64,000 nt of DNA. It comes from Gammaproteobacteria bacterium. Lineage in GTDB: Bacteria > Pseudomonadota > Gammaproteobacteria > GRL18. The notes beneath the pieces were generated by a model. The model saw only the letters and a program-made list of their open reading frames with translations. It had not been told where the DNA came from and ran no database searches. Shown piece by piece: positions 1-64,000 of the stretch. The stretch's first letter is position 1. Every line of letters begins with the position of its first letter. The position numbers and the translations under genes are program-made. Where the stretch lies: NCBI GenBank assembly GCA_016744995.1, contig JADGDG010000001.1, positions 164,011 through 228,010 of the forward strand. Direction: 5' to 3'.

Positions 1-222
1 TCCTTCAAAGTCTGGATTCATCACTTGCCCAACAAACATGATAAGTTCATTGAAACAATTAAGTAAGCGCGCGATTATATACTAATATAAGAGGAGAAAC
101 CATTAGGGAACCCCCTTGCATTTTCAGAGACTTAAACCACAAAATAAAAAAGGATATTTATAAAATTTCATATTATATATTTCAAATTTTTTATAATATA
201 GTGTATAGTTCTGCAGTTAAAT

Positions 223-299
223 GCGCCTGTAGCTCAGCTGGATAGAGCGTCGCCCTCCGGAGGCGAAGGCCGGACGTTCGAATCGTCTCAGGCGCACCA
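223..299 (+). tRNA. tRNA-Arg (anticodon CCG)
   Basis: The 77-nt sequence folds as a full cloverleaf. A 7-bp acceptor stem (GCGCCTG with CAGGCGC) is followed by a D arm with GCTC/GAGC, an anticodon stem TCGCC/GGCGA enclosing the loop CTCCGGA, and a T arm with the TTCGAAT loop. The anticodon is CCG, which reads the arginine codon CGG. CCA is encoded in the DNA. A weak promoter may sit just upstream: TTCAAA at 181-186 and TATAGT at 204-209, 17 nt apart, would start transcription a few bases before the mature 5' end. A T-run follows the gene. Confidence 0.96.
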
Positions 300-337
300 T
301 TTTTTTATATTCTGATGGAACCGAACAAACAATTAAG

Positions 338-2164
338 TTATAAAAGACATTCCACTCTGTTTCGACCCATTTTTTTAGCTGTATACAGTGCAATATCAGC
401 CCGTTTAATCAGTCCATCAATATCGGTATCTTCTTCATAATCAACTTGCGTCACCCCTATACTGATAGTAATGTTAATAAATTCCGCTTCTGTAATATAG
501 ATATGACAAACTTTTACCATATCTTTAATTCTATGTGCAAGATTTAAAGCATCATCAATATCAGTGTCAGGCAGTAAAATAACAAACTCTTCTCCGCCAT
601 AACGAGTCACCACATCACTGCTCCTGGCAACCTCTTTAAGAACATTTGCACAGGCAACAATCACCTTATCACCGACACCATGCCCGTAGGTATCGTTGAC
701 ATTTTTGAACAGGTCAATATCCAGCATTAAAACAGATAAGGGTTCATTACTTCGCCGAGATGAGTTAAGAAGCGTACTTGAGACTTCTGTAAAATATCGC
801 CTATTATATAAATTACTTAGTTTATCGGTAATTGAGTCTTTAAATAATTCTTTTTTTGCTTCTTCCAACTTTTGATTCATGATTGAAAGCTCAAGTGTTC
901 TTTGCTCAATTTTCATCTCAAGTTCTTGTTCATTTCCTTGCTTTTGAATCAATAATTCGTTTTGCAGCTGCAATTTATGACGCTTCATATCATTAAATTT
1001 ACTGGCTAAGATCAGAGAGAAAAACAAAACCTCACAAAAAGAACCTAAAATAAAAGAATACCGGGTTATATCAGTATTATCCAGAAGTCCATTAAAGGTT
1101 AATGTCATCATGCCCATAGTGGGCATATATAATATCAAAGCCAGGAAATAAAAACGTAAATTATTAAAGGTACAATCCTTCAAAAGAGCAATAACAACAG
1201 TAAACAACAACATAAAAAATAACGATGAAAATACATTAAAAAACAGGCTGACATAGGGTACTTTTAAAGAAATTAAAATACCACATAAAAAAATAACTCC
1301 AGCTGAAAATTGGAATAATTTATTAATACGAGGGTAGATATCTTTTAGTTTAAGAAATTCTGCAGAAAACAAGACTAAAAATAGAATGAGTATCGTTCCC
1401 ACCGCATGAAGTCCTTCATTCCATCCGGGGATCCCAAAAGATAAATAGTAACCGCTTAAAACACTAATCCATATGATAAATGATGTGACATAAGCAACAT
1501 AATAGAAGTAGAGTTTTTTCCATAGAATAGAAAGCAACAAACTGACTAGAAACATCACAAAGAACAACATTACTGAGTAAAAAATATAAAAATCAGTAAG
1601 GCTCAAACGATTTGGACGATAGTACTCTTCAGCTGTAAAAATTTGAAACTCACCAATATGAGCCGAAACCGTTCGTCCCTCTAAAAAATAAGTCTTTGTT
1701 TCTCCTTTTTTGATTTTAAGTGCAAATGCAGGGTTGACGTCTTTTATTTTTCGATTATCTAATGGAACATTTAATGCATTTTTCTCAATAAGCCAATTGC
1801 TTTTAGCATTGTTTAAAATTGTAGTTTGATCTTTTAATCGATATAAATCCATTGATGCCCAAAAAGGCTCGGTAAGATAAAGGATGAACATCTCATTGTC
1901 AGAGTGATTGCTTATTTCAAATTTAAACCATGAACTGCCAGTTTTATACCCCATAGAAAACTGGCTCGAGATGGTTTTCGTAAATTCTTTTCTTGCCACT
2001 TCATTAATTGTTAAACTTGAGTCAGCATCATAGAGATACTGAATATTAAATTCATCAACTTTTAATATTTTATCTGTAATAATTGTTTGGGCAAAAACAA
2101 ATTGACACATAAAAAAAGTTGCAAATAAAATGCATATAAAAAAGGGGCTATTACAATTCTTCAC
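338..2164 (-). CDS. Membrane-bound diguanylate cyclase (7TMR-DISM sensor plus GGDEF)
   Basis: A 608-residue sensor cyclase predicted to make cyclic-di-GMP. An N-terminal signal peptide precedes a periplasmic DISMED2-like region (about 30-175), then seven hydrophobic helices (about 190-400), a coiled coil (about 400-445) and a C-terminal GGDEF domain. The active-site loop is GGEEF at about 523-527, so catalysis should be intact. RSSD sits five residues before it, matching the inhibitory I-site. The only in-frame start is GTG; an out-of-frame ATG-AAG-TGA lies just before it. The gene follows the HD-GYP gene by 46 nt on the same strand, so a cyclase and a phosphodiesterase are probably co-transcribed. 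The DISM ligand, often a carbohydrate-like molecule, cannot be deduced here. Confidence 0.9.
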   Translation of the reverse strand: MKNCNSPFFICILFATFFMCQFVFAQTIITDKILKVDEFNIQYLYDADSSLTINEVARKEFTKTISSQFSMGYKTGSSWFKFEISNHSDNEMFILYLTEPFWASMDLYRLKDQTTILNNAKSNWLIEKNALNVPLDNRKIKDVNPAFALKIKKGETKTYFLEGRTVSAHIGEFQIFTAEEYYRPNRLSLTDFYIFYSVMLFFVMFLVSLLLSILWKKLYFYYVAYVTSFIIWISVLSGYYLSFGIPGWNEGLHAVGTILILFLVLFSAEFLKLKDIYPRINKLFQFSAGVIFLCGILISLKVPYVSLFFNVFSSLFFMLLFTVVIALLKDCTFNNLRFYFLALILYMPTMGMMTLTFNGLLDNTDITRYSFILGSFCEVLFFSLILASKFNDMKRHKLQLQNELLIQKQGNEQELEMKIEQRTLELSIMNQKLEEAKKELFKDSITDKLSNLYNRRYFTEVSSTLLNSSRRSNEPLSVLMLDIDLFKNVNDTYGHGVGDKVIVACANVLKEVARSSDVVTRYGGEEFVILLPDTDIDDALNLAHRIKDMVKVCHIYITEAEFINITISIGVTQVDYEEDTDIDGLIKRADIALYTAKKMGRNRVECLL

Positions 2165-2210
2165 TTCATGTCTTTATTTTTCGTTCTAAATTGATAGTAT
2201 TCATAAATAA

Positions 2211-3419
2211 TTAATCACCAAAGTCAACTTTGAGCCCCTTATTAAGATAATCACGTAAATTAATATCAAAAGTCCCATCGATATAAGCGTCTTTAACAGT
2301 ATATACCTTGCTATTTAAATCTGTTGCATTGGCAGATAAGTCAACCAGTCGCTGTTTGATTGCAGGATTTGTTTTGCTCTTTAACAATAAGATCTTAGGT
2401 TTTAAGCGCTGCCCTTTATTAATTGAAAGAACAATGCCAATTTCGCCATTGCTCATTTCCACAATACAGCCCGGAGCATAGACTCCCACCATTTTAATAA
2501 AGGTTTCTACCAGTTCTCTTTCATAGCCTGTATCACAATGTTTAAATAAAATTTCAAACGCTTTAAGGGATGGCACACCATCTTTATAGCAACGGTGACT
2601 GGTTATGGCATCGTAAGTATCTGCAATGGCCACAATTTTAGCAAAATAAGGTATTTTCTCAGCGCCCACTGCTCTGGGATAACCTGAACCATCTAGTCGC
2701 TCATGGTGTGAAAATGCAGTATCCACGGCTCCAGCATAAATACCTGATTTACCGATAAGTAATTTCTTACCATAGGTCGTATGTGCTTTCATCAACTCAT
2801 ACTCCTCTGTGGTAAAGCTTCCTGGCTTATTTAAAATTTCAATAGGAATTTTTACCTTACCAATATCATGCAATAACCCGCAGGTCGCTACATTATTAAT
2901 TTCCAACGGTCTAAGCCCCAGTTCTTTTCCCAGAGCCGCTGAAAACAATCCCACCCTAAGACTATGCTCAGCAGTATATTCATCTTTATTTTTTATTTGT
3001 GAAAGCAGCAGCATAGCACCATCATTTCTCAGCACACTCTCAACCATCTCATCCACAATATTATTAATTCGTTTAATATCAAGATTACCAGTGAGCCGCA
3101 TGCCATCAAGGATGATTTTTGTGTCCGAACAGGCACTTTGGTAAGCTGAGCGAGCACTGGATAGTTCATCACTCAAACGAATTTTATTAATATATTGTAC
3201 TTTCTCTACCTGTCCTCGTCCATTGGAATGATGTGAAGCCCTCACATAAACATACTCACATTGCTCTTGCAGTGCAAAAAGTTCGTTAGTATTGGTTATC
3301 AAAAAACCCTGAAAAAGAAAGTCTGTTTCTTCCCAGGGCTTATCAAGATTTGCCACATACATGCCAAGCTTCAATTCATGAACAGGTATTTTATGTTCCT
3401 GATATTGGTTATGATGCAT
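2211..3419 (-). CDS. HD-GYP cyclic-di-GMP phosphodiesterase with DUF3391 N-terminus
   Basis: A 402-residue soluble protein predicted to hydrolyse cyclic-di-GMP. Residues about 1-100 match the DUF3391 domain that often precedes HD-GYP (start IPVHELKLGMYVANLD). The catalytic half carries HSLRV, LLHDIGKVKIP and the full HHERLDGSGYP motif, so both the HD metal site and the GYP loop are intact. A C-terminal extension of about 90 residues follows. It sits immediately upstream of the DISM-GGDEF cyclase gene in the same direction, and the opposed activities suggest joint control of one local cyclic-di-GMP pool. No strong Shine-Dalgarno is visible before the ATG. Confidence 0.92.
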   Translation of the reverse strand: MHHNQYQEHKIPVHELKLGMYVANLDKPWEETDFLFQGFLITNTNELFALQEQCEYVYVRASHHSNGRGQVEKVQYINKIRLSDELSSARSAYQSACSDTKIILDGMRLTGNLDIKRINNIVDEMVESVLRNDGAMLLLSQIKNKDEYTAEHSLRVGLFSAALGKELGLRPLEINNVATCGLLHDIGKVKIPIEILNKPGSFTTEEYELMKAHTTYGKKLLIGKSGIYAGAVDTAFSHHERLDGSGYPRAVGAEKIPYFAKIVAIADTYDAITSHRCYKDGVPSLKAFEILFKHCDTGYERELVETFIKMVGVYAPGCIVEMSNGEIGIVLSINKGQRLKPKILLLKSKTNPAIKQRLVDLSANATDLNSKVYTVKDAYIDGTFDINLRDYLNKGLKVDFGD

Positions 3420-3554
3420 TTTGAGTATTAAAAAATAAGGTCATATAAAATGCACAATTGTCTAAAGTGGGATAATTTGAGTATAGTAAAAGATAAAGCA
3501 AAAACTAGTTAAAGTCTATGGACAGTTATCAAAAGAAAAGGTATAAAGCCAGTA

Positions 3555-4217
3555 ATGGTACATAAATCAAATAAAAATACATTTAAAAATCAATTGCTTG
3601 ATTGTCAACAAAAGCTTGAGGAGTGCACTGTCTGCCCTCAGATGTATGGTCCACCAGTCCATGGTCTGCCAACTACCTCAAAAGTTATGCTCATTGGTCA
3701 GGCTCCCGGTTTTAAAGAAATCGAAGTGTTGCGCCCTTTTGCCTGGACTGCGGGGAAAAAATTATTTTCATGGTTTAATGCCATTGGTGTTAATGAAACC
3801 CAGTTTCGAAAGAACGTTTATATGTCTGCCATCTGTCGCTGCTACCCAGGCAAAAAAACCGGCAAGGCTCATGGTGATAGAGTACCGGATAAAAAAGAAA
3901 TACAACAATGCTCACAATGGCTGCAATCTGAAGTCAGAATTCTTCAACCAAAGCTTATTATTTTAGTCGGCAAGCTGGCAATCAGTCAATTTATGCCCGT
4001 AAAAAAACTGGCTGACATCATTGGTCAGATACACAGCATCAATGTCAATGGGCATCAATGTGATGCTATCCCACTGCCTCATCCATCCGGCGCATCAACC
4101 TGGCCGCTAACTGAACCAGGAAAAACATTACTTAAGCAAGCCATGAATCTCATTCAACAACATCCTGCATGGACAGCTGAAATTAACAATAAGCCAACTA
4201 TTCAGTCCATTGATTGA
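3555..4217 (+). CDS. Uracil-DNA glycosylase superfamily protein (COG1573-like)
   Basis: A 220-residue protein of the UDG superfamily (PF03167), which excises uracil or related bases from DNA. The signature loop is GQAPGFKE (about 48-55), and the late loop is HPSG (about 176-179). Cysteines in CTVCP and CRCYPG resemble the iron-sulfur ligands of family 4 enzymes. The position that is Glu in family 4 (GEAPG) is Gln here, so the subfamily and activity are uncertain. The last six codons (TIQSID plus stop) are not native: from 4195 on, the DNA copies the end of the permease gene at 13559, read on the other strand. The gene was probably slightly longer or ended differently before this rearrangement. 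Confidence 0.8.
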   Translation: MVHKSNKNTFKNQLLDCQQKLEECTVCPQMYGPPVHGLPTTSKVMLIGQAPGFKEIEVLRPFAWTAGKKLFSWFNAIGVNETQFRKNVYMSAICRCYPGKKTGKAHGDRVPDKKEIQQCSQWLQSEVRILQPKLIILVGKLAISQFMPVKKLADIIGQIHSINVNGHQCDAIPLPHPSGASTWPLTEPGKTLLKQAMNLIQQHPAWTAEINNKPTIQSID

Positions 4218-4490
4218 GCAATAAATTTGCTGGTTGAGTAAATATTTTATTCACCATCAACAGGCCCAGACCGCAAATGAGCAGCAGGGCAATAATACTC
4301 ATACTTAGCCAGACCTGTGAGTACAGCTGGAAAACCTGCTGATACAGCACAACAGCAATCCGAGTAATTATCAGAGCAACCACTATAAACTCTATAACAA
4401 ATAATGCTGCAATAATTGGTTGTGATGAGGGTGTTGTTCGGAATATATAAGGTATCAGGAAAAAGAAGCTCAGAGAGTTGATGAACTGAA
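4195..4490 (-). pseudogene. Duplicated 3' fragment of the YbbP-type permease gene
   Basis: Read on the minus strand this stretch encodes the last transmembrane segments of an FtsX-like permease and ends in NLLLNQWTE, as does the complete gene at 13562-16075. The first roughly 110 bases (4195-4305) match 13559-13669 almost perfectly. Similarity then falls, yet the frame stays open to about 4490 with no start codon. Relative to the full gene, two pieces are missing: about 12 nt near 4318, and 24 nt near 4350 where two CAGCAC repeats have collapsed into one. Both losses keep the frame. I infer a decayed permease remnant; the pattern of identity could also reflect gene conversion from the intact copy. 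Confidence 0.75.
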
Positions 4491-4505
4491 TTTTTTTAAA
4501 GCGTT

Positions 4506-4578
4506 ACCACCTCTGGTGGTTATTAAACCAGTCCGCTTTAAGCGGCTAACAAATTCAAGCCTCTGGCTTTGCTAGAGG
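4506..4578. mobile_element. Three consecutive hairpins, possible IS200/IS605-type end remnant
   Basis: Three short hairpins lie in a row: ACCACC-TCT-GGTGGT at 4506-4520, CCGCTT-T-AAGCGG at 4533-4545, and CCTCTGGC-TTT-GCTAGAGG at 4560-4578 (one G-T pair). The arrangement, with the spacer AAATTCAAG before the last hairpin, resembles the subterminal palindromes of IS200/IS605 elements and their non-autonomous relatives. No transposase gene is present. It separates the permease remnant from the stop of the downstream HD-GYP gene and may also act as a transcription terminator. Family assignment is from memory of such ends. Confidence 0.4.
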
Positions 4579-4597
4579 TATCTGACTGAGTTGTGAG

Positions 4598-5389
4598 CTA
4601 AACATCTTTTAGAGAATCTCTTATTTGCAGAAATTCATCCAGATGTCCAAAAAAAATATCAACGAGAGCCGGCTCAAAATGCTGGCCTCTTTCTTCCTTA
4701 AATAAATTAAATATTTTCTCATCATCCCAGGCTGGTTTGTATACTCTGGCACTGCCTAGTGCATCAAACACATCTGCTAACGCGGTAATGCGCCCATAGA
4801 TATGTATATCTTCACCAGAAGTGGCATTGGGATACCCCTTACCATTCCATTTTTCATGATGTTCATAGGCCACAATTGATGCCATTTTCAGTAGTGAACG
4901 ATTTGAATATTTTAACATGTCATAACCCAGCTGGGCATGCTCTTTCATCTTTTCAAATTCTTCTGGGGTAAAACGAGCAGGTTTGTTTAAAATCGAGTCA
5001 GGAATAGCAACTTTGCCTATATCGTGCATAGGTGAGGCCTGCTTGAGCATTTCACATTCTTTTTCTGGAAGCCCATAATACCTTGCCAATATATAAGTGT
5101 ATTCTGCTACACGTTTCACATGATTGCCGGTTTCTTTGGAACGACTTTCACCAATTGCCCCCATAGTAAGTACAACTTCACGTTGAGTTTCTTCGATTTC
5201 AGCACTTAAATCTTTTACTTCTTGCAGTTTTGCTTGCAGTTCGTCATATTCTTTTCTTTGCCGTTTGTCACTGCGTGCCATAATTTTGCTCTGGCGTTTT
5301 AGATCTTTGGCGAGCTTGTCAATTGTTTTGGTAAAACTTGCTTTTAAATCATTCAATTCTCTGAGTAAATTATCTTCTGGTGCTTCCAT
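4598..5389 (-). CDS. HD-GYP domain protein closing the Sia-like operon
   Basis: A 263-residue cytoplasmic protein. Residues about 5-75 form a charged coiled coil, followed by an HD-GYP domain with NHVKRVAEY, PMHDIGKVAIP and HHEKWNGKGYP. The metal-binding HD and HH residues are present, but the GYP loop is the divergent WNGKGYP rather than xDGSGYP, so hydrolysis of cyclic-di-GMP is likely but not certain. It starts 5 nt after the SiaC-like gene, so it is surely translated from the same message. In Pseudomonas the fourth gene of the siaABCD operon is a diguanylate cyclase activated by SiaC; here a phosphodiesterase-type domain takes that place. Confidence 0.88.
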   Translation of the reverse strand: MEAPEDNLLRELNDLKASFTKTIDKLAKDLKRQSKIMARSDKRQRKEYDELQAKLQEVKDLSAEIEETQREVVLTMGAIGESRSKETGNHVKRVAEYTYILARYYGLPEKECEMLKQASPMHDIGKVAIPDSILNKPARFTPEEFEKMKEHAQLGYDMLKYSNRSLLKMASIVAYEHHEKWNGKGYPNATSGEDIHIYGRITALADVFDALGSARVYKPAWDDEKIFNLFKEERGQHFEPALVDIFFGHLDEFLQIRDSLKDV

Positions 5390-5394
5390 AATTA

Positions 5395-5772
5395 TTATTT
5401 ACCCACTAAATTAATAACAAGGTTCTCAAAGTCTTCAATAAAATCTTCCCCTGCTTCTAAAGCACTTTCATTTTCTTCATCATAGATCCAGTTGACCTCA
5501 ACGTGATGTTTGTCTTTTTGTTCATCCAGCACATCAAAAAAATCAAAAAACAGTTTGGAACTACTGGAATTAAAGTAAATAATTTCCATATTGACTACGG
5601 TTTTATTTTTAGCCTCACCATTAAAATAAGCCGTTACCCAGTCCATAATCGGTTGGTAAAAGTCAAAGGTATTTTCAGGATAAGATTTACCTACCATAGA
5701 AATCACACCTGATTCAGCATTCATATTAATTTCTGGTGTATATTGAGTACCTTCTAAAAATAAGTTTTCCAT
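5395..5772 (-). CDS. siaC: SiaC-like regulatory phosphoprotein (DUF1987)
   Basis: A 125-residue single-domain protein of the DUF1987/SiaC family. In Pseudomonas aeruginosa, SiaC is phosphorylated by SiaB, dephosphorylated by SiaA, and when unmodified binds and activates the cyclase SiaD. The conserved segment around YFNSSSSKLFFDFFDVL (about residues 65-81) is the serine-rich stretch where the phospho-site of the family lies; which residue is used here I cannot tell. The C-terminus is very acidic. It begins 4 nt after the SiaB-like gene and is followed after 5 nt by the HD-GYP gene, its probable partner. Confidence 0.87.
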   Translation of the reverse strand: MENLFLEGTQYTPEINMNAESGVISMVGKSYPENTFDFYQPIMDWVTAYFNGEAKNKTVVNMEIIYFNSSSSKLFFDFFDVLDEQKDKHHVEVNWIYDEENESALEAGEDFIEDFENLVINLVGK

Positions 5773-5776
5773 TTGC

Positions 5777-6331
5777 TTAATCCTTTACATTATGTATAGT
5801 TGCTTTTAAAGAAAAATATTGGGTTTCATCATTAATATCTGTAAAATCACATTCCATTGAATCACATCGTTTAGCTATTTCTACAAAGCCAATACCTGCG
5901 CCTTTTTCATGTTTTTCCCGGCCGCTTTTACGAAGCTCTCTATAAAGCAATTTGAGAGCCGCTTTATCCAGCGACAAAACCTGTTTTATTTTTGGAATAA
6001 TTTTTTCTGAATCATTTATATTTACTATGTTCCTGGAAAAGACATAATACTCATTAGCGTCTTTATCAAGCCCAACAATAATTAAGCCCTTGGAATCTAT
6101 GGCATTGCCAGACATATTTGATTTTTTTGAATAGTTCATCATATTCTGAGACAATTCTATAAATATTGTTAACAAGTTATGGGCCACTTTTTTATTTAAA
6201 TCATGTGTTTTTGATTCTTTTTCCAGAGCTTCCGTCATGCCGACAATAAGTGCCTGTGTTAATAGCCCTCCATAGGTTAAAAATATAATTCCATCATCAT
6301 CTAATATTGTTTCAAGTTGTGATATTTGCAC
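5777..6331 (-). CDS. siaB: SiaB-like protein kinase (DUF6272)
   Basis: A 184-residue protein resembling SiaB, a kinase of the GHKL ATPase fold that phosphorylates SiaC in the manner of anti-sigma-factor kinases such as SpoIIAB. ELSQNMMNYSKKS (about 59-71) fits the N-box and GAGIGFVEIAKRC (about 144-156) the glycine-rich lid. It begins 66 nt after the SpoIIE phosphatase gene and ends 4 nt before the SiaC-like gene, reproducing the phosphatase-kinase-substrate order of the sia operon. The enzymatic role is inferred from family and order. Confidence 0.85.
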   Translation of the reverse strand: MQISQLETILDDDGIIFLTYGGLLTQALIVGMTEALEKESKTHDLNKKVAHNLLTIFIELSQNMMNYSKKSNMSGNAIDSKGLIIVGLDKDANEYYVFSRNIVNINDSEKIIPKIKQVLSLDKAALKLLYRELRKSGREKHEKGAGIGFVEIAKRCDSMECDFTDINDETQYFSLKATIHNVKD

Positions 6332-6397
6332 TTGTAACTCCTTATTTTATTGTCTGACATATATTTTATACTTGATATTACACACTATAGTATTAGT

Positions 6398-9300
6398 TTA
6401 AACTCTTAACCCAAGAACGGTAACATCATCATTACGCTCTTCATCTGCCTGGTATTGGCGTAATTCTGAAATAAGTATTTTTTTCTGTTCCGCAAAAGTA
6501 AGCTTCTGATTATCTATTAGTAATTTAGTAAAACGCTTTTTGCCAAAGGGAAATCCTTTTGTTCCGCCAGTTTGATCCAGATAACCATCGGATGTAAGAT
6601 AAACCGTCGTCTCTTCACTGACATCAATGGTATGTTCTGTAAATTCATAATCAGGATCAGATTTCTTATAGCCTATGGAATGTCTATTGCCTTTAATGGT
6701 TTTAAGTGTGTTATTCTGAATCAGAAAAAGTGTAGATTCAGCACCAGAAAATTTGAGCTGCTTTTGTTTTTTGTTGTAATATAAAATACTGCCATCAAAA
6801 CCTGCATTGGAAACTGAATCAACGGTTTCTTGTTGTAAAAGATTTTTAATGCTTTTGTTAAATATCATTAATAATTTTGCTGGGCTGACACTGTCCTTAC
6901 AATTTAAAATATGAGCAATAACCTGTCTTTCGACTGCTTTGACGAGCATGGTTACAAAAGCACCTGGAACACCATGCCCAGTACAATCTATCACCATTAA
7001 TAAAAGTTCATCCTTATGGCGCAGTTTGTCTGCAAAAAAGATATCTCCTCCAACTATATCTTTTGGCTGCCATATAGAAAAGAAATCGTGAAAATAATCT
7101 TTAAAAATTTCATTATCAGGTATTATTGCACTTTGAATAAGAGAGGCATATTCAATTGATTCCCGGGTGTGTTGGTGTATGATTTCAACTTCTTTTTTTG
7201 CTTCTGATAAATCAGCGGTTCTTTCTGCTATTTTTTTCTCAAGATTAGCGGTAAGATCTTCCACTTCTTTTTTTGATGTAATGTCATGTCTTATAGCACT
7301 ATAACCAACAACATTATTTTTTAAATCATAATCTGGACTAATAACTGCATCAACCCAGAAAAACCCACCTGTTTTTTTCAAGTTTTTAATTTCTCCGCGC
7401 CATTGTTTGCCTGATTTAATGGTAGACCATAAGTCTGTATAAGTACTTTGGGGCATGTCTGGATGTCGGAATATGTTTTGTGGTTTACCGATTAACTCAC
7501 TTTCACTATAACCGCTTACATTACATAGTGCTTCACTTGCATAGATTATTATGCCATCAATATTTGTTTTACTGGCAATAACATTTTTATCAAAAGAAGA
7601 AAGTAATTTGGTTATTTCTATGGTTTTTTTATCGACCATAGATTTTAGTTTTCTATTATTCCATACAACAAAGAGTAGAATGATAATAATTACACCAGAT
7701 ATTTGCATTACTAACATCCAGTTCGTCTGTTTTACTACTTTTACACTGGCCCATTTATCATGAACCACATCATAAGTTGAGCCTGGAACCGACTGCAATA
7801 ATTTGTTTAAGATATCTAATAAAGTTTTATCATCTTTTCTGACAGCAATACTGAGATTGTATTTTATATCTGTATATCCAGCGACCTGTAAGTTTTTCAG
7901 CCCATATTTACTTTTATAATAGGAAAAGACAGGTACTGTGGTAATAGTGAAATAAACACTACCATCGATGACCTCCTGTAGTGCTTCCTGATGATTTTTT
8001 GTTTCTTTAATTTTTATGTAGGGATATTTCTTTTTTAATCGCGATATCAGCCCCGAACTTTTTTTTCTTGACATGGTTTTACTGGTTATGGACTTGAGGT
8101 TTCCAGTTAGTGGTTTATCAGCCGTTGTAATAATTGCCAGATCATATTTTAAATAGGGGCTTGTAAAGTTGGCGTATTTTTTTCTTTCTTCGGTTGTAAT
8201 CGCACTGGGCAGGATATCACATTTTTTTTCTTCCAGGAATTTTTGTGATTGCTTCCATGTAGATGTCTTTACATAGTTGTATTCTAAATCTAATTGTTCC
8301 TGTATGATTTTTAAAATATCAATTGATATACCTTTTTCCAACTCATTTTCTCTAAACTCTATCGGTTCCCAATTAGGATTGGTACAGATATTTAAAGTTT
8401 TTTTATTTTTAAGGTATTGGCGCTGATTGATTGAAAGTATATTTTTATCTTTTAAGTCTTTACCTGCCCAGTCTTTATCTCTTAATAATGATAATTCTTT
8501 TTTAGGAATAACTTTAAAGGCTTTATCAATAATAGAGGCAAGTTCAGGGTATTTATGATTTATGCCAATAGATGCTTCTCCATAGCGAGAATATATTTCT
8601 TTAACAACTTTCAAATCGTAGGCTGTTAATGTGTCTTTATTAATAAATTCAGCAACCATTGCACTCGCTTCTTTTGAAGAGGAAAGACTCATATAAATGT
8701 CATCAATATTGTTTTTGTCTATAATTTTTGCATCAGGGGATCTCTCTGAGATTAAATTATGAGTAATAGAATGAGCTTCTAAATAAATAGTTTTATTATT
8801 TAAATCTTCTAGAAATTTTATGTTTAATTCATCTTTTCGTGTAACAAGGTAGGAGGGAGTATAATTATAAGCTGGCGTATAGTAAAAGTAGTTCTCTTCC
8901 CTTGCTTTGCTCCAGCTAAGTCCCATAATTCCATGTAATTCATCACCTTTGACGGCTCTGCTATAACCATCTCCCCATGTGGAATATTTTACTGGAACCA
9001 GATTGGTTCCGCTGTATTTATTGATCAGTTTTAAAACTTCTGTGTGCAGACTATTACTATTACTATCATGAGGCCAATATTCCATCATTCCTATTTTTGT
9101 GATTAGATTTTTATTGAGCCATTCTTCTTCCTGTTTTGATAACTGTATTTTTATGTCATTTTTAAAATAAATGATTAGTTTACCAATGAGCTTATTTTTA
9201 TAATAAATATCTGACTCGTCTTTTTTGAACTGTGTAAGCCATTGTGGAATGGGCTGATTATAGATAAACTGCTTATTTTCCCTGAAAAAAGTAAAAAATA

Positions 9301-9559
9301 TTTCGGTTTCATTGCTTTCCTGTATGCTCAGTGCTTTAACTTCTGAATTTTCTATTAAGATATTCTTGAGTAAATTGGGCAGTTCTTCATTATCAATATG
9401 GTATAGTGAGGCGGCACTAAGGTCAGCAATTTGCTGCGTTATTTTAACTGAGGCAGAAACAGAGAAACTGAACAGACACAGGCAAAAAGAACTTATAAAC
9501 AGCAATGATTTATTCATCAAAATTTTTAAACAGATAGTATCATTCATAATATTGATCAT
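6398..9559 (-). CDS. SiaA-like SpoIIE/PP2C phosphatase with two periplasmic binding-protein domains and PAS
   Basis: A 1053-residue membrane phosphatase, probably antagonising the SiaB-like kinase. After a signal or anchor segment come two SBP_bac_3-like domains (about 145-375 and 390-605), a transmembrane helix (about 613-637), a PAS domain (about 670-763, with FRHPDMP), a coiled coil, and a SpoIIE domain with GGDIFF (near 838), DCTGHGVPGAF (856-866) and NDDVTVLGLRV at the C-terminus. The aspartates needed for metal binding are present. The first ATG overlaps the end of the preceding gene by 20 nt and has AAGAG before it; ATG codons at 9547 and 9517 are alternatives, the last giving a cleaner signal peptide. 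The double binding-protein module differs from the sensor region of Pseudomonas SiaA and suggests amino-acid-like ligands. Confidence 0.87.
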   Translation of the reverse strand: MINIMNDTICLKILMNKSLLFISSFCLCLFSFSVSASVKITQQIADLSAASLYHIDNEELPNLLKNILIENSEVKALSIQESNETEIFFTFFRENKQFIYNQPIPQWLTQFKKDESDIYYKNKLIGKLIIYFKNDIKIQLSKQEEEWLNKNLITKIGMMEYWPHDSNSNSLHTEVLKLINKYSGTNLVPVKYSTWGDGYSRAVKGDELHGIMGLSWSKAREENYFYYTPAYNYTPSYLVTRKDELNIKFLEDLNNKTIYLEAHSITHNLISERSPDAKIIDKNNIDDIYMSLSSSKEASAMVAEFINKDTLTAYDLKVVKEIYSRYGEASIGINHKYPELASIIDKAFKVIPKKELSLLRDKDWAGKDLKDKNILSINQRQYLKNKKTLNICTNPNWEPIEFRENELEKGISIDILKIIQEQLDLEYNYVKTSTWKQSQKFLEEKKCDILPSAITTEERKKYANFTSPYLKYDLAIITTADKPLTGNLKSITSKTMSRKKSSGLISRLKKKYPYIKIKETKNHQEALQEVIDGSVYFTITTVPVFSYYKSKYGLKNLQVAGYTDIKYNLSIAVRKDDKTLLDILNKLLQSVPGSTYDVVHDKWASVKVVKQTNWMLVMQISGVIIIILLFVVWNNRKLKSMVDKKTIEITKLLSSFDKNVIASKTNIDGIIIYASEALCNVSGYSESELIGKPQNIFRHPDMPQSTYTDLWSTIKSGKQWRGEIKNLKKTGGFFWVDAVISPDYDLKNNVVGYSAIRHDITSKKEVEDLTANLEKKIAERTADLSEAKKEVEIIHQHTRESIEYASLIQSAIIPDNEIFKDYFHDFFSIWQPKDIVGGDIFFADKLRHKDELLLMVIDCTGHGVPGAFVTMLVKAVERQVIAHILNCKDSVSPAKLLMIFNKSIKNLLQQETVDSVSNAGFDGSILYYNKKQKQLKFSGAESTLFLIQNNTLKTIKGNRHSIGYKKSDPDYEFTEHTIDVSEETTVYLTSDGYLDQTGGTKGFPFGKKRFTKLLIDNQKLTFAEQKKILISELRQYQADEERNDDVTVLGLRV

Positions 9560-10367
9560 ATAGCTCTTGAGTTTTTCCGCTATTTACTAATTCTTTAAGT
9601 GCCTGTTGAAATTTATAAGCAATTGAATTTTTTGAGAGTAATTGAGGATAATTTAGAATATTAATTGCTTGTGAATTATTGAAGTCAGGATTATCCTGCT
9701 GCTTATAATGAATCGATTTTTTTGAGAAGCCTAAATAGAGCGGTTTTATTCCACCACAGCAGTCTGAATGAATTTTAATATTATCAACTTTATTTTTATT
9801 TTTCTTAATGTAATACTCTATACTTGATTTATTGTAAATATAAAAGTCTCCCCGTTTTTTTTGTATCAGAGAAATTGCTTTATCAATTGTCATTTCACGT
9901 ACTTTATGAATGGTGACCCCCATGAGTTTATTATCAGTATCTACAGAGCCCAGTGCTGTTAACAGGGTATAACCCTCAAGCTGTTTTATGTCTGTAATAT
10001 TTTTCATGGTATTTAAGGAAATACCAACATCACCACCGGGTAAGCCATTTTCCATAAAAAAAACATTCTCAGCACGTTTAAGGCTAAAACTAAAGCCAGG
10101 ATAAAAATCAATTACTCCTTGATTTAAACGTTTTAAAATACGTTTTTTGGGGCCTCTTTCTATTTTTAATTGGCAGCCTATTTTATCTGCAGCAAGGCTA
10201 TAGAGATGTTGATACAAGCCTGAATCAGAGGTTTGTCGGGAAATTAATGGCATGCGCTCGCTAGAACGGTAACCCATTGTTAATGTGCATGCCATAGCAG
10301 TGCAGTGAAAAAACAAACTTACTACAAAGAGCACACTATAGCCTGACTTGATGTGTTTTTGAGACAT
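9540..10367 (-). CDS. Periplasmic solute-binding protein (SBP_bac_3-like), first gene of the Sia-like operon
   Basis: A 275-residue exported protein with a signal peptide ending near AMA (about 25-27) and a full-length bacterial extracellular solute-binding fold, ending ELVNSGKTQELYDQYYE. No ABC permease or ATPase is linked to it. Its end overlaps the start of the SpoIIE phosphatase gene, whose sensor region contains the same kind of domain. I infer that it delivers or competes for the phosphatase ligand, or that it is a stand-alone paralogue of the sensor. A possible -10 TATACT lies at 10407-10412 on the minus strand, with the palindrome CGCGATCGCG at 10420-10429 just upstream. Confidence 0.82.
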   Translation of the reverse strand: MSQKHIKSGYSVLFVVSLFFHCTAMACTLTMGYRSSERMPLISRQTSDSGLYQHLYSLAADKIGCQLKIERGPKKRILKRLNQGVIDFYPGFSFSLKRAENVFFMENGLPGGDVGISLNTMKNITDIKQLEGYTLLTALGSVDTDNKLMGVTIHKVREMTIDKAISLIQKKRGDFYIYNKSSIEYYIKKNKNKVDNIKIHSDCCGGIKPLYLGFSKKSIHYKQQDNPDFNNSQAINILNYPQLLSKNSIAYKFQQALKELVNSGKTQELYDQYYE

Positions 10368-10406
10368 AAATTATATTCCTGAAAAAATTAACATCAATAC
10401 AACTAT

Positions 10407-10429
10407 AGTATAAAAGTAGCGCGATCGCG
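10407..10429 (-). promoter_or_regulatory. Possible promoter with CGCGATCGCG palindrome upstream of the Sia-like operon
   Basis: On the minus strand TATACT (10412-10407) lies about 40 nt before the ATG of the solute-binding protein gene and fits a -10 element. A weak TTTAAC lies 16 nt further up. The perfect 10-bp palindrome CGCGATCGCG (10420-10429) falls in the spacer and stands out as GC-rich in an AT-rich gap, so it could be an operator. Only one copy was noticed in the window. Confidence 0.3.
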
Positions 10430-10631
10430 TTAAATTTATCTTGACAAGAGAGTATGTATTTAAGCAGTTACTGTTATTTAAACAGGAATAAATCATGTCA
10501 GTTCAGACAACAGTATTAATAAGAGAGTATTTTCCAAGAAACTCCCCTACTCTAAAGTTTCAGGAACATGCACTTTCAGGATACTAAATTTGATATTGAT
10601 AAAAGAATTCCTTCTCTGGAATATAAGGTAC

Positions 10632-11495
10632 CTAGTCTGAACTTGTCACCAATTCTATAGATTGTTTGCCCATTTGTTCCATCGCTAAGATTTTATTCAA
10701 ATAAGAAACCATATGATCGGTAGAAACAGACACAATCAACGTTAATTCACCTTCTTTCATACCTTCATAAAATTTTCTGGATATTGTCCAGTAATGTTCC
10801 AGGCGGCTATAAATAAATTCCTGCTCTTCATTTTTAAATTTATGAGAACCAATATCTTCCAGACCTTTTTCAAATTTTTTCACTTCTTCTGCTAGTTTCT
10901 TTAACATTGCTTCATCATTAAAGCCGACCTGATAAGCGATATAAAATTTGCTAATCCGCTGGAGTAGTAACTGCTGATGCAAGATATCATTCTGAAGTGA
11001 GTAATTGACTCCAGATTTTTCAGATAAATAATCAATAACTGACTGAGAAGCTTCATAAACGGTTTCACTATAATCAACAATTTGAGAAGCATTATCTTCT
11101 GAGTACTGTTCATTTAAAAGCTCTTTAGAATCCATATGAATATGACTCAGGTATTGTAATAAATTTTTCTTTTCAGAATCATTTATATTAGCTAATAGAG
11201 CATTTAGACTCTTATCAATCACCCCTACTGATCGTACAGTTTCAATACCAGCTTTATTTTCACGAAGACCTTGCGAAATATAAAAATAATTTTTGGCAAT
11301 GATCTGAGATTGAATTTGAAGTTCCTTTGCATACTTTAAAAGCTTCGATTCATCAGTAATTACTTGTACTGGTTGCGCTGTATTTTTTTCAATTACAATG
11401 GTTCTTAATCCAGACGATTCTGCAAAGGCAGTCATAGGGAAAAGAAAAAATATTATCATCATAAGAGAGAAAAACAGAGTTAATCCATTATTCAT
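10632..11495 (-). CDS. Exported PilJ_N-like protein, divergent third copy
   Basis: A 287-residue protein with a signal peptide (about 1-25) and an all-helical body related to its upstream neighbour at 11529-12314. Both share DYSETxxEAS, FYIAYQxGF and a C-terminal STD motif. The two hallmark PilJ_N segments are eroded: QIQSQIIAKNYF (about 60-71) and HQQLLLQRISKFY (173-185) replace the GRQRMLSQRI form of the siblings. There is no transmembrane or signalling output domain after the signal peptide, so it must act in the periplasm. It is the last gene of the three-gene run. Function is unknown; binding of a small anion, as PilJ_N-type domains of NarX/NarQ do, is only a possibility. Confidence 0.75.
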   Translation of the reverse strand: MNNGLTLFFSLMMIIFFLFPMTAFAESSGLRTIVIEKNTAQPVQVITDESKLLKYAKELQIQSQIIAKNYFYISQGLRENKAGIETVRSVGVIDKSLNALLANINDSEKKNLLQYLSHIHMDSKELLNEQYSEDNASQIVDYSETVYEASQSVIDYLSEKSGVNYSLQNDILHQQLLLQRISKFYIAYQVGFNDEAMLKKLAEEVKKFEKGLEDIGSHKFKNEEQEFIYSRLEHYWTISRKFYEGMKEGELTLIVSVSTDHMVSYLNKILAMEQMGKQSIELVTSSD

Positions 11496-11528
11496 GATAT
11501 CTGTACTCCTCAGTTATTTAGCTAAAAA

Positions 11529-12314
11529 TTATTTTTTATCAAGCTCTACATACATTTTTGTCACATGGTTCATGGTTACCATAATTTTATCTGTACTGGA
11601 AAGAACGATAACAGGTAAACCACCCCGTTCGACATCCTTATAAAACTTTCTAACAACATTCCATAGTCTGGCAACCTCATTCAGATCTTTTTTGATTTGA
11701 TTTGTACTGCGTTTATCCTTTGCCAGTATTGCATGGGTTTGTTCAAATTCATTCATTGCTTTATTAAGCTGGTTAACCGTATTAATATCTTTAAATCCTA
11801 ATTGATAGGCAATATAAAATTTGGCAATTCGTTGGGTTAACATTCTTTGGCGACCAGACAAGTTAACGAGCTTATCAGCTTTATTTTTAGTAGTTCCTTC
11901 GATGCGCAAAACAATATCATGACTGGCCTCAAGTAATGTCTCACTATAATCAAGCATTAATGAGCCATTGTCTTTATTAAAAGGTTCTTTAGCCAGGGGC
12001 GGCAACTCATCTTTACTCATTTCAATAAAAACCAGCAGATCCTGTACTTTCTCATCACTGATATTACTTGAAAGTATCTGGTAGTTTTTATTAAAGAGGG
12101 CAATACTATCCATAAGTTGTTTGCGTGTTTTTTCCGGACGAACCTGTTTACCATAAAAGAAATAGGCCTTGGCAATTTTTTGTGACAGCATTCGCTGCAT
12201 GCCGGCAATATTAATCAGTTCTGCTGTGGTATATTTTTTTGCTGCAAATGCTCCCTGAAATAATATTGAAAATAAAATGATACTGAAAATTGTAAACTTT
12301 ATTAGTCTGTTCAT
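11529..12314 (-). CDS. Exported PilJ_N domain protein, second copy
   Basis: A 261-residue exported protein with a signal peptide (about 1-24) and two PilJ_N-type repeats. The first has GMQRMLSQKI at 38-47 and the second GRQRMLTQRI at 154-163, each beginning a long helix. This domain is known from the N-termini of type IV pilus chemotaxis receptors and nitrate sensors, but here it is free in the periplasm with no output domain. It lies 26 nt after the first copy and 33 nt before the third, all in one direction, so the three are probably one transcription unit under the riboswitch upstream of the first. Confidence 0.83.
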   Translation of the reverse strand: MNRLIKFTIFSIILFSILFQGAFAAKKYTTAELINIAGMQRMLSQKIAKAYFFYGKQVRPEKTRKQLMDSIALFNKNYQILSSNISDEKVQDLLVFIEMSKDELPPLAKEPFNKDNGSLMLDYSETLLEASHDIVLRIEGTTKNKADKLVNLSGRQRMLTQRIAKFYIAYQLGFKDINTVNQLNKAMNEFEQTHAILAKDKRSTNQIKKDLNEVARLWNVVRKFYKDVERGGLPVIVLSSTDKIMVTMNHVTKMYVELDKK

Positions 12315-12340
12315 TGTTTTTACCTTAAAACAGTTTATTT

Positions 12341-13132
12341 TTAATTCGCTGATTTTGAATAAAGATCGGTAATTCTATCCATTTCTTTAAGTATTTTATC
12401 AGCTGATTTAGATATAATTGTGGGAGCATACCTCCCTGATTTTGAACGTCCCATTACTTCAAACCACTTGAATGACTTTTTCACCTTAGCAAGACCAACA
12501 CTAATTTCAGGTGTATTAATACTGGATTTAAGCAATGTATCCTGAGCTTTGCTAAACTCATCCATTGAATCATTTAATTTATTTATAAATTCTGGATCGT
12601 CAAGACCCCAAACCTTTAGCATATAAAGCGCAGCCATTCTTTGTGACAGCATTCTTTGGCGACCAGAAATATTTATTATCTCGGATGATCCCTTATTAGA
12701 TGCTTTTGTTATCATATTGGTTGTTTTATGGCTGGCAGACAGGAGGGCATCCAGCGCTTTTTGTAGTTTAGCTATTTTTTCTTTTTCAGGTTTTGTTTGT
12801 ATAATTTTTTTTATTGGATGCCATAATTGTTCAACGTCATTCAGGCTTTTGTTAACATCTGAATTAATCTGTAAGGCTTTAAGATTTTGATATGCTTCAT
12901 CAAAAATCTGGATATTATGCTGCAAATCTTTAGCGGGATCACCATAGTCATTTCCCATACCAACCATGGCATAATTTTTTAACATGCGTTGTGTCAACAT
13001 TCTTTGCTTTCCCGCAATATTAATTGCTTCATTAATGCTTATCTGGGCATAAATGGGGTGAACGCTAAAGAAGCAGATGAATAATACGATAAATGATCGA
13101 TGATTTTGAGGTAATTTATTGTTAAGGTTCAT
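12341..13132 (-). CDS. Exported PilJ_N domain protein, first copy, behind a c-di-GMP riboswitch
   Basis: A 263-residue exported protein. A signal peptide (about 1-30) precedes two PilJ_N-type repeats with GKQRMLTQRM at 41-50 and GRQRMLSQRM at 157-166. No transmembrane helix or signalling domain follows. It is first of three tandem paralogues. Its leader of nearly 200 nt contains a cyclic-di-GMP-I riboswitch (13242-13330) and a hairpin with a T-run (13147-13170) just before the start codon, so its expression should respond to the nucleotide made and broken down by the neighbouring gene products. Confidence 0.84.
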   Translation of the reverse strand: MNLNNKLPQNHRSFIVLFICFFSVHPIYAQISINEAINIAGKQRMLTQRMLKNYAMVGMGNDYGDPAKDLQHNIQIFDEAYQNLKALQINSDVNKSLNDVEQLWHPIKKIIQTKPEKEKIAKLQKALDALLSASHKTTNMITKASNKGSSEIINISGRQRMLSQRMAALYMLKVWGLDDPEFINKLNDSMDEFSKAQDTLLKSSINTPEISVGLAKVKKSFKWFEVMGRSKSGRYAPTIISKSADKILKEMDRITDLYSKSAN

Positions 13133-13146
13133 CTATTTTCCCATTT

Positions 13147-13170
13147 AAAAAAACGTAGTTAGCCAACGTT
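13147..13170 (-). terminator. Possible riboswitch expression-platform terminator
   Basis: On the minus strand AACGT and ACGTT form a short stem around a 9-nt loop and are followed directly by a run of seven or eight T, ending about 14 nt before the ATG at 13132. The position, between the GEMM aptamer and the first PilJ_N gene, is what a transcription-terminating expression platform would occupy. The stem is only five pairs plus possible inner pairs, so activity is uncertain. Confidence 0.4.
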
Positions 13171-13241
13171 CAAGTTTATAGGGAAGTTACAAATGATAGG
13201 TTTGAGCAGAAGTTCCGGATGATAATTTTTCTATCAGACAT

Positions 13242-13330
13242 CACTGGTAACTCCGCTATCATAGGATTACTATCCCTTAGATCGGTAGCTTTGCGCCTCT
13301 TAGTTTTAACTAAGGATTGCCGTTTTCAGT
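13242..13330 (-). promoter_or_regulatory. Cyclic-di-GMP-I (GEMM) riboswitch aptamer
   Basis: Read on the minus strand, this segment follows the order of the GEMM-I consensus: closing stem ACTG...CAGT, then GGCAATCC, a stem-loop CTTAGT-TAAA-ACTAAG, the diagnostic GGCGCAAAGC, CTACCGATCTAAG, a second stem GGAT...ATCC, and AGCGGAGTTACC. The Vibrio Vc2 aptamer has GACGCAAAGCC and AGCGGGGTTACC at the corresponding places. The usual GNRA tetraloop is UAAA here, which may weaken tertiary docking. A TTGACA at 13361-13356 could be the -35 of its promoter, with a poor -10. The aptamer lies 110 nt before the first PilJ_N gene. Confidence 0.88.
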
Positions 13331-13561
13331 AAAAGTACATTGATCATAATAAATGTGTCAATTAAATTCGGGTTAGCTTAACTTATATATTTTATTAGTT
13401 TAACTTACAACCAAAAGAACTAAACACCTGTCATATGATGCGTATTTGAATAATCAATATCATACGCATACTACAAAATTTTTCCTTAACCTGTATTAAA
13501 ATTTTAGCAAATATACATATTTTTCAGATTTATCATTGAGATTGACTAACATGTAAAGCAA

Positions 13562-16075
13562 CTATTCAGTCCATTGATTGAGCAATAAATTTGCTGGTTG
13601 AGTAAATATTTTATTCACCATCAACAGGCCCAGACCGCAAATGAGCAGCAGGGCAATAATACTCATACTTAACCAGACCTGTGGATGCAGATTGTAATCC
13701 ATTTGGAAAACCTGCTGATACAGCACATAGCTGGCGCTTTCTGCCAGCACAACGGCAACCAGAGTAGTTATCAGAGCAACCACTGTAAACTCAATGAACA
13801 AATAATGCCGCAATTGTCTGGCACTGGCCCCCAGTGTACGCAGCACTGCATTTTCATACATCCGTGAGGCCAATGTCACTAATAACGATGAGCTTAAGAT
13901 TAATACTCCGGCAACCACAATAAAAACAAAGATCAGTTCAATTGCATTTGACACCCTATTAATAATCAACTGCACTTCTCTAAGTATTTCATCAACCTCT
14001 ATAATAGTAATACCGGGAAATTGTTGCATGAGCTTATTAAGCTTAAATTGATCATCAGTGTTTAAATAAAAACTGGCAATCCAGTTCATAGGATATTGTT
14101 CGATAAGGCCCGGGGAAAAAATGATATAAAAATTCGGCTGAAAAGAATCCCATGCTACCACTCGGATATCAGTCACGATTCCCTCTATTTTTCGTGCACC
14201 AATTTGGAAGCCAAGTAGATCTCCCTGTTGAATATTAAGTACTTCGGCCATAGAACGTTCAATTGAAATTTCTGCCTGACTGCCTTTGACATGAGCTTCA
14301 TTATGCTTCGTGATATCAAAGCTCAGATTCAGTTCACGATGCAGGGCATTATGATCGCGTGCCTCCTCAGGCACAGCCTGCATAATTGGTTTTTGATTCA
14401 AATAACTCAATCGTCCACGCACCATGGGATACAGCCCCTGAGTTTTGATACTATTTTGCTGCATAAAATCTTCAAATTGCTGTTTTTCAACACTTTGTAT
14501 ATTTATTACAAAATGATTCGGTGTTTCTTTCGGGAATTGTGCCTGCCAATTCTCCAGCAACTCTGTGCGAATAAGAAAAATAATAATCAATAACGAAAAA
14601 ATCAAACTAAAGGTTGTGATCTGCAATAACACAGCCTGCTTATGTCGTTCTAAATTAAGCAATGAAAGCCGGTTAATCATCTGAAAATGACGCCCTGACT
14701 TGATAACCAGATAAAGTACAAATCGGGCCACAAAATAGAGTATCATCACACTGGACAATAGCACCAGATAAAACCAGAGGGTGATCTGAACATTCCCTGT
14801 CATCCAAAAAGAAATAATAATTAAACCTGAAAAGGACATCAGATAAAACCATTTGCGATTGAAGTTTTGTTGTAGAAAATCTTTGCGTATCAATCCCATT
14901 GGTGAAATTTTACGTATTTGACTCAAATTTGCCATAGAAAGGCTTAAGAGTAAAAACAGACCTGAGACCAACCCTGTCCAAATTGGCAACGTGTAAAAAT
15001 GAAGCTCACCACCTGTAGTTTCTGAAAAAGTACCAAGAGGTAAAACACTTTCAATTAAATTCAGAAGGCCGATAAAAACAAAATAGCCAATAATAATTCC
15101 CATCAGACTTCCGGCCAGCCCTACAAGAAACAATTTAAACAGTTCAAGATGCAGTATATTTTTTTCACTGCATCCCAGACACAGTAAAATTGCATTATTC
15201 TTAAATTGTTTCTGACCATATTGATAACTATTAATAGCAATAGCAACTGCAGATAAAAGTAGGGTCAGCATTGCAGCAAGTGATAGAAAGCGCCCTGCTT
15301 TCTGCAAACTGGCATTAACGGCTTTGATGTCTTCCACACCAGAACGAAGTGTCTGCCCCGGCAGTAATTTATCTTGCAGCCATTTTTGATACCTTTTTAA
15401 TGAATCCGAGCTTAATGGATCAGCAGACGAACTGGAAAAAAAATAAAGATAGTCAACCTTGCTTCCTGGTTGAACAGTATCTGTCAAAGCAAGATCTGTT
15501 AAATTTATCATTGCACTGGGAGCAATACTAAAAAAAGAACTGGATTGTCCAGGCACTCGCTGAAGAATTGCGCCAACATGGAATTTAGACTCACCTAACT
15601 CAATGACGGATGAGCGTGTATTAGTCGTATATTCATTAAATTGCTCATTTAAGCGTGAGTCCAGCCAAATTTCACCACCCGGTGGTGCTTTCGATACTAT
15701 TAATTCATTTTTTCTTATGATCCGTAGTTCACCCTGCAATGGAAAATTATCAGAAACAGCTTTTACCTGGGCTAATTTAAACTCATCCCCAAAAACCAGC
15801 ATGCTGGTGAACTTTTGCATCTGAGCAAACTCCAGGTTATCCTCCTGAGCCTTTTTTAACCAGCTTTTCGGTACGGCAGTCGATGACTTTAAAATCAATT
15901 GTGCACCATTTAGTTGACTGGCATGCGAATTCATCGAATAATTAATATGTTGAATCAAAAAACTAACACTGGTTAAACTGCCCGTTGCAATCAATAATGA
16001 GAGTAACAAAAGATGAAATTCACCATGTCTTAATTCACGTATAAAAAATTTTAAGGCAAGTTTGAATACGCTCAT
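13562..16075 (-). CDS. ybbP: ABC transporter permease, FtsX/MacB type (YbbP family)
   Basis: An 837-residue inner-membrane permease with the double FtsX layout of YbbP. TM1 lies at about 18-40, then a large periplasmic domain (40-255), three helices (about 262-385), a central membrane block (about 405-505), a second periplasmic region and three C-terminal helices (about 715-830). Partner of the ATPase encoded next to it: stop and start abut (16075/16076). The YbbA-YbbP complex is thought to pull lipophilic molecules from the inner membrane and is typically coupled to a TesA-type lipase, which here is encoded divergently. Its last bases are copied at 4195-4305. Confidence 0.9.
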   Translation of the reverse strand: MSVFKLALKFFIRELRHGEFHLLLLSLLIATGSLTSVSFLIQHINYSMNSHASQLNGAQLILKSSTAVPKSWLKKAQEDNLEFAQMQKFTSMLVFGDEFKLAQVKAVSDNFPLQGELRIIRKNELIVSKAPPGGEIWLDSRLNEQFNEYTTNTRSSVIELGESKFHVGAILQRVPGQSSSFFSIAPSAMINLTDLALTDTVQPGSKVDYLYFFSSSSADPLSSDSLKRYQKWLQDKLLPGQTLRSGVEDIKAVNASLQKAGRFLSLAAMLTLLLSAVAIAINSYQYGQKQFKNNAILLCLGCSEKNILHLELFKLFLVGLAGSLMGIIIGYFVFIGLLNLIESVLPLGTFSETTGGELHFYTLPIWTGLVSGLFLLLSLSMANLSQIRKISPMGLIRKDFLQQNFNRKWFYLMSFSGLIIISFWMTGNVQITLWFYLVLLSSVMILYFVARFVLYLVIKSGRHFQMINRLSLLNLERHKQAVLLQITTFSLIFSLLIIIFLIRTELLENWQAQFPKETPNHFVINIQSVEKQQFEDFMQQNSIKTQGLYPMVRGRLSYLNQKPIMQAVPEEARDHNALHRELNLSFDITKHNEAHVKGSQAEISIERSMAEVLNIQQGDLLGFQIGARKIEGIVTDIRVVAWDSFQPNFYIIFSPGLIEQYPMNWIASFYLNTDDQFKLNKLMQQFPGITIIEVDEILREVQLIINRVSNAIELIFVFIVVAGVLILSSSLLVTLASRMYENAVLRTLGASARQLRHYLFIEFTVVALITTLVAVVLAESASYVLYQQVFQMDYNLHPQVWLSMSIIALLLICGLGLLMVNKIFTQPANLLLNQWTE

Positions 16076-16756
16076 TTAGTCAGTTCCCTGCAACATAACT
16101 TCCTGTAAAGATGCCTGTTCTAAGCGAAACTGTCGATGGCAGTTTCTTGCCAATAAGGGATCATGGGTGACTAACACCAAAGTTGTTCCCTGCTCCTGAT
16201 TCAATTGAAACAATAGTTCAATCACATTTTCACCACTGAGTTGATCCAGATTACCCGTTGGCTCATCAGCAAATAAGATTTCAGGCTCACCCGCAAAGGC
16301 TCTTGCAATGGCTACCCGTTGCTGTTCACCACCAGATAGTTGCAATGGCTGATGCTCGTATCGCTCAGATAAACCAACACGTTCAAGTAGATTAAACGCT
16401 TGTTCCCGAGCATTCTTATCGCCCTTCAGCTCCAGCGGCAGCATGACATTATCCAGTGCAGTTAATGCCGGGATCAAATGAAAAGACTGAAAAATAAAAC
16501 CGATTTTATCCCTCCGAAGAGCAGCCCGCTGCTCCTCATCCAGTTTGGTCAAAGATTGACCATCAATTTTAACTTGTCCCGATGTTGGTTTGTCCAGACC
16601 CGCCAGTAACGAAAGCAGTGTTGACTTTCCAGAACCCGATACCCCAGTAATCGCCATTGATTCCCCTGCTTGCAGATGAAAGTTAATATTATTTAAAATA
16701 TTCAAATGGCTATTGGGCGTTATTATTATTTTTGCTAAGCTATTAACAGTTAACAA
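16076..16756 (-). CDS. ybbA: ABC transporter ATP-binding protein (YbbA/LolD type)
   Basis: A 226-residue ATPase with Walker [10 protein letters not shown] (about 39-47), signature [15 protein letters not shown], Walker [13 protein letters not shown] and the switch histidine in LVTHD. The pattern is that of the MacB/LolD/YbbA group energising FtsX-type permeases. It is followed without a gap by the permease gene. The 66-bp gap to the divergent TesA-type lipase gene should carry both promoters, and the shared arrangement with ybbA-ybbP-tesA in E. coli supports the assignment. Confidence 0.93.
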
Positions 16757-16822
16757 ATCAAAACCTCTTTATTCTCATGGTGAGTGACTTTCGTGATACG
16801 TGAAAAAACAATTATTCGTCAG

Positions 16823-17479
16823 ATGTCCCGTAACAATATAAAATTTTTGACCATTGTTTATCTAATTGGTTTCATATTAACCCTTCAACACAACAATGTC
16901 AGTGCATCCGGCATGAAAACAAATAAAAATCTACTCATTCTTGGCGACAGCCTGAGTGCTGGTTACGGCATAGCGCAAGGGAAGAACTGGACAGATTTAC
17001 TGCAGAAAAAAATGAGTGAGAACAATATCCAAATAATCAATGCCAGTATTAGCGGTGATACCACAGCAAATGGCCTGAATCGATTAAATATTGCACTGGA
17101 TAAATTTAAACCAGACTGGGTTCTGATTGAGTTAGGTGCAAATGATGGCTTACGAGGTCTTTCTATAAAACACATCAGAAAAAATCTGGAGCAACTAATT
17201 CAAGCCTGTCTTGCTGCCGATTCAAAAGTGCTGTTGATGAACATCAGCATTCCTCCCAATTACGGTAAAAAATACACCCAGGCCTTTGCAAACATCTATA
17301 ATGATCTGATAAAAAAATACTCTTTAACCGCAATCCCTTTTTTACTTGAAACAATCGCTCTACGAGCAGAGTTAATGCAGCAGGACGGCCTGCACCCAAA
17401 TGAAAAGGCTCAGATAGAAATTAGCAATAATATGTGGCATATACTTAAACCTCTGATATTGGATCCACAAAACTATTAG
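16823..17479 (+). CDS. tesA: SGNH-family arylesterase/lysophospholipase (TesA type)
   Basis: A secreted SGNH hydrolase of about 218 residues acting in the periplasm on acyl esters or thioesters. Block I is LLILGDSLSAGYG, with catalytic Ser in GDSLS. Block II has Gly in SGDTTANGL, block III is GANDG, and block V is DGLHPN with Asp and His. I chose the ATG at 16823 because it gives a compact signal peptide (MSRNNIKF then a hydrophobic run to ASG); a GTG at 16784 would add 13 residues. It is divergent from ybbA-ybbP, the usual partner. Confidence 0.9.
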   Translation: MSRNNIKFLTIVYLIGFILTLQHNNVSASGMKTNKNLLILGDSLSAGYGIAQGKNWTDLLQKKMSENNIQIINASISGDTTANGLNRLNIALDKFKPDWVLIELGANDGLRGLSIKHIRKNLEQLIQACLAADSKVLLMNISIPPNYGKKYTQAFANIYNDLIKKYSLTAIPFLLETIALRAELMQQDGLHPNEKAQIEISNNMWHILKPLILDPQNY

Positions 17480-17789
17480 TCTAGCAGCCTTCAGGACAAC
17501 ACAATGATTGAAACCTGTCACTAATAACATGGTTTTTGTGAATACACTTTTGAAGGGTATTTTTCTAAGGGTTAACCCTAAGTTCAATAAATACAAGCGC
17601 TTAGTTAAAAACTATCCATTAAAAAAAACCTCTTTTTTTTATATTAATAGTTGCTTATATTAAAACACAGAGATATACTGGACTCACTAAATAAAGAGAT
17701 TGAACAAACAGATTGCTTGTTTCTATCAATCCGAAACGGATACACAACACATATTAAACCTTATATTTACTAACTCTGGAGAGTATACA
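17480..17789. other. 310-bp gap with leader and promoter of the sulfur globule-like gene
   Basis: Contains the 12-bp palindrome AGGGTTAACCCT (17568-17579), an A8/T8 inverted repeat near 17621-17640 likely to bend DNA, and a good sigma-70-type promoter (17651-17679). The roughly 100-nt untranslated leader has a small hairpin ATCCG-AAA-CGGAT. No gene was seen in it. Confidence 0.6.
17651..17679 (+). promoter_or_regulatory. Sigma-70-like promoter of the sulfur globule-like gene
   Basis: TTGCTT (17651-17656) and TATACT (17674-17679) are 17 nt apart, close to the consensus. Start would fall near 17686, giving a leader of about 104 nt before the ATG at 17790, which has GGAGAG as a clear ribosome binding site. 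Strong expression would suit a structural protein. Confidence 0.6.
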
Positions 17790-18374
17790 ATGAAAAAATT
17801 ATTAATCGCTGTTGCAATCGCTGCTACTACTGCTTCTATGTCTGCCAGTGCATTCTGGGATGATGGAAACAGTAATTCTAACTTTCGTGGTAACGGCTAT
17901 AACAATATGAACAACAATGCTTATGGCAATGGCTATGGTAATGGCTGGGGCGACGGTTCTGGTGATGCAGATATGGACGGTGATGTTGAAATCACTATTA
18001 AAGCTCGCGGCCGTGGTCGTGGTAAAGGTAACACACGCGGTTCAGCTTACGGAAGCGGTAACAGCAACTACAATGGTTATAACAACTCTAACTTCCGCGG
18101 CAATGGCTATAATAACTATCAGAACACTGATGGACGTGGATATGGTCGTCAAGCGCCTATGATGCAAGCACCAATGCCTGCTCCAATGCCTATGGCTGCT
18201 CCAGCACCGACTGCACAACAAAAAGCTCAGATGGAAGCTCATCAGAAGCGTATGCAGGCAATGCAACAGCAGCAACAAGCTCAAATGCAAGCTGCTCGTA
18301 AAGCATATGAAGAAAGAATGAAGCAATGGTCAGCTCAAGCGCCTGCTGCTCCAGCAGCACCTGCTGCTAAGTAA
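17790..18374 (+). CDS. Sulfur globule-like exported protein
   Basis: A 194-residue low-complexity exported protein. The signal peptide (MKKLLIAVAIAATTASMSASA) is followed by an aromatic, Asn/Gly-rich region with a repeated SNFRGNGYNN, an acidic GDGSGDADMDGD patch leading into EITIKARGRGRGKG, and a Met/Pro/Gln-rich tail whose last part should be helical. Gly/Asn/Tyr-rich exported proteins of this design coat periplasmic sulfur globules in sulfur oxidisers (SgpA/B/C of Allochromatium), and the G-D then G-R pattern recalls the sulfur-globule family of gammaproteobacterial sulfur oxidisers. The start was chosen from the GGAGAG site 7 nt upstream; an open frame continues upstream to 17700 without a ribosome site. 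Assignment rests on composition. Confidence 0.72.
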   Translation: MKKLLIAVAIAATTASMSASAFWDDGNSNSNFRGNGYNNMNNNAYGNGYGNGWGDGSGDADMDGDVEITIKARGRGRGKGNTRGSAYGSGNSNYNGYNNSNFRGNGYNNYQNTDGRGYGRQAPMMQAPMPAPMPMAAPAPTAQQKAQMEAHQKRMQAMQQQQQAQMQAARKAYEERMKQWSAQAPAAPAAPAAK

Positions 18375-18400
18375 TCTTTAAAAAGATAACTTAACTAATA

Positions 18401-18438
18401 AAAAAAGCCGTAGCAGAAAATTTGCTACGGCTTTTTTT
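18401..18438. terminator. Bidirectional intrinsic terminator
   Basis: AGCCGTAGCA pairs perfectly with TGCTACGGCT around a 7-nt loop, with six A before and seven T after, so it works in both directions. It separates the sulfur globule-like gene (plus) from the REC-GGDEF gene (minus), which converge on it. Confidence 0.95.
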
Positions 18439-18452
18439 ATTCCGCTCTGCAC

Positions 18453-19334
18453 TTATGATGCCACAACAACCCTGTTTCGCCCATTTTCCTTAGCAGAATA
18501 CAGGGCAATATCAGCCCTTTTTATCAACTCAGCAATATTGTCTTCATCTGGTTTTAATTGCACAACTCCCATACTCATGGTCACTAATAATTGTTCCGGA
18601 TTTAAGGCTTCAATTAGACTCCTGAGATTTTCTGCTTTTTCTTCTGCATCATGAAGATCGGTATGATCAAGCATAATAACAAATTCCTCACCACCAAAAC
18701 GAACCACAATATCTTCCTGACGGCAATGTTTCTCCAATAGCTCCGCAATTTTCTGTAAAACAATATCACCCACCGGATGTCCATAAGTATCATTAACCAT
18801 TTTAAAGTGATCAATATCCATCATCACCAGACTTAATGGCAAATCATGTCTAAGAGAAAGAGAAATTTTATTTTGTGCACTGTGCAATAAATAGTGGCGA
18901 TTGTAAAGCCCGGTCAATTGATCATGAGTTGCCATAGACAGCAATTGATCTCTTTGCTGCTTCAATGTGATATGAGTCCTCACTCTGGCTTTCATGATCG
19001 AAGGACGAACAGGTTTGGTAATGTAATCCACTGCACCTAGATTTAAACCTTTTTCTTCATCTTCATCCTGATCATTCCCCGTCACAAAAATAATGGGAAT
19101 GTCTTTCGTCAAAGTATTGCCTTTTAATTGCCTGCACACTTCATAACCATCCATACCGGGCATCTCAATATCCAGCAAAATCAAGTCCGGCTCTGGCTTA
19201 AGTAACACAAGTTCCAGACAGCGCAAACCATCTGAGGCCACTTTAATCTGGTATTTATCTTTCAGGCAACCAGCCAGCACCATAGTATTAGTGACTGCAT
19301 CATCAACAATTAACACGACGGGTTTATCAGGCAT
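18453..19334 (-). CDS. Response regulator with diguanylate cyclase output (REC-GGDEF)
   Basis: About 293 residues. The receiver domain has the phospho-acceptor Asp in LILLDIEMPGMDG, the Thr in FVTGND and Lys in YITKPV. The GGDEF domain carries an intact GGEEF with RQED five residues before it (I-site), so it should be an active, product-inhibited cyclase switched by phosphorylation. I start it at the ATG at 19334 (MPDKPVVLIVDD); the longer frame begins with TTG. No histidine kinase is adjacent. It ends at the bidirectional terminator. Confidence 0.92.
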   Translation of the reverse strand: MPDKPVVLIVDDAVTNTMVLAGCLKDKYQIKVASDGLRCLELVLLKPEPDLILLDIEMPGMDGYEVCRQLKGNTLTKDIPIIFVTGNDQDEDEEKGLNLGAVDYITKPVRPSIMKARVRTHITLKQQRDQLLSMATHDQLTGLYNRHYLLHSAQNKISLSLRHDLPLSLVMMDIDHFKMVNDTYGHPVGDIVLQKIAELLEKHCRQEDIVVRFGGEEFVIMLDHTDLHDAEEKAENLRSLIEALNPEQLLVTMSMGVVQLKPDEDNIAELIKRADIALYSAKENGRNRVVVAS

Positions 19335-19770
19335 ATTGCATCTCACACACTTGTGTAAACTCAACTTTTTCTAGTAATTTATTCACTGTAATTAAGGCAT
19401 TTCTTGAATCGAATTGAACAATATGTTCTATCATTTGAGAGATTTAGCTTTGTATAGATTAATCATATACTTCAATTATTATTATTTCCAGTTCTTGAGG
19501 TTCGATATAATCACCCTGCTACATTTTTTTCGCAAGAGACTTTAATTATTGTTTTAACTCCTGAGGTGTTAACAATTATTGAATCATTTCACCCTATTGC
19601 TCATCATCTACTTGCTTAAGTGCTGATTTTTATTCCAGAAAATAGTTTCTGGCTCATGGCTTTTGTGGATTCATAACTGACTCAGCATAGAAGCCAAGAA
19701 AACAGCCAGATGACAAAACTAATACCTCTAGTTTAGATTGTTTTAAAATCAATCAGTTGGCCATAGAATA
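19335..19770. other. 436-bp gap between the REC-GGDEF and sbcC genes
   Basis: No gene recognised. It includes a perfect small hairpin CCAGAAA-ATAG-TTTCTGG at 19635-19652 without a T-run in either direction, and most of an 18-bp palindrome (19764-19781) that spans the sbcC stop codon. The promoter of the REC-GGDEF gene should lie just above 19334. Confidence 0.5.
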
Positions 19771-22700
19771 TTAATATTCTACCAACACCCGACTTTGACC
19801 TCCACCAAGTTTTTCCACCACCACCCGAACCCCGATACGTTCCACCAGAATAGGCACATGAGAAATAATGCCGACTTTACGACCCAGGCTCTGCAAGGTA
19901 TCCAGACTGGCAATGGCTATATCCAGAGTCTCCTGATCCAGAGTACCAAAGCCTTCATCTATAAATAATGACTCCACTTGTGTTTTTGTTGATGATAATG
20001 ACGCCAGTCCCAATGCTAAAGCCAGCGACACCAGAAAACTTTCCCCGCCGGAAAGACTTTGTACACTACGAACTTCATCAGCCATATCACGATCAATAAC
20101 CTGCAGGTCTAAATCCGTGGACGGTACCCGCTGCAATTGATAGCGGCGGGCAAAATCATTAAGATGTTCATTAGCATGAGCCAGTAATGATTCCAGAGTC
20201 AGGCTTTGAGCAAAGATCCTGAATTTATGACCACTGGCAGAACCAATCAGTTCATTCAATGCCGCCCAATGACTCCAGCTGATTTTTTGAGCAAATAATT
20301 CTTCCTGAAAGCAGGCAAAACGTTTTTTCTTTTCATCATCCTGCTTTAATGCTAACAATGTTTCCTGATATTTGTTTTGCTTATCTTTTTTTACCTTAAT
20401 TTGCTCTTTAACTTGCTCAGATAAATTTTCTTTTGAACTCTGTTGAAGCAGTTCAGGAAAGTACTGAAAAAGTTTTTTATGTTGACCAAGTTTCAAATCA
20501 CGCTCAGCCAACAGTGTTTCCAATTTAATAATATTTTTATTTAAATACTCAAAGTCACTCTTTTTCTGCTCAATCCACTGTTCATCATATTGCAATAATT
20601 GTTTAACTTCCGACAGCTTCAGTGAACATGCTTCCAACTTCAGACTTAAGTGTTGTTCCTGATGCAATTGTTGCTGCTTATTCTGTTCCAGTTGTGTACG
20701 TAAATTTTGATATTGCTCAGTTAATTTAATTAAATTTTTTCTAAGTGTTTCCAGTGCCTGTTTTTCAGAATCATACTGGTTCAACAATTGAGTCTGATCC
20801 TGAATAAATAATGCTTCAACTGCATCTGCACCCATGCCCGGCTCTGCTGCAAACATCTGTTGATTGAACTGCAGCCCAGAGAATACCTGTTGACGTTTTT
20901 CCTGAAGATTTATTTTATAAGTTTGTTGCTTGAATTGACTTTTCTGTTGCTGATTTTTCTGCTGCTGAAAATTCTTGATATTATTTACTAATAATTCCTG
21001 CTCAGAAAGTATTTGCCTTAGTGCTTTTTCATCATTTTGAAGTAAGTCTTTTCTGAGCTGACACTGATCAATTTGTTTCTGCACAGAGATCGCCTGTTTT
21101 TGCTGCTCTTTAATTCTGTTTAACTGGATCTCAAGTTGCTGAATCTCAGTGACTAAACAGCTGTTATTATGTTCTCTATGGCTTTTTTCATGCAGTGATT
21201 GTAAGCCCTTATCCATAAGAATATTAACAATATTTTGCCACTGTTCTATCAGTTGTTTCAGCTCCTGTGTCAGTTGCTTCTGGATTTTAATCTCTCGTAC
21301 CTGCTCAGCTTTTCCATGTTCCACTTTCTGCTGAAGATGATTCATTTCAATAAAATCCGCTTGTACTGATTTTTCCAGCTTTTTTACTCTCTCCGTCTGT
21401 TGTTGATATTGTTCATTTAAAATGGCTTCATGATCAGCCCAGGGATGTTCAGTCGCACCACAAACCGGACATTCTTGTTCATCCTTTAATAGACTGCGTA
21501 AAGACTGAGCCCCTTGAGTCACGGATTCCTGCATGATCACATAGGCACGTTTTGATTCTTCCAGCAAAGCCAACGAAATTTGATGCTGCGCACTATACTG
21601 AGTTATTTTATTTTCCAGACTACTTAGATTGGTTTGTTGCTCTAGATGATCTATTTGACCCTGTTCTATTTTTAACTCAGCTTCAATATAAGATTGATGG
21701 ATTTGTGCTGCTTTTTGTAAATAACTGTATTGGTTTTCAATAGACTCTTTTTGCTCATTAAGCACTTCAAGTGAAACAGCCTGTCTCTGTTTTTGCAAAT
21801 CAACAAGCTCATCTGATACTTTAGCTGAATCCTGTTCTTTAGTATTTAGTTCAATCAATGTTTTTTCTGTATCAATTTTTTTAGCTTCTAGTTCTGCTAA
21901 AGAAGCACTGAGCTCTATAAGTTGCTTTTCTAAACCGATGCATTCTTTATTAGCCAGTTTTATCTGGGTATCCAGCTCTCTTGCAATGAGTAATTTCGGT
22001 TTAATTTTCTGGTACTGCTGCTCTGCAGCTTTTAATTCAGTATATTTATTTTTGACCTTGGAAGTCGATTTTTCTTCATTTGTTTTTGCTGTTTCAAGCT
22101 CAAGTATTTTTTTCTCCAACTGGTCACTATGTTCACCTGTATTTTTCTTCAATTCATCCAGATGCTGAAGTATAGGACGTAAGTTTTGTATTGAGAGTAT
22201 TTTATTTAGTTCTATTTTTAAAGGTATATTATTTGTTAACTCTTGTTTTAAGTGTGCTAAATTCTGGCTGACTGAAAGCTGTTCTTTTTGTAATTGTTCA
22301 TTGTTCTCATGCCATTGAAATAATGACTGGCCATGATCAATATTTTGCTTCAGGTCAGATAACTCATCACTTAAAAGAGCAATTTTAATTTTTAGATCCT
22401 GACGCTGCTGATTTTCCAGAGGCATGTCATAATTTATTTTATCCTGAATCTGATTGAGGCGTTGTTCCTGCTCCTGAAAGTTTCGATAAGCCGAAATGGA
22501 TAGTTGTGTATAAATCTCAGTCCCGGTAATTCGTTCCAGCAAGGCAGAGCGCTCATCACTTTTGGCTTTTAAAAAAGCAGCAAAGTCACCCTGAGCTAAT
22601 AATACTGAACGTCTGAATTGCTCAAAGGTTAATCCAATCCGTTCACTGATCAGTTCTAAGGTATCACTTTTATTTTGCCCCAGTGTTTTATTGCTATCAA

Positions 22701-23109
22701 GGTTGACCAGAGTCACCGATTGTTTTTGCAAACGCCCGGAAATTTTGTTTCTCGCCCGTTTAATTTCCCAATGAGCTCGGTAGGTGTACTTGTCCACACT
22801 GATAAAATCAACTTCGGCATAGGCACCCGAGGTACCCCGACTAATAATTGAAGCCACATCATTACTGCTGATCCGTAGCTTCTCTTCTTCATCACGACGT
22901 CCCACTTTAACATTGGCACTACCGAGCAGACGGGGAATTTTGTCAAATAGTGCCAGACACATGGCATCCAGCAGAGTACTTTTTCCTGCACCCGTATGAC
23001 CAGTAATAGCAAATAATCCCGCTTCTTTTAAAGGGGGTTGATCAAATGCTACTTCAAACTCACCTCTGAGACTAGCCAGATTTTTACCGCGTATTGCTAA
23101 AATGCGCAT
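19771..23109 (-). CDS. sbcC: Exonuclease subunit SbcC (Rad50-like ATPase)
   Basis: A 1112-residue SMC-like ATPase of the SbcCD nuclease, which processes DNA hairpins, palindromes and protein-blocked ends. Walker A GHTGAGKST is at 37-45. Two long coiled-coil arms (about 190-540 and 560-930) flank the zinc hook CPVC at 547-550. The C-terminal half has the signature LSGGES from 1019 and Walker B LFIDEGFGTLD near 1049-1058. Length is typical. The start codon overlaps the stop of sbcD by one base, so the two are translationally coupled. Confidence 0.97.
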   Translation of the reverse strand: MRILAIRGKNLASLRGEFEVAFDQPPLKEAGLFAITGHTGAGKSTLLDAMCLALFDKIPRLLGSANVKVGRRDEEEKLRISSNDVASIISRGTSGAYAEVDFISVDKYTYRAHWEIKRARNKISGRLQKQSVTLVNLDSNKTLGQNKSDTLELISERIGLTFEQFRRSVLLAQGDFAAFLKAKSDERSALLERITGTEIYTQLSISAYRNFQEQEQRLNQIQDKINYDMPLENQQRQDLKIKIALLSDELSDLKQNIDHGQSLFQWHENNEQLQKEQLSVSQNLAHLKQELTNNIPLKIELNKILSIQNLRPILQHLDELKKNTGEHSDQLEKKILELETAKTNEEKSTSKVKNKYTELKAAEQQYQKIKPKLLIARELDTQIKLANKECIGLEKQLIELSASLAELEAKKIDTEKTLIELNTKEQDSAKVSDELVDLQKQRQAVSLEVLNEQKESIENQYSYLQKAAQIHQSYIEAELKIEQGQIDHLEQQTNLSSLENKITQYSAQHQISLALLEESKRAYVIMQESVTQGAQSLRSLLKDEQECPVCGATEHPWADHEAILNEQYQQQTERVKKLEKSVQADFIEMNHLQQKVEHGKAEQVREIKIQKQLTQELKQLIEQWQNIVNILMDKGLQSLHEKSHREHNNSCLVTEIQQLEIQLNRIKEQQKQAISVQKQIDQCQLRKDLLQNDEKALRQILSEQELLVNNIKNFQQQKNQQQKSQFKQQTYKINLQEKRQQVFSGLQFNQQMFAAEPGMGADAVEALFIQDQTQLLNQYDSEKQALETLRKNLIKLTEQYQNLRTQLEQNKQQQLHQEQHLSLKLEACSLKLSEVKQLLQYDEQWIEQKKSDFEYLNKNIIKLETLLAERDLKLGQHKKLFQYFPELLQQSSKENLSEQVKEQIKVKKDKQNKYQETLLALKQDDEKKKRFACFQEELFAQKISWSHWAALNELIGSASGHKFRIFAQSLTLESLLAHANEHLNDFARRYQLQRVPSTDLDLQVIDRDMADEVRSVQSLSGGESFLVSLALALGLASLSSTKTQVESLFIDEGFGTLDQETLDIAIASLDTLQSLGRKVGIISHVPILVERIGVRVVVEKLGGGQSRVLVEY

Positions 23110-24398
23110 TAAACCTGTTCCTCAACCGACTCAAGCAGTTGTTGAAAAAGCTCAGTTATTTTTTCTGGTGCAGGCTGAGCAAAACGTCGCTGATAACATT
23201 GCTGAAAAACATCTTCTGGATGCAGTTCCTCCAGACGGGCATATTGTTTGTTATCAGCAAGGGGATCCTGTTGACCCGGATAGTGAATACTGATTTTAAG
23301 TAATCTAACGGCAAGTCCTTCCAGCATAGATTCGATCTTCTGGCGCAAACCTGGCTCCGGCTTATCCAACTCAACTTTTACTTCCAGCATGGGATAAGTT
23401 TTATTATCACCTGAGGCCGGAGCAAATGAGCACTGCTCAAGCAAGAGTTCCAATTCCGCCAGGGTAGCAAAATCTCTTTCGGGCATGCTTAAAATTTCGA
23501 CGCTCTCTGGAATGTAAATGGCTTCAATATGAAGTTGTTTGTTTTCTTTTTCTGTCCTTATAACAATCTGGCTAAGCTGATGTTTATAATGCCTTTCGCT
23601 GAAAGATAAAGGAATGGGAGAACCACTATAACGGATCACATCACTGACTCGTTGTGCTTTATGCAGATGTCCCAGAGCAACATAATCAATTTTTTTATTA
23701 AAAATAGTGCTTGGTAAGGCATGCTGATTCCCACCCAGAATTCGACGTTCACTGAGTTCTGATAGCTCTGTACCCACCATGTAACAATGTCCAGTGACAA
23801 TTTGTCCCACCGAATCATCAAGCTTCAGAGTCGTTTTGTATACCTGTATCTGTTCAAAGAGTTGCTGATAAAGTTCAGAGACACCCTCGACTAGCGGATC
23901 CTTCTGTTTTTTAGCATCCGATACTTCACGATGAGCTAAATCAGCATTTCTGATAAAAGGCATCGCCCCGCAAATTGCTTTAATATCTCCATGTTGATCA
24001 GTCAATGGGATCATTAATCGCTGCCAGTCAATACAACCATCTTCCATCCTGGTCAATCCGCCAATCACATGAATGCCCAGACTGGATAAAATTTGTGAGG
24101 GTGCATCCAGTCGTGATGCGGAGTCATGATTACCGCCGATAATGATAATATCTAATGATTGTCTGGCTTGTCGAGCCTGAACAAGGAAATCATAAAAAAC
24201 TGATTGGGCGCTGGCAGGAGGATTGGCTGAATCAAAAATATCACCAGCTATAATTAAGACATCAGCATGACTGAGCTCTATTTGCTCTAATAACCAGCTT
24301 AAAAAGCATTCATGCTCATATTTTCTTGAGACACCATGCAAGCGATGCCCCAGATGCCAGTCAGCTGTATGCAGAATTTTAATGCTATTTTTATTCAT
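23109..24398 (-). CDS. sbcD: Exonuclease subunit SbcD (Mre11-like nuclease)
   Basis: A 429-residue metallophosphoesterase, the nuclease subunit of SbcCD. Metal-site motifs are DWHLGH (13-18), GDIFD (52-56), GNHDS (89-93), GHCYM near residue 200 and GHLHK near 247. The C-terminal region (about 285-429) matches the capping and SbcC-binding part of the family. It overlaps sbcC by one base. A short gap of 89 bp separates it from the divergent response-regulator gene. Confidence 0.97.
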   Translation of the reverse strand: MNKNSIKILHTADWHLGHRLHGVSRKYEHECFLSWLLEQIELSHADVLIIAGDIFDSANPPASAQSVFYDFLVQARQARQSLDIIIIGGNHDSASRLDAPSQILSSLGIHVIGGLTRMEDGCIDWQRLMIPLTDQHGDIKAICGAMPFIRNADLAHREVSDAKKQKDPLVEGVSELYQQLFEQIQVYKTTLKLDDSVGQIVTGHCYMVGTELSELSERRILGGNQHALPSTIFNKKIDYVALGHLHKAQRVSDVIRYSGSPIPLSFSERHYKHQLSQIVIRTEKENKQLHIEAIYIPESVEILSMPERDFATLAELELLLEQCSFAPASGDNKTYPMLEVKVELDKPEPGLRQKIESMLEGLAVRLLKISIHYPGQQDPLADNKQYARLEELHPEDVFQQCYQRRFAQPAPEKITELFQQLLESVEEQV

Positions 24399-24487
24399 AT
24401 TGTAGGATAATCCGACTGTTTTTTTCTACCCATATAAAGTAATGTAGTTTACTGCTAAAATAACAATAAAAAAACATCGAGGTAGTA

Positions 24488-25429
24488 ATGATTCGTGACT
24501 CATTCACCATTCTAGTGGTTGACGATATGAAATTCAGCTGTGAATTTATTCGTCGGGCCCTAAAAAAAGAAGGCTACAACTCAGTTAAGGTGGTTAATAG
24601 TTCACCAGAAGCTTTAATGCACCTGGAAGAACATCCGGTTGATGTGGTTTTGGCTGATTGGCTTATGCCTGAGATGGATGGTCTGGAACTTGCTCAGAGG
24701 ATCCGTCAACTGGACGAAGAAAACCACCATTATACCGGTATCGTTCTGCTGACAGCCAAGGATGATATCACTTCCATTCGGACGGCATTTGAAGAAGGTG
24801 TTGATGACTATATCGTTAAACCACCCAATCAGATAGAACTTGCTGCCCGTATTTATTCAGCAGGTCGCGTTGCGACCATGCAAAATGACCTGTTAATGAG
24901 CACCCAGACGCTTCATAAACTTTTTGAAAATAAATGTACGGTAGATAAAATCACAGGACTCGGTCGTATTGAGGATACTCAAAATCGTCTTTCAAAACTG
25001 TTAAATCAAACTCACTCCAGAGGTGGAGTAACCTGTTGTGCCATTTTAAAAGTCATGGATATTGATAAGGTTGTCACATCTTATGGTCAGAAAGTTCAGG
25101 AGCAAATCATGAACAGCATTTCAACCAGAATATGTCGGCATGTCCGGCCAATGGATCTGGTCGGACATGCTAAAATCGATGAATTCCTTATTGCCATGTA
25201 TAATGACAACTCCGATAATGTCCGCTGTCGTCACTTTAAACGTATTCTGCATGATATTAACCGACGTGCGTATAAGACAAGCTCAGGTTTTATCAACATT
25301 CATTGTGCAATGGCAATGACTATTACCCACAAAGATGATCAGGAGCATGATGTGAGAGAGTTTATTAATATAACCCGAGAGAAACTGCATCGATCCATTG
25401 AAACTGGTTTTGAGGAAGTTGCAAGCTAA
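24488..25429 (+). CDS. Response regulator with degenerate GGDEF domain
   Basis: A 313-residue protein. The receiver (1-125) is intact, with DD at 12-13, phospho-acceptor D57 in VVLADWLMPEMDG, T90 and K112. The second domain (about 150-305) has the length and helical pattern of a GGDEF domain, but the catalytic loop is HAKIDEF (228-234) in place of GGDEF, and there is no I-site. It should not make cyclic-di-GMP and may bind a partner or ligand instead. ATG has GAGGT 5 nt upstream. The next gene, an RND adaptor, starts on the base after its stop codon, so its output is probably linked to the pump. Confidence 0.85.
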   Translation: MIRDSFTILVVDDMKFSCEFIRRALKKEGYNSVKVVNSSPEALMHLEEHPVDVVLADWLMPEMDGLELAQRIRQLDEENHHYTGIVLLTAKDDITSIRTAFEEGVDDYIVKPPNQIELAARIYSAGRVATMQNDLLMSTQTLHKLFENKCTVDKITGLGRIEDTQNRLSKLLNQTHSRGGVTCCAILKVMDIDKVVTSYGQKVQEQIMNSISTRICRHVRPMDLVGHAKIDEFLIAMYNDNSDNVRCRHFKRILHDINRRAYKTSSGFINIHCAMAMTITHKDDQEHDVREFINITREKLHRSIETGFEEVAS

Positions 25430-26482
25430 ATGAAAAATCTATACTTACTATTTCTGCTTTTTATTTTTTCTGCTACGACTCAGGCAGCCACTTTAGTGCA
25501 GACCGCACTCATCACCCAAGGCAATCTGAATACAGAACAGACTTTTATCGGCAGCATTCACTTTTCACAGTCCTCTATTTTAGCGTCTAAAACACAGGGA
25601 CTCGTTCTCAAGGTTAATTTTGACACTACAGATAAAATCCAGCAGGGCGACACATTAGTCGAGCTGGATCATGAAATACTGAATTCTAAAATTAAGGCTA
25701 TTCAGGCATCGTTAAAAGAGCTCAAATTACTTAAAGAAAAATCAACCAAAGATCTCAAACGCTACAAGCAACTGGTGCAGCAAAAAAATGTTTCACAACA
25801 AAAATACGATGAAATTTATTATGATAAAATCCGTATTGATCAAAAGCTCATTTCATCAAATGCGGAATTAGAAGCCTTAGTAATTGAACGCCAGCAAAGT
25901 ATTATCATAGCACCATTCAATGGACTTATTACTGAGCGCTTTATTGAAATCGGTGAATGGGTTGATAAGGGGGGGAAAATTGCCACTCTTGTGAATCCAC
26001 AAAAAGTGATGAGCTTATTTGACCTGCCAGCCTCTTATGCACTGAAGATTAAACCATCTCAGAAGATAATGGTTAAAGTAGGTAGCCATTCATTAACGGG
26101 CACAATAGAAGGAATTATCATACAGGGTGATAATAAAAGCCGGACATTTCCTTTAAAAATATCACTGAAAATTGAGGATAGCATCTTATTTGAAGGCATG
26201 GAAGCTCAGATAAACCTGCCCAGAACAAGCACAAACAATGCACTTCTTGTCCCAAGGGATGCCGTGATAAAGCGCTTTGGCGGCGATGTTATATTTATTG
26301 TTGAAACAGCTGACAATGAGAATAAAGCAAAAATGTATCCTGTCACCGTGCATTTGTATAACAACTCTATGGCTTCTATTTCGGCGAAAGATCCAACAGC
26401 TGAAATTAAAGCAGATATGCAAGTAATTGTGAAAGGCAATGAACGAGTATTTCCAGGACAAGCGATTACTATTAGCCATTGA
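25430..26482 (+). CDS. RND efflux periplasmic adaptor (MFP/HlyD family)
   Basis: A 350-residue exported adaptor. A signal peptide ends near TQA (about 19), followed by a lipoyl/barrel-sandwich half, a short helical hairpin (about 85-145), the second lipoyl half (PFNGLITERFIEIGEWVDKG) and a beta-barrel plus membrane-proximal domain. It would join an inner-membrane RND pump to an outer-membrane channel; no channel gene is seen nearby. It starts directly after the response-regulator stop codon and lies 116 bp before the pump gene. Confidence 0.9.
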   Translation: MKNLYLLFLLFIFSATTQAATLVQTALITQGNLNTEQTFIGSIHFSQSSILASKTQGLVLKVNFDTTDKIQQGDTLVELDHEILNSKIKAIQASLKELKLLKEKSTKDLKRYKQLVQQKNVSQQKYDEIYYDKIRIDQKLISSNAELEALVIERQQSIIIAPFNGLITERFIEIGEWVDKGGKIATLVNPQKVMSLFDLPASYALKIKPSQKIMVKVGSHSLTGTIEGIIIQGDNKSRTFPLKISLKIEDSILFEGMEAQINLPRTSTNNALLVPRDAVIKRFGGDVIFIVETADNENKAKMYPVTVHLYNNSMASISAKDPTAEIKADMQVIVKGNERVFPGQAITISH

Positions 26483-26598
26483 AAAAGCTATAATTCCTGT
26501 AAGCATGAACATATTGCACATCAACTTTTGAAAAAAAATGGGCCAAATGCCTATCCTCTAATCAGAAACGTTTAACATAAACTGTAACTAAAGACTCT

Positions 26599-29500
26599 AT
26601 GGATATAATTAAGTACTCCCTACATAAACCAGTGACAATTACTGTTGCCGTCATTCTTTTACTTATTTTCGGCCTGATTTCTCTGCAAAAACTGCCTCTG
26701 CAGTTAACACCCAATGTCAGTGAAGCTAAAATATCAATCGTCACAGTTTGGGCTGGAGCTTCCCCAAAAGAAATTGAACAGGATATTATCGAAGAACAGG
26801 AACTGGTCCTTAAAAACACCCCTGGCTTACTCATCTATGAATCAAAAGCACAGGATAATCTAGGCACTATTACTCTTACATTTAAGCTCGGAACCAATAT
26901 TGATAAGGCTCTGCTTGAAGTCAGTAATAAATTATCTGAAGTCGATAATTATCCTGTTAATGTCGAAAAACCGATCATTAAGGCCACAGGTGAAAGTTCG
27001 TCACCTGTTATCTGGACAATGCTCAGAACACTGCCTGAAAATCCTAATGATATAGATACTTACAAAACCTACCTGGATGATCAGGTTCGAGAGCATTATG
27101 AACGAGTACCCGGCGTTGCTGAACTTTTTCTGCTCAGTGGTACAAAAAAACAGATGCAGGTCACTCTGGACATAAATCGTCTGGCAAAATATCAATTAAG
27201 TATCGATGATGTCATTGAGAGAATTCAAAGGCACAATCAAGATATTTCCGCTGGCTCCATCGATATTGATCGCCGCAATTATCGTGTTCGTACCACCGCC
27301 CAATTTAGGACACCCAAAAGCCTTCAGGAACTTATTCTGATTTCTGATAATAACCGCCAGGTTCGTCTAAAAGATATTTCAACAGTGAGTTATGGTTATG
27401 CCATTCCCAGGGCATTTTCTGCCGTTGAAGGTATCAAAGGGCTAATCATTGGTGTCAAACCCGAAAACAACACCAATATTGTTGAGCTGAGCAATAATGT
27501 CGAACAGGTCGTCAATCAACTCAATACCGGGCAGCTCAAAAAAATGGGCTTACAAATTGATTGGCTGCATGATAAACGCCATTACATTCAAGGTTCAATT
27601 GATCTGGTGCAAAGGAATATCTTAATCGGCGGAGCACTGGCCATTGCCGTTTTACTAGTTTTTTTGCGCACTATTTCTTCAACTGCAGTGGTTGCATTAG
27701 CTATTCCAATTTCAATTATTTCAACCTTTATCATTCTGCATCTCATGGGACGCTCACTGAATACGATTTCCCTTGCCGGCATCTCTTTTTCCGTGGGTAT
27801 GCTGGTGGATTCAGCCATTGTTGTTTTAGAAAATATTGATCGCCATAAAAAAATGGGCAAACCCTTTTTTCAAGCGGCCTATGATGGCACCAATGAGGTC
27901 TGGGGTGCTCTTATTGCCTCAGCACTGACCACAATTGCGGTTTTTTTACCCATTATTTTCTTACAAAACGAGGCCGGACAATTATTTAAGGATATTGCCA
28001 TTGCTGTAACAGTGTCCGTTTCTTTTTCACTCTTCGTTTCTATTTCAGTTATCCCGATGTTGTGGAATCAGCTGATGCGGTTTCATCCCCATGACCGCCA
28101 TCAGGTAAAAGAGGGATCAGAGAATACCACTGCAGCTCATTCTCCCATTGTGATTTTAGGCAACTGGATCAGTAATGGTTTTATGGTTTTGATCAGCAGT
28201 ATTCTCCAAACCCGCAGTAAACGTATACTAACCATTTTAAGTTTAACCTTTTTATCAGCATTCAGTGTCTACAGCTTATTTCCTAAAATGGAATACTTGC
28301 CTCAGGGAAATCGTAACTTATATTTTAATATCATGATCCCGCCTCCCGGACTGTCCTATCAGGAAAAAAAATCCATTGGTGATACAATTTATAAACAGTT
28401 AAAGCCTCACATCAATCATTCTGTTGATGGCTATCCTGCAATAGAACGTTTATTTTATGTTGCCTCCGGGGATTTTATGATATTTGGTGTCATTGCAGAG
28501 GACGATGCCCGGATAAAGGAACTAGAACCCTTATTAATACCCATTGTCAACAGCTTTCCTGGGATCTTTGGCATCACCAAACAGGCGGGGGTTTTTGAGC
28601 AGGGAATTGGCAAGGGAAGGACCATTGATATTGATATCAGCGGTGAACAGCTGGTTCGCATCACGGAAGTCGGTGCCACTCTTTTTGGTGCCTTAAAACA
28701 AGCTGTACCCAATATGCAGATCCGTCCAATTCCTTCTATTGAATTACTCTATCCTGAAGTATTGCTTAAGCCAGACAATGATCAGCTGCAGCGACTGGGC
28801 ATGGATTCATTCTCTCTTGGTGTTATAGCCGATGTCCTTTTACAGGGTCGAAAAATTGGCGAGTTTAAAAGTGAAGGGGTTAAAAAAATTGATTTAATCC
28901 TCAAAGCCGATCAAAGCCATATCGACTCTCCTGAAGCACTTTATTATTCTCTGGTTGCCACACCATCAGGTAACTTAGTGGGCTTTAATACCCTGGCAGA
29001 ACTGGAACAAACCACCGGGATCAGTGAAATTCGTCATTATAACGGCAAACGAACCATCACCCTTGAAGTTACGCCCCCAGTGGAGATGACTTTGCAGGAG
29101 GGCATGGAGATGTTTCAAAATGATATTTTCCCCAAGCTGAAACAAGAAGGTAAACTCAAAGGCGTTGAAATATCTCTTAGCGGTACAACAGACAAGCTCA
29201 CAGAAACCATTAGCTCCATGTATCTTAACCTGCTGCTTGCTATTGTGATCACTTACCTGCTCATGGCTGCATTATTTGCCAATTTTATTTATCCTCTGGT
29301 GATTTTATTTACTCTTCCTCTGGCAGCCGCAGGTGGATTTATCGGTCTGGCATTCACCAATAAATTCCTTGCTCACCAACCTCTGGATGTCCTCACCATG
29401 CTTGGCTTTGTCATCCTGGTCGGAATTGTAGTCAATAATGCTATTTTAATTGTGCATCAGGCACTCAACCTCATTCGTAATGAAGCTTATGAACATAAAC

Positions 29501-29784
29501 AGGCTGTTATTGAATCCACACGAAGCCGCCTGAGACCCATATTTATGAGCTCATTAACCTCATTATTCGGTATGCTGCCACTACTTCTTTCACCAGGTCC
29601 CGGTTCAGAATTTTATCGGGGCTTAGGAAGTGTTATTACCGGAGGTTTAGCATTTTCAACGCTGTTTACCCTATTTGTGATCCCGTCATTGCTGATGTTT
29701 GTGATAGGGATGGAGAAGAAAAGACAGGTTAAGGTTAAAATTAAGGAGCAAGTTGTGGATCCGTCTGGAAATTACAATGCATAA
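26599..29784 (+). CDS. RND efflux transporter permease (HAE-1/AcrB superfamily)
   Basis: A 1061-residue inner-membrane pump of full family length. TM1 is at about 11-28, followed by a porter/docking region, TM2-6 (about 335-500), a second periplasmic region and TM7-12 (about 870-1035). In TM4 the proton-relay motif reads GMLVDSAIVVLENIDRH: the first of the two AcrB aspartates is kept and the second is Ser, as in many non-AcrB HAE-1 pumps. Substrate cannot be predicted. It forms an operon with the adaptor and probably the degenerate-GGDEF regulator. Confidence 0.93.
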   Translation: MDIIKYSLHKPVTITVAVILLLIFGLISLQKLPLQLTPNVSEAKISIVTVWAGASPKEIEQDIIEEQELVLKNTPGLLIYESKAQDNLGTITLTFKLGTNIDKALLEVSNKLSEVDNYPVNVEKPIIKATGESSSPVIWTMLRTLPENPNDIDTYKTYLDDQVREHYERVPGVAELFLLSGTKKQMQVTLDINRLAKYQLSIDDVIERIQRHNQDISAGSIDIDRRNYRVRTTAQFRTPKSLQELILISDNNRQVRLKDISTVSYGYAIPRAFSAVEGIKGLIIGVKPENNTNIVELSNNVEQVVNQLNTGQLKKMGLQIDWLHDKRHYIQGSIDLVQRNILIGGALAIAVLLVFLRTISSTAVVALAIPISIISTFIILHLMGRSLNTISLAGISFSVGMLVDSAIVVLENIDRHKKMGKPFFQAAYDGTNEVWGALIASALTTIAVFLPIIFLQNEAGQLFKDIAIAVTVSVSFSLFVSISVIPMLWNQLMRFHPHDRHQVKEGSENTTAAHSPIVILGNWISNGFMVLISSILQTRSKRILTILSLTFLSAFSVYSLFPKMEYLPQGNRNLYFNIMIPPPGLSYQEKKSIGDTIYKQLKPHINHSVDGYPAIERLFYVASGDFMIFGVIAEDDARIKELEPLLIPIVNSFPGIFGITKQAGVFEQGIGKGRTIDIDISGEQLVRITEVGATLFGALKQAVPNMQIRPIPSIELLYPEVLLKPDNDQLQRLGMDSFSLGVIADVLLQGRKIGEFKSEGVKKIDLILKADQSHIDSPEALYYSLVATPSGNLVGFNTLAELEQTTGISEIRHYNGKRTITLEVTPPVEMTLQEGMEMFQNDIFPKLKQEGKLKGVEISLSGTTDKLTETISSMYLNLLLAIVITYLLMAALFANFIYPLVILFTLPLAAAGGFIGLAFTNKFLAHQPLDVLTMLGFVILVGIVVNNAILIVHQALNLIRNEAYEHKQAVIESTRSRLRPIFMSSLTSLFGMLPLLLSPGPGSEFYRGLGSVITGGLAFSTLFTLFVIPSLLMFVIGMEKKRQVKVKIKEQVVDPSGNYNA

Positions 29785-30111
29785 TATCATTGATTTTGAT
29801 GCCCCTTTAAGCTTTTGACCTCTCTGCTTGCTGCTTAACTGGGTTCTTCATTGCGTCTTCAGTCGAACCTGATACAAGTCTGAATTTAACATTCAACAAA
29901 TAGACTTTTTTAGTGCTGCCCCTCCACTGGAAAAATCATTTTCAATGGTTTTATTCAGACTGCTGTAATTACCGCCTTTTGCAAAATGGTTTCCCTGGAT
30001 TTATATTTTTTTCTACAACGTGGTAAAATATCTCACACTTTTATTTAGGTATATTTACAAAATAATGCTAACTACTCAATATGTTTAGTTACAAAAAAAT
30101 AAGGTTATTGC
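29785..30111. other. 327-bp gap upstream of purD
   Basis: No gene or structured RNA recognised. A plausible promoter for purD lies at 29979-30007, and AAGG precedes the purD ATG. A weak 6-bp stem TTAAGC/GCTTAA just after the pump gene lacks a T-run. Confidence 0.5.
29979..30007 (+). promoter_or_regulatory. Candidate purD promoter
   Basis: TTGCAA (29979-29984) and TATATT (30002-30007) are separated by 17 nt, matching sigma-70 spacing with 4/6 and 5/6 consensus bases. The start would lie about 98 nt before the purD ATG. No PurR-like palindrome was noticed. Confidence 0.4.
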
Positions 30112-31401
30112 ATGAAAATTTTAGTTATTGGTAATGGTGGCCGTGAACACGCTCTGGCATGGAAAGCGGCACAATCACCTCAGGTTGATGAGGTCTTTGT
30201 TGCTCCAGGCAATGCTGGCACTCACCGTGAAGACAATCTCACCAATGTTAATATTGGTGTCACCGATATTTCTGCTTTAATTGATTTTGTAAAAACCAAT
30301 AATGTCGAATTAACCATCGTCGGGCCTGAAGCGCCACTGGTTGAAGGCATTGTTGATCGCTTTATCGAACAGGGACTAAAAATTTTCGGCCCTACTCAGG
30401 GCGCTGCACAACTGGAGGGTTCAAAGGCATTTACTAAAGATTTTCTGGCTCGTCATAATATTCCAACTGCCGCTTATCAAAATTTTACTGAAATTGAGCC
30501 TGCTATTGCCTATGTCAAACAACAGGGTGCCCCTATTGTGGTTAAGGCCGATGGTCTGGCTGCTGGAAAAGGTGTAATTGTTGCTCAAACCGAGGCAGAA
30601 GCCATAAGTGCCATAGAAGATATGTTAGCGGGCAATAGTTTTGGTGAAGCCGGACATCGCGTAGTAGTTGAAGAGTTTTTAACGGGTGAAGAAGCCAGCT
30701 TTATTGTTATGGCTGACGGCAAAAATATTCTCGCCCTGGCCACCTCACAAGATCACAAAGCACGTGACAATGGTGATTTAGGACCGAATACAGGTGGTAT
30801 GGGCGCCTACTCACCCGCTCCAGTTGTCACCGATGAGATTACTGAAAAAGTCATGCAGACGGTGATAATACCTACCATAGAAGGTATGGCTGCTGAAGGC
30901 AATGAGTACTCTGGTTTTCTTTATGCCGGACTGATGATCTCCCCGGAGGGTGAACTCAAGGTACTTGAATACAATTGTCGCTTTGGTGATCCGGAAACAC
31001 AGCCTATAATGATGCGTCTGCAATCTGATCTGGTGGAATTATGCCAGGCAGCTATCGATCACAAACTAGATACCACAAGTGTACAATGGGATAGTCGTGC
31101 AGCCATTGGCATTGTCCTGGCTGCCGGAGGATATCCTGCCAATTATGAAAACGGGCAGATTATTGAAGGCCTGGACTCTGTTGACAGTGACACCAGCAAA
31201 GTATTTCATGCGGGTACACGCATTGCCGAGAATGACTCTCAGGTTGTCACCAGCGGAGGCCGGGTGCTATGTGTTGTCGCCTTGGGGGATACCGTTACTG
31301 AAGCACAGAAAGAAGTCTATAAAAGGGTACAACAGGTTCATTTTAAAGATTCTTTTTATCGAACGGATATTGGTTATAGAGCGATAGCCAGAGAGAGCTA
31401 A
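30112..31401 (+). CDS. purD: Phosphoribosylamine-glycine ligase
   Basis: A 429-residue GAR synthetase, the ATP-dependent second step of purine synthesis joining glycine to phosphoribosylamine. The N-terminal domain starts with ILVIGNGGREHALAWK. The ATP-grasp core has KADGLAAGKGV, VVVEEFLTGEEAS and the PurD signature CRFGDPETQP near residue 288. Length and order are normal. It is not beside purH or other pur genes here. Confidence 0.97.
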   Translation: MKILVIGNGGREHALAWKAAQSPQVDEVFVAPGNAGTHREDNLTNVNIGVTDISALIDFVKTNNVELTIVGPEAPLVEGIVDRFIEQGLKIFGPTQGAAQLEGSKAFTKDFLARHNIPTAAYQNFTEIEPAIAYVKQQGAPIVVKADGLAAGKGVIVAQTEAEAISAIEDMLAGNSFGEAGHRVVVEEFLTGEEASFIVMADGKNILALATSQDHKARDNGDLGPNTGGMGAYSPAPVVTDEITEKVMQTVIIPTIEGMAAEGNEYSGFLYAGLMISPEGELKVLEYNCRFGDPETQPIMMRLQSDLVELCQAAIDHKLDTTSVQWDSRAAIGIVLAAGGYPANYENGQIIEGLDSVDSDTSKVFHAGTRIAENDSQVVTSGGRVLCVVALGDTVTEAQKEVYKRVQQVHFKDSFYRTDIGYRAIARES

Positions 31402-31535
31402 ATTGTAACTGTATAAGAAATAGGTTAATATCTTCTAAATTAATTATTCAGGTCGCCTGCAATATTTATAAGTAATGCCGATGATATGGGCAATATCGAT
31501 AAATAGAGCAGGTTAATTATAACAAGGAATACATT

Positions 31536-32396
31536 ATGTCTAGTAAACACCCAGTTGTCGCAGTCACCGGTTCTTCTGGTGCGGGTACCACTACAGTTAA
31601 AAATGCTTTTGAGCATATCTTCTTCCGTGAGAACATCAATCCAGCCGTTATTGAAGGTGACAGCTACCATCGCTATGACCGTGCAGCAATGAAAGTTGCC
31701 GTTGATGAGAAAGGTGATACATTCAGCCATTTCGGCCCTGAAGCCAACCACTTTGATGTATTATCCGAGACATTTAAAGAATATGGTGAAACAGGCATGT
31801 GTAAGCGACGCTACTACTTACACAGTGAAGAAGAAGCTGAGCCATATGCACCGTTAACACCAGGCCAGTTCACTGATTGGGAAAACATCCCGTCTGACAC
31901 TGATCTGCTGTTCTATGAAGGCCTTCACGGCGGCGCTAAAAGTGGCGACGATGATGTTTCCAAGTACGTTGACTTACTGGTCGGTGTTGTACCAATTGTT
32001 AACCTTGAGTGGATTCAGAAAATTCACCGTGATAACTCACAACGCGGTTACTCTGCCGAAGCGATTGTTGATACTATCTTGCGTCGTATGCCTGATTATG
32101 TGAACTATATTACTCCTCAGTTCTCACGCACTGATATTAACTTCCAGCGTGTGCCTACGGTTGATACATCCAATCCTTTTATCTCCCGTGATATTCCAAC
32201 ACCCGATGAAAGCTTTATTGTTATCCGCTTCAAACACCCTGAAGGCGTTGATTTTCCAAATCTGTTAAACATGATCCCTGATTCATTTATGTCTCGTCGC
32301 AACAACATGGTTGTTCCGGGAAGTAAAATGGGTTTTGCCATGGAATTAATTCTGGCACCAAGGATCCATGAATTAATGGAAAAAGCAAAAGGTTAA
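31536..32396 (+). CDS. prk: Phosphoribulokinase
   Basis: A 286-residue enzyme phosphorylating ribulose-5-phosphate to ribulose-1,5-bisphosphate, the substrate of Rubisco in the Calvin cycle. The P-loop is GSSGAGTTT (12-20), with the conserved EGDSYHRYDR, HFGPEANHFD and LFYEGLHGG segments of the short proteobacterial form. AAGGA precedes the ATG. The gene stands alone: no Rubisco, cbbR or other cycle gene is visible within the window. It is the strongest sign of autotrophy here. A GC-rich hairpin follows. Confidence 0.97.
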   Translation: MSSKHPVVAVTGSSGAGTTTVKNAFEHIFFRENINPAVIEGDSYHRYDRAAMKVAVDEKGDTFSHFGPEANHFDVLSETFKEYGETGMCKRRYYLHSEEEAEPYAPLTPGQFTDWENIPSDTDLLFYEGLHGGAKSGDDDVSKYVDLLVGVVPIVNLEWIQKIHRDNSQRGYSAEAIVDTILRRMPDYVNYITPQFSRTDINFQRVPTVDTSNPFISRDIPTPDESFIVIRFKHPEGVDFPNLLNMIPDSFMSRRNNMVVPGSKMGFAMELILAPRIHELMEKAKG

Positions 32397-32402
32397 TGAT
32401 AA

Positions 32403-32442
32403 CAGGGGGCCGGAGCTTAGTGTCATTTAGCTCTGGTCCCTG
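32403..32442. terminator. GC-rich hairpin between prk and the aspartoacylase-like gene
   Basis: CAGGGGGCCGGAGCT pairs with AGCTCTGGTCCCTG across a short loop, giving a long stable stem 6 nt after the prk stop and 5 nt from the stop of the convergent gene. There is no clear T-run on the plus side, so it may be a weak terminator or an RNA 3'-end stabiliser. Confidence 0.6.
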
Positions 32443-32446
32443 CACA

Positions 32447-33481
32447 TTAAACCTTTCCTCCTCTCCCTTCTTTCAGTTCAATTTTTTCCATTAAATAACA
32501 TAAGCAATCCTGTCTTATGATTTCTTCTTTTGTGGTTAACATAGATGGCATAACCGATATTCGTGTTCTTATTTCACCATTGCTATAATCAAAATAGCGC
32601 GCTGCTACATCAATTCCCTGCTCATTAACTGCCTGCAGGAAAATTTTTTTACCTGAATCAATTTTTGCCAGAACTTCACCACCCTTCAAAGCAGTGAAGT
32701 TTAGTTTATCCACATCTGTATCAAAGTTAATATCAGTGATATTGGCAGGATCAAAACTGATGCCGAATTGCCCAGGTACTTTAACAATTGCCATGGTGTG
32801 GTAAAGATCAAAATCTTCTGCCTTCATTGGTTGATTGGTAAATTCTCCCAACGCCATAGCTTGTTCAATATAATTTTTAGCATGCTGGACTCCAAATTTA
32901 TGTTCCGGCTGTCCACACTCAACTGTCACAGCTGGACAAAGTTTGGAGAACGCCATGGATTGAACAGTATCAGGTTTTATAAAATAGACCACTGTACGGC
33001 TGAATAAATGAGCCAACTGAAAAAAGTCGTGTTCCTGACGATTAATGCAGGCGTAATGAGGATTTTTACCTGTATTATTATGAATATCAATACTGGCAAA
33101 AACTCGTTTTTCTTTCATTTGCTGTAGAATTGAGCTCATCATCCGCCCTTCTTCTGAGTCATGTTGACTCCAGACACGATTATAATCCAGCTGACCTTTG
33201 AGCACCCTTTTCCCCTCTTTAGCCGCCGAAACATTGGCAATAAAAAGAGACAATGCTCTTGGCAGTTTATTTGTTTGTTGGTTTTTAAGGTAAGGAGTCA
33301 GATAGCTTTTAATTGCTTCCCAACCAGTAGGCTCATTACCATGCAATAAGACTGAGATAAATAATGGCCTCAGCTTGCCGCCAGGCAAGTGAATGAGTGT
33401 CGGTCCGGATAATATTTCATGCAGCTCATCGGCATTTTTCTGTAGTAATCCATCAGGAACATAATCTAAAACTGTTAACAT
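32447..33481 (-). CDS. Succinylglutamate desuccinylase/aspartoacylase family protein
   Basis: A 344-residue zinc carboxypeptidase-like amidohydrolase (M14 family, AstE/AspA branch). The zinc ligands are visible in HGNEPTG (H and E, about 49-55) and in DIHNNTG, with catalytic Glu in VECGQ. These enzymes remove acyl groups from acyl-amino acids. It lies 27 nt after the GCS2-like ligase gene, so the two may act on the same amino-acid conjugate. The exact substrate is unknown. Confidence 0.85.
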   Translation of the reverse strand: MLTVLDYVPDGLLQKNADELHEILSGPTLIHLPGGKLRPLFISVLLHGNEPTGWEAIKSYLTPYLKNQQTNKLPRALSLFIANVSAAKEGKRVLKGQLDYNRVWSQHDSEEGRMMSSILQQMKEKRVFASIDIHNNTGKNPHYACINRQEHDFFQLAHLFSRTVVYFIKPDTVQSMAFSKLCPAVTVECGQPEHKFGVQHAKNYIEQAMALGEFTNQPMKAEDFDLYHTMAIVKVPGQFGISFDPANITDINFDTDVDKLNFTALKGGEVLAKIDSGKKIFLQAVNEQGIDVAARYFDYSNGEIRTRISVMPSMLTTKEEIIRQDCLCYLMEKIELKEGRGGKV

Positions 33482-33508
33482 AAAAAACCTTTAGAAATGA
33501 TATTAACG

Positions 33509-35023
33509 CTATAAAAACCATTCATGTACAGGCTGGCCTGTTTGCTGGTTGTTTTGATAGGCCAGCGTCAGCGCACGCATATCTTTGCCATTTTTTTCAA
33601 CATACTGTCGCTGCCAGCTGGCCCCATTCTGTCCACTTTTTGTTCTTTGTTCAATAATTCCCAGGTAATAATCAATATCCTGCCGATTGATACCCAGCTG
33701 ACTTAAGCCGTCTTTTGCCATAGGCAGGATATAATCCAGAATTAATGCTTTGAGGGGAATAGTGCGTCCATCTAACCAGGTGATCCTGCCTTTTAAACCC
33801 TGCTTGGCACTGAGGTAAAAGTTCTCCTTGGCCTGAACAAAGGGGAGTTGCGTTTCAGGTATTTCATACTGATTTGCAAGGGCTGTCACGGCGCCATAAA
33901 AAAAAGCTGCATTAGCAATACTGTCAACAATTGTAGGCCCGGCAGGTATCACTCGATGCTCTAAACGAACATGATACTGCCTCTTCCCCTGATCTTCTTT
34001 AAAGGCAATAATCGGTCTGTTCCAGCGCCAGACAGTACCATTATGCAAACTCAGGTGAGCCAGATCTTCCACTGCTGTATCAAAAATTTCCGGCAGCAGT
34101 ATAGGATAGTGCTCATTATTTTCTTCAAAGCACTCAAGTAATGACTCTTGCGCATAACCCGAACCAAAACTGACCCGTTTTATCGGACCAAACATAGCAC
34201 CATCAAAGCCACCCACTGAAACTGCCTGCTCAAACACCGGAATACGAGTTTCACACCATAGAGCCTTACCAAATAAAAAAGGAGAATTAGCACTCACCGC
34301 AATAATCGGGGCAGATAAAATAATGGCCGCATTATAATAACGTACAGAGCGGGAGAAAGGCATTTGCAGGTGCAGCTGAAAAGAAGTCGCTGTTGACTCA
34401 AGCATAACATCCTGATGTCTGCTTTTTAAGGTTTCACTGCCCTGAATATCCAGTTCAATTGCCCGCCCCTTACGACTGCGAAGCACTTGTTCATTCAGGG
34501 CTTTATAGCGTGTCATAGGCGACATATTGGCCAGTTTAAGATCAGACTCATTTAAGCTGGGCAAGGTTCCAACCATCAACAGAGTACAATTAATTTCTGC
34601 AGCAATTTCACTGCAGATATCCCACAGCCGCTTGAGTTCATATTCCAGGCTGGATAAGGCTTTTCCATTCAGTTTAAATACAATACTATTCAGCTCAAGG
34701 TTAAACTGTGCCAGCTCAAGAGTCACCTGAGGGGCAATTGGTGTTTTATCCAGATGCTGTATAAATTCTTCATTTCGATTAGCCGGCTTTCCATTACAAT
34801 CCAGTAAACAGACTTCCATCTCAAAACCAGCCCACAGGCAGGATGACTCTGTTTGATTGGGACTGTCATCATTATTAAGCAAGCCCTGTTCATGAAATTC
34901 TTGTTTATGACACCCTTGCTCATGAAACCAATGCGTTACCCAATCAAGCTCTTCACTGAGTTTATTACGATATCGTTCAAAATCAGTTTTAGTAAAATGA
35001 CTATGAGTGATCTCTTGCCCCAT
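33509..35023 (-). CDS. Glutamate-cysteine ligase family 2 (GCS2/YbdK-like) carboxylate-amine ligase
   Basis: A 504-residue ATP-dependent ligase of the GCS2 family (PF04107), which joins an amine to a glutamate-like carboxylate. Typical segments are GFEMEVCLLD, a central LESTATSFQLHLQMP with the family's His/Gln pattern, and RLEHRVIPAGPT. It is longer than E. coli YbdK (about 370) and has a Cys/His-rich N-terminal insert (about 30-60). It starts on the base before the murU stop. Substrate is not deducible. Confidence 0.85.
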   Translation of the reverse strand: MGQEITHSHFTKTDFERYRNKLSEELDWVTHWFHEQGCHKQEFHEQGLLNNDDSPNQTESSCLWAGFEMEVCLLDCNGKPANRNEEFIQHLDKTPIAPQVTLELAQFNLELNSIVFKLNGKALSSLEYELKRLWDICSEIAAEINCTLLMVGTLPSLNESDLKLANMSPMTRYKALNEQVLRSRKGRAIELDIQGSETLKSRHQDVMLESTATSFQLHLQMPFSRSVRYYNAAIILSAPIIAVSANSPFLFGKALWCETRIPVFEQAVSVGGFDGAMFGPIKRVSFGSGYAQESLLECFEENNEHYPILLPEIFDTAVEDLAHLSLHNGTVWRWNRPIIAFKEDQGKRQYHVRLEHRVIPAGPTIVDSIANAAFFYGAVTALANQYEIPETQLPFVQAKENFYLSAKQGLKGRITWLDGRTIPLKALILDYILPMAKDGLSQLGINRQDIDYYLGIIEQRTKSGQNGASWQRQYVEKNGKDMRALTLAYQNNQQTGQPVHEWFL

Positions 35024-35785
35024 TTAGGCACTCCGGTAAATCATATCGAGTTCCCTCAGGCGTTCAGGTGTCCCGATATCCCACCAATTTCCTGGATAAA
35101 CTTCTCCTGATATCTGTTGTTTTTTCATAGCAGCTCGTAACATGGGTGCCAGAGCCTGCTTTCCTGTTTCTCTCCCGGAGAAAAATTCTGGAGAATAGCA
35201 GGCAATGCCGCTGAAAGTATAGGCTGATTGCTCCACAGCCTTCTCCATCCATCTTCTGCCTGAAGCAGGTGCCCTGTGAAAAGACTGCGGATCAGAGACG
35301 ATGCCATCATGGCAATAAAAATCACCCGTTGGATGATGTTCGGGATTATTCACCAGGACTAAATGGGCCAGATTTTGTGAAGCAGCTCTTTGGGAGGTCA
35401 GAGCTTGGGAAGCCAGAGTTTCGGCAGATTGTTTCAACACACTAAAATCATAGTCAGTAAAAACATCCCCATTAATGACAATAAAGGGTTCATCACCCAG
35501 CAGGTGCAGGGCATTTATTATGCCCCCGGCTGTTTCTAATGCCTGTGATTCCCGACTATATTGTATATGTGCGCCATAGCGGGCACCATCACCCAATCGC
35601 TCCTCAATTTGCTCTCCCAGCCAGGCATGATTAATCACCAACTCAAATATACCTGCTTTCACAAATGCATCGATGTGATATTCAATCAAGCTTTTGCCTG
35701 CAATTTCCAATAGAGGCTTGGGACTCGTATCAGTTAAAGGCCGCATTCGTTCGCCACGCCCGGCAGCCAATATCATCGCCCTCAC
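35024..35785 (-). CDS. murU: N-acetylmuramate-1-phosphate uridylyltransferase
   Basis: A 253-residue sugar nucleotidyltransferase. The start (ILAAGRGERMRPLT, then KPLLEIAGK) is the nucleotide-binding signature, and VINGDVF carries the metal Asp. In Pseudomonas MurU makes UDP-MurNAc from MurNAc-1-phosphate in the cell-wall recycling route that bypasses MurA. Assignment is secured by amgK, whose stop lies 2 nt upstream. An Ala/Ser/Gln-rich stretch at about 122-142 looks like a low-complexity insertion. Confidence 0.92.
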   Translation of the reverse strand: MRAMILAAGRGERMRPLTDTSPKPLLEIAGKSLIEYHIDAFVKAGIFELVINHAWLGEQIEERLGDGARYGAHIQYSRESQALETAGGIINALHLLGDEPFIVINGDVFTDYDFSVLKQSAETLASQALTSQRAASQNLAHLVLVNNPEHHPTGDFYCHDGIVSDPQSFHRAPASGRRWMEKAVEQSAYTFSGIACYSPEFFSGRETGKQALAPMLRAAMKKQQISGEVYPGNWWDIGTPERLRELDMIYRSA

Positions 35786-35787
35786 TA

Positions 35788-36870
35788 TTAACTTTCCTCT
35801 TCTTGAAAAGGAGGGTTGAGGGGATGAGTATCATGCGTCCCTTGCCCCACCCTATAGAGCAAGTCCAATAAATCTTCAAATTCAGGATATCGAGCACAAA
35901 CAGTAAACAGGTAGTCTAGTGTCTGAGGAATGTCATTAAGGTAATTAGCCTTACCATCCCTATAATTTAAGCGACAAAAGATGCCCACCACTTTAAGCTG
36001 TCTCTGAATACCCATCAAATCAAACCAGCGAATAAATTGTTCTCTATCATCCTGCTCTAATAAATTTTCTCTAAGCAGCATCTGCCGGTATTGTTCAACC
36101 CAGGCATAGATCTGTTGTTCCGGCCAGGCAATATAACTGTCCCTGAGCAAAGAGACCAGATCATAAGTTACAGGGCCTACAACTGCATCCTGAAAATCAA
36201 TCACCCCTGGATTATGTGCCTCATAGAACATAAGATTTCGGGAATGGTAATCTCGATGGACAAAAAACTGTGGTTGTTTTTCAGCAGAAGATATTAAATG
36301 CAACATTGCCTGATCCAGAATTCTCTGATCATCTGCATTTAAAATATATTGACAATGCACTTTAACATACCACTCAGGCAGGAGCATCATCTCAGTTTTA
36401 AGACGCTCAGCATCATACTCAGGCAGTTCAATTTTCTGATCTTTGATCATTGACTGCATGCCTGACTGCATACTAAGCAGAGCACTCATAGCATCTGAAT
36501 AAAGTTTACCGGCTTGCTTGATTCCAGCCTCTGAAGAACTATCCAGTATTGATAAATAGGCATCACTGCCTAGATCTGACATCAGAATAAAGCCCAGAGA
36601 TTCATTGATGGCATATAAGTGAGGCACATTCACCCCGGTGTTTTCTATGCTGGAAGCAATTTTAATAAAAGGACCGATGTCTTCTTTATCTGGTGGTGCA
36701 TCCATAATAATAAAGGACTGACCAGCAGCTTGCTTAAAGGCAGCCTGTTTAAAAAAAACTCGAAAATAACGCCTGAAACTGGCATCGTTGGAAGCGGGGT
36801 TAAAACTATGAATATCAGCCTGAAGTTCGGTTTCAAGCCAATGTTTGATTTGTTCTATACGTTGAGGCAT
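35788..36870 (-). CDS. amgK: N-acetylmuramate/N-acetylglucosamine kinase
   Basis: A 360-residue aminoglycoside-phosphotransferase-fold kinase with the catalytic loop HRDYHSRNLMF (about 203-213) and the metal motif VIDFQDAVVGP. AmgK phosphorylates MurNAc at the anomeric position to feed MurU. The C-terminal tail HPLNPPFQEEES is encoded by a repeat-like element (35792-35827) whose partner lies upstream of the gene, so the tail was probably added by repeat insertion at the 3' end. The operon continues amgK, murU, GCS2 ligase, aspartoacylase. Confidence 0.92.
   Translation of the reverse strand: MPQRIEQIKHWLETELQADIHSFNPASNDASFRRYFRVFFKQAAFKQAAGQSFIIMDAPPDKEDIGPFIKIASSIENTGVNVPHLYAINESLGFILMSDLGSDAYLSILDSSSEAGIKQAGKLYSDAMSALLSMQSGMQSMIKDQKIELPEYDAERLKTEMMLLPEWYVKVHCQYILNADDQRILDQAMLHLISSAEKQPQFFVHRDYHSRNLMFYEAHNPGVIDFQDAVVGPVTYDLVSLLRDSYIAWPEQQIYAWVEQYRQMLLRENLLEQDDREQFIRWFDLMGIQRQLKVVGIFCRLNYRDGKANYLNDIPQTLDYLFTVCARYPEFEDLLDLLYRVGQGTHDTHPLNPPFQEEES
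35792..35827. repeat. Short dispersed repeat, copy 1 (inside the amgK 3' end)
   Basis: On the plus strand it ends GGAGGGTTGAGGGGATGA and begins with a small hairpin around TTCTTGAAAAG. The related copy at 36956-37015 ends AGAGGGCTTGAGGGGATCA. Here it is translated, on the minus strand, as the last residues of AmgK. Confidence 0.5.
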
Positions 36871-36955
36871 GTTAGTTTGTAAATTGATCTGTTTTTATAT
36901 CTGTACGTTATACCACAACCATAGAGACATATAAACAGACCAACCAACAAGCTTT

Positions 36956-37015
36956 TGACTCCCCCAGCTTCACCTCAAGAGACTTCTTTGAGAGGAAGAG
37001 GGCTTGAGGGGATCA
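36956..37015. repeat. Short dispersed repeat, copy 2 (between the porin and amgK)
   Basis: The right arm AGAGGGCTTGAGGGGATCA matches copy 1 at 35809-35827 with few changes. The left arm TGACTCCCCCAGC is roughly its inverted counterpart, so the unit is an imperfect inverted repeat, and CCTCAAG/CTTGAGG inside it can pair. It follows the porin stop codon and might also end that transcript. Confidence 0.5.
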
Positions 37016-37025
37016 AATCAACAGT

Positions 37026-38306
37026 TTAAAACTCATAAGAAAGTTTGAGCTGTAACAAATCTTCATTTTCAAACTCGTCACCTGCTGCACGTCGAGCACT
37101 CTTAACTTCACTATAGCCAGTAGCATGACGCCATTCTGCCGCCAGAGTGGTATTCTCTAAAATACCGACTGAAATGCTTGCCAGCCACGCTTTTTCATAA
37201 AAATCTGTGGTATCAACATCAAAGTACATATCTTTGGTTTTTTGATAACCTAAAGCCACTACTGCCTCTTTGCCAGCCAGTTCAAAGTTGTACGCCCCTT
37301 CAATATTCCAGGCTTGAGGTTTCAGCTTATCACCATTAACACTGCTGATTTCACTTGCTTCAAAATCATCCAGAGCAGTGATGTATTCACCAATCAAATT
37401 AAATTGACCAAATGTAGCAATGGCATGCAGACTCATACCACCAACATAATCATCTAAACAGCCGTCTCCAGCACAAAGACCATTACCATCAACCGCATCC
37501 TGCAGAGTATCAGAGGTACCAATATTATTGATATAACCCATACCAACGTCCAGACCAAAACTGTCATTTTCCATGGCATAACCAAAGTTCAGGCCATAGT
37601 TATCAATTTTGTTATTATCAATACTGCTGTAGCTGCCCTTTGCTTCATCTGCATCACCATTAAAGATATAAGCAGAACCGTAGAAGCCAGCATCCAATTC
37701 AAAACCAACCTGCACCACATCTTCACGGGTTTCAGCCAGAGTCAGAGTCGCAGGATCAGAGATCATATTACTTTCAAAGTTACCAAATGGCACATATAAG
37801 CGACCTGCAGAGGCATAAAAAGGAGTCACTTCTGAATTAGCAATAGTGATAAAAGCTTCATCAACATTCAAATTATCATCATCAGCATCTTCATAGAGGA
37901 ATAACACATTACCAGTAACCCAATCACCTGCAGAGGCTTCAATACCTAATTCAAAAGTGTCAAGAACGATATCACTCTCTGTTTCACCAGACCATCCGGT
38001 ACTATCAGTATTGTTTGCAACCACTTCAATCACACCACCAATGGATATTGAGTCAGCCACCTGATGAGCAACTGATCTGGCATCTTTATCTTTATTCCTG
38101 TTGGCTTGCTGGTGTTGAATTTGCGTTGATACTTCTTCCTGCTTTCTCAGAGAAGCGTCCTGAGCATCCAGTTTATTCTGCATCGCCTGCATCTGCTGCT
38201 GCATAGCTTGCAGCTGAGCTTTTAGCTCAGACATATCATCTGCTAAGACTGGTTGTGAAAGAATTCCTGCACACACAAGTGCGAGTGTTATTGGTTTTAG
38301 TTTCAT
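37026..38306 (-). CDS. Outer-membrane porin, LbtU family
   Basis: About 426 residues. A signal peptide (to VLA) precedes a trimerising coiled coil rich in Gln/Met (about 25-70), then a beta-barrel with alternating strands and a terminal Phe (LKLSYEF), the outer-membrane assembly signal. It resembles the LbtU siderophore porin of Legionella. I start at the ATG at 38306 rather than an upstream TTG. A Fur-box-like sequence 36 nt upstream supports a role in iron uptake, though family members with other substrates exist. Confidence 0.82.
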   Translation of the reverse strand: MKLKPITLALVCAGILSQPVLADDMSELKAQLQAMQQQMQAMQNKLDAQDASLRKQEEVSTQIQHQQANRNKDKDARSVAHQVADSISIGGVIEVVANNTDSTGWSGETESDIVLDTFELGIEASAGDWVTGNVLFLYEDADDDNLNVDEAFITIANSEVTPFYASAGRLYVPFGNFESNMISDPATLTLAETREDVVQVGFELDAGFYGSAYIFNGDADEAKGSYSSIDNNKIDNYGLNFGYAMENDSFGLDVGMGYINNIGTSDTLQDAVDGNGLCAGDGCLDDYVGGMSLHAIATFGQFNLIGEYITALDDFEASEISSVNGDKLKPQAWNIEGAYNFELAGKEAVVALGYQKTKDMYFDVDTTDFYEKAWLASISVGILENTTLAAEWRHATGYSEVKSARRAAGDEFENEDLLQLKLSYEF

Positions 38307-38341
38307 TACATTATCCCATAAATATATCAATAAGAATCAAG

Positions 38342-38360
38342 TATAATGATAATGGTTCGT
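38342..38360 (-). promoter_or_regulatory. Candidate Fur box upstream of the LbtU-type porin
   Basis: TATAATGATAATGGTTCGT matches the first 12 bases of the classical GATAATGATAATCATTATC site at 11 positions, with a poorer second half. It lies 36 nt before the porin start codon, where a repressor would block transcription. Confidence 0.5.
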
Positions 38361-38554
38361 ATTTACAAGAATAAATATAATAATGCTTTAATATATTATA
38401 GTGGAAAGGGGTGGATTCAAATGGCATTGAGTTGTTTTCATTTAAAACTTCAAAGTATTATGCCATTTGACTCCACCTCAAGTATACCTGCAGAGTATGC
38501 CTGTATTTGATCAGGAAACTGTAAACAGAAGCAGAGTTATTTGTTCAGATCCCA

Positions 38555-38944
38555 TTAGCCTTTTATAACCGCCATAATACGCTCAAAAATCACCCGGACT
38601 TCATCAGCCATTTCCTCCATCTCAGGCTTATTGACCACAGTAAACATCGCGGCGGGATCAACAATAGCAACCGTTGTGCTACCGCCATCCTCCTCTCGAA
38701 TAACCACATTACAGGGAAGCAGCAGACCCAAATCAGGCTCTGCCTGCAAAGCTTTGTTTGCCAGAACAGGATTACAGGCACCTAGAATTTTATAGGGCTT
38801 GCGATCTACATCAATTTTGTTCTTTAATACTGCTTTTACATCAATTTCTGTCAGCACACCAAAACCTTCTGCTTTAAGTGCCGCAATTGCTTTTTGTTCT
38901 GCCTCTTCAACGCCACAATCGACTGTTACATGTATACCGTACAT
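38555..38944 (-). CDS. DUF302 family protein
   Basis: A 129-residue cytoplasmic protein of the DUF302 family, with the typical core KILGACNPVLANKAL followed by GLLLPCNVVIRE. The two conserved cysteines (in GACNP and LPCNV) are present. The function of the family is unknown; members are common in sulfur-metabolising bacteria. A strong AGGAGAG site lies just before the ATG. It stands alone. Confidence 0.9.
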   Translation of the reverse strand: MYGIHVTVDCGVEEAEQKAIAALKAEGFGVLTEIDVKAVLKNKIDVDRKPYKILGACNPVLANKALQAEPDLGLLLPCNVVIREEDGGSTTVAIVDPAAMFTVVNKPEMEEMADEVRVIFERIMAVIKG

Positions 38945-39050
38945 TTCTCTCTCCTGTTAGTGTAAGCTATTAATCTAACTTAATATGCCTTTACAACAAC
39001 AAAAAATCAAGTGGCGATAGTCATTCAAAATAGAATATTAATGAGGTACA

Positions 39051-39392
39051 TTAATGAGGTAATAGTTGAGCTGCATCTTGCTGATTAAAGAAATGTCCCA
39101 TGACAACATAGCCTTTTTCAACCGTATCTTTTAATTTACATTCACTATTATCTATATTGCACAAAAGCCACTTACTGGGCAGTGAATCCACTCGATGTGT
39201 AGGAGCAATTGTGCCGTCTTTTTCACAGGAAAGATGAGTTTCACCGCTTAAGCTGTGGCGAAAAGCCGGAAGTATACCCATAAATCGTTTATAGATTCTG
39301 GACTTATTAGCACAAACTTCAATCGTTTTATGCCCATTCTCATGATGCTTATTGGATGCCTTTGATGAAATAGCTTCTTTAGTAAAGCTCAT
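39051..39392 (-). CDS. Hypothetical Cys-containing small protein
   Basis: A 113-residue protein I do not recognise. It is basic near its N-terminus and has four cysteines spread over the length (in EVCAN, LSCEK, LLCNI and SECKL), which could bind a metal or form disulfides; no signal peptide or membrane helix is visible. GAGGAT lies 6 nt before the ATG, so it is probably translated. The stop codon falls in a short tandem repeat of ATTAATGAGGTA. It is divergent from ycgN, and a palindrome at 39475-39490 lies between them. Confidence 0.6.
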   Translation of the reverse strand: MSFTKEAISSKASNKHHENGHKTIEVCANKSRIYKRFMGILPAFRHSLSGETHLSCEKDGTIAPTHRVDSLPSKWLLCNIDNSECKLKDTVEKGYVVMGHFFNQQDAAQLLPH

Positions 39393-39474
39393 AAAATATC
39401 CTCATCACTGTCGATTATTTTTATAAAATGTATATCAGTTCTACTAACTATAGCGTATATATGAGAAAAAAAAT

Positions 39475-39490
39475 TAACTTTGCAAAGTTA
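39475..39490. promoter_or_regulatory. Perfect 16-bp palindrome in a divergent intergenic region
   Basis: TAACTTTGCAAAGTTA is perfectly self-complementary and lies 83 bp from the small unknown gene and 144 bp from ycgN. Size and position suit a dimeric repressor site controlling one or both. No T-run follows, so a terminator is unlikely. Confidence 0.4.
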
Positions 39491-39633
39491 GAGCAATTTA
39501 TTTAAATAAATAATAAGAAATAGGGTATAATTCATTGAAAAAACAACAATTTCATATGAACATTCTTTTTATTTTATGAATATGAATGTCCAAGTCATAT
39601 TTAACAGCCATGAGCACTTAACATTTAAAATGT

Positions 39634-40065
39634 ATGTCAAACTTCTGGGAAAATAAAACTCTGAGTGAATTAACTCAAACTGAGTGGGAACAGCTTTGTG
39701 ACGGCTGTGCAAAATGCTGCCTACACAAAGTTGAGGACGAAGATACGGGCATCGTTTACGGCACTAATGTAGTTTGCCAATACCTTGATATAGAAAAAAG
39801 CCAATGCGGCCACTACTCTGAACGCAGCATTCTAATTCCCGAATGTGTCACACTCAACAGTAACAATCTTGAGCAAGTGTATTTTATGCCTGTGACCTGC
39901 AGCTACCGCCTGCTGGCCGAAGGTAAACCATTACCCGATTGGCACCCGCTCATAAGCCACAATAAAGAATCCGTCCATGAATCTGGAAATTCCGTTCGCG
40001 ATAAGGTTGTTTCTGAATCAGACAGCGATGATCTAATGCATCATCTGACAGGTGAATGGGAATAA
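39634..40065 (+). CDS. ycgN: YcgN family cysteine cluster protein (UPF0260)
   Basis: A 143-residue protein closely following E. coli YcgN: TEWEQLCDGCAKCCLHK near the start, VVCQYLD, CGHYSER, a central PECVTL and MPVTCSYRLLAEGKPLPDWHPL. The conserved cysteines suggest an iron-sulfur or zinc centre; the biochemical role is unknown. It runs convergent to the polysaccharide genes that start at 40173. Confidence 0.94.
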   Translation: MSNFWENKTLSELTQTEWEQLCDGCAKCCLHKVEDEDTGIVYGTNVVCQYLDIEKSQCGHYSERSILIPECVTLNSNNLEQVYFMPVTCSYRLLAEGKPLPDWHPLISHNKESVHESGNSVRDKVVSESDSDDLMHHLTGEWE

Positions 40066-40172
40066 TTCGGGAGCATGGCGCCTCAGCCATGTATTTATTT
40101 AAGCTTTTGAATAGAACTCAAACCAAACAACCAGAGAGGTATTGTTTTATTATTTCTGAATTCAGAAATAAT

Positions 40173-42098
40173 TTACGACTTCAAACTCACTACATTACTC
40201 TCTTTCTTCTTCAGCTCACACCAAAGCAAATCCACCGGTTGATCCTTATCCGGCAAATAACCGGTTTCACTTTCCAGTAAGATTTCACGAATCCTGGCGA
40301 CATTAAAATCATTGCAGGCTTCATCCAACAGAGCCATTTTTTCATCAATAACAGACAAAGGCAGCATTTTTTCTTCAGCCCGCATAATACGAGGATGCTG
40401 TGTACCTGTAACATTGTCGCCAATTAACAACTCTTCATAGAGTTTTTCACCATGTCTCAAACCAGAGTAGGATATTTCAATACCATCTTCTTCACTTATA
40501 TCATCCTTCACTTCAAAACCGGACAAACGTATCATTTTTTTTGCTAAATCGGCAATTTTTACAGGCTCTCCCATATCAAGCACAAAAACATCCCCCCCTT
40601 TGCCTAACGAGCCTGCTTGCAGTACTAGCTGTACAGCTTCAGGTATGGTCATAAAATAACGAATAATATCAGGATGAGTCACTGTCACCGGGCCGCCATT
40701 TTTAATTTGTTTTTTAAATAATGGCACGACAGAGCCTGATGAACCTAAAACATTACCAAAACGAACCATACAGAAACGAGTAACAGGTTCTTTTTCAAAC
40801 TTCCTGTTTTTTTCTGATAATGCCTGCAATACCATTTCAGAAAAACGCTTTGTGGTCCCCATCACATTAGTTGGCCTGACAGCTTTATCCGTTGAAATCA
40901 ATACAAAAGTAGAGACGCCTGCACTTTGTGCTGCTTCAGCCGCATATCGAGTACCAAAAATATTATTTCGGATCCCTTCAATAATATTTTCTTCTACAAT
41001 GGGTACATGTTTATAAGCCGCCGCATGATAAACCGTATTAACACCATAAACAGTAAAAATACCCTGCATCCGCTTTTTATCCTGCACTGAGCCTAACAAT
41101 GCAGTAAGTTTAATATCAGCAGGAATAACTTTCAAAAGTTCCTGCTCCAGAGAATAAAGAGCAAATTCAGAGATTTCAAATAAAATAATTTGTTTGGGTG
41201 AATGCTTAATAATCTGCCTGCATAATTCCGAGCCGATTGAGCCACCCGCACCTGTTACCAGAACTACCTGATCCTCGATACACTGTTCAAATAGAGCCTC
41301 ATCTGGGGTAATAGAGTCTCTACCGAGCAAATCTTCAATCTCTATCTCTCGAAGTTCCTCAACATTAACTTTGCCATTAACAATATTATCTAAGGAGGGG
41401 ATTGTTTTAACCAGTACAGATTCATCTTCTAACTGACTAATTATTTCCTTTTTCCTTCGCGCAGAAACCGACGGCAAAGCAATCAAAACCTGTTCAATAT
41501 TATGTTTTTGAACTAATTCATGTAGATGATGTGGCCTATAGACTTTAACTCCATTAATCGTTCGTCCTTTAATATTTCGGTCATCATCCAATAAAGCCAC
41601 CACACAATAACCCGCGCTACGTTTTATGGATTTAAGCAGTTGCATGCCCGCATCTCCCGCACCATAAATGATAATTTTTTTAGAATTTTTATTGGAGGGA
41701 GACTGATAATAAAACCATATCGCGAAACGAGACCCTCCAACAAAAAACATAGCAATTCCCCAATAAATAAAAGGAACTGAACGAGGTATTTCTGCACGTG
41801 AAAAAACAATCATAGCCCCGAGAAAAACTGCTGAAATGGTCACACCACGAATAACTGCTGTTATTGCCTCCTCCCCCATATAACGAATAACAGCACGATA
41901 CAGGCCCAGATTTAAAAAAATTATCATACTGCAAACGACTGTTACACCATAGACAGCCAAATCACGCATGGTCATTGTAAAATCAAAATGACCATAACGA
42001 ATAATAGTTGCAAGCCAAATTGCACCTGGAATCCAGATTAGATCAGCAAAAACCATTATTGCTTTTTTAAATATTAAAGGTAATTGTTCTATTTTCAT
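40173..42098 (-). CDS. Membrane-anchored UDP-GlcNAc 4,6-dehydratase (FlaA1/PglF/WbpM type)
   Basis: A 641-residue nucleotide-sugar dehydratase. Four membrane helices (about 10-130) and a Rossmann-like domain precede the catalytic SDR domain, with NAD motif GAGGSIGSE (about 280-288) and catalytic segment STDKAVRPTNVMG (about 398-410). The reaction makes UDP-4-keto-6-deoxy-GlcNAc, first step to bacillosamine or related sugars. It is the last gene of a unit that also holds the aminotransferase, acetyltransferase and phosphosugar transferase expected for that pathway. Confidence 0.92.
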   Translation of the reverse strand: MKIEQLPLIFKKAIMVFADLIWIPGAIWLATIIRYGHFDFTMTMRDLAVYGVTVVCSMIIFLNLGLYRAVIRYMGEEAITAVIRGVTISAVFLGAMIVFSRAEIPRSVPFIYWGIAMFFVGGSRFAIWFYYQSPSNKNSKKIIIYGAGDAGMQLLKSIKRSAGYCVVALLDDDRNIKGRTINGVKVYRPHHLHELVQKHNIEQVLIALPSVSARRKKEIISQLEDESVLVKTIPSLDNIVNGKVNVEELREIEIEDLLGRDSITPDEALFEQCIEDQVVLVTGAGGSIGSELCRQIIKHSPKQIILFEISEFALYSLEQELLKVIPADIKLTALLGSVQDKKRMQGIFTVYGVNTVYHAAAYKHVPIVEENIIEGIRNNIFGTRYAAEAAQSAGVSTFVLISTDKAVRPTNVMGTTKRFSEMVLQALSEKNRKFEKEPVTRFCMVRFGNVLGSSGSVVPLFKKQIKNGGPVTVTHPDIIRYFMTIPEAVQLVLQAGSLGKGGDVFVLDMGEPVKIADLAKKMIRLSGFEVKDDISEEDGIEISYSGLRHGEKLYEELLIGDNVTGTQHPRIMRAEEKMLPLSVIDEKMALLDEACNDFNVARIREILLESETGYLPDKDQPVDLLWCELKKKESNVVSLKS

Positions 42099-42127
42099 TT
42101 TCGATATTTACGAATAAAAGGGTTAAT

Positions 42128-43303
42128 CTAAGAAACGGCTTTGTTAAGAGCATCCGTGACTATTGCTATGGTCATATCAATATGCCTTTCTTCCATTGTT
42201 GGATGAACCAATAAAACAAGACTACAATCCGTTAAGCTATGAGCCACAGGTAAAGTTTTTTGCTGAATAAAACCTTCTTTAGAAAAAGCCTTTTCCAGAT
42301 AGACTTCTGAGCAAGTGCCTGTATAACAAGGAACGCCCTTCCGATAAATCTCACTCATTATTTTATCTCTATCCCAACCTTTACTCAGTTTATTCAAGTC
42401 AAGCAAAAGATAGTATTTATAATAAGCATGCTTTATATAATCAGGTGTTTGAGGAATAGTAACACAATCGATAGCTTGAAAAGCCAGATTTAATGTATCA
42501 GCATATGTTTGACGCTTGTTCAGCCAGCCAGGTAATTTTTTTAATTGAATTCGACCAATAGCAGCCTGCATTTCTGTTAGGCGCAAATTGGTACCGAATG
42601 ATTCATGCAGCCAGCGAAATCCCGGAGGGTGTTGCTTTTTATAGACAGTATCCCAGGATTTCCCATGATCTTTATAGGCCCATGCTTTTTTCCATAGTGA
42701 CTCATTATTAACTGTCAGCATTCCTCCTTCACCTCCTGTGGTCATGATCTTATCCTGACAAAATGAAAATGCACCAAAATCACCAAAAGAACCTACTCGA
42801 CGACCTTTATAAACTGCCCCATGCGCCTGGGCACAATCTTCAATAACAAATAAGCCATTTTGATGTGCTAAGTCAACGATTCCTTCCATCTCACACGGCC
42901 ATCCTGCAAGATGAACGCAGATAATAGCCCGAGTTTGAGGGCTTAGAACAGCAGAAATAGTTTCAACAGTAATATTTTGCGAAAGTGGGTCAACATCAGC
43001 AAAAACTGGAATTGCCCCAACAGCCACAATACAACTCACTGAAGCGATAAAAGTTCTTGAAGTAACAACAACTTCGTCACCGGGCCCAACATCAATTGCC
43101 TTCAAGGCCAGTTCCAGTGCAACAGTACCATTTGCTAAAGCAATGGCATAGGAAGTACCACAAAAATGTGCGAACTCATCTTCAAATGCACGTCCCTCTT
43201 TTCCAGTCCAATAGTTCACTTTATTAGACAATAACACTTCAGAGACAGCATCTGCTTCTTCTTCCGTAAAACTGGGCCAGGGGGGGAATTTTGTCTCTAA
43301 CAT
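42128..43303 (-). CDS. DegT/DnrJ/EryC1/StrS sugar aminotransferase (PglE-like)
   Basis: A 391-residue PLP enzyme. K185 in CQDKIMTTGGEGGM is the Schiff-base lysine, and EDCAQAHG (155-162) contacts the cofactor. In context it should aminate the 4-keto sugar made by the dehydratase encoded next to it, giving UDP-4-amino-4,6-dideoxy-GlcNAc. It is followed 29 nt later by the dehydratase gene and preceded by the acetyltransferase gene. Confidence 0.92.
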   Translation of the reverse strand: MLETKFPPWPSFTEEEADAVSEVLLSNKVNYWTGKEGRAFEDEFAHFCGTSYAIALANGTVALELALKAIDVGPGDEVVVTSRTFIASVSCIVAVGAIPVFADVDPLSQNITVETISAVLSPQTRAIICVHLAGWPCEMEGIVDLAHQNGLFVIEDCAQAHGAVYKGRRVGSFGDFGAFSFCQDKIMTTGGEGGMLTVNNESLWKKAWAYKDHGKSWDTVYKKQHPPGFRWLHESFGTNLRLTEMQAAIGRIQLKKLPGWLNKRQTYADTLNLAFQAIDCVTIPQTPDYIKHAYYKYYLLLDLNKLSKGWDRDKIMSEIYRKGVPCYTGTCSEVYLEKAFSKEGFIQQKTLPVAHSLTDCSLVLLVHPTMEERHIDMTIAIVTDALNKAVS

Positions 43304-43347
43304 AAATAGTCTTTTAGTGTAAATTTATTGATGATGGCACAGGTGAT

Positions 43348-43971
43348 TTATGAGCATATTTTTGCCGGAACACCCACAGCAACAATGTTATCAGGCAAGT
43401 CATCCACAACTGCAGCACCAACTCCAACAATAGTATTCGACCCGATATGAATACCCTGCTTTACAGAAACACCGATACCAATCCAACAACATAAACCCAG
43501 AGTCACATTTCCACCCAGTTTACCACCGGGAGATAAATGCACCCCATCAGAAAGCATACAGTCATGTTCAACCTGAGCAGACGTATTAATAATATTAGCG
43601 AGACCCAGAGAAGCATCAGCATTAATAACAGCATTTGGAAAAACAACTGTTCCAGCTCCAATATGTGCTGATTCACTAATAACTGCACTTGGATCGATAA
43701 TGTTCACTAAATTCAGGCACATTTTATTAATACGCTTTACCCACATTAATCGAGCCTGATTGTCACCAATTGCAACAACAACATCAATATTCTTTGATTT
43801 TATTTTATTAAGAGATTCAAGACGACCAATCACTGGAAAATTTAAAACCCTATCCAGCTCTGGAAACCTGTCGTCAAGGAAGGAAATATTACTCCATTGT
43901 TGTCTTCTGCATGCAACATCGGCCACAACTTTTCCATGGCCACCAGCACCAATAATGATTAAATCAGTCAT
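43348..43971 (-). CDS. Sugar O/N-acyltransferase, PglD/NeuD family
   Basis: About 207 residues. An N-terminal Rossmann-like domain (LIIIGAGGHGKVVADV) is followed by a left-handed beta-helix of hexapeptide repeats (about 90-200). PglD acetylates the 4-amino group to complete UDP-di-N-acetylbacillosamine, and the linked PglC/E/F-like genes support this. I start at the ATG at 43971, which matches the family N-terminus and overlaps the sugar-transferase gene by 8 nt; an ATG at 44007 would add 12 residues. Confidence 0.9.
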   Translation of the reverse strand: MTDLIIIGAGGHGKVVADVACRRQQWSNISFLDDRFPELDRVLNFPVIGRLESLNKIKSKNIDVVVAIGDNQARLMWVKRINKMCLNLVNIIDPSAVISESAHIGAGTVVFPNAVINADASLGLANIINTSAQVEHDCMLSDGVHLSPGGKLGGNVTLGLCCWIGIGVSVKQGIHIGSNTIVGVGAAVVDDLPDNIVAVGVPAKICS

Positions 43972-44578
43972 TTCTTTTATTGCCTGTAAACTTTTCCATT
44001 GTAACATGTTCTTGCTGACTGATATCTGAACGTTTTATAACTTTATAAAAGGTTAAAAATAAAATTTTCATATCCAATAAAAAGGAATGATTTTCAACAT
44101 ACCAGACATCCAGTTTAAATTTATCTTCCCAGCTTATTGCATTTCGCCCATTAACTTGTGCCCAGCCTGTTATCCCAGGCTTCACATTATGCCTTTTCTG
44201 CTGAGTTTCATTATAAAGCGGGAGATATTCCATTAATAATGGACGAGGGCCCACCAAACTCATATTACCAATCAAAACATTCCATAATCCCGGTAACTCA
44301 TCCAGACTGGATTTTCGTAAAAAAGAGCCTAATGGAGTCATCCGCTGTTCATCAGGTAATGCTTCACCATTTGAATTACATGCATTTTTCATTGACCTGA
44401 ATTTCACTATAAAAAAAGGTTTTCCATGAAATCCTGGACGCTGCTGGGTAAAAAAAACTGGATGACCAAGTTTAAAAAAAACCAAAACTGATAAAAGCAG
44501 AAGTAGAGGCATAAGGATCAACAGACCGAAGAAAGCAAATAACCGATCAATCACCTGTTTAAAATAGAAATAATACAA
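43964..44578 (-). CDS. Undecaprenyl-phosphate sugar phosphotransferase (PglC type)
   Basis: A 204-residue monotopic phosphoglycosyl transferase. A hydrophobic re-entrant helix (about 10-37) precedes the catalytic core with QQRPGFHGKPF, VKFRSM, SLDELPGLWNVL and SLVGPRP. It would put the phospho-sugar, probably the bacillosamine made by its neighbours, onto undecaprenyl phosphate to start a glycan. Its end overlaps the acyltransferase gene. Confidence 0.93.
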   Translation of the reverse strand: MYYFYFKQVIDRLFAFFGLLILMPLLLLLSVLVFFKLGHPVFFTQQRPGFHGKPFFIVKFRSMKNACNSNGEALPDEQRMTPLGSFLRKSSLDELPGLWNVLIGNMSLVGPRPLLMEYLPLYNETQQKRHNVKPGITGWAQVNGRNAISWEDKFKLDVWYVENHSFLLDMKILFLTFYKVIKRSDISQQEHVTMEKFTGNKRND

Positions 44579-44583
44579 TAATA

Positions 44584-45735
44584 TCAGACCTTTAATTTAG
44601 ATTTGTATAGCTTAAGCAACTCTTGTGTGACATATTCTCTGGAAAAGTCTAATTGTACCCGACTTAATGCATTTTTTCCTAATTCCTGTCTTCTTTCAGG
44701 ATCCTTTAATAAGGTTACTAAGGTGTTTGCAAGCTCCGTAACATCGCCTGGCTCAAAAAGCAGTCCCGTTTCATTTTCATCAATAGCATCTGTTACTCCA
44801 TATATTCTTGAACCAATTGCTGGTATGCCACATGCTGCTGCTTCAATTATCACACTCCCAAAACCTTCACGATAGCTGGGCAAGCAGAAAATATCACAAG
44901 CCATCATATAGTTCTCAGGCTCATTGGTCTGAGCAATAAAGTGCAGACGCAAGCCACAGCCAGACAAAATTTGCTTAACATCACCTTGTAAATTATCTTC
45001 ATCCGGCCCAACAATCACCAGATGCACATCAGGAAACCTTTTTTCAAGTAAACTAAAAGCCTGCGCCAGGTCAATAATGCCTTTATCTTTTTTAAGTCGC
45101 CCTAAAAATAAAACACCAATGGAACGATCATCCAGCCCTATCTTTGCCCGCATTTCTTTTCGAGTTTTTTTATTAAGACAAAACCGCTGTAAATTAACTC
45201 CGCAAATAGAACCTTTAGCAATAACCAGAGAATGGTTAATTGAAACAACTCCCTCCTGAATTAAAAATGTTCTCTGTGAAGCACTATCCACTAAAATAGT
45301 ACTGGCAGACCAGGCAATTATTTTATCCATTATCTTAAGAATTAACCTGGAAACTCCCTGTCTGGTAGCCCATACCTGCCCTGTGAACATGTGGATCCTA
45401 ACCGGAACACCGGCCAAAAAAGCGCTTACCATTGATAGAAGCCCGGCTTTTGGTGTCACAGAGTGTACAGAGTCATACTTATTTCGGCGAAAACAAAGAA
45501 ATAAAGCCCACAATGCTTTAAGATCTGACCATGGTGCAATTTCACGATGAATATCAATCGGTATAAATTTAACCATTGGGGCAACCTGACCTAATTCAGA
45601 GGCACTTTTAGCATTGGTAATAACAGTGACGTCATAAAGCTCACTGAGTGCAATAATTTGATCTTTAAGAAAAAAATTTATTGTCATAGGCACAGTTACA
45701 ACAAAAACAATCTTCTTTTTCACATTTCCATCCAA
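44584..45735 (-). CDS. Glycosyltransferase family 4 (PglA-like)
   Basis: A 383-residue GT-B enzyme of family GT4. The C-terminal half has VLFLGRLKKDKGI for the donor site and the ExxxxxxxE motif in YREGFGSVIIEAAACG. It probably adds the second sugar to the lipid-linked bacillosamine. The open frame begins with TTG; a GTG at 45723 (VKKKIVFVV) preceded by GGATGGAAAT is an equally likely start. It lies 5 nt before the phosphosugar transferase gene. Confidence 0.9.
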   Translation of the reverse strand: MDGNVKKKIVFVVTVPMTINFFLKDQIIALSELYDVTVITNAKSASELGQVAPMVKFIPIDIHREIAPWSDLKALWALFLCFRRNKYDSVHSVTPKAGLLSMVSAFLAGVPVRIHMFTGQVWATRQGVSRLILKIMDKIIAWSASTILVDSASQRTFLIQEGVVSINHSLVIAKGSICGVNLQRFCLNKKTRKEMRAKIGLDDRSIGVLFLGRLKKDKGIIDLAQAFSLLEKRFPDVHLVIVGPDEDNLQGDVKQILSGCGLRLHFIAQTNEPENYMMACDIFCLPSYREGFGSVIIEAAACGIPAIGSRIYGVTDAIDENETGLLFEPGDVTELANTLVTLLKDPERRQELGKNALSRVQLDFSREYVTQELLKLYKSKLKV

Positions 45736-45736
45736 A

Positions 45737-46945
45737 TTAAGCCTTTACTTCCCTTATGGATTCCATCTGTTTATAATCTGATGCAAAAAGTAGAGCCACA
45801 GGCAACCAGACTAAGAACCAAACTTCTTTGGGGCGTGTTATAAAATTTGTTCCTTCTGTTAAGCCTGCAAGCATTCCATACAGCAAGATACTAAGCCCAA
45901 CTTGCGCCAGGATGGAATGACTATTTTTTAGCCCCTTCAATATAAGGCTAATATTGAGCCCAATCCATGCGACAAATCCTATAATGCCTATATTATAAAG
46001 TAGCCCAAGGTAAAGGCTGTGGGTATCGCTAAAATTTGCTTGTATTTCTTCAATGTAGATATTCACTTCCGTTCCAAAGCCAAAGCCCAGCAGGGGATTA
46101 GTTGATATTTCCCCCAGAACAACTGACCAAATTTGAGGGCGAAATGACAGACCTCGTTCAATGAGCATGTCATAATTAATTACAAAAAAAACAGTCAGTA
46201 AGCACAAAACACTTAAAACAACATAAAGCACAAATTTATTTTGGCGCTTCCAAAGCAAATAAAGAAAAACACCACTTAAGGCGACAAGAGGTGTTCTGGC
46301 TTTTGTGAGGACAACAAACCCCAGAAGGCAGGCAAACAAAATAAAAAGCAACAGGTCTTTTTTCCAGTTCCGCTCCAAAGAAAAAAAATAAACCATTATA
46401 AACACCGCCATAGTGCCGTATATATGAGAAGATAATAAAGGATTTGAGAGACTCCCAGCACCAATAATACCAATCCCCTCATAAAATTTACTATAATATA
46501 ATTGATAGAGTTCATAAAAACTATAAAATGCAGCAAAGGCAAAACTAAAAGCCGAAAGCAATAACACCTTAATAATCCTGTCTTCGCCTGTTTTTGCTAA
46601 ATACACCATTCCAATAATAAACAGCAGAACAAGGAGCAGACGCTTTATTTGTCTGAAATCCAAAACTGAAGCATCATTCCATAGCAAACTAACAGCACAA
46701 AAAAACAAGAAAAATAACAAAAGTTTAAATGATAATGAAGACCATAAGCTCTCCCAAACATCCCTATCCAAAAAAAACAAGACAAGAACAGGAAGCATAA
46801 AAAATATATAACACTGAGTATGGTATGCGCTCATACTGGGGAAATACAATATCCCCGTTAAAGTGAAAAAAAGCCCTATAGGAAGCACATAGCTGGATAG
46901 CAAGGTGTTAATTATATTTACATTTAATTTGTCAATTACCATCAT
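45737..46945 (-). CDS. O-antigen polymerase/ligase-like membrane protein (Wzy/WaaL family)
   Basis: A 402-residue protein with about ten to twelve membrane helices and a large loop between later helices containing RPQIWSVVLGEISTNPLLGFGFG, typical of the O-antigen ligase/polymerase family (Wzy_C). It would polymerise repeat units, or transfer them to lipid A core or protein. It is the first gene of the minus-strand sugar unit; the start has two tandem ATG codons. The 179-bp gap to the divergent fusion gene should contain promoters. Confidence 0.82.
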   Translation of the reverse strand: MMVIDKLNVNIINTLLSSYVLPIGLFFTLTGILYFPSMSAYHTQCYIFFMLPVLVLFFLDRDVWESLWSSLSFKLLLFFLFFCAVSLLWNDASVLDFRQIKRLLLVLLFIIGMVYLAKTGEDRIIKVLLLSAFSFAFAAFYSFYELYQLYYSKFYEGIGIIGAGSLSNPLLSSHIYGTMAVFIMVYFFSLERNWKKDLLLFILFACLLGFVVLTKARTPLVALSGVFLYLLWKRQNKFVLYVVLSVLCLLTVFFVINYDMLIERGLSFRPQIWSVVLGEISTNPLLGFGFGTEVNIYIEEIQANFSDTHSLYLGLLYNIGIIGFVAWIGLNISLILKGLKNSHSILAQVGLSILLYGMLAGLTEGTNFITRPKEVWFLVWLPVALLFASDYKQMESIREVKA

Positions 46946-47124
46946 TTACTCGTTGCCATCCTAAATCCCCACATCCTGCAGAATATTCCTCAATAAACTT
47001 GCAACTCTGTTAAAAGCGGTAATTATTCGTTATCATGTGCCTGATAAACAGCTCCTACTATAGGGAAATTTTTCAATTCATTCAATAATTTATTAACTCA
47101 TAATTAACCATCATTGGAAAAAAA

Positions 47125-50100
47125 TTGAAACTAGCGTCAACACGGAATATCTGGATACTCTATTTTTGTTATTCAGCAGTAATTGCCATAATTTTTCAAA
47201 AGCTTCTCCTTCCTCTGATCCCATCATTACATGGTGGTGCCGGATTAATCAGCAATGATGCCCATTTATTTCATTTAAAAGCCATTGCCTTTGCTAATGA
47301 AATAAAAACCCAGGGCTGGACTCACTGGACCCCATGGATAAGCAAAGCATATACCGGCAATGTTGCCACACTAGCTGCACTCTATGTCTATTTTAAGCCT
47401 GACCCAGCTATTATTATCCCCATCAATGCTGCTTTACATGCAACAGGGGGAATACTTATTCTTTTAATTGGACGTTTAATCTGGCCCGGGCGTACTGGTC
47501 TTTATGCTGGCCTGGCAGCATCAGTTTTATTTATTATATTTCCTTCTGCATTAAACTGGTATGCCCAGATACACAAAGATGGATATTCCATCGCTGGTTT
47601 ACTCATATTTTTATACTCATGGTTAAGCTGGTCTAATAAGGAAATTTCATTAAAAAATACTCTGTTTTTTTTCCTGGGAATTATAACTGCCTGCCTACTC
47701 ATCGCATATGTCAGACCCCATATCATTCAAATTCTGATCCCAATAAGCCTGTTGATGTTTTTCCTGCTTCTGTTTCATTGGTTATTTCAACAAAAAATAA
47801 ATAATCATAATATATGGTCTCGAGTCATCAGCAGTATAGTTGCAATTGTTTTAATCATGAGCATTTCTGTTTTTTTAAAGAAAATATATTCAGTTGATGG
47901 TTCTGTTGCATATTTTAATAAGATAATAACTTCTTATAAAGAAATTAATAAGCAAAACTGGCAATCTAATATAATAATAACGAACTCTAATCTTGGCACA
48001 ACCACTGAAGAAGTCAGCCTTGAAATTCCTAAACATAGTACTTCAATGCTCAATGCAGCAATCACCAAACAATTTATAGCCATCCCGGAAACCAGTTATA
48101 TTTTCTCAGTCTACACAAATTCAAATTCTTCCTTGAAGGCGTCAATTACACTAACCGATGGTGAAAATTCTGTCTCTTCTATTATTAAGAAAGGAAAGCA
48201 CTCTCACAAACTTATCTTAAAAACATCCAAAAATGCAAATGCTATAACGGTTAATTTATTAAGCGGTGAACTAGAAAAAAAATCTAAAACCACGATTATA
48301 AATTTTACTAATTTCAGATATCCATATAGACAATGGCAATGGGAAAAAACAAGTTGGCTTCCAGAATACATAGAAAACAACTTACAAGGTATCTCGACTA
48401 TCAGAACCAGCTTTATCAGAACAGGTAAAGATGCAAACTCTATTATAGATAAAAATATCATCCCTTCGAACGCCTATGAGATGGTGCGCCATTTTCCCAG
48501 GGCACTACAAATTGCACTTCTAGCTCCATTTCCTGACACCTGGCTTGATAAAATATCAATTACACGGCTTGTCGGCATTACAGAAACGTTTATTTGGTAT
48601 TTAATCATACCCGGAATTTTTATGGCTCTGTTCTACCGACCATCCACACCTATTTTTTTACTATTGATTTTTTCACTGAGTTTCTTGCTCATTAATGGAT
48701 ACATAACAACTAATATCGGTTCACTTCACAGAGTGCGCTATCCATTTATATTTCTATTAATGATCATCGGATCCTCGGGATGGATTAAATTCATTTACCC
48801 AAGATATAAAATCTGGAATAAAAAAAGAAAATACAAACAAAACTTAAATCAGAAAAACAATTCTTCCATCCAGACAACAGCTCTGAATAGAAAACAAGCT
48901 ACAAAAGCAGGAGTAATGGTTACTGTACTCACTGGAGGTACTTTTCTACTCCTTTTCTTCCGTGATATATTAATGAGTCGCTGGTATGGCCTGGGTATTG
49001 AACTGGATGCATTTTATATTGCAATGGCAATACCTATGTTTTTTGTCAATTTTCTGAGCGTTCCATTAGGTGCAGCTATCATCCCAATTTATCAGAGAGT
49101 CAGGGAGCAGCAGGGAATCAAGGCAGCACAAAAATTTATCTCTAATATATCCTTTGTATCACTTGTGCTTTTGGGAGGGCTTTCATTAGTATTATTCATT
49201 GGCAGCCCCTGGCTGTTTAAAATATTTGGCTGGGGATTTAATGAACAGCAACTCACTCTGGCAAGGCAAATTTCACCTTATAGCATATTACTGCTTTTTT
49301 TTAGCGGCAGCGTTATCCTGGGAAACTCAATCCTCAATGCAAATAATCGCTTCTTTATACCAGCGTTAGCCAACGCAACTGTACCCATCATCGCAATATC
49401 TTTCCTGTTTTTACTATCAAATTCAGTTGGTATTATTGCAGTTGCTATCGGCATGGTCACAGGGCAAATAATGAACCTGTTTATTATTTACCACTATAAT
49501 AACCAAAATAAGATCTCATTTTTCCCAAGATATGAAAAACAAGAATTTCAACTAGTTAAATCCATTCTACCCATGCTTAGCGCTTTAGCGATTTCAGCAT
49601 TGTTTTTAAATGCAACTGTAGTTATTGACAGCATTATGGCATCTACCATCAGGGAAGGAAGTGTTGGCGCTTATAACCTGGGAATTAAAGCTGTTTCTTT
49701 TATTACCGGAGTTATTGGTGCGGGAGTCACTTCAGTTCTACTACCTTATTTTTCTTCTTATATTGCACAAGATAAGCTTGATGCTGGTAGAAATGAGCTT
49801 ATATTTTATTTATTCCTGGGTTCAATACTTACCATACCTGTGGGTCTGATATTTTTTGAATATTCCTATATTTTTATTAATTTTCTTTACCAGGGTGGAA
49901 ATATTAACACTGAAGATGCACAAATCATTTCCAATGTTGCGGCTTTTGGTATGATTCAACTGCCTTTTTTTACTGTTAATATTTTACTTGTCCGATTTGC
50001 AAATGCTCGTCAACATAGTCGCCTTGTTTTATATTCTGCGTTAGTAGGAATAGCACTGAATATTGCTTTAAACTTTATTTTTATAGACTCTATGGGTGAA

Positions 50101-50367
50101 GCTGGCCTCGCCTTAGCAACAACTTTGGCTTTATTCACCAGCTCACTCATTTTAATTATATCAATGTCAATAAGAGGAGATATTGCCTTCAACGGAATTG
50201 CAACATTAATGATGTTATGGCTACTCTATCTTACTGCAATTGTATCATTACATTTTCAAAGTAGTGCCGGTGTTTTTATATCAATTATTAGCGCTATTAT
50301 CTTACTCATCTTAGGAAAAAATATAAATAATGATAAAAAATCACTATTTAAAACAAACAATACTTAA
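47125..50367 (+). CDS. Fusion of a GT-C-like membrane protein with a MurJ/MviN-type flippase
   Basis: A 1080-residue protein. Residues about 1-565 form a multi-helix GT-C-like half with a first periplasmic loop SNDAHLFHLKA (Asp45 a candidate catalytic residue) and a soluble beta-rich insert (about 270-400). A polar linker (about 566-590) leads to a MurJ/MviN-like flippase (about 592-1080) starting VTVLTGGTFLLLFFRDILM. An unfused relative of the first half is encoded at 51318-52703, which shows the halves are separable. I infer that one chain both modifies or elongates a lipid-linked glycan and flips it. The start is TTG with GGA upstream; no ATG is available before a stop. Confidence 0.8.
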   Translation: MKLASTRNIWILYFCYSAVIAIIFQKLLLPLIPSLHGGAGLISNDAHLFHLKAIAFANEIKTQGWTHWTPWISKAYTGNVATLAALYVYFKPDPAIIIPINAALHATGGILILLIGRLIWPGRTGLYAGLAASVLFIIFPSALNWYAQIHKDGYSIAGLLIFLYSWLSWSNKEISLKNTLFFFLGIITACLLIAYVRPHIIQILIPISLLMFFLLLFHWLFQQKINNHNIWSRVISSIVAIVLIMSISVFLKKIYSVDGSVAYFNKIITSYKEINKQNWQSNIIITNSNLGTTTEEVSLEIPKHSTSMLNAAITKQFIAIPETSYIFSVYTNSNSSLKASITLTDGENSVSSIIKKGKHSHKLILKTSKNANAITVNLLSGELEKKSKTTIINFTNFRYPYRQWQWEKTSWLPEYIENNLQGISTIRTSFIRTGKDANSIIDKNIIPSNAYEMVRHFPRALQIALLAPFPDTWLDKISITRLVGITETFIWYLIIPGIFMALFYRPSTPIFLLLIFSLSFLLINGYITTNIGSLHRVRYPFIFLLMIIGSSGWIKFIYPRYKIWNKKRKYKQNLNQKNNSSIQTTALNRKQATKAGVMVTVLTGGTFLLLFFRDILMSRWYGLGIELDAFYIAMAIPMFFVNFLSVPLGAAIIPIYQRVREQQGIKAAQKFISNISFVSLVLLGGLSLVLFIGSPWLFKIFGWGFNEQQLTLARQISPYSILLLFFSGSVILGNSILNANNRFFIPALANATVPIIAISFLFLLSNSVGIIAVAIGMVTGQIMNLFIIYHYNNQNKISFFPRYEKQEFQLVKSILPMLSALAISALFLNATVVIDSIMASTIREGSVGAYNLGIKAVSFITGVIGAGVTSVLLPYFSSYIAQDKLDAGRNELIFYLFLGSILTIPVGLIFFEYSYIFINFLYQGGNINTEDAQIISNVAAFGMIQLPFFTVNILLVRFANARQHSRLVLYSALVGIALNIALNFIFIDSMGEAGLALATTLALFTSSLILIISMSIRGDIAFNGIATLMMLWLLYLTAIVSLHFQSSAGVFISIISAIILLILGKNINNDKKSLFKTNNT

Positions 50368-50400
50368 TAGTATTCCAATGAACTTTATGGAACTCGTATT

Positions 50401-51336
50401 ATGCTAGTTGCAATTACGGGTGCAAGTGGATTTATTGGGCAGCACCTTGTCTTGTTTCATCGTTCTAAAGGAGATAAAGTTCGAGTTTTATCCCGAAAAG
50501 AATCAATTGATTTAACAGGAGTTGAATTTTACCAGGCTGATCTAACAAATCCAGATGATGATCTTGATAACTTCGTCAATGGAGTAGATGTTCTCTATCA
50601 TTGTGCCGGTGAGCTTAAAGATGAAAAAAAAATGCCAGCCATACATATTGATGGCACACGACGGCTGGCACAGGCGGCCGCAGGTAAAATAGGACGCTGG
50701 ATACAATTAAGCAGTGTAGGTGCATATGGTACATTTCGTTCAGGCCGTGTTAACGAACAGACTAAAGAATTACCTGTGGGAGTTTATGAAAAAACAAAAA
50801 CCATTTCTGACAATATTGTCCGAGAGTTTTTCTCTAAAAAGTCCTTTGAGCTGGTAATTATAAGACCATCTATTGTCTATGCCATAGATATGCCCAATCA
50901 GTCACTATTCCAATTAGTCTCCTTAATAAACAAAGGTATATTTTTTTATATTGGCTCAAAAAAAACTTGTGTCAACTATGTGCACCTCAATGATGTTATT
51001 AATGCTTTATATCTATGTGCCTCTCATCCTGATGCAATTGGAAATACCTATATTCTATCCGTTGATGCTTCTATGCAGAAAGCAATGGAATCCTTTGCCC
51101 AAAATCTAACAAAGAAAATAAGCAAAAGAAAACTTCCAGAAAAGCCATTAAGAATACTAACCTATTTATTCAAATGGCTTCCCCGCTTCCCATTATCACA
51201 AAGTCGTATTGATGTGCTCACTAATCAGGTAATTTATGATGGTGAACTCATCGTTAAACAGTTAAACTTTAAATACTCTGTTAGTATTGTTAAAGGTTTT
51301 CAAGAGATAGCATCCGAATGGAAGATAAAAAATTGA
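50401..51336 (+). CDS. NAD-dependent epimerase/dehydratase (extended SDR)
   Basis: A 311-residue SDR with the NAD motif GASGFIGQH (8-16) and the Y-x3-K pair in VYEKTKT, typical of nucleotide-sugar epimerases and reductases; SSVGAYG carries the active-site serine. It lies 33 nt after the fusion gene and its end overlaps the next gene by 19 nt, so all three are one transcription unit. The substrate is unknown, probably an undecaprenyl- or nucleotide-linked sugar. Confidence 0.88.
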   Translation: MLVAITGASGFIGQHLVLFHRSKGDKVRVLSRKESIDLTGVEFYQADLTNPDDDLDNFVNGVDVLYHCAGELKDEKKMPAIHIDGTRRLAQAAAGKIGRWIQLSSVGAYGTFRSGRVNEQTKELPVGVYEKTKTISDNIVREFFSKKSFELVIIRPSIVYAIDMPNQSLFQLVSLINKGIFFYIGSKKTCVNYVHLNDVINALYLCASHPDAIGNTYILSVDASMQKAMESFAQNLTKKISKRKLPEKPLRILTYLFKWLPRFPLSQSRIDVLTNQVIYDGELIVKQLNFKYSVSIVKGFQEIASEWKIKN

Positions 51337-52703
51337 AACCAGCCCCTTTATTAACAAACTTAGCAACACATTCAGGCATGATAAAGCTATGGTGTCTATT
51401 TTTTTTTTATTGCATAATTATTAGCCTGATATTTCAAAATATACTATTGCCTCTGGTCCCTTCTCTGCATGCAGGCTCAGGACTATTAAATGGTGATTCA
51501 TACCGTTTTCACTTAAAGGCAATTTCATTTGCAAATGAAATAAAGATAAACGGCTGGAACCATTGGACGCCATGGATCACAGAATCTTACACCGGTAATG
51601 TTGCTATTTTAGCCGCATTGTACGTTATATTTGATCCCAATCCCTCTTTACTTATTCCCATTAATGCTTGTCTGCATGCAACTGGCGGCTTGCTTATCTT
51701 TTTAATTGGAAAAGCGATATGGCCTGGCAGAATTGGCATTTACGCGAGCTTAGTAACCTCAATACTTTTTATTATCTTTCCTTCATCACTAAACTGGTAC
51801 GCCCAAATTCACAAAGACGGCTATTCGATTGTTGGGCTACTAATAATCATGTATAGCTGGCTTCGTTGGATGGACAAAGAGAGTACAATAAAAAGTAATT
51901 TATTATTTCTTTTTTTGAATATTGTTGGCTGCTTTCTAATTGTAATTGTCAGACCTTATGTTGTGCAATTACTTCTACCGATATCCTTGTTAATGTTTTT
52001 TCTGGTAGTTAGCTATTCCTTTTGGGCAGAAAAAACCAATAGAAAAGCAGCATGGTCCAGAACAGGCACTATCATTATAGTTCTATCCATCATTGGACTC
52101 ATCAGTACAGTTCCAGCAGCATTATCAAAAAAGAATTTTTCTCTTGCTAAAAAATCTGATCAGGTTATTGAGCATATTTCCAGGCAACAACCTGTCCATG
52201 TTCAGGAATGGCATTGGGAAGATAGCAACCTGTTACCTGCCACACTTGAAAGATTTTTCAAAGGAGCTTCCAGCTTAAGAGTCCACTTTATAAGAGCTGG
52301 AGAAATAAGAAAATCTGAATCAATGATCGATTCAGATATAAAGCCCGATAACCTTTTTGAGATGTTGGCCTATCTGCCAAGATCACTACAAATTTCACTC
52401 TTCGCACCATTCCCTAAAGACTGGCTCAACAAATTGTCGATGACAAGGTTAGTCGGTGTAACAGAAACTATCATCTGGTATTTAATCGCCCCGGGCATTT
52501 TACTTGCTCTATATTACCGATGCTCCATAAACATTCTTCTTATTTTAACATTTGCTTTATCATTTTTAATTATAAATGGTTATGTCATAGCAAATATAGG
52601 AACCCTTCATAGAGTCCGCTACCCATTTATATTCCTGCTCATGCTTATTGGCACAAGCGGCTGGATACAACTATGGTATGAAAAAGTAAAAAAACAAATG
52701 TAA
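51318..52703 (+). CDS. GT-C-like membrane protein, unfused paralogue
   Basis: A 461-residue protein with about ten helices, clearly homologous to the first half of the fusion at 47125-50367. Over 39 residues (IFQ...FANEI) 26 are identical, including the loop D-x3-FHLKA (Asp60 here), and the NWYAQIHKDGYS segment is unchanged. It lacks the beta-rich insert and has no flippase part. A tandem duplication, separated by the SDR gene, is the simplest origin. Role as a membrane glycosyltransferase is inferred from topology. Confidence 0.82.
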   Translation: MEDKKLKPAPLLTNLATHSGMIKLWCLFFFYCIIISLIFQNILLPLVPSLHAGSGLLNGDSYRFHLKAISFANEIKINGWNHWTPWITESYTGNVAILAALYVIFDPNPSLLIPINACLHATGGLLIFLIGKAIWPGRIGIYASLVTSILFIIFPSSLNWYAQIHKDGYSIVGLLIIMYSWLRWMDKESTIKSNLLFLFLNIVGCFLIVIVRPYVVQLLLPISLLMFFLVVSYSFWAEKTNRKAAWSRTGTIIIVLSIIGLISTVPAALSKKNFSLAKKSDQVIEHISRQQPVHVQEWHWEDSNLLPATLERFFKGASSLRVHFIRAGEIRKSESMIDSDIKPDNLFEMLAYLPRSLQISLFAPFPKDWLNKLSMTRLVGVTETIIWYLIAPGILLALYYRCSINILLILTFALSFLIINGYVIANIGTLHRVRYPFIFLLMLIGTSGWIQLWYEKVKKQM

Positions 52704-52706
52704 TAA

Positions 52707-53528
52707 CTATTTAAAAATTTTATTTAAGAAAGAGATAATGACAGATGCAATATATTTTTTTGCCAAGGTAAGGCGAATGCAATTGTATAAGTCCAATCTA
52801 TTTTCTAACAACATATAATCAACAGTGCAGCGTAGAGCACGAACCTGTTGTTTATTCCCACCAATTCCAGATAATGAATTTTTGCCAAAGCGATATCTGA
52901 TTAATGGTTTTCGGATTAAGCCATATGACACATCATCTCGGCCCAGTAGACTAAGCCACAAAGCATAGTCCTCTGCAGCAATATAGTCTTCATCTTCATT
53001 AAAAGAATTAATTAAATCCCGCTTAATCATTACACTGGGCAGCATAATAAAGTTATTCATAACAAAAGCACATTGAGACTTAAAATAACTCCTATAACTC
53101 AATTTTATACGATATAACATTGAGAGAAACATTCTATTTTTAGACTTCTCATCAATAACATAGATATTACTACTCGTGAAGTTCAATCCTTGCTGTGCCA
53201 TAAAATTCATCTGCAGTTCCAGTTTTTCTGGCACCCATAAATCATCAGAGTCAATAAATGCCAGATACTCTCCCTGAGCAACCTTCATCGCTACATTCCT
53301 TGGATAAGCAGGCCCTCCCTTATTAATATCCAGTTTTATAACCTTGATCCGCTTATCTCTATCTAAAAATTTAGCAATAATATTACTAGATGAATCTGTG
53401 CAAGCATGATCAACAATAATAAACTCAAAGTTTTTATAAGATTGATTTAAAACTGATTCAATTGTTTCTGTAACATAATTTTCAGCATTATAGACAGGTA
53501 GTATTACTGAAACTATTACTTCATTCAT
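52707..53528 (-). CDS. Glycosyltransferase family 2
   Basis: About 273 residues with a GT-A fold. SVILPVYNAENYVTETIES opens the nucleotide-binding domain, and FIDSDDLWVPEKL holds the metal-binding DxD. I start at the ATG at 53528 (MNEVIVSVILP), which overlaps the preceding SDR gene by 8 nt; an upstream open stretch is rich in Met and has no family match. It ends 3 bp from the convergent stop of the plus-strand unit. Confidence 0.92.
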   Translation of the reverse strand: MNEVIVSVILPVYNAENYVTETIESVLNQSYKNFEFIIVDHACTDSSSNIIAKFLDRDKRIKVIKLDINKGGPAYPRNVAMKVAQGEYLAFIDSDDLWVPEKLELQMNFMAQQGLNFTSSNIYVIDEKSKNRMFLSMLYRIKLSYRSYFKSQCAFVMNNFIMLPSVMIKRDLINSFNEDEDYIAAEDYALWLSLLGRDDVSYGLIRKPLIRYRFGKNSLSGIGGNKQQVRALRCTVDYMLLENRLDLYNCIRLTLAKKYIASVIISFLNKIFK

Positions 53529-54444
53529 CTGCATCATCTTTAAGCAATATTGCATCAACATAGTGTTGCAAACCATCAATCAGTGGAATTGATGATTGCC
53601 AGTTTAACCGCTCTTTTGTTCGTATGGTGTCTGCCACAGCCTGCATCGTATCCCTTTGGCGATAATTAAAAGCACCCCACTCAATATTAGCTTTCAAATG
53701 AGTATGATCTTCTATAAATTTTGCCAATTCCCGAATACTATAACCACGCCCAGTACCCACACTATATTCACTATAATGACTTTCTAATAAATGAGCATTT
53801 TTAAGCAAGTGAATAAAGAAATCAGAAACATCATCAATATGTATGAAGTCTAAAATCTGCTCACCTGCAGTCATTTTAACCGGCACTTTTGCATTGAGAG
53901 ATTCAAATAAATAGTCAATAACTTTTTTCTTTTTAGACTTTTTTCCATAGACAGTGTATAAAATTGCATTGACAAATTTAAAACCATACGCCTGGCTAAA
54001 ATAATCAATAATATATCGTGAAGATGTCTTAGTTGCTGAATAAAAATAAGCAGGACTTATTTCATTATCATTGTAAAAATATTCAGAAAATGAACCTGCA
54101 TTTACAAACAATTCTAGCTCTGTTGTTCTTAGCGCATCAAGTAAGTGTGACACAAAAACAATATTTGATTCAATCAGTTCATTAATTGCCTGTAAATCAT
54201 CATTACTGCTCGAATAAGAGGCTAAATGGATAACAATTTCTGGACAAAACTGATGAATTTGGGCTTTAAAGATAGGCTCTACTGTATACTCAATACAAGA
54301 AACCTGGGGAGGAAAAATTTCTTTTGCATTTACCATATCTCTTACAACGATTGAAACAACACATTGATTATCAATAAGTTTTTTAACTAAAGTTTGGCCA
54401 ATATAACCTGTTCCTCCTGTCAATAGTATTTTTTTACCAATCAT
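53521..54444 (-). CDS. NAD-dependent sugar epimerase/reductase in the CDP-sugar unit
   Basis: About 307 residues, an extended SDR with GGTGYIGQTL and Y-x3-K in FYSATKTSS. Directly after CDP-glucose dehydratase and an RmlC-like epimerase, it probably reduces the 4-keto group to give the final CDP-6-deoxyhexose, in the manner of abequose or tyvelose synthases. The ATG at 54444 overlaps the RmlC-like gene by 11 nt; an upstream ATG would add 7 residues. Confidence 0.85.
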   Translation of the reverse strand: MIGKKILLTGGTGYIGQTLVKKLIDNQCVVSIVVRDMVNAKEIFPPQVSCIEYTVEPIFKAQIHQFCPEIVIHLASYSSSNDDLQAINELIESNIVFVSHLLDALRTTELELFVNAGSFSEYFYNDNEISPAYFYSATKTSSRYIIDYFSQAYGFKFVNAILYTVYGKKSKKKKVIDYLFESLNAKVPVKMTAGEQILDFIHIDDVSDFFIHLLKNAHLLESHYSEYSVGTGRGYSIRELAKFIEDHTHLKANIEWGAFNYRQRDTMQAVADTIRTKERLNWQSSIPLIDGLQHYVDAILLKDDADE

Positions 54445-54856
54445 AGGCAATGTTTTCCAGATCAATATTTTCTGCTTCTAAGGGATCATGTTCCATATTT
54501 GCAATATTGAGCAATAGATTGTGTTCCCTTAAACCTTGAAATGCAGTCCAAACATTTGGAGGAACAGTAATACGGCAATAATTCTCAGGTGAAATAATAG
54601 TAGAAAAAAATTCACCCTTTGTAGTAGAAGTCTCTCTCCTGTCACAAAATACAAAACGAATAGCTCCAACAGGGACAACTAAATTCATCGTCATGCTTTT
54701 ATGTTTTTTCCAGCCCTTGATAAGATCTTTCTTTATATTTGAAAAATAGACTTCGCCAAAAGAATCAAAACTCTCCTCACTCTTCTTTAACACATGGAAT
54801 ATATCACCTTTAGGATGGTGTATTTGCTTAAGTGCAGTAACAATCAAGCCGTCCAT
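54434..54856 (-). CDS. RmlC-like cupin, putative CDP-4-keto-sugar epimerase
   Basis: A 140-residue cupin of the dTDP-4-dehydrorhamnose 3,5-epimerase family, with FGEVYFSNIKKDLIKGWKKH and a later VPPNVWTAFQGL. It is shorter than RmlC (about 180). The catalytic His of RmlC corresponds to the HKSMTM region. Its place between CDP-glucose dehydratase and a reductase argues for a CDP-linked keto sugar as substrate. It overlaps both neighbours. Confidence 0.85.
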   Translation of the reverse strand: MDGLIVTALKQIHHPKGDIFHVLKKSEESFDSFGEVYFSNIKKDLIKGWKKHKSMTMNLVVPVGAIRFVFCDRRETSTTKGEFFSTIISPENYCRITVPPNVWTAFQGLREHNLLLNIANMEHDPLEAENIDLENIAYDW

Positions 54857-55935
54857 AGTAAATCTCTTTCCTGGGCAAGCATTTGATAATTATTAATTTG
54901 TTCGATTGTTTGAGCATACATATCTTTATCTGAATGATAATAATCAGTATACCAGACACTCGTCAACTCTACCGTTTCATCATAATTCATAACCGCTTGC
55001 CACTTAAGGGATGAAAGAGCCTTATCACAGTTAAGTTTTAACAAACCAGCTTCATGAAAAGGAATATTACCTGTTATCGTATAGGCTTTATCAATATCCC
55101 AATCACTGGATAAATCCTCTAACAGCTCCAAAACTGTTCTATTTTGCTCTGCTCTGGGACCAAAATTAAAAGCCTGGCCATTGAAGCCAGGAGACTCATC
55201 TAATTTTTGCCCAAGAGACAAATAACCACTGAGTGGTTCAAGTACATGCTGCCAGGGCCTGGTTGCATTTGGACTTCTAATCTCAACAGACTTATTTTTG
55301 CTCCATGCCTCAACACAATCCACCACAATTCGATCACTTGCCCAGTCACCGCCGCCAATGACATTACCTGCCCGCCCAACAGCAATTTTAACCATTGAGT
55401 CTTTATTATTGAAAAATGAATAATAATAGGATTTGATAATTAAGTCAGCAGCTCCTTTTGAACCACTATAAACATCCTTACCACCCATCTGATCATTTTC
55501 TTTATACCCCCAAATTTGTTCAACATTATCATATGCTTTATCACTAGTAATAATAATTGCTGTGCATTTGTGATTCACTTCTCTCAAAGCTTCAAGTATA
55601 TTTGCAGTGCCCATAACATTTGATGAAATAGTTTCCAGCGGCTTTTTATAAGAAGTTGAAACAATAGCCTGGGCTGCCAGATGGAATAAAAAATCAGGTT
55701 TTTCAACTGATATTATTTTAATCATTCTTTGGAGATCCCGAATATCATCCTGATAATGCTTGATTTTACCTTTGAGTTTCAGCACTTCAAACATAGAGGG
55801 CTTAGTAGGTATGTCATTAGCAATACCCACTACTTTGGCCCCTAAGCTGAGCAGCCAACATGTTAACCAACTTCCTTTAAAACCAGTATTCCCTGTCACA
55901 ATCACAGTTTTATTTTTATAAATATTATTAAACAT
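54844..55935 (-). CDS. rfbG: CDP-glucose 4,6-dehydratase
   Basis: A 363-residue SDR converting CDP-glucose to CDP-4-keto-6-deoxyglucose. The family start GNTGFKGSWLTCWLLSLGA, VGRAGNVIGGGDWASDR and Y-x3-K in YSGSKGA are all present. It abuts the cytidylyltransferase gene (55935/55936) and overlaps the RmlC-like gene. Length is typical. Confidence 0.95.
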   Translation of the reverse strand: MFNNIYKNKTVIVTGNTGFKGSWLTCWLLSLGAKVVGIANDIPTKPSMFEVLKLKGKIKHYQDDIRDLQRMIKIISVEKPDFLFHLAAQAIVSTSYKKPLETISSNVMGTANILEALREVNHKCTAIIITSDKAYDNVEQIWGYKENDQMGGKDVYSGSKGAADLIIKSYYYSFFNNKDSMVKIAVGRAGNVIGGGDWASDRIVVDCVEAWSKNKSVEIRSPNATRPWQHVLEPLSGYLSLGQKLDESPGFNGQAFNFGPRAEQNRTVLELLEDLSSDWDIDKAYTITGNIPFHEAGLLKLNCDKALSSLKWQAVMNYDETVELTSVWYTDYYHSDKDMYAQTIEQINNYQMLAQERDLLWTA

Positions 55936-56709
55936 TTACCATACCTTCCATGCTGCATTACCATCATTAAATAACTTATTTAAATCTTTTTTATCTTTTA
56001 AACTATCCATTGGCTTCCAAAAGCCATGATGCTTATAGGTAAATAATTCATTATCATTTGCAAGATTTATCAGGGGTGTTTTCTCAAAAATAGTCAAATC
56101 ATCATTGGCAATATAATCAAAAACTTTAGGTTCACACACAAAAAAACCTGCATTAATCCAACCGCCATCACCTTTAGGTTTTTCTTTAAAGTGTGTTACT
56201 TTATTATCATCTTCTATATTTAAAGCACCAAATCTTCCCTCAGGTTGTGCTGATGTCATGGTTATAGTCTTACCATGTGATTGATGAAACTTTACCAGCT
56301 CATTTATATTAACATCAGACACACCATCGCCATAGGTAAGCATAAAGCTTTCATTACCAATAAAATCCTGGGCTCTTTTTATTCGCCCTCCCGTCATACT
56401 ATCTAAACCGGTGTCTAATAAAGTAACTTTCCATGGCTCACTGGTATTATTTAAAATCTCCATATTATTATTTGCCAGGTCAATAGTGACATTACTTTGA
56501 TGTAGAAAATAATTAGAAAAAAATTCTTTTATTATGTAACCTTTATAACCTAATAAAATGACAAATTCATTATAGCCATAATGAGAGTATGTTTTCATTA
56601 TGTGCCATATAATGGGTTTACCACCAATTTCAACCATGGGCTTTGGTTTAATATCCGTCTCTTCACTTAATCTGGTTCCCAGTCCCCCGGCTAATATCAC
56701 TACTTTCAT
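55936..56709 (-). CDS. rfbF: Glucose-1-phosphate cytidylyltransferase
   Basis: A 257-residue enzyme making CDP-glucose from CTP and glucose-1-phosphate. VILAGGLGTRLSEETDIKPK is the nucleotide-binding signature and LTYGDGVSDVN carries the metal Asp; GWINAGFFVCEP and FWKPMDSLKDK are family hallmarks. It opens the CDP-sugar pathway and abuts rfbG. Confidence 0.96.
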   Translation of the reverse strand: MKVVILAGGLGTRLSEETDIKPKPMVEIGGKPIIWHIMKTYSHYGYNEFVILLGYKGYIIKEFFSNYFLHQSNVTIDLANNNMEILNNTSEPWKVTLLDTGLDSMTGGRIKRAQDFIGNESFMLTYGDGVSDVNINELVKFHQSHGKTITMTSAQPEGRFGALNIEDDNKVTHFKEKPKGDGGWINAGFFVCEPKVFDYIANDDLTIFEKTPLINLANDNELFTYKHHGFWKPMDSLKDKKDLNKLFNDGNAAWKVW

Positions 56710-56726
56710 TTGTTAAATCTCTTTTC

Positions 56727-57371
56727 TTAAAAAAGCTTAAAGTTTTGTATAATAAATTTCGCATTCGGAAAACATTTCTGTTTGCCCGTAGCAAGACCAA
56801 CAAAATCAATTTTGGCTTGTTGTGCCGCACAATAATCAGAATCTGCATCACCAAAAAAGAGACATTGTTCTTTTTTTACCGCAAAAAAGGACACTATTTT
56901 TTGCAAATTTTCAGTTTTTGAATGAGGGGAGCCTAAAATAACCGAAAAATATTGCTGAATGCCTCTTTTTTTAGCAATAAGTTTAATTTCATCTTCAGGT
57001 GTTGCAGAATTAATTGCAAATTTCTTTTTTCCAGAAAAATATTTGATAAAATCAAGTGCCCCCGAAATTTCTGGAGACTGTATTACTTTATCAAGAACCA
57101 AATTTGAAAAATCACTGGACAGCGCTTTCATCTCATTCTCAGATAGATTTTTTCCTAAAAATTGCTCATGATAATGCTTAAATTTTTCAAACCGAGACAT
57201 ACCACCGTTAGCACGATGATGTTCAATAATACGCGCTTGTATTTTTACACCATAATCAGTATACAATTCTGAAAAAGCTTCAGTTTTTACTTCAACAGAA
57301 TCCGCAAGAACACCATCAAAGTCAAAGATAAGTACATTTTTTCTATTTATAAGCTCAATAAGATTGTTCAT
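56727..57371 (-). CDS. HAD-superfamily phosphatase
   Basis: A 214-residue HAD hydrolase of the beta-phosphoglucomutase-like branch. DFDGVLADS holds the nucleophile Asp, NSATPED motif II and GDADSDYCAA the acidic motif. It sits between a hydroxyacid dehydrogenase gene (11 nt) and rfbF (17 nt), so it should act on a phosphorylated sugar or sugar acid in the glycan pathway. Exact substrate unknown. Confidence 0.86.
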   Translation of the reverse strand: MNNLIELINRKNVLIFDFDGVLADSVEVKTEAFSELYTDYGVKIQARIIEHHRANGGMSRFEKFKHYHEQFLGKNLSENEMKALSSDFSNLVLDKVIQSPEISGALDFIKYFSGKKKFAINSATPEDEIKLIAKKRGIQQYFSVILGSPHSKTENLQKIVSFFAVKKEQCLFFGDADSDYCAAQQAKIDFVGLATGKQKCFPNAKFIIQNFKLF

Positions 57372-57382
57372 AACACTCGAAA

Positions 57383-58366
57383 TTACAGACCTTCTCTTTG
57401 AACTTGATATTCTTCCTCAGGAACTATACCAGTCAACTTCTCACCTTGTAAGAACCGAACAGCTTCCTCAGTTGCTTCAATTTCCATTCGTGTTCGACAA
57501 TCAACAGACATTGAGCCCATATGAGCCGTCAAAATACAACGATCAATGGTATTTAACTTCCCCTCGTATGGCTCATTTTCAAAAACATCAATAGCAGCAC
57601 CAGAAAGGTGGCCTGATTTCATCACATCATAGAGATCATCCTCATTAATAATACCTCCCCGAGAAGTATTAATAATCATTGCATCTTCTTTCATCATTAA
57701 AAGGTGTTCTTTGGTGATCATATTTTTAGTATGGCATGTCAGTGGCAAGTGCAGAGCAATCACATCCGCTTCTGAATATATTTGCTCTTTAGTAGCCCAC
57801 TCCAACTTAAACTGATGGTTTAAATCCAAATCAGGTTTGATATCATTCACCAACAATCGAGGTGAGCCAAAACTTTGTAAACGGTTTAAGACTCGAACCC
57901 CAATACGGCCTAAACCAATCACACCAATTGTAACTTCAGGAATACGACGACCAAAAAAGCGATGCCAGGTACCATTGTGCATTTCTAAATTTGATGTTTG
58001 TACTGACCTCAGCAAGGTGAGCATTAATCCAACTGTCAATTCAGCAACAGCAGGTGCAGGTGCATCAGGCGTATAAGAAACCTTAATTCCCCTTTTTTCT
58101 GCCGCTAGCAAATCAACACTGTCTAATCCAATCCCGACTCGTGATATTAATTTTAGGTTTTTTGCCTTAGACATTACATAATCAGTAATTGGTTCAGTCC
58201 CGGCAATAATAACATCAAAATCAGTCACCATATCGGCCAACTCATTTTCTTTTAATTTTTTATTAAGTGGATTGATGACATATTCAATATTTGAATTAGT
58301 CATCATTTCCAGAGGAAAAGCGTTTTTATCACCAAAAGGAACAGTTGTTATTAATACTTTAGACAT
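57383..58366 (-). CDS. D-2-hydroxyacid dehydrogenase, phosphoglycerate dehydrogenase-like
   Basis: A 327-residue NAD-dependent dehydrogenase. VIGLGRIG is the NAD-binding loop; the catalytic trio is visible as Arg in INTSRGG, Glu in DVFENEP and His in LTAHMG. It lacks the ACT domain of many SerA enzymes. Being inside a glycan cluster and beside a HAD phosphatase, it may make or use a phosphoglycerate-like acid for decorating the polysaccharide rather than serve serine synthesis. Confidence 0.87.
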   Translation of the reverse strand: MSKVLITTVPFGDKNAFPLEMMTNSNIEYVINPLNKKLKENELADMVTDFDVIIAGTEPITDYVMSKAKNLKLISRVGIGLDSVDLLAAEKRGIKVSYTPDAPAPAVAELTVGLMLTLLRSVQTSNLEMHNGTWHRFFGRRIPEVTIGVIGLGRIGVRVLNRLQSFGSPRLLVNDIKPDLDLNHQFKLEWATKEQIYSEADVIALHLPLTCHTKNMITKEHLLMMKEDAMIINTSRGGIINEDDLYDVMKSGHLSGAAIDVFENEPYEGKLNTIDRCILTAHMGSMSVDCRTRMEIEATEEAVRFLQGEKLTGIVPEEEYQVQREGL

Positions 58367-58598
58367 GAGCAGAAATCTCTATTATTAAATAATTATTACA
58401 TTACAGATATATTTAGAAGACATCAAATATCACCTATCACTATTTACTATTTTGCCATAAAACACCCAATATTGAATTAGGTACAAAGATATAATTACTA
58501 TTTTATCAAAAACATGGGAAATTAATATTAAAATACATTTGTTATTTTAAATCAATCCGTTAGGACTATTATTAATATTTTCCTTGCATTCGTTATCA

Positions 58599-60092
58599 TT
58601 ATTGAAGTCCAATTGCTTCAATAATATTATCCTCTGTCGGCTCATTAAAAAAATTACCTTTATACCAGCTTGCAATCTCTTGAATCCGGGCAATGTTATT
58701 TTTTCTAAATTGTAACAATTCTTCACACTTATCTATATATTCCCCATGACTAAAAGCAATATCCCATATTTCACCTTTTCCGTATGCAATGAGAGGGTTT
58801 GCAGTCAAATTAGACTGACTGGAAATAATAACGACAGAAACACCACAAGCAACAGCTTCTACTGCAGTTCCAGAACCTGTAGTAACAACTAATTGAGTCC
58901 GTTGGAATAATTCATAGAGACTATTATTGACTAACTCAAAATTTTTTGATAATTGAAATGTATTGCTATTTTGTGTTGGGTGCAGCTTTAATAAATAAAA
59001 CTGTTGATTCTCCTGTGCCAAAGGCTGTATTAAATCAATTAAGGATTGAGTTTCATCAAGCATGCATGAAGTTAGAATTAATAATTCTTTTTGAACTTGC
59101 TTATCTTTGACAAATTTAAACAGTTCACTATAACGAAATGAAACACCTCGCCGATAGAAATGATTAAGAATATAATAATCACCATTTACCAACACTTTAT
59201 GCGGCGAAGAATGATTGTCATTATCTGCATCGTAGACATAAGAATTAAAGTAAGAGGGATAATTTAAATAAGCCTGAACACCTGTTATTTTTTTATCACT
59301 AGCTTCTCTTACTCCAAAATTAAACGCTCGATCAATAACCTGACATTCACTCCATGAAATAATACTGCTAATTTCCTGAATAGTAGTAATTTTTCTTCCA
59401 CTATAAAAACGAGTAAAAGCCTCTAATGACTGGAATTGAATATCTTTAATAAGATGATAGTTAAATAGCTCCTCTTTTTGAAAAAGAGAAAATATTTGAA
59501 CAGGATAAAGCAATATAAGAAAAAAAATTTTTAAAATATCATAATAACTTGTTAGTTCATGCTCATATATAAATATATTATTACTTGTCTTTAACACATT
59601 TAACAGCTTAATAAAATTAACAGGATTGTAACCAAGCCCATGAATTCTTGGAAGAAAAACAAAGGGAATATTCTTTCTGGTTAAAACCTGGTACAAACCT
59701 GGAAAATAATCATCACGATATACTCCTGAAGTTATTACTTTATTTGATAGTAAATGCACATCAATTAAAATTGAACCTCTCTTAATTTTTTTTCTTTCAA
59801 AAAGGAACTGTACAATAAACTTCTGTAACAGAAAAACAAATAATTTAGACAAACATTTGAAATAAAAAACTACTACAGATTTAATATATAGAACAACAGT
59901 CCATGTTTTTTCCTTCTTAAGAAACCAATCCCTTGAGAAACTCGAAATGTACGGATTTGATATAAGAGTTATATTAATAATTGAAAAAAAATTATTATTT
60001 TTTTTCTTGATATTATTTATATACGTTATGTAATTATCTCTTTGATGGAAAAAATTTTTATAAAGCTTTTTTATATCATTTTTAGACAGCAT
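58599..60092 (-). CDS. GT-B-like surface carbohydrate biosynthesis protein
   Basis: A 497-residue protein I cannot place in a named family. The N-terminal 110 residues are Lys/Phe-rich with one or two possible membrane-associating helices. The C-terminal third looks like a GT-B nucleotide-sugar domain: LLKLHPTQNS, then LVVTTGSGTAVEAVACGVSVV, as in capsule and CDP-glycerol-type transferases. Composition is more AT-rich than its neighbours. It is separated from the dehydrogenase gene by 232 bp and preceded by an acetyltransferase gene. Confidence 0.75.
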   Translation of the reverse strand: MLSKNDIKKLYKNFFHQRDNYITYINNIKKKNNNFFSIINITLISNPYISSFSRDWFLKKEKTWTVVLYIKSVVVFYFKCLSKLFVFLLQKFIVQFLFERKKIKRGSILIDVHLLSNKVITSGVYRDDYFPGLYQVLTRKNIPFVFLPRIHGLGYNPVNFIKLLNVLKTSNNIFIYEHELTSYYDILKIFFLILLYPVQIFSLFQKEELFNYHLIKDIQFQSLEAFTRFYSGRKITTIQEISSIISWSECQVIDRAFNFGVREASDKKITGVQAYLNYPSYFNSYVYDADNDNHSSPHKVLVNGDYYILNHFYRRGVSFRYSELFKFVKDKQVQKELLILTSCMLDETQSLIDLIQPLAQENQQFYLLKLHPTQNSNTFQLSKNFELVNNSLYELFQRTQLVVTTGSGTAVEAVACGVSVVIISSQSNLTANPLIAYGKGEIWDIAFSHGEYIDKCEELLQFRKNNIARIQEIASWYKGNFFNEPTEDNIIEAIGLQ

Positions 60093-60132
60093 ATTACATT
60101 CTATATAGCGCTTAGTTTGTACAGAAAATTAT

Positions 60133-60738
60133 TCATTTATTAAAGTATTTCTTAAAATTATTAAATGAAGAAAAAAGATCTTTATCAATAGCTTTTTGTA
60201 ATTCTTTCCGGCTAAAGCTCCACCATTTCAAGTCCAGCATAAAGTCAATATCATCCTGTACATAACGATATTTGATAATTTTAGCAGGAACCCCGGCAAC
60301 AATCGCATATGGAGGTACATCTTTTGTTACCACAGCACCTGCTCCTACAATAACGCCATCCGCTATATTAACTCCTTTTAAAATAGTAACATTTGCACCA
60401 ATCCATACATCATTTCCAATATTAACCCCAATAGAATCTTTCTCGTAATTTTTATATCCTTTTACAAAATCACCACTGGTCTCATAAAGGTAAAATGAGT
60501 GAGTGCTTACTTCTGTATTATGTTCCCATAAACCAACAAAAGTACCATGCCCAATCGAGCAAAATTTTTCAATGCCCGCTGTATTTATCAATGAAAACTG
60601 AGAAATTGCACTGTATTCGCCAATACTAGAGTCTGTGATCTCTGCATAATCCTTTACTCTGGAGTAAGCCATAATCACTGACTTTGATACCTTAGCTTTA
60701 TCAGAAACAAAGGCCAATTTATTTATTTTGCTGTTCAC
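60133..60738 (-). CDS. Hexapeptide-repeat acetyltransferase
   Basis: A 201-residue left-handed beta-helix acyltransferase of the CatB-like type. Hexapeptide repeats run from about 15 to 155, with [14 protein letters not shown] and [18 protein letters not shown] typical of the coenzyme A site, and a C-terminal helix. It likely O- or N-acetylates a glycan sugar. Its start overlaps the preceding epimerase gene by 20 nt. Confidence 0.9.
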
Positions 60739-61657
60739 TTTTGACCCACTTGATAAATTTTTCTAAACCAACACCAAGAGTTGTTTGGGGATAACAGGAA
60801 AAATCACGTTTTAATTTTGAAATATCAGCATAAGTACCAAATGTATCACCAGGTGTACCATATGAGGCATACTCAATAGGATATTGTTCATTTCCCCACG
60901 CTTTTGCCATTTCTTTTAATAGTTGTTCAACTGTTGTCTTTTCACCTGTTGCCAAATGATATGATTGACCAAAGCTTTTATGGTTATCAATGGATTCCAC
61001 CCAAACGTCAATAATATCATCAATATGAGTTAAATCTCTAAATCTGTCTTTATGGCCTTTTACAAGAACAGGTTCATCGTTCATAAAATATGACAGATAA
61101 ATACTAACCATACCCTGTTGAATATTACTCATATTCTGGCCTTCACCATAGACATTGAACAAGCGAAAAGAGGTGACATCCAGACGATTAGAAAAAGTAT
61201 TCACATAATTTTCTGCCGCTAATTTAGTAATTCCATAGTATGACTTTGGGTTCTTACAATCAGTTTCTCTAATCGGTTTATCATCAACATCACCATAAAT
61301 ACTCATCGTTGATGCATAAATAAACCTTTTTATACCACGTTCAACAGAGAAATTAAGTAGATTCAATGTCCCAAGCGCATTGGTCATGATATCATACTCA
61401 GGTTTTTCATAACTGATTTCACCTGAACTCTGGGCAGCAAGGTGCATTACTGCATCTATCTTTTCATTGCTAATGTTTGCAAGAACTTCTTTATCACTGA
61501 TGTCTCCTTCAATAAAAATCAGATCATCGGGTATATTTTCCCTGAGCCCGGTTAGAAAATTATCAATACCAATTACTTTATGACCTTCTTTTAGTAGACG
61601 ACACACTAACTTAGAAGCAATAAACCCAGCTGCACCTGTTACAAAATAAGTTGCCAT
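60719..61657 (-). CDS. NAD-dependent epimerase (UDP-glucose 4-epimerase family)
   Basis: A 312-residue extended SDR. The NAD loop is GAAGFIASK, where the last glycine is Ala. The active site has STMSIYG and Y-x3-K in [25 protein letters not shown] is typical of GalE/WbpP-like enzymes. The gene starts 3 nt after the radical SAM gene stop and overlaps the acetyltransferase gene, so it belongs to that unit. Confidence 0.9.
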
Positions 61658-61660
61658 TAT

Positions 61661-63211
61661 TTACCTTGCCTCTCTTTCAAAATCAACGGTTCCAATATCA
61701 TCCTCTTTTTCATAATCACCGTAATGCATAAAATTTTCCAGGCATTCCTGTTTTAATGTCTCCCAGATTGCATCACCTTCAGGAGTTAATGCCTCAGCAT
61801 TTCGAATTTCTGGCCAGCGATTTTTAGGCATCTTGACATAGAGAACAAAACACCGCCTTAAACCTTCAATCTCTTCTTGTGTCCATTGCGGCATATTCAA
61901 TAAAGTCGGTTTATTAATACAACGCGCTAATTTGTCTTTCTCAAAGAAACCAAGCTCTTCAGACATGTCTCTTAGTGGAGTCCCATGGAAAGGGGTAAAC
62001 GTATATGCATTAACACCATCCGAGCGAATTTGGCGATTTAATTCAATTGTATCAAATGCCAGCTCACGAGTTTCTGTTGGAAAGCCCATAATATTATTCA
62101 CACTAATGGGGATCCCCAGATCTGTCACAGTTTTAAAACGTTCAATAATTTTTCTATTTGCAATTTTTCTATCAAGCACACGTTCTCTAAATTTCTCATT
62201 ACCATGTTCTAGCCCAAAAGCAACTCTGAGTAAACCTATCTCTTTAAGACGCTTAAACTTATATTCAGTGACCGTTTCTGCTCGTGTCTGAATCCAGAAA
62301 GGCAGTTTAAATTCTTCGTACATATCACAAAATTGATCAAATTCTCGTCGACTCCATGCTAAAAAAGTATCCGCCCAGAAATAAAAAGAATCTGGCTGGT
62401 AATTATCCATAAGATATTTAATTTCATTATAGACAGCATCAATTTTTGCATTTCTTAAAAATTTCATGCCTTCAATTTTATGAATCTGTATCTGCGAGGG
62501 TGAATTACAATACGCACAAGTATAGGGACAACCTCTAATCGTAGTTACAGGAAACATCCGGCGCATTTTTCCCTGCATAGGGCGATAAAAACGACTTTCT
62601 TCAAACAGAGAATAATCCGGCAACACCTGATCATCCATTGAAATAGGGGCTGGCAAAGGATTGTCAATAAAACCATCTTTCGTTTTCATAACCAGACCAC
62701 TTAAATCATCTAAGGATTGTTTCTTTTCAAGACGATTACAGATTTCTGGAAGTGTTTTATCACCCTCTCCTTTCAACACATAGTCAATAACACCATTCGA
62801 CATGGTGATTGCAAGTTCTGCAGCAAAAGTCGGGAAAACCCCACCAGCAAGTACTGCTGGACGATTATTTAATTGAGCAAGTAAATTCACACCAACTGGA
62901 TACATATCCTCAGTGCATGACATGGCAATTAGTTCTGGTTGAAATGAATCAAGAAGTGCCTGGAAGTCACTAACAGCATCGCTACTGTCTTTAACATAAT
63001 CTTGTAAAATTGAATCATCAAATGGACGAGCATTCAGATTATCAGCTTTTTGCTGATCGGTATTAATCGAACCATCAAGGCCCTCATAAACCGTTGTATC
63101 AAATAATTTTACATCATGCCCTTCTTTTTTTAGAAGGTGTGTAAAAAAACCGATACTGGGCGGCAGCATATTCATACCATACAAGTTTGGATAGTAGAGC
63201 AACACCTTCAT
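61661..63211 (-). CDS. B12-binding-domain radical SAM protein
   Basis: A 516-residue radical SAM enzyme. An N-terminal Rossmann-like region (about 1-170) resembles cobalamin-binding domains but lacks the DxHxxG motif. The SAM cluster motif CPYTCAYC is at about 226-233, followed by a TIM-barrel-like domain with GLEHGNEKFRERVLDR and NNIMGFPTET. Such proteins methylate or rearrange unreactive carbons. Its place between two acyltransferase/epimerase genes suggests an unusual sugar modification. It begins 1 nt after the upstream gene's stop. Confidence 0.88.
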   Translation of the reverse strand: MKVLLYYPNLYGMNMLPPSIGFFTHLLKKEGHDVKLFDTTVYEGLDGSINTDQQKADNLNARPFDDSILQDYVKDSSDAVSDFQALLDSFQPELIAMSCTEDMYPVGVNLLAQLNNRPAVLAGGVFPTFAAELAITMSNGVIDYVLKGEGDKTLPEICNRLEKKQSLDDLSGLVMKTKDGFIDNPLPAPISMDDQVLPDYSLFEESRFYRPMQGKMRRMFPVTTIRGCPYTCAYCNSPSQIQIHKIEGMKFLRNAKIDAVYNEIKYLMDNYQPDSFYFWADTFLAWSRREFDQFCDMYEEFKLPFWIQTRAETVTEYKFKRLKEIGLLRVAFGLEHGNEKFRERVLDRKIANRKIIERFKTVTDLGIPISVNNIMGFPTETRELAFDTIELNRQIRSDGVNAYTFTPFHGTPLRDMSEELGFFEKDKLARCINKPTLLNMPQWTQEEIEGLRRCFVLYVKMPKNRWPEIRNAEALTPEGDAIWETLKQECLENFMHYGDYEKEDDIGTVDFEREAR

Positions 63212-63212
63212 A

Positions 63213-63803
63213 TTATTTTGACCTTTGCTTGATTAATTTTGCTGGAACACCACCGACAACTGACATTTCTTTAACATCATTTGTTACAACGGCTCCTGCA
63301 GCAACAACAGAGCTTTTTCCAATACGGACATTTGCGGTGATAACAACATTTGCAGCAATCCAAACATCATCTTCTAAATTAATTTCACCAAATTGATGCC
63401 CCTGCTGATTAAACGGTTTATCTAATGTGTCAAAATTATGATTTGCAGCTCGTAATACACAATTGGGACCAATAGCACAATTATTGCCGATAAGAATATG
63501 TCCGCCCGCCGCACCAAGCTGCACATTAGTATTCATTGAAAAATTATTACCAATTATTAATTGACCAGAATCATGGGCATATAAATAGCTATTTTTCATA
63601 ATATTAACATTTGTACCAAGTGTTATATTTTCAAAACCAACAATTGTTACCCCTGTGTCAATGCGAAACTTTCCTTGTGTTTTTTTAAAAAGCCTTTTAT
63701 ACGCAAAATATCGAAGCAATACTCCTAACTCTGTAGGAACAGAAATTAACAAGGCAAGATAAACTTGAAATAAAAACTTAATTACCTTTTGCATAAAGCT
63801 CAT
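63213..63803 (-). CDS. Hexapeptide-repeat acyltransferase with N-terminal membrane helix
   Basis: About 196 residues. A hydrophobic N-terminal segment (about 8-30) precedes hexapeptide repeats with [18 protein letters not shown] and [14 protein letters not shown], the acetyl-CoA-binding pattern. I start at the ATG at 63803; a GTG four codons earlier and an ATG at 63794 are alternatives. All overlap the end of the KdsB-like gene upstream. Confidence 0.88.
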
Positions 63804-64000
63804 ATAAGTTATCACTTTTCATTATTTCTGACACTTTATCCAGATCATCCTGAGTATCAACGGCTTTGGTTTCAAATCTTGTTGGAATCATTTTAACATT
63901 CATACCATTTTCCAAAATCCGCATCATATCAACAGATTCAATTATCTCCAATGGAGTCGGCTCCATTTCATTGTACTCAAGCAAAAAATCCCTGGTAAAA
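63778..64000 (-). CDS. CMP-KDO synthetase-like cytidylyltransferase (partial, C-terminal end)
   Basis: Only the last 73 or so residues are inside the window; the 5' part runs off the right edge. [19 protein letters not shown] followed by [11 protein letters not shown] is the C-terminal pattern of KdsB-family cytidylyltransferases, which activate KDO-like sugar acids with CTP. Ends after a short polar tail (YELYAKGN). It overlaps the acyltransferase gene downstream. Confidence 0.78.

Follow-up and report, generated by a model that had tools for sequence, protein, structure and literature searches.

We report that a five-gene cluster at positions 4598-10367 of the window (the whole stretch of 64,000 nucleotides that was analysed) is best explained as a SiaABC partner switch with a c-di-GMP phosphodiesterase as its output. 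SiaC is proposed to dock on the stalk of an HD-GYP protein and to activate it, and the biofilm signal c-di-GMP would fall when SiaA is active; we give this reading a probability of roughly 0.64. The evidence obtained here comprises gene content, active-site and phosphosite residues, a docking-motif match, the spread of the arrangement, and the linkage of the motif to SiaC. Phosphorylation of SiaC, its binding, and the ensuing activation are inferred for this operon by analogy with Pseudomonas aeruginosa SiaABCD.

Survey of SiaC loci

The gene after SiaC was surveyed in the loci of 80 named contigs and in class, order, and phylum samples. In the pattern scan for SiaC, the family-wide alignment was too divergent; a four-sequence alignment worked.

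Organization of the operon

An earlier note on this DNA had read a phosphatase, a SiaB-like gene, and a SiaC-like gene followed by an HD-GYP gene, and the minus-strand open reading frames and family matches agree with it (Table 1). The families found over the cluster with Pfam and NCBIfam were SBP_bac_3, SpoIIE PP2C, PAS, DUF6272/SiaB_fam_kinase, SiaC PF09345, and HD_5. The gene in the siaD position matched HD_5 and had no GGDEF match in Pfam or NCBIfam, as expected of an HD-GYP protein and not of a diguanylate cyclase. The kinase passed the cut-off of NF038262 for the SiaB family.

Table 1. Genes and features of the cluster, with their positions in the window.
Feature	Position	Strand	Evidence
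Free periplasmic solute-binding protein (SBP_bac_3) of 275 aa, leading the cluster	9540..10367	-	PF00497 31.0 bits, cut-off 26.4
SiaA-like sensor phosphatase, 1053 aa: signal peptide, two binding-protein domains (the first tentative), one membrane helix, PAS, PP2C	6398..9559	-	
Possible first, divergent binding-protein-like domain of SiaA, about aa 144-360	8482..9130	-	phmmer 7ejg E 3.8e-8, BvgS E 1.6e-4
Second binding-protein domain of SiaA, aa 389-604	7748..8395	-	PF00497 E 5.6e-27
PAS domain of SiaA, about aa 665-767	7259..7567	-	PF08447, PF13426
PP2C catalytic domain of SiaA, aa 830-1053; VGGD, DCTGHG, TSDG, NDD motifs	6401..7072	-	PF07228
SiaB-family kinase, 184 aa, GTG start	5777..6331	-	NF038262 129.9 bits, cut-off 85; P. 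aeruginosa SiaB 6kko_A E 1.9e-14
SiaC-family phosphoprotein, 125 aa	5395..5772	-	PF09345 139.1 bits, cut-off 24.5; P. aeruginosa SiaC 6kko E 6.7e-20
Predicted phosphorylation site Ser69 of SiaC (Y-F-N-S-S)	5566..5568	-	Alignment: equivalent of Thr68 in P. aeruginosa SiaC
Putative HD-GYP phosphodiesterase, 263 aa	4598..5389	-	PF13487 105.5 bits; PmGH 4mcw E 7.4e-58
Helical stalk at the N terminus of the HD-GYP protein, aa 4-82	5144..5380	-	One helix, 4-82, in the AF2 model
Predicted SiaC-docking motif KIMARSDKRQ, aa 35-44, aligned to SiaD residues 77-86	5258..5287	-	Contacts from PMC8457831
HD-GYP catalytic domain, aa 82-242	4664..5146	-	Residues shared with PmGH, invariant in 37-sequence alignment

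The PP2C domain of SiaA matches the catalytic structure of P. aeruginosa SiaA (6k4e, E 3e-40). The input domains attributed to SiaA in the earlier note were only partly recovered: Pfam found the PAS and the second binding-protein domain, a Pfam search of about aa 144-360 gave no match to the first, and phmmer hits faintly suggest a divergent domain there. Whether the free binding protein and SiaA are translationally coupled hinges on where SiaA starts. From the first ATG, SiaA overlaps the binding-protein gene by 20 nt, whereas a start at M15, which gives the better signal-peptide fit, lies 22 nt past the stop of that gene. A promoter scan gave no excess over shuffled sequences. Upstream of the operon (window 10632-13132) are three tandem exported proteins; PilJ N-terminal domains occur in two of them, and the third matches no family.

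Predicted phosphosite of SiaC and active site of the HD-GYP protein

SiaC matches the structures 6kko and 7e6g, lies above the PF09345 cut-off, and has a phosphorylatable Ser69 in a Y-x-N-S/T-S loop. Ser or Thr occupies the phosphosite in 107 of 107 SiaC-effector pairs; on the SiaC side of these pairs, Y65, N67, and S/T68 are constant and D79, E/D110, and D/E114 nearly so.

The HD-GYP protein consists of a bare stalk and a catalytic domain in which HD, HHE..GYP, and the metal ligands are all present. Its metal and GYP residues (E86, H90, H122, D123, K126, H151, H177, H178, G185-Y186-P187, and D206) are invariant across 37 aligned sequences and common to PmGH of Persephonella marina (4MCW). The AF2 model (pLDDT 88.9) superposes on 4mcw with Z 30.6 and 41% identity over 230 aligned model residues. 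PmGH differs in that a domain of its own precedes the helix at the N terminus. Judging from these residues and the model, the HD-GYP protein should be an active phosphodiesterase.

A predicted SiaD-type docking motif on the stalk

In 7E6G, SiaC Thr68 reaches in between the stalk helices of SiaD, where it bonds S82 and Q86; SiaC N67, S69, and Y65 contact SiaD D83 and Q86, and acidic SiaC residues contact SiaD R74, K77, R80, and R84 (PMC8457831). The SiaD chain of 7E6G contains RLEKVARISDRYQ and RLERIARISDGFQ, and the HD-GYP stalk contains KRQSKIMARSDKRQRKEYDELQ, in which S, D, and Q line up with those of SiaD. The stalk thus has the motif expected of SiaC-regulated outputs at the positions of SiaD residues 77-86: S82, D83, and Q86 are kept as S40, D41, and Q44, and K77 and V78 become K and I. 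R80 and I81 are replaced by A and R, so part of the SiaC-stalk interface must differ from that of SiaD. On this alignment, SiaC is predicted to bind the HD-GYP stalk.

Across the effector side of the 107 pairs, D83 is found in all, and S82 and Q/E86 are mostly retained. Covariation between SiaC and the stalk contact positions was overall not above chance (P = 0.15). Single charge patterns (SiaC 29 versus stalk 89-91) track effector class, possibly through shared descent. In a read-through SiaC-stalk model (L042, stop codons as G), SiaC and the stalk were each confident, with a pTM of 0.61.

Distribution of the motif among SiaC loci

A short HD-GYP gene lies directly 3' of SiaC in 39 non-redundant loci from Campylobacterota and Pseudomonadota. 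With such a recurrence, which the earlier note had proposed to look for, the SiaC-HD-GYP adjacency is far beyond chance. The docking motif occurs on 89 of 101 output-domain genes directly downstream of SiaC and on 12 of 1225 other ORFs of the same loci; the motif expression behind these counts was set after examples had been seen, but at positions defined by the crystal structure. It is also found in 5/29 genes directly after SiaC that have no recognised output domain, and more motif genes stand one or two genes further along the same operons. By Pfam, the motif-bearing proteins include GGDEF proteins, HD-GYP proteins of about 263, 450, and 690 aa, HisKA/HATPase kinases, CheA-like proteins, class III nucleotide cyclases (L208, L217, and L238), and a PP2C protein (L019). 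The SiaA inputs of the surveyed loci are as diverse as the outputs.

A DNA pattern for KIMxRSDKRQ matched only this genome among 398 Pseudomonadota genomes, which makes the HD-GYP type a rare one in this set. Mapped on the SiaC tree, the output label changes 20 times with coarse classes and 23 times with fine ones, compared with 63 when fine labels are shuffled; output type is therefore inherited yet repeatedly exchanged, with the caveat that the count is soft because the tree is poorly resolved.

Several individual loci were recorded alongside the survey. At a Sulfurimonas SiaC locus (L041:5048-5719), an HD-GYP protein and a small GGDEF protein both carry docking motifs; one SiaC may therefore act on opposing enzymes. 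In the sister genome G218, a PP2C phosphatase with the docking-like RLVRMSDRNE directly follows a third SiaC (L019:5991-7001), possibly a cascade of one partner switch onto another. Histidine kinases at L181:3847-5541 (KIIRQSDRHQ) and L178:4328-6427 (KIVHQSDRQQ) carry the motif with no adjacent siaC and are possible orphan SiaC targets. Genes of 431-500 aa that start MIY.....K.YLK directly follow SiaC at L082:2463-3758, L101:8389-9891, and L092:8380-9831; these three lack the docking motif, and the two that were scanned had no Pfam match.

The sister genome G218 has two damaged copies of the sia operon (L018 and L178) with reciprocal gene losses. In one copy SiaA, as far as the contig reaches, and SiaC are retained, while siaB is broken and only the ends of the HD-GYP gene are left. 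In the other, SiaB and HD-GYP are retained, SiaA is broken, and siaC is absent. The pattern fits one joint function divided over two loci, with the reservation that both copies lie at MAG contig ends and share the same siaA breakpoint.

Motif carriers and a second SiaABC set in the same genome

Among 21 HD-GYP proteins examined in this genome, the motif stands in the N-terminal region of one and of none of the 20 others; a match in the HD-GYP protein L244 was rejected as it falls only within the catalytic domain. The motif was on 0 of the 51 GGDEF proteins examined, out of 79 in the genome. Among the hits of a genome-wide DNA pattern for K-type motifs, the HD-GYP and CheA-like genes were the sole plausible targets; KVSQISDKSQ (G000 C43) was discarded since it sits at the end of another protein.

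A second SiaA-SiaB-SiaC set is located at L003:7455-14282 (G000 C35, about 616954-623781). Two free binding proteins precede it (5900-7453), and it is followed by a CheA-like Hpt-HATPase protein, which carries KIIRISDRQQ, and then by two CheY-like proteins and a GGDEF protein. Judging from the motif, this set apparently drives the CheA-like kinase and not a SiaD. Given this pairing and the wide spread of the HD-GYP version, the replacement of SiaD by HD-GYP is a single instance of a SiaC that serves more than one kind of output. The earlier reading of an HD-GYP protein in the SiaD position of a SiaABC-like operon holds, and the SiaD-type contact signature on the stalk adds support to it; the swap, however, is not a one-off.

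Proposed mechanism and alternatives

In the proposed mechanism, a ligand or membrane signal sensed by the binding-protein and PAS domains of SiaA would set PP2C activity, perhaps with the free binding protein assisting. SiaB would phosphorylate SiaC at Ser69 and SiaA would dephosphorylate it. With helices 2 and 3 and its Ser69 face, unphosphorylated SiaC would then bind the SD-x-x-Q motif on the dimeric stalk at the N terminus of the HD-GYP protein. As each HD-GYP stalk has a single motif, against two in SiaD, the complex should be 2:2. The active HD-GYP dimer would thereby be stabilised, and c-di-GMP would therefore fall when SiaA is active, opposite to Pseudomonas SiaABCD; SiaB would reverse the switch. 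The direction assigned here, activation and not inhibition, is taken solely from the SiaD precedent.

It is this direction that invites the opposite proposal, that docked unphosphorylated SiaC keeps the HD-GYP protein inactive and that SiaA activity raises c-di-GMP as in Pseudomonas. The docking motif is silent on sign, and a constant physiological direction would account for easy exchange of cyclase and phosphodiesterase. We nevertheless consider it unlikely: SiaC activates SiaD through dimer stabilisation (PMC8457831), and the stalk helix of the HD-GYP protein overlaps the one running into the PmGH catalytic domain, which makes a SiaD-like mode of activation possible.

The output itself could also be misassigned. 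If the HD-GYP protein were degenerate or had another substrate, SiaC docking would lead to binding or cGAMP hydrolysis and not to c-di-GMP turnover, as the related V-cGAP3 (5z7c), a cGAMP enzyme, might suggest. Every metal and GYP residue is retained and the nearest solved relative, PmGH, is a c-di-GMP enzyme, which makes this quite improbable. Least credible is mere neighbourhood, with the HD-GYP protein a bystander and SiaC acting on another target. The covariation null would suit it. Against it stand the adjacency in many families of two phyla with gaps mostly <40 bp, the tie between motif and SiaC linkage, and the search for a SiaD-type cyclase bound by SiaC elsewhere in the genome, which the earlier note had named as evidence that would count against its reading; this search returned none among the 51/79 GGDEF proteins or with the K-type DNA pattern.

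Beyond the phosphodiesterase output proposed here, we think it probable, with a little less assurance, that SiaC is a general detachable input subunit. It would be phospho-switchable and dock on a portable coiled-coil motif of at least six output classes (diguanylate cyclases, HD-GYP phosphodiesterases, histidine kinases, CheA-like kinases, class III nucleotide cyclases, and PP2C phosphatases), sometimes with two outputs per operon. Ser/Thr partner switching would then form a layer upstream of second-messenger and two-component signalling. If so, the output of a Sia switch could be read from sequence, and the motif would predict SiaC-controlled enzymes, including orphans far from siaC. Gene exchange behind one helix could invert the sign of c-di-GMP control.

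Comparison with known systems

DUF1987 proteins have been suggested to modulate adjacent proteins (PMC8457831), and the general-subunit proposal would partly answer the question, left open there, of their role outside Pseudomonas. In the open-access literature, with subscription papers mostly outside the search, no report was found of an HD-GYP output with a SiaC-contact motif, nor a description of a docking helix or motif common to other enzyme classes. A 2022 mBio survey of Campylobacterota proposed, from neighbourhoods, STAS control of a c-di-GMP turnover enzyme; its PP2C / stas_STYK / STAS / c-di-GMP enzyme clusters are probably identical operons, although its section on this cluster mentions neither an HD-GYP output nor a docking motif or mapped contacts (PMC9239204). 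The HptB-HsbR-HsbA-HsbD and BgrSTUWV partner switches, as far as their citation in PMC8457831 describes them, likewise place a c-di-GMP enzyme under a STAS-type protein, but with STAS proteins from other families and a cyclase output.

The closest characterised system is P. aeruginosa SiaABCD (6KKO, 7E6G; PMC8457831, PMC7647112). The NCBIfam equivalog cut-offs for SiaABCD proper were missed by SiaA (251.9/700 bits), SiaB (92.3/225), and SiaC (108.9/150). Both systems have a PP2C phosphatase, a SiaB kinase, and a SiaC phosphoprotein in the same gene order, and an output enzyme with an SD-x-x-Q stalk motif. They differ in output (GGDEF in P. aeruginosa versus HD-GYP here), phosphosite (Thr versus Ser), and number of docking motifs (two versus one), and the SiaA input of the present operon, unlike that of P. 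aeruginosa, is built of binding-protein and PAS domains.
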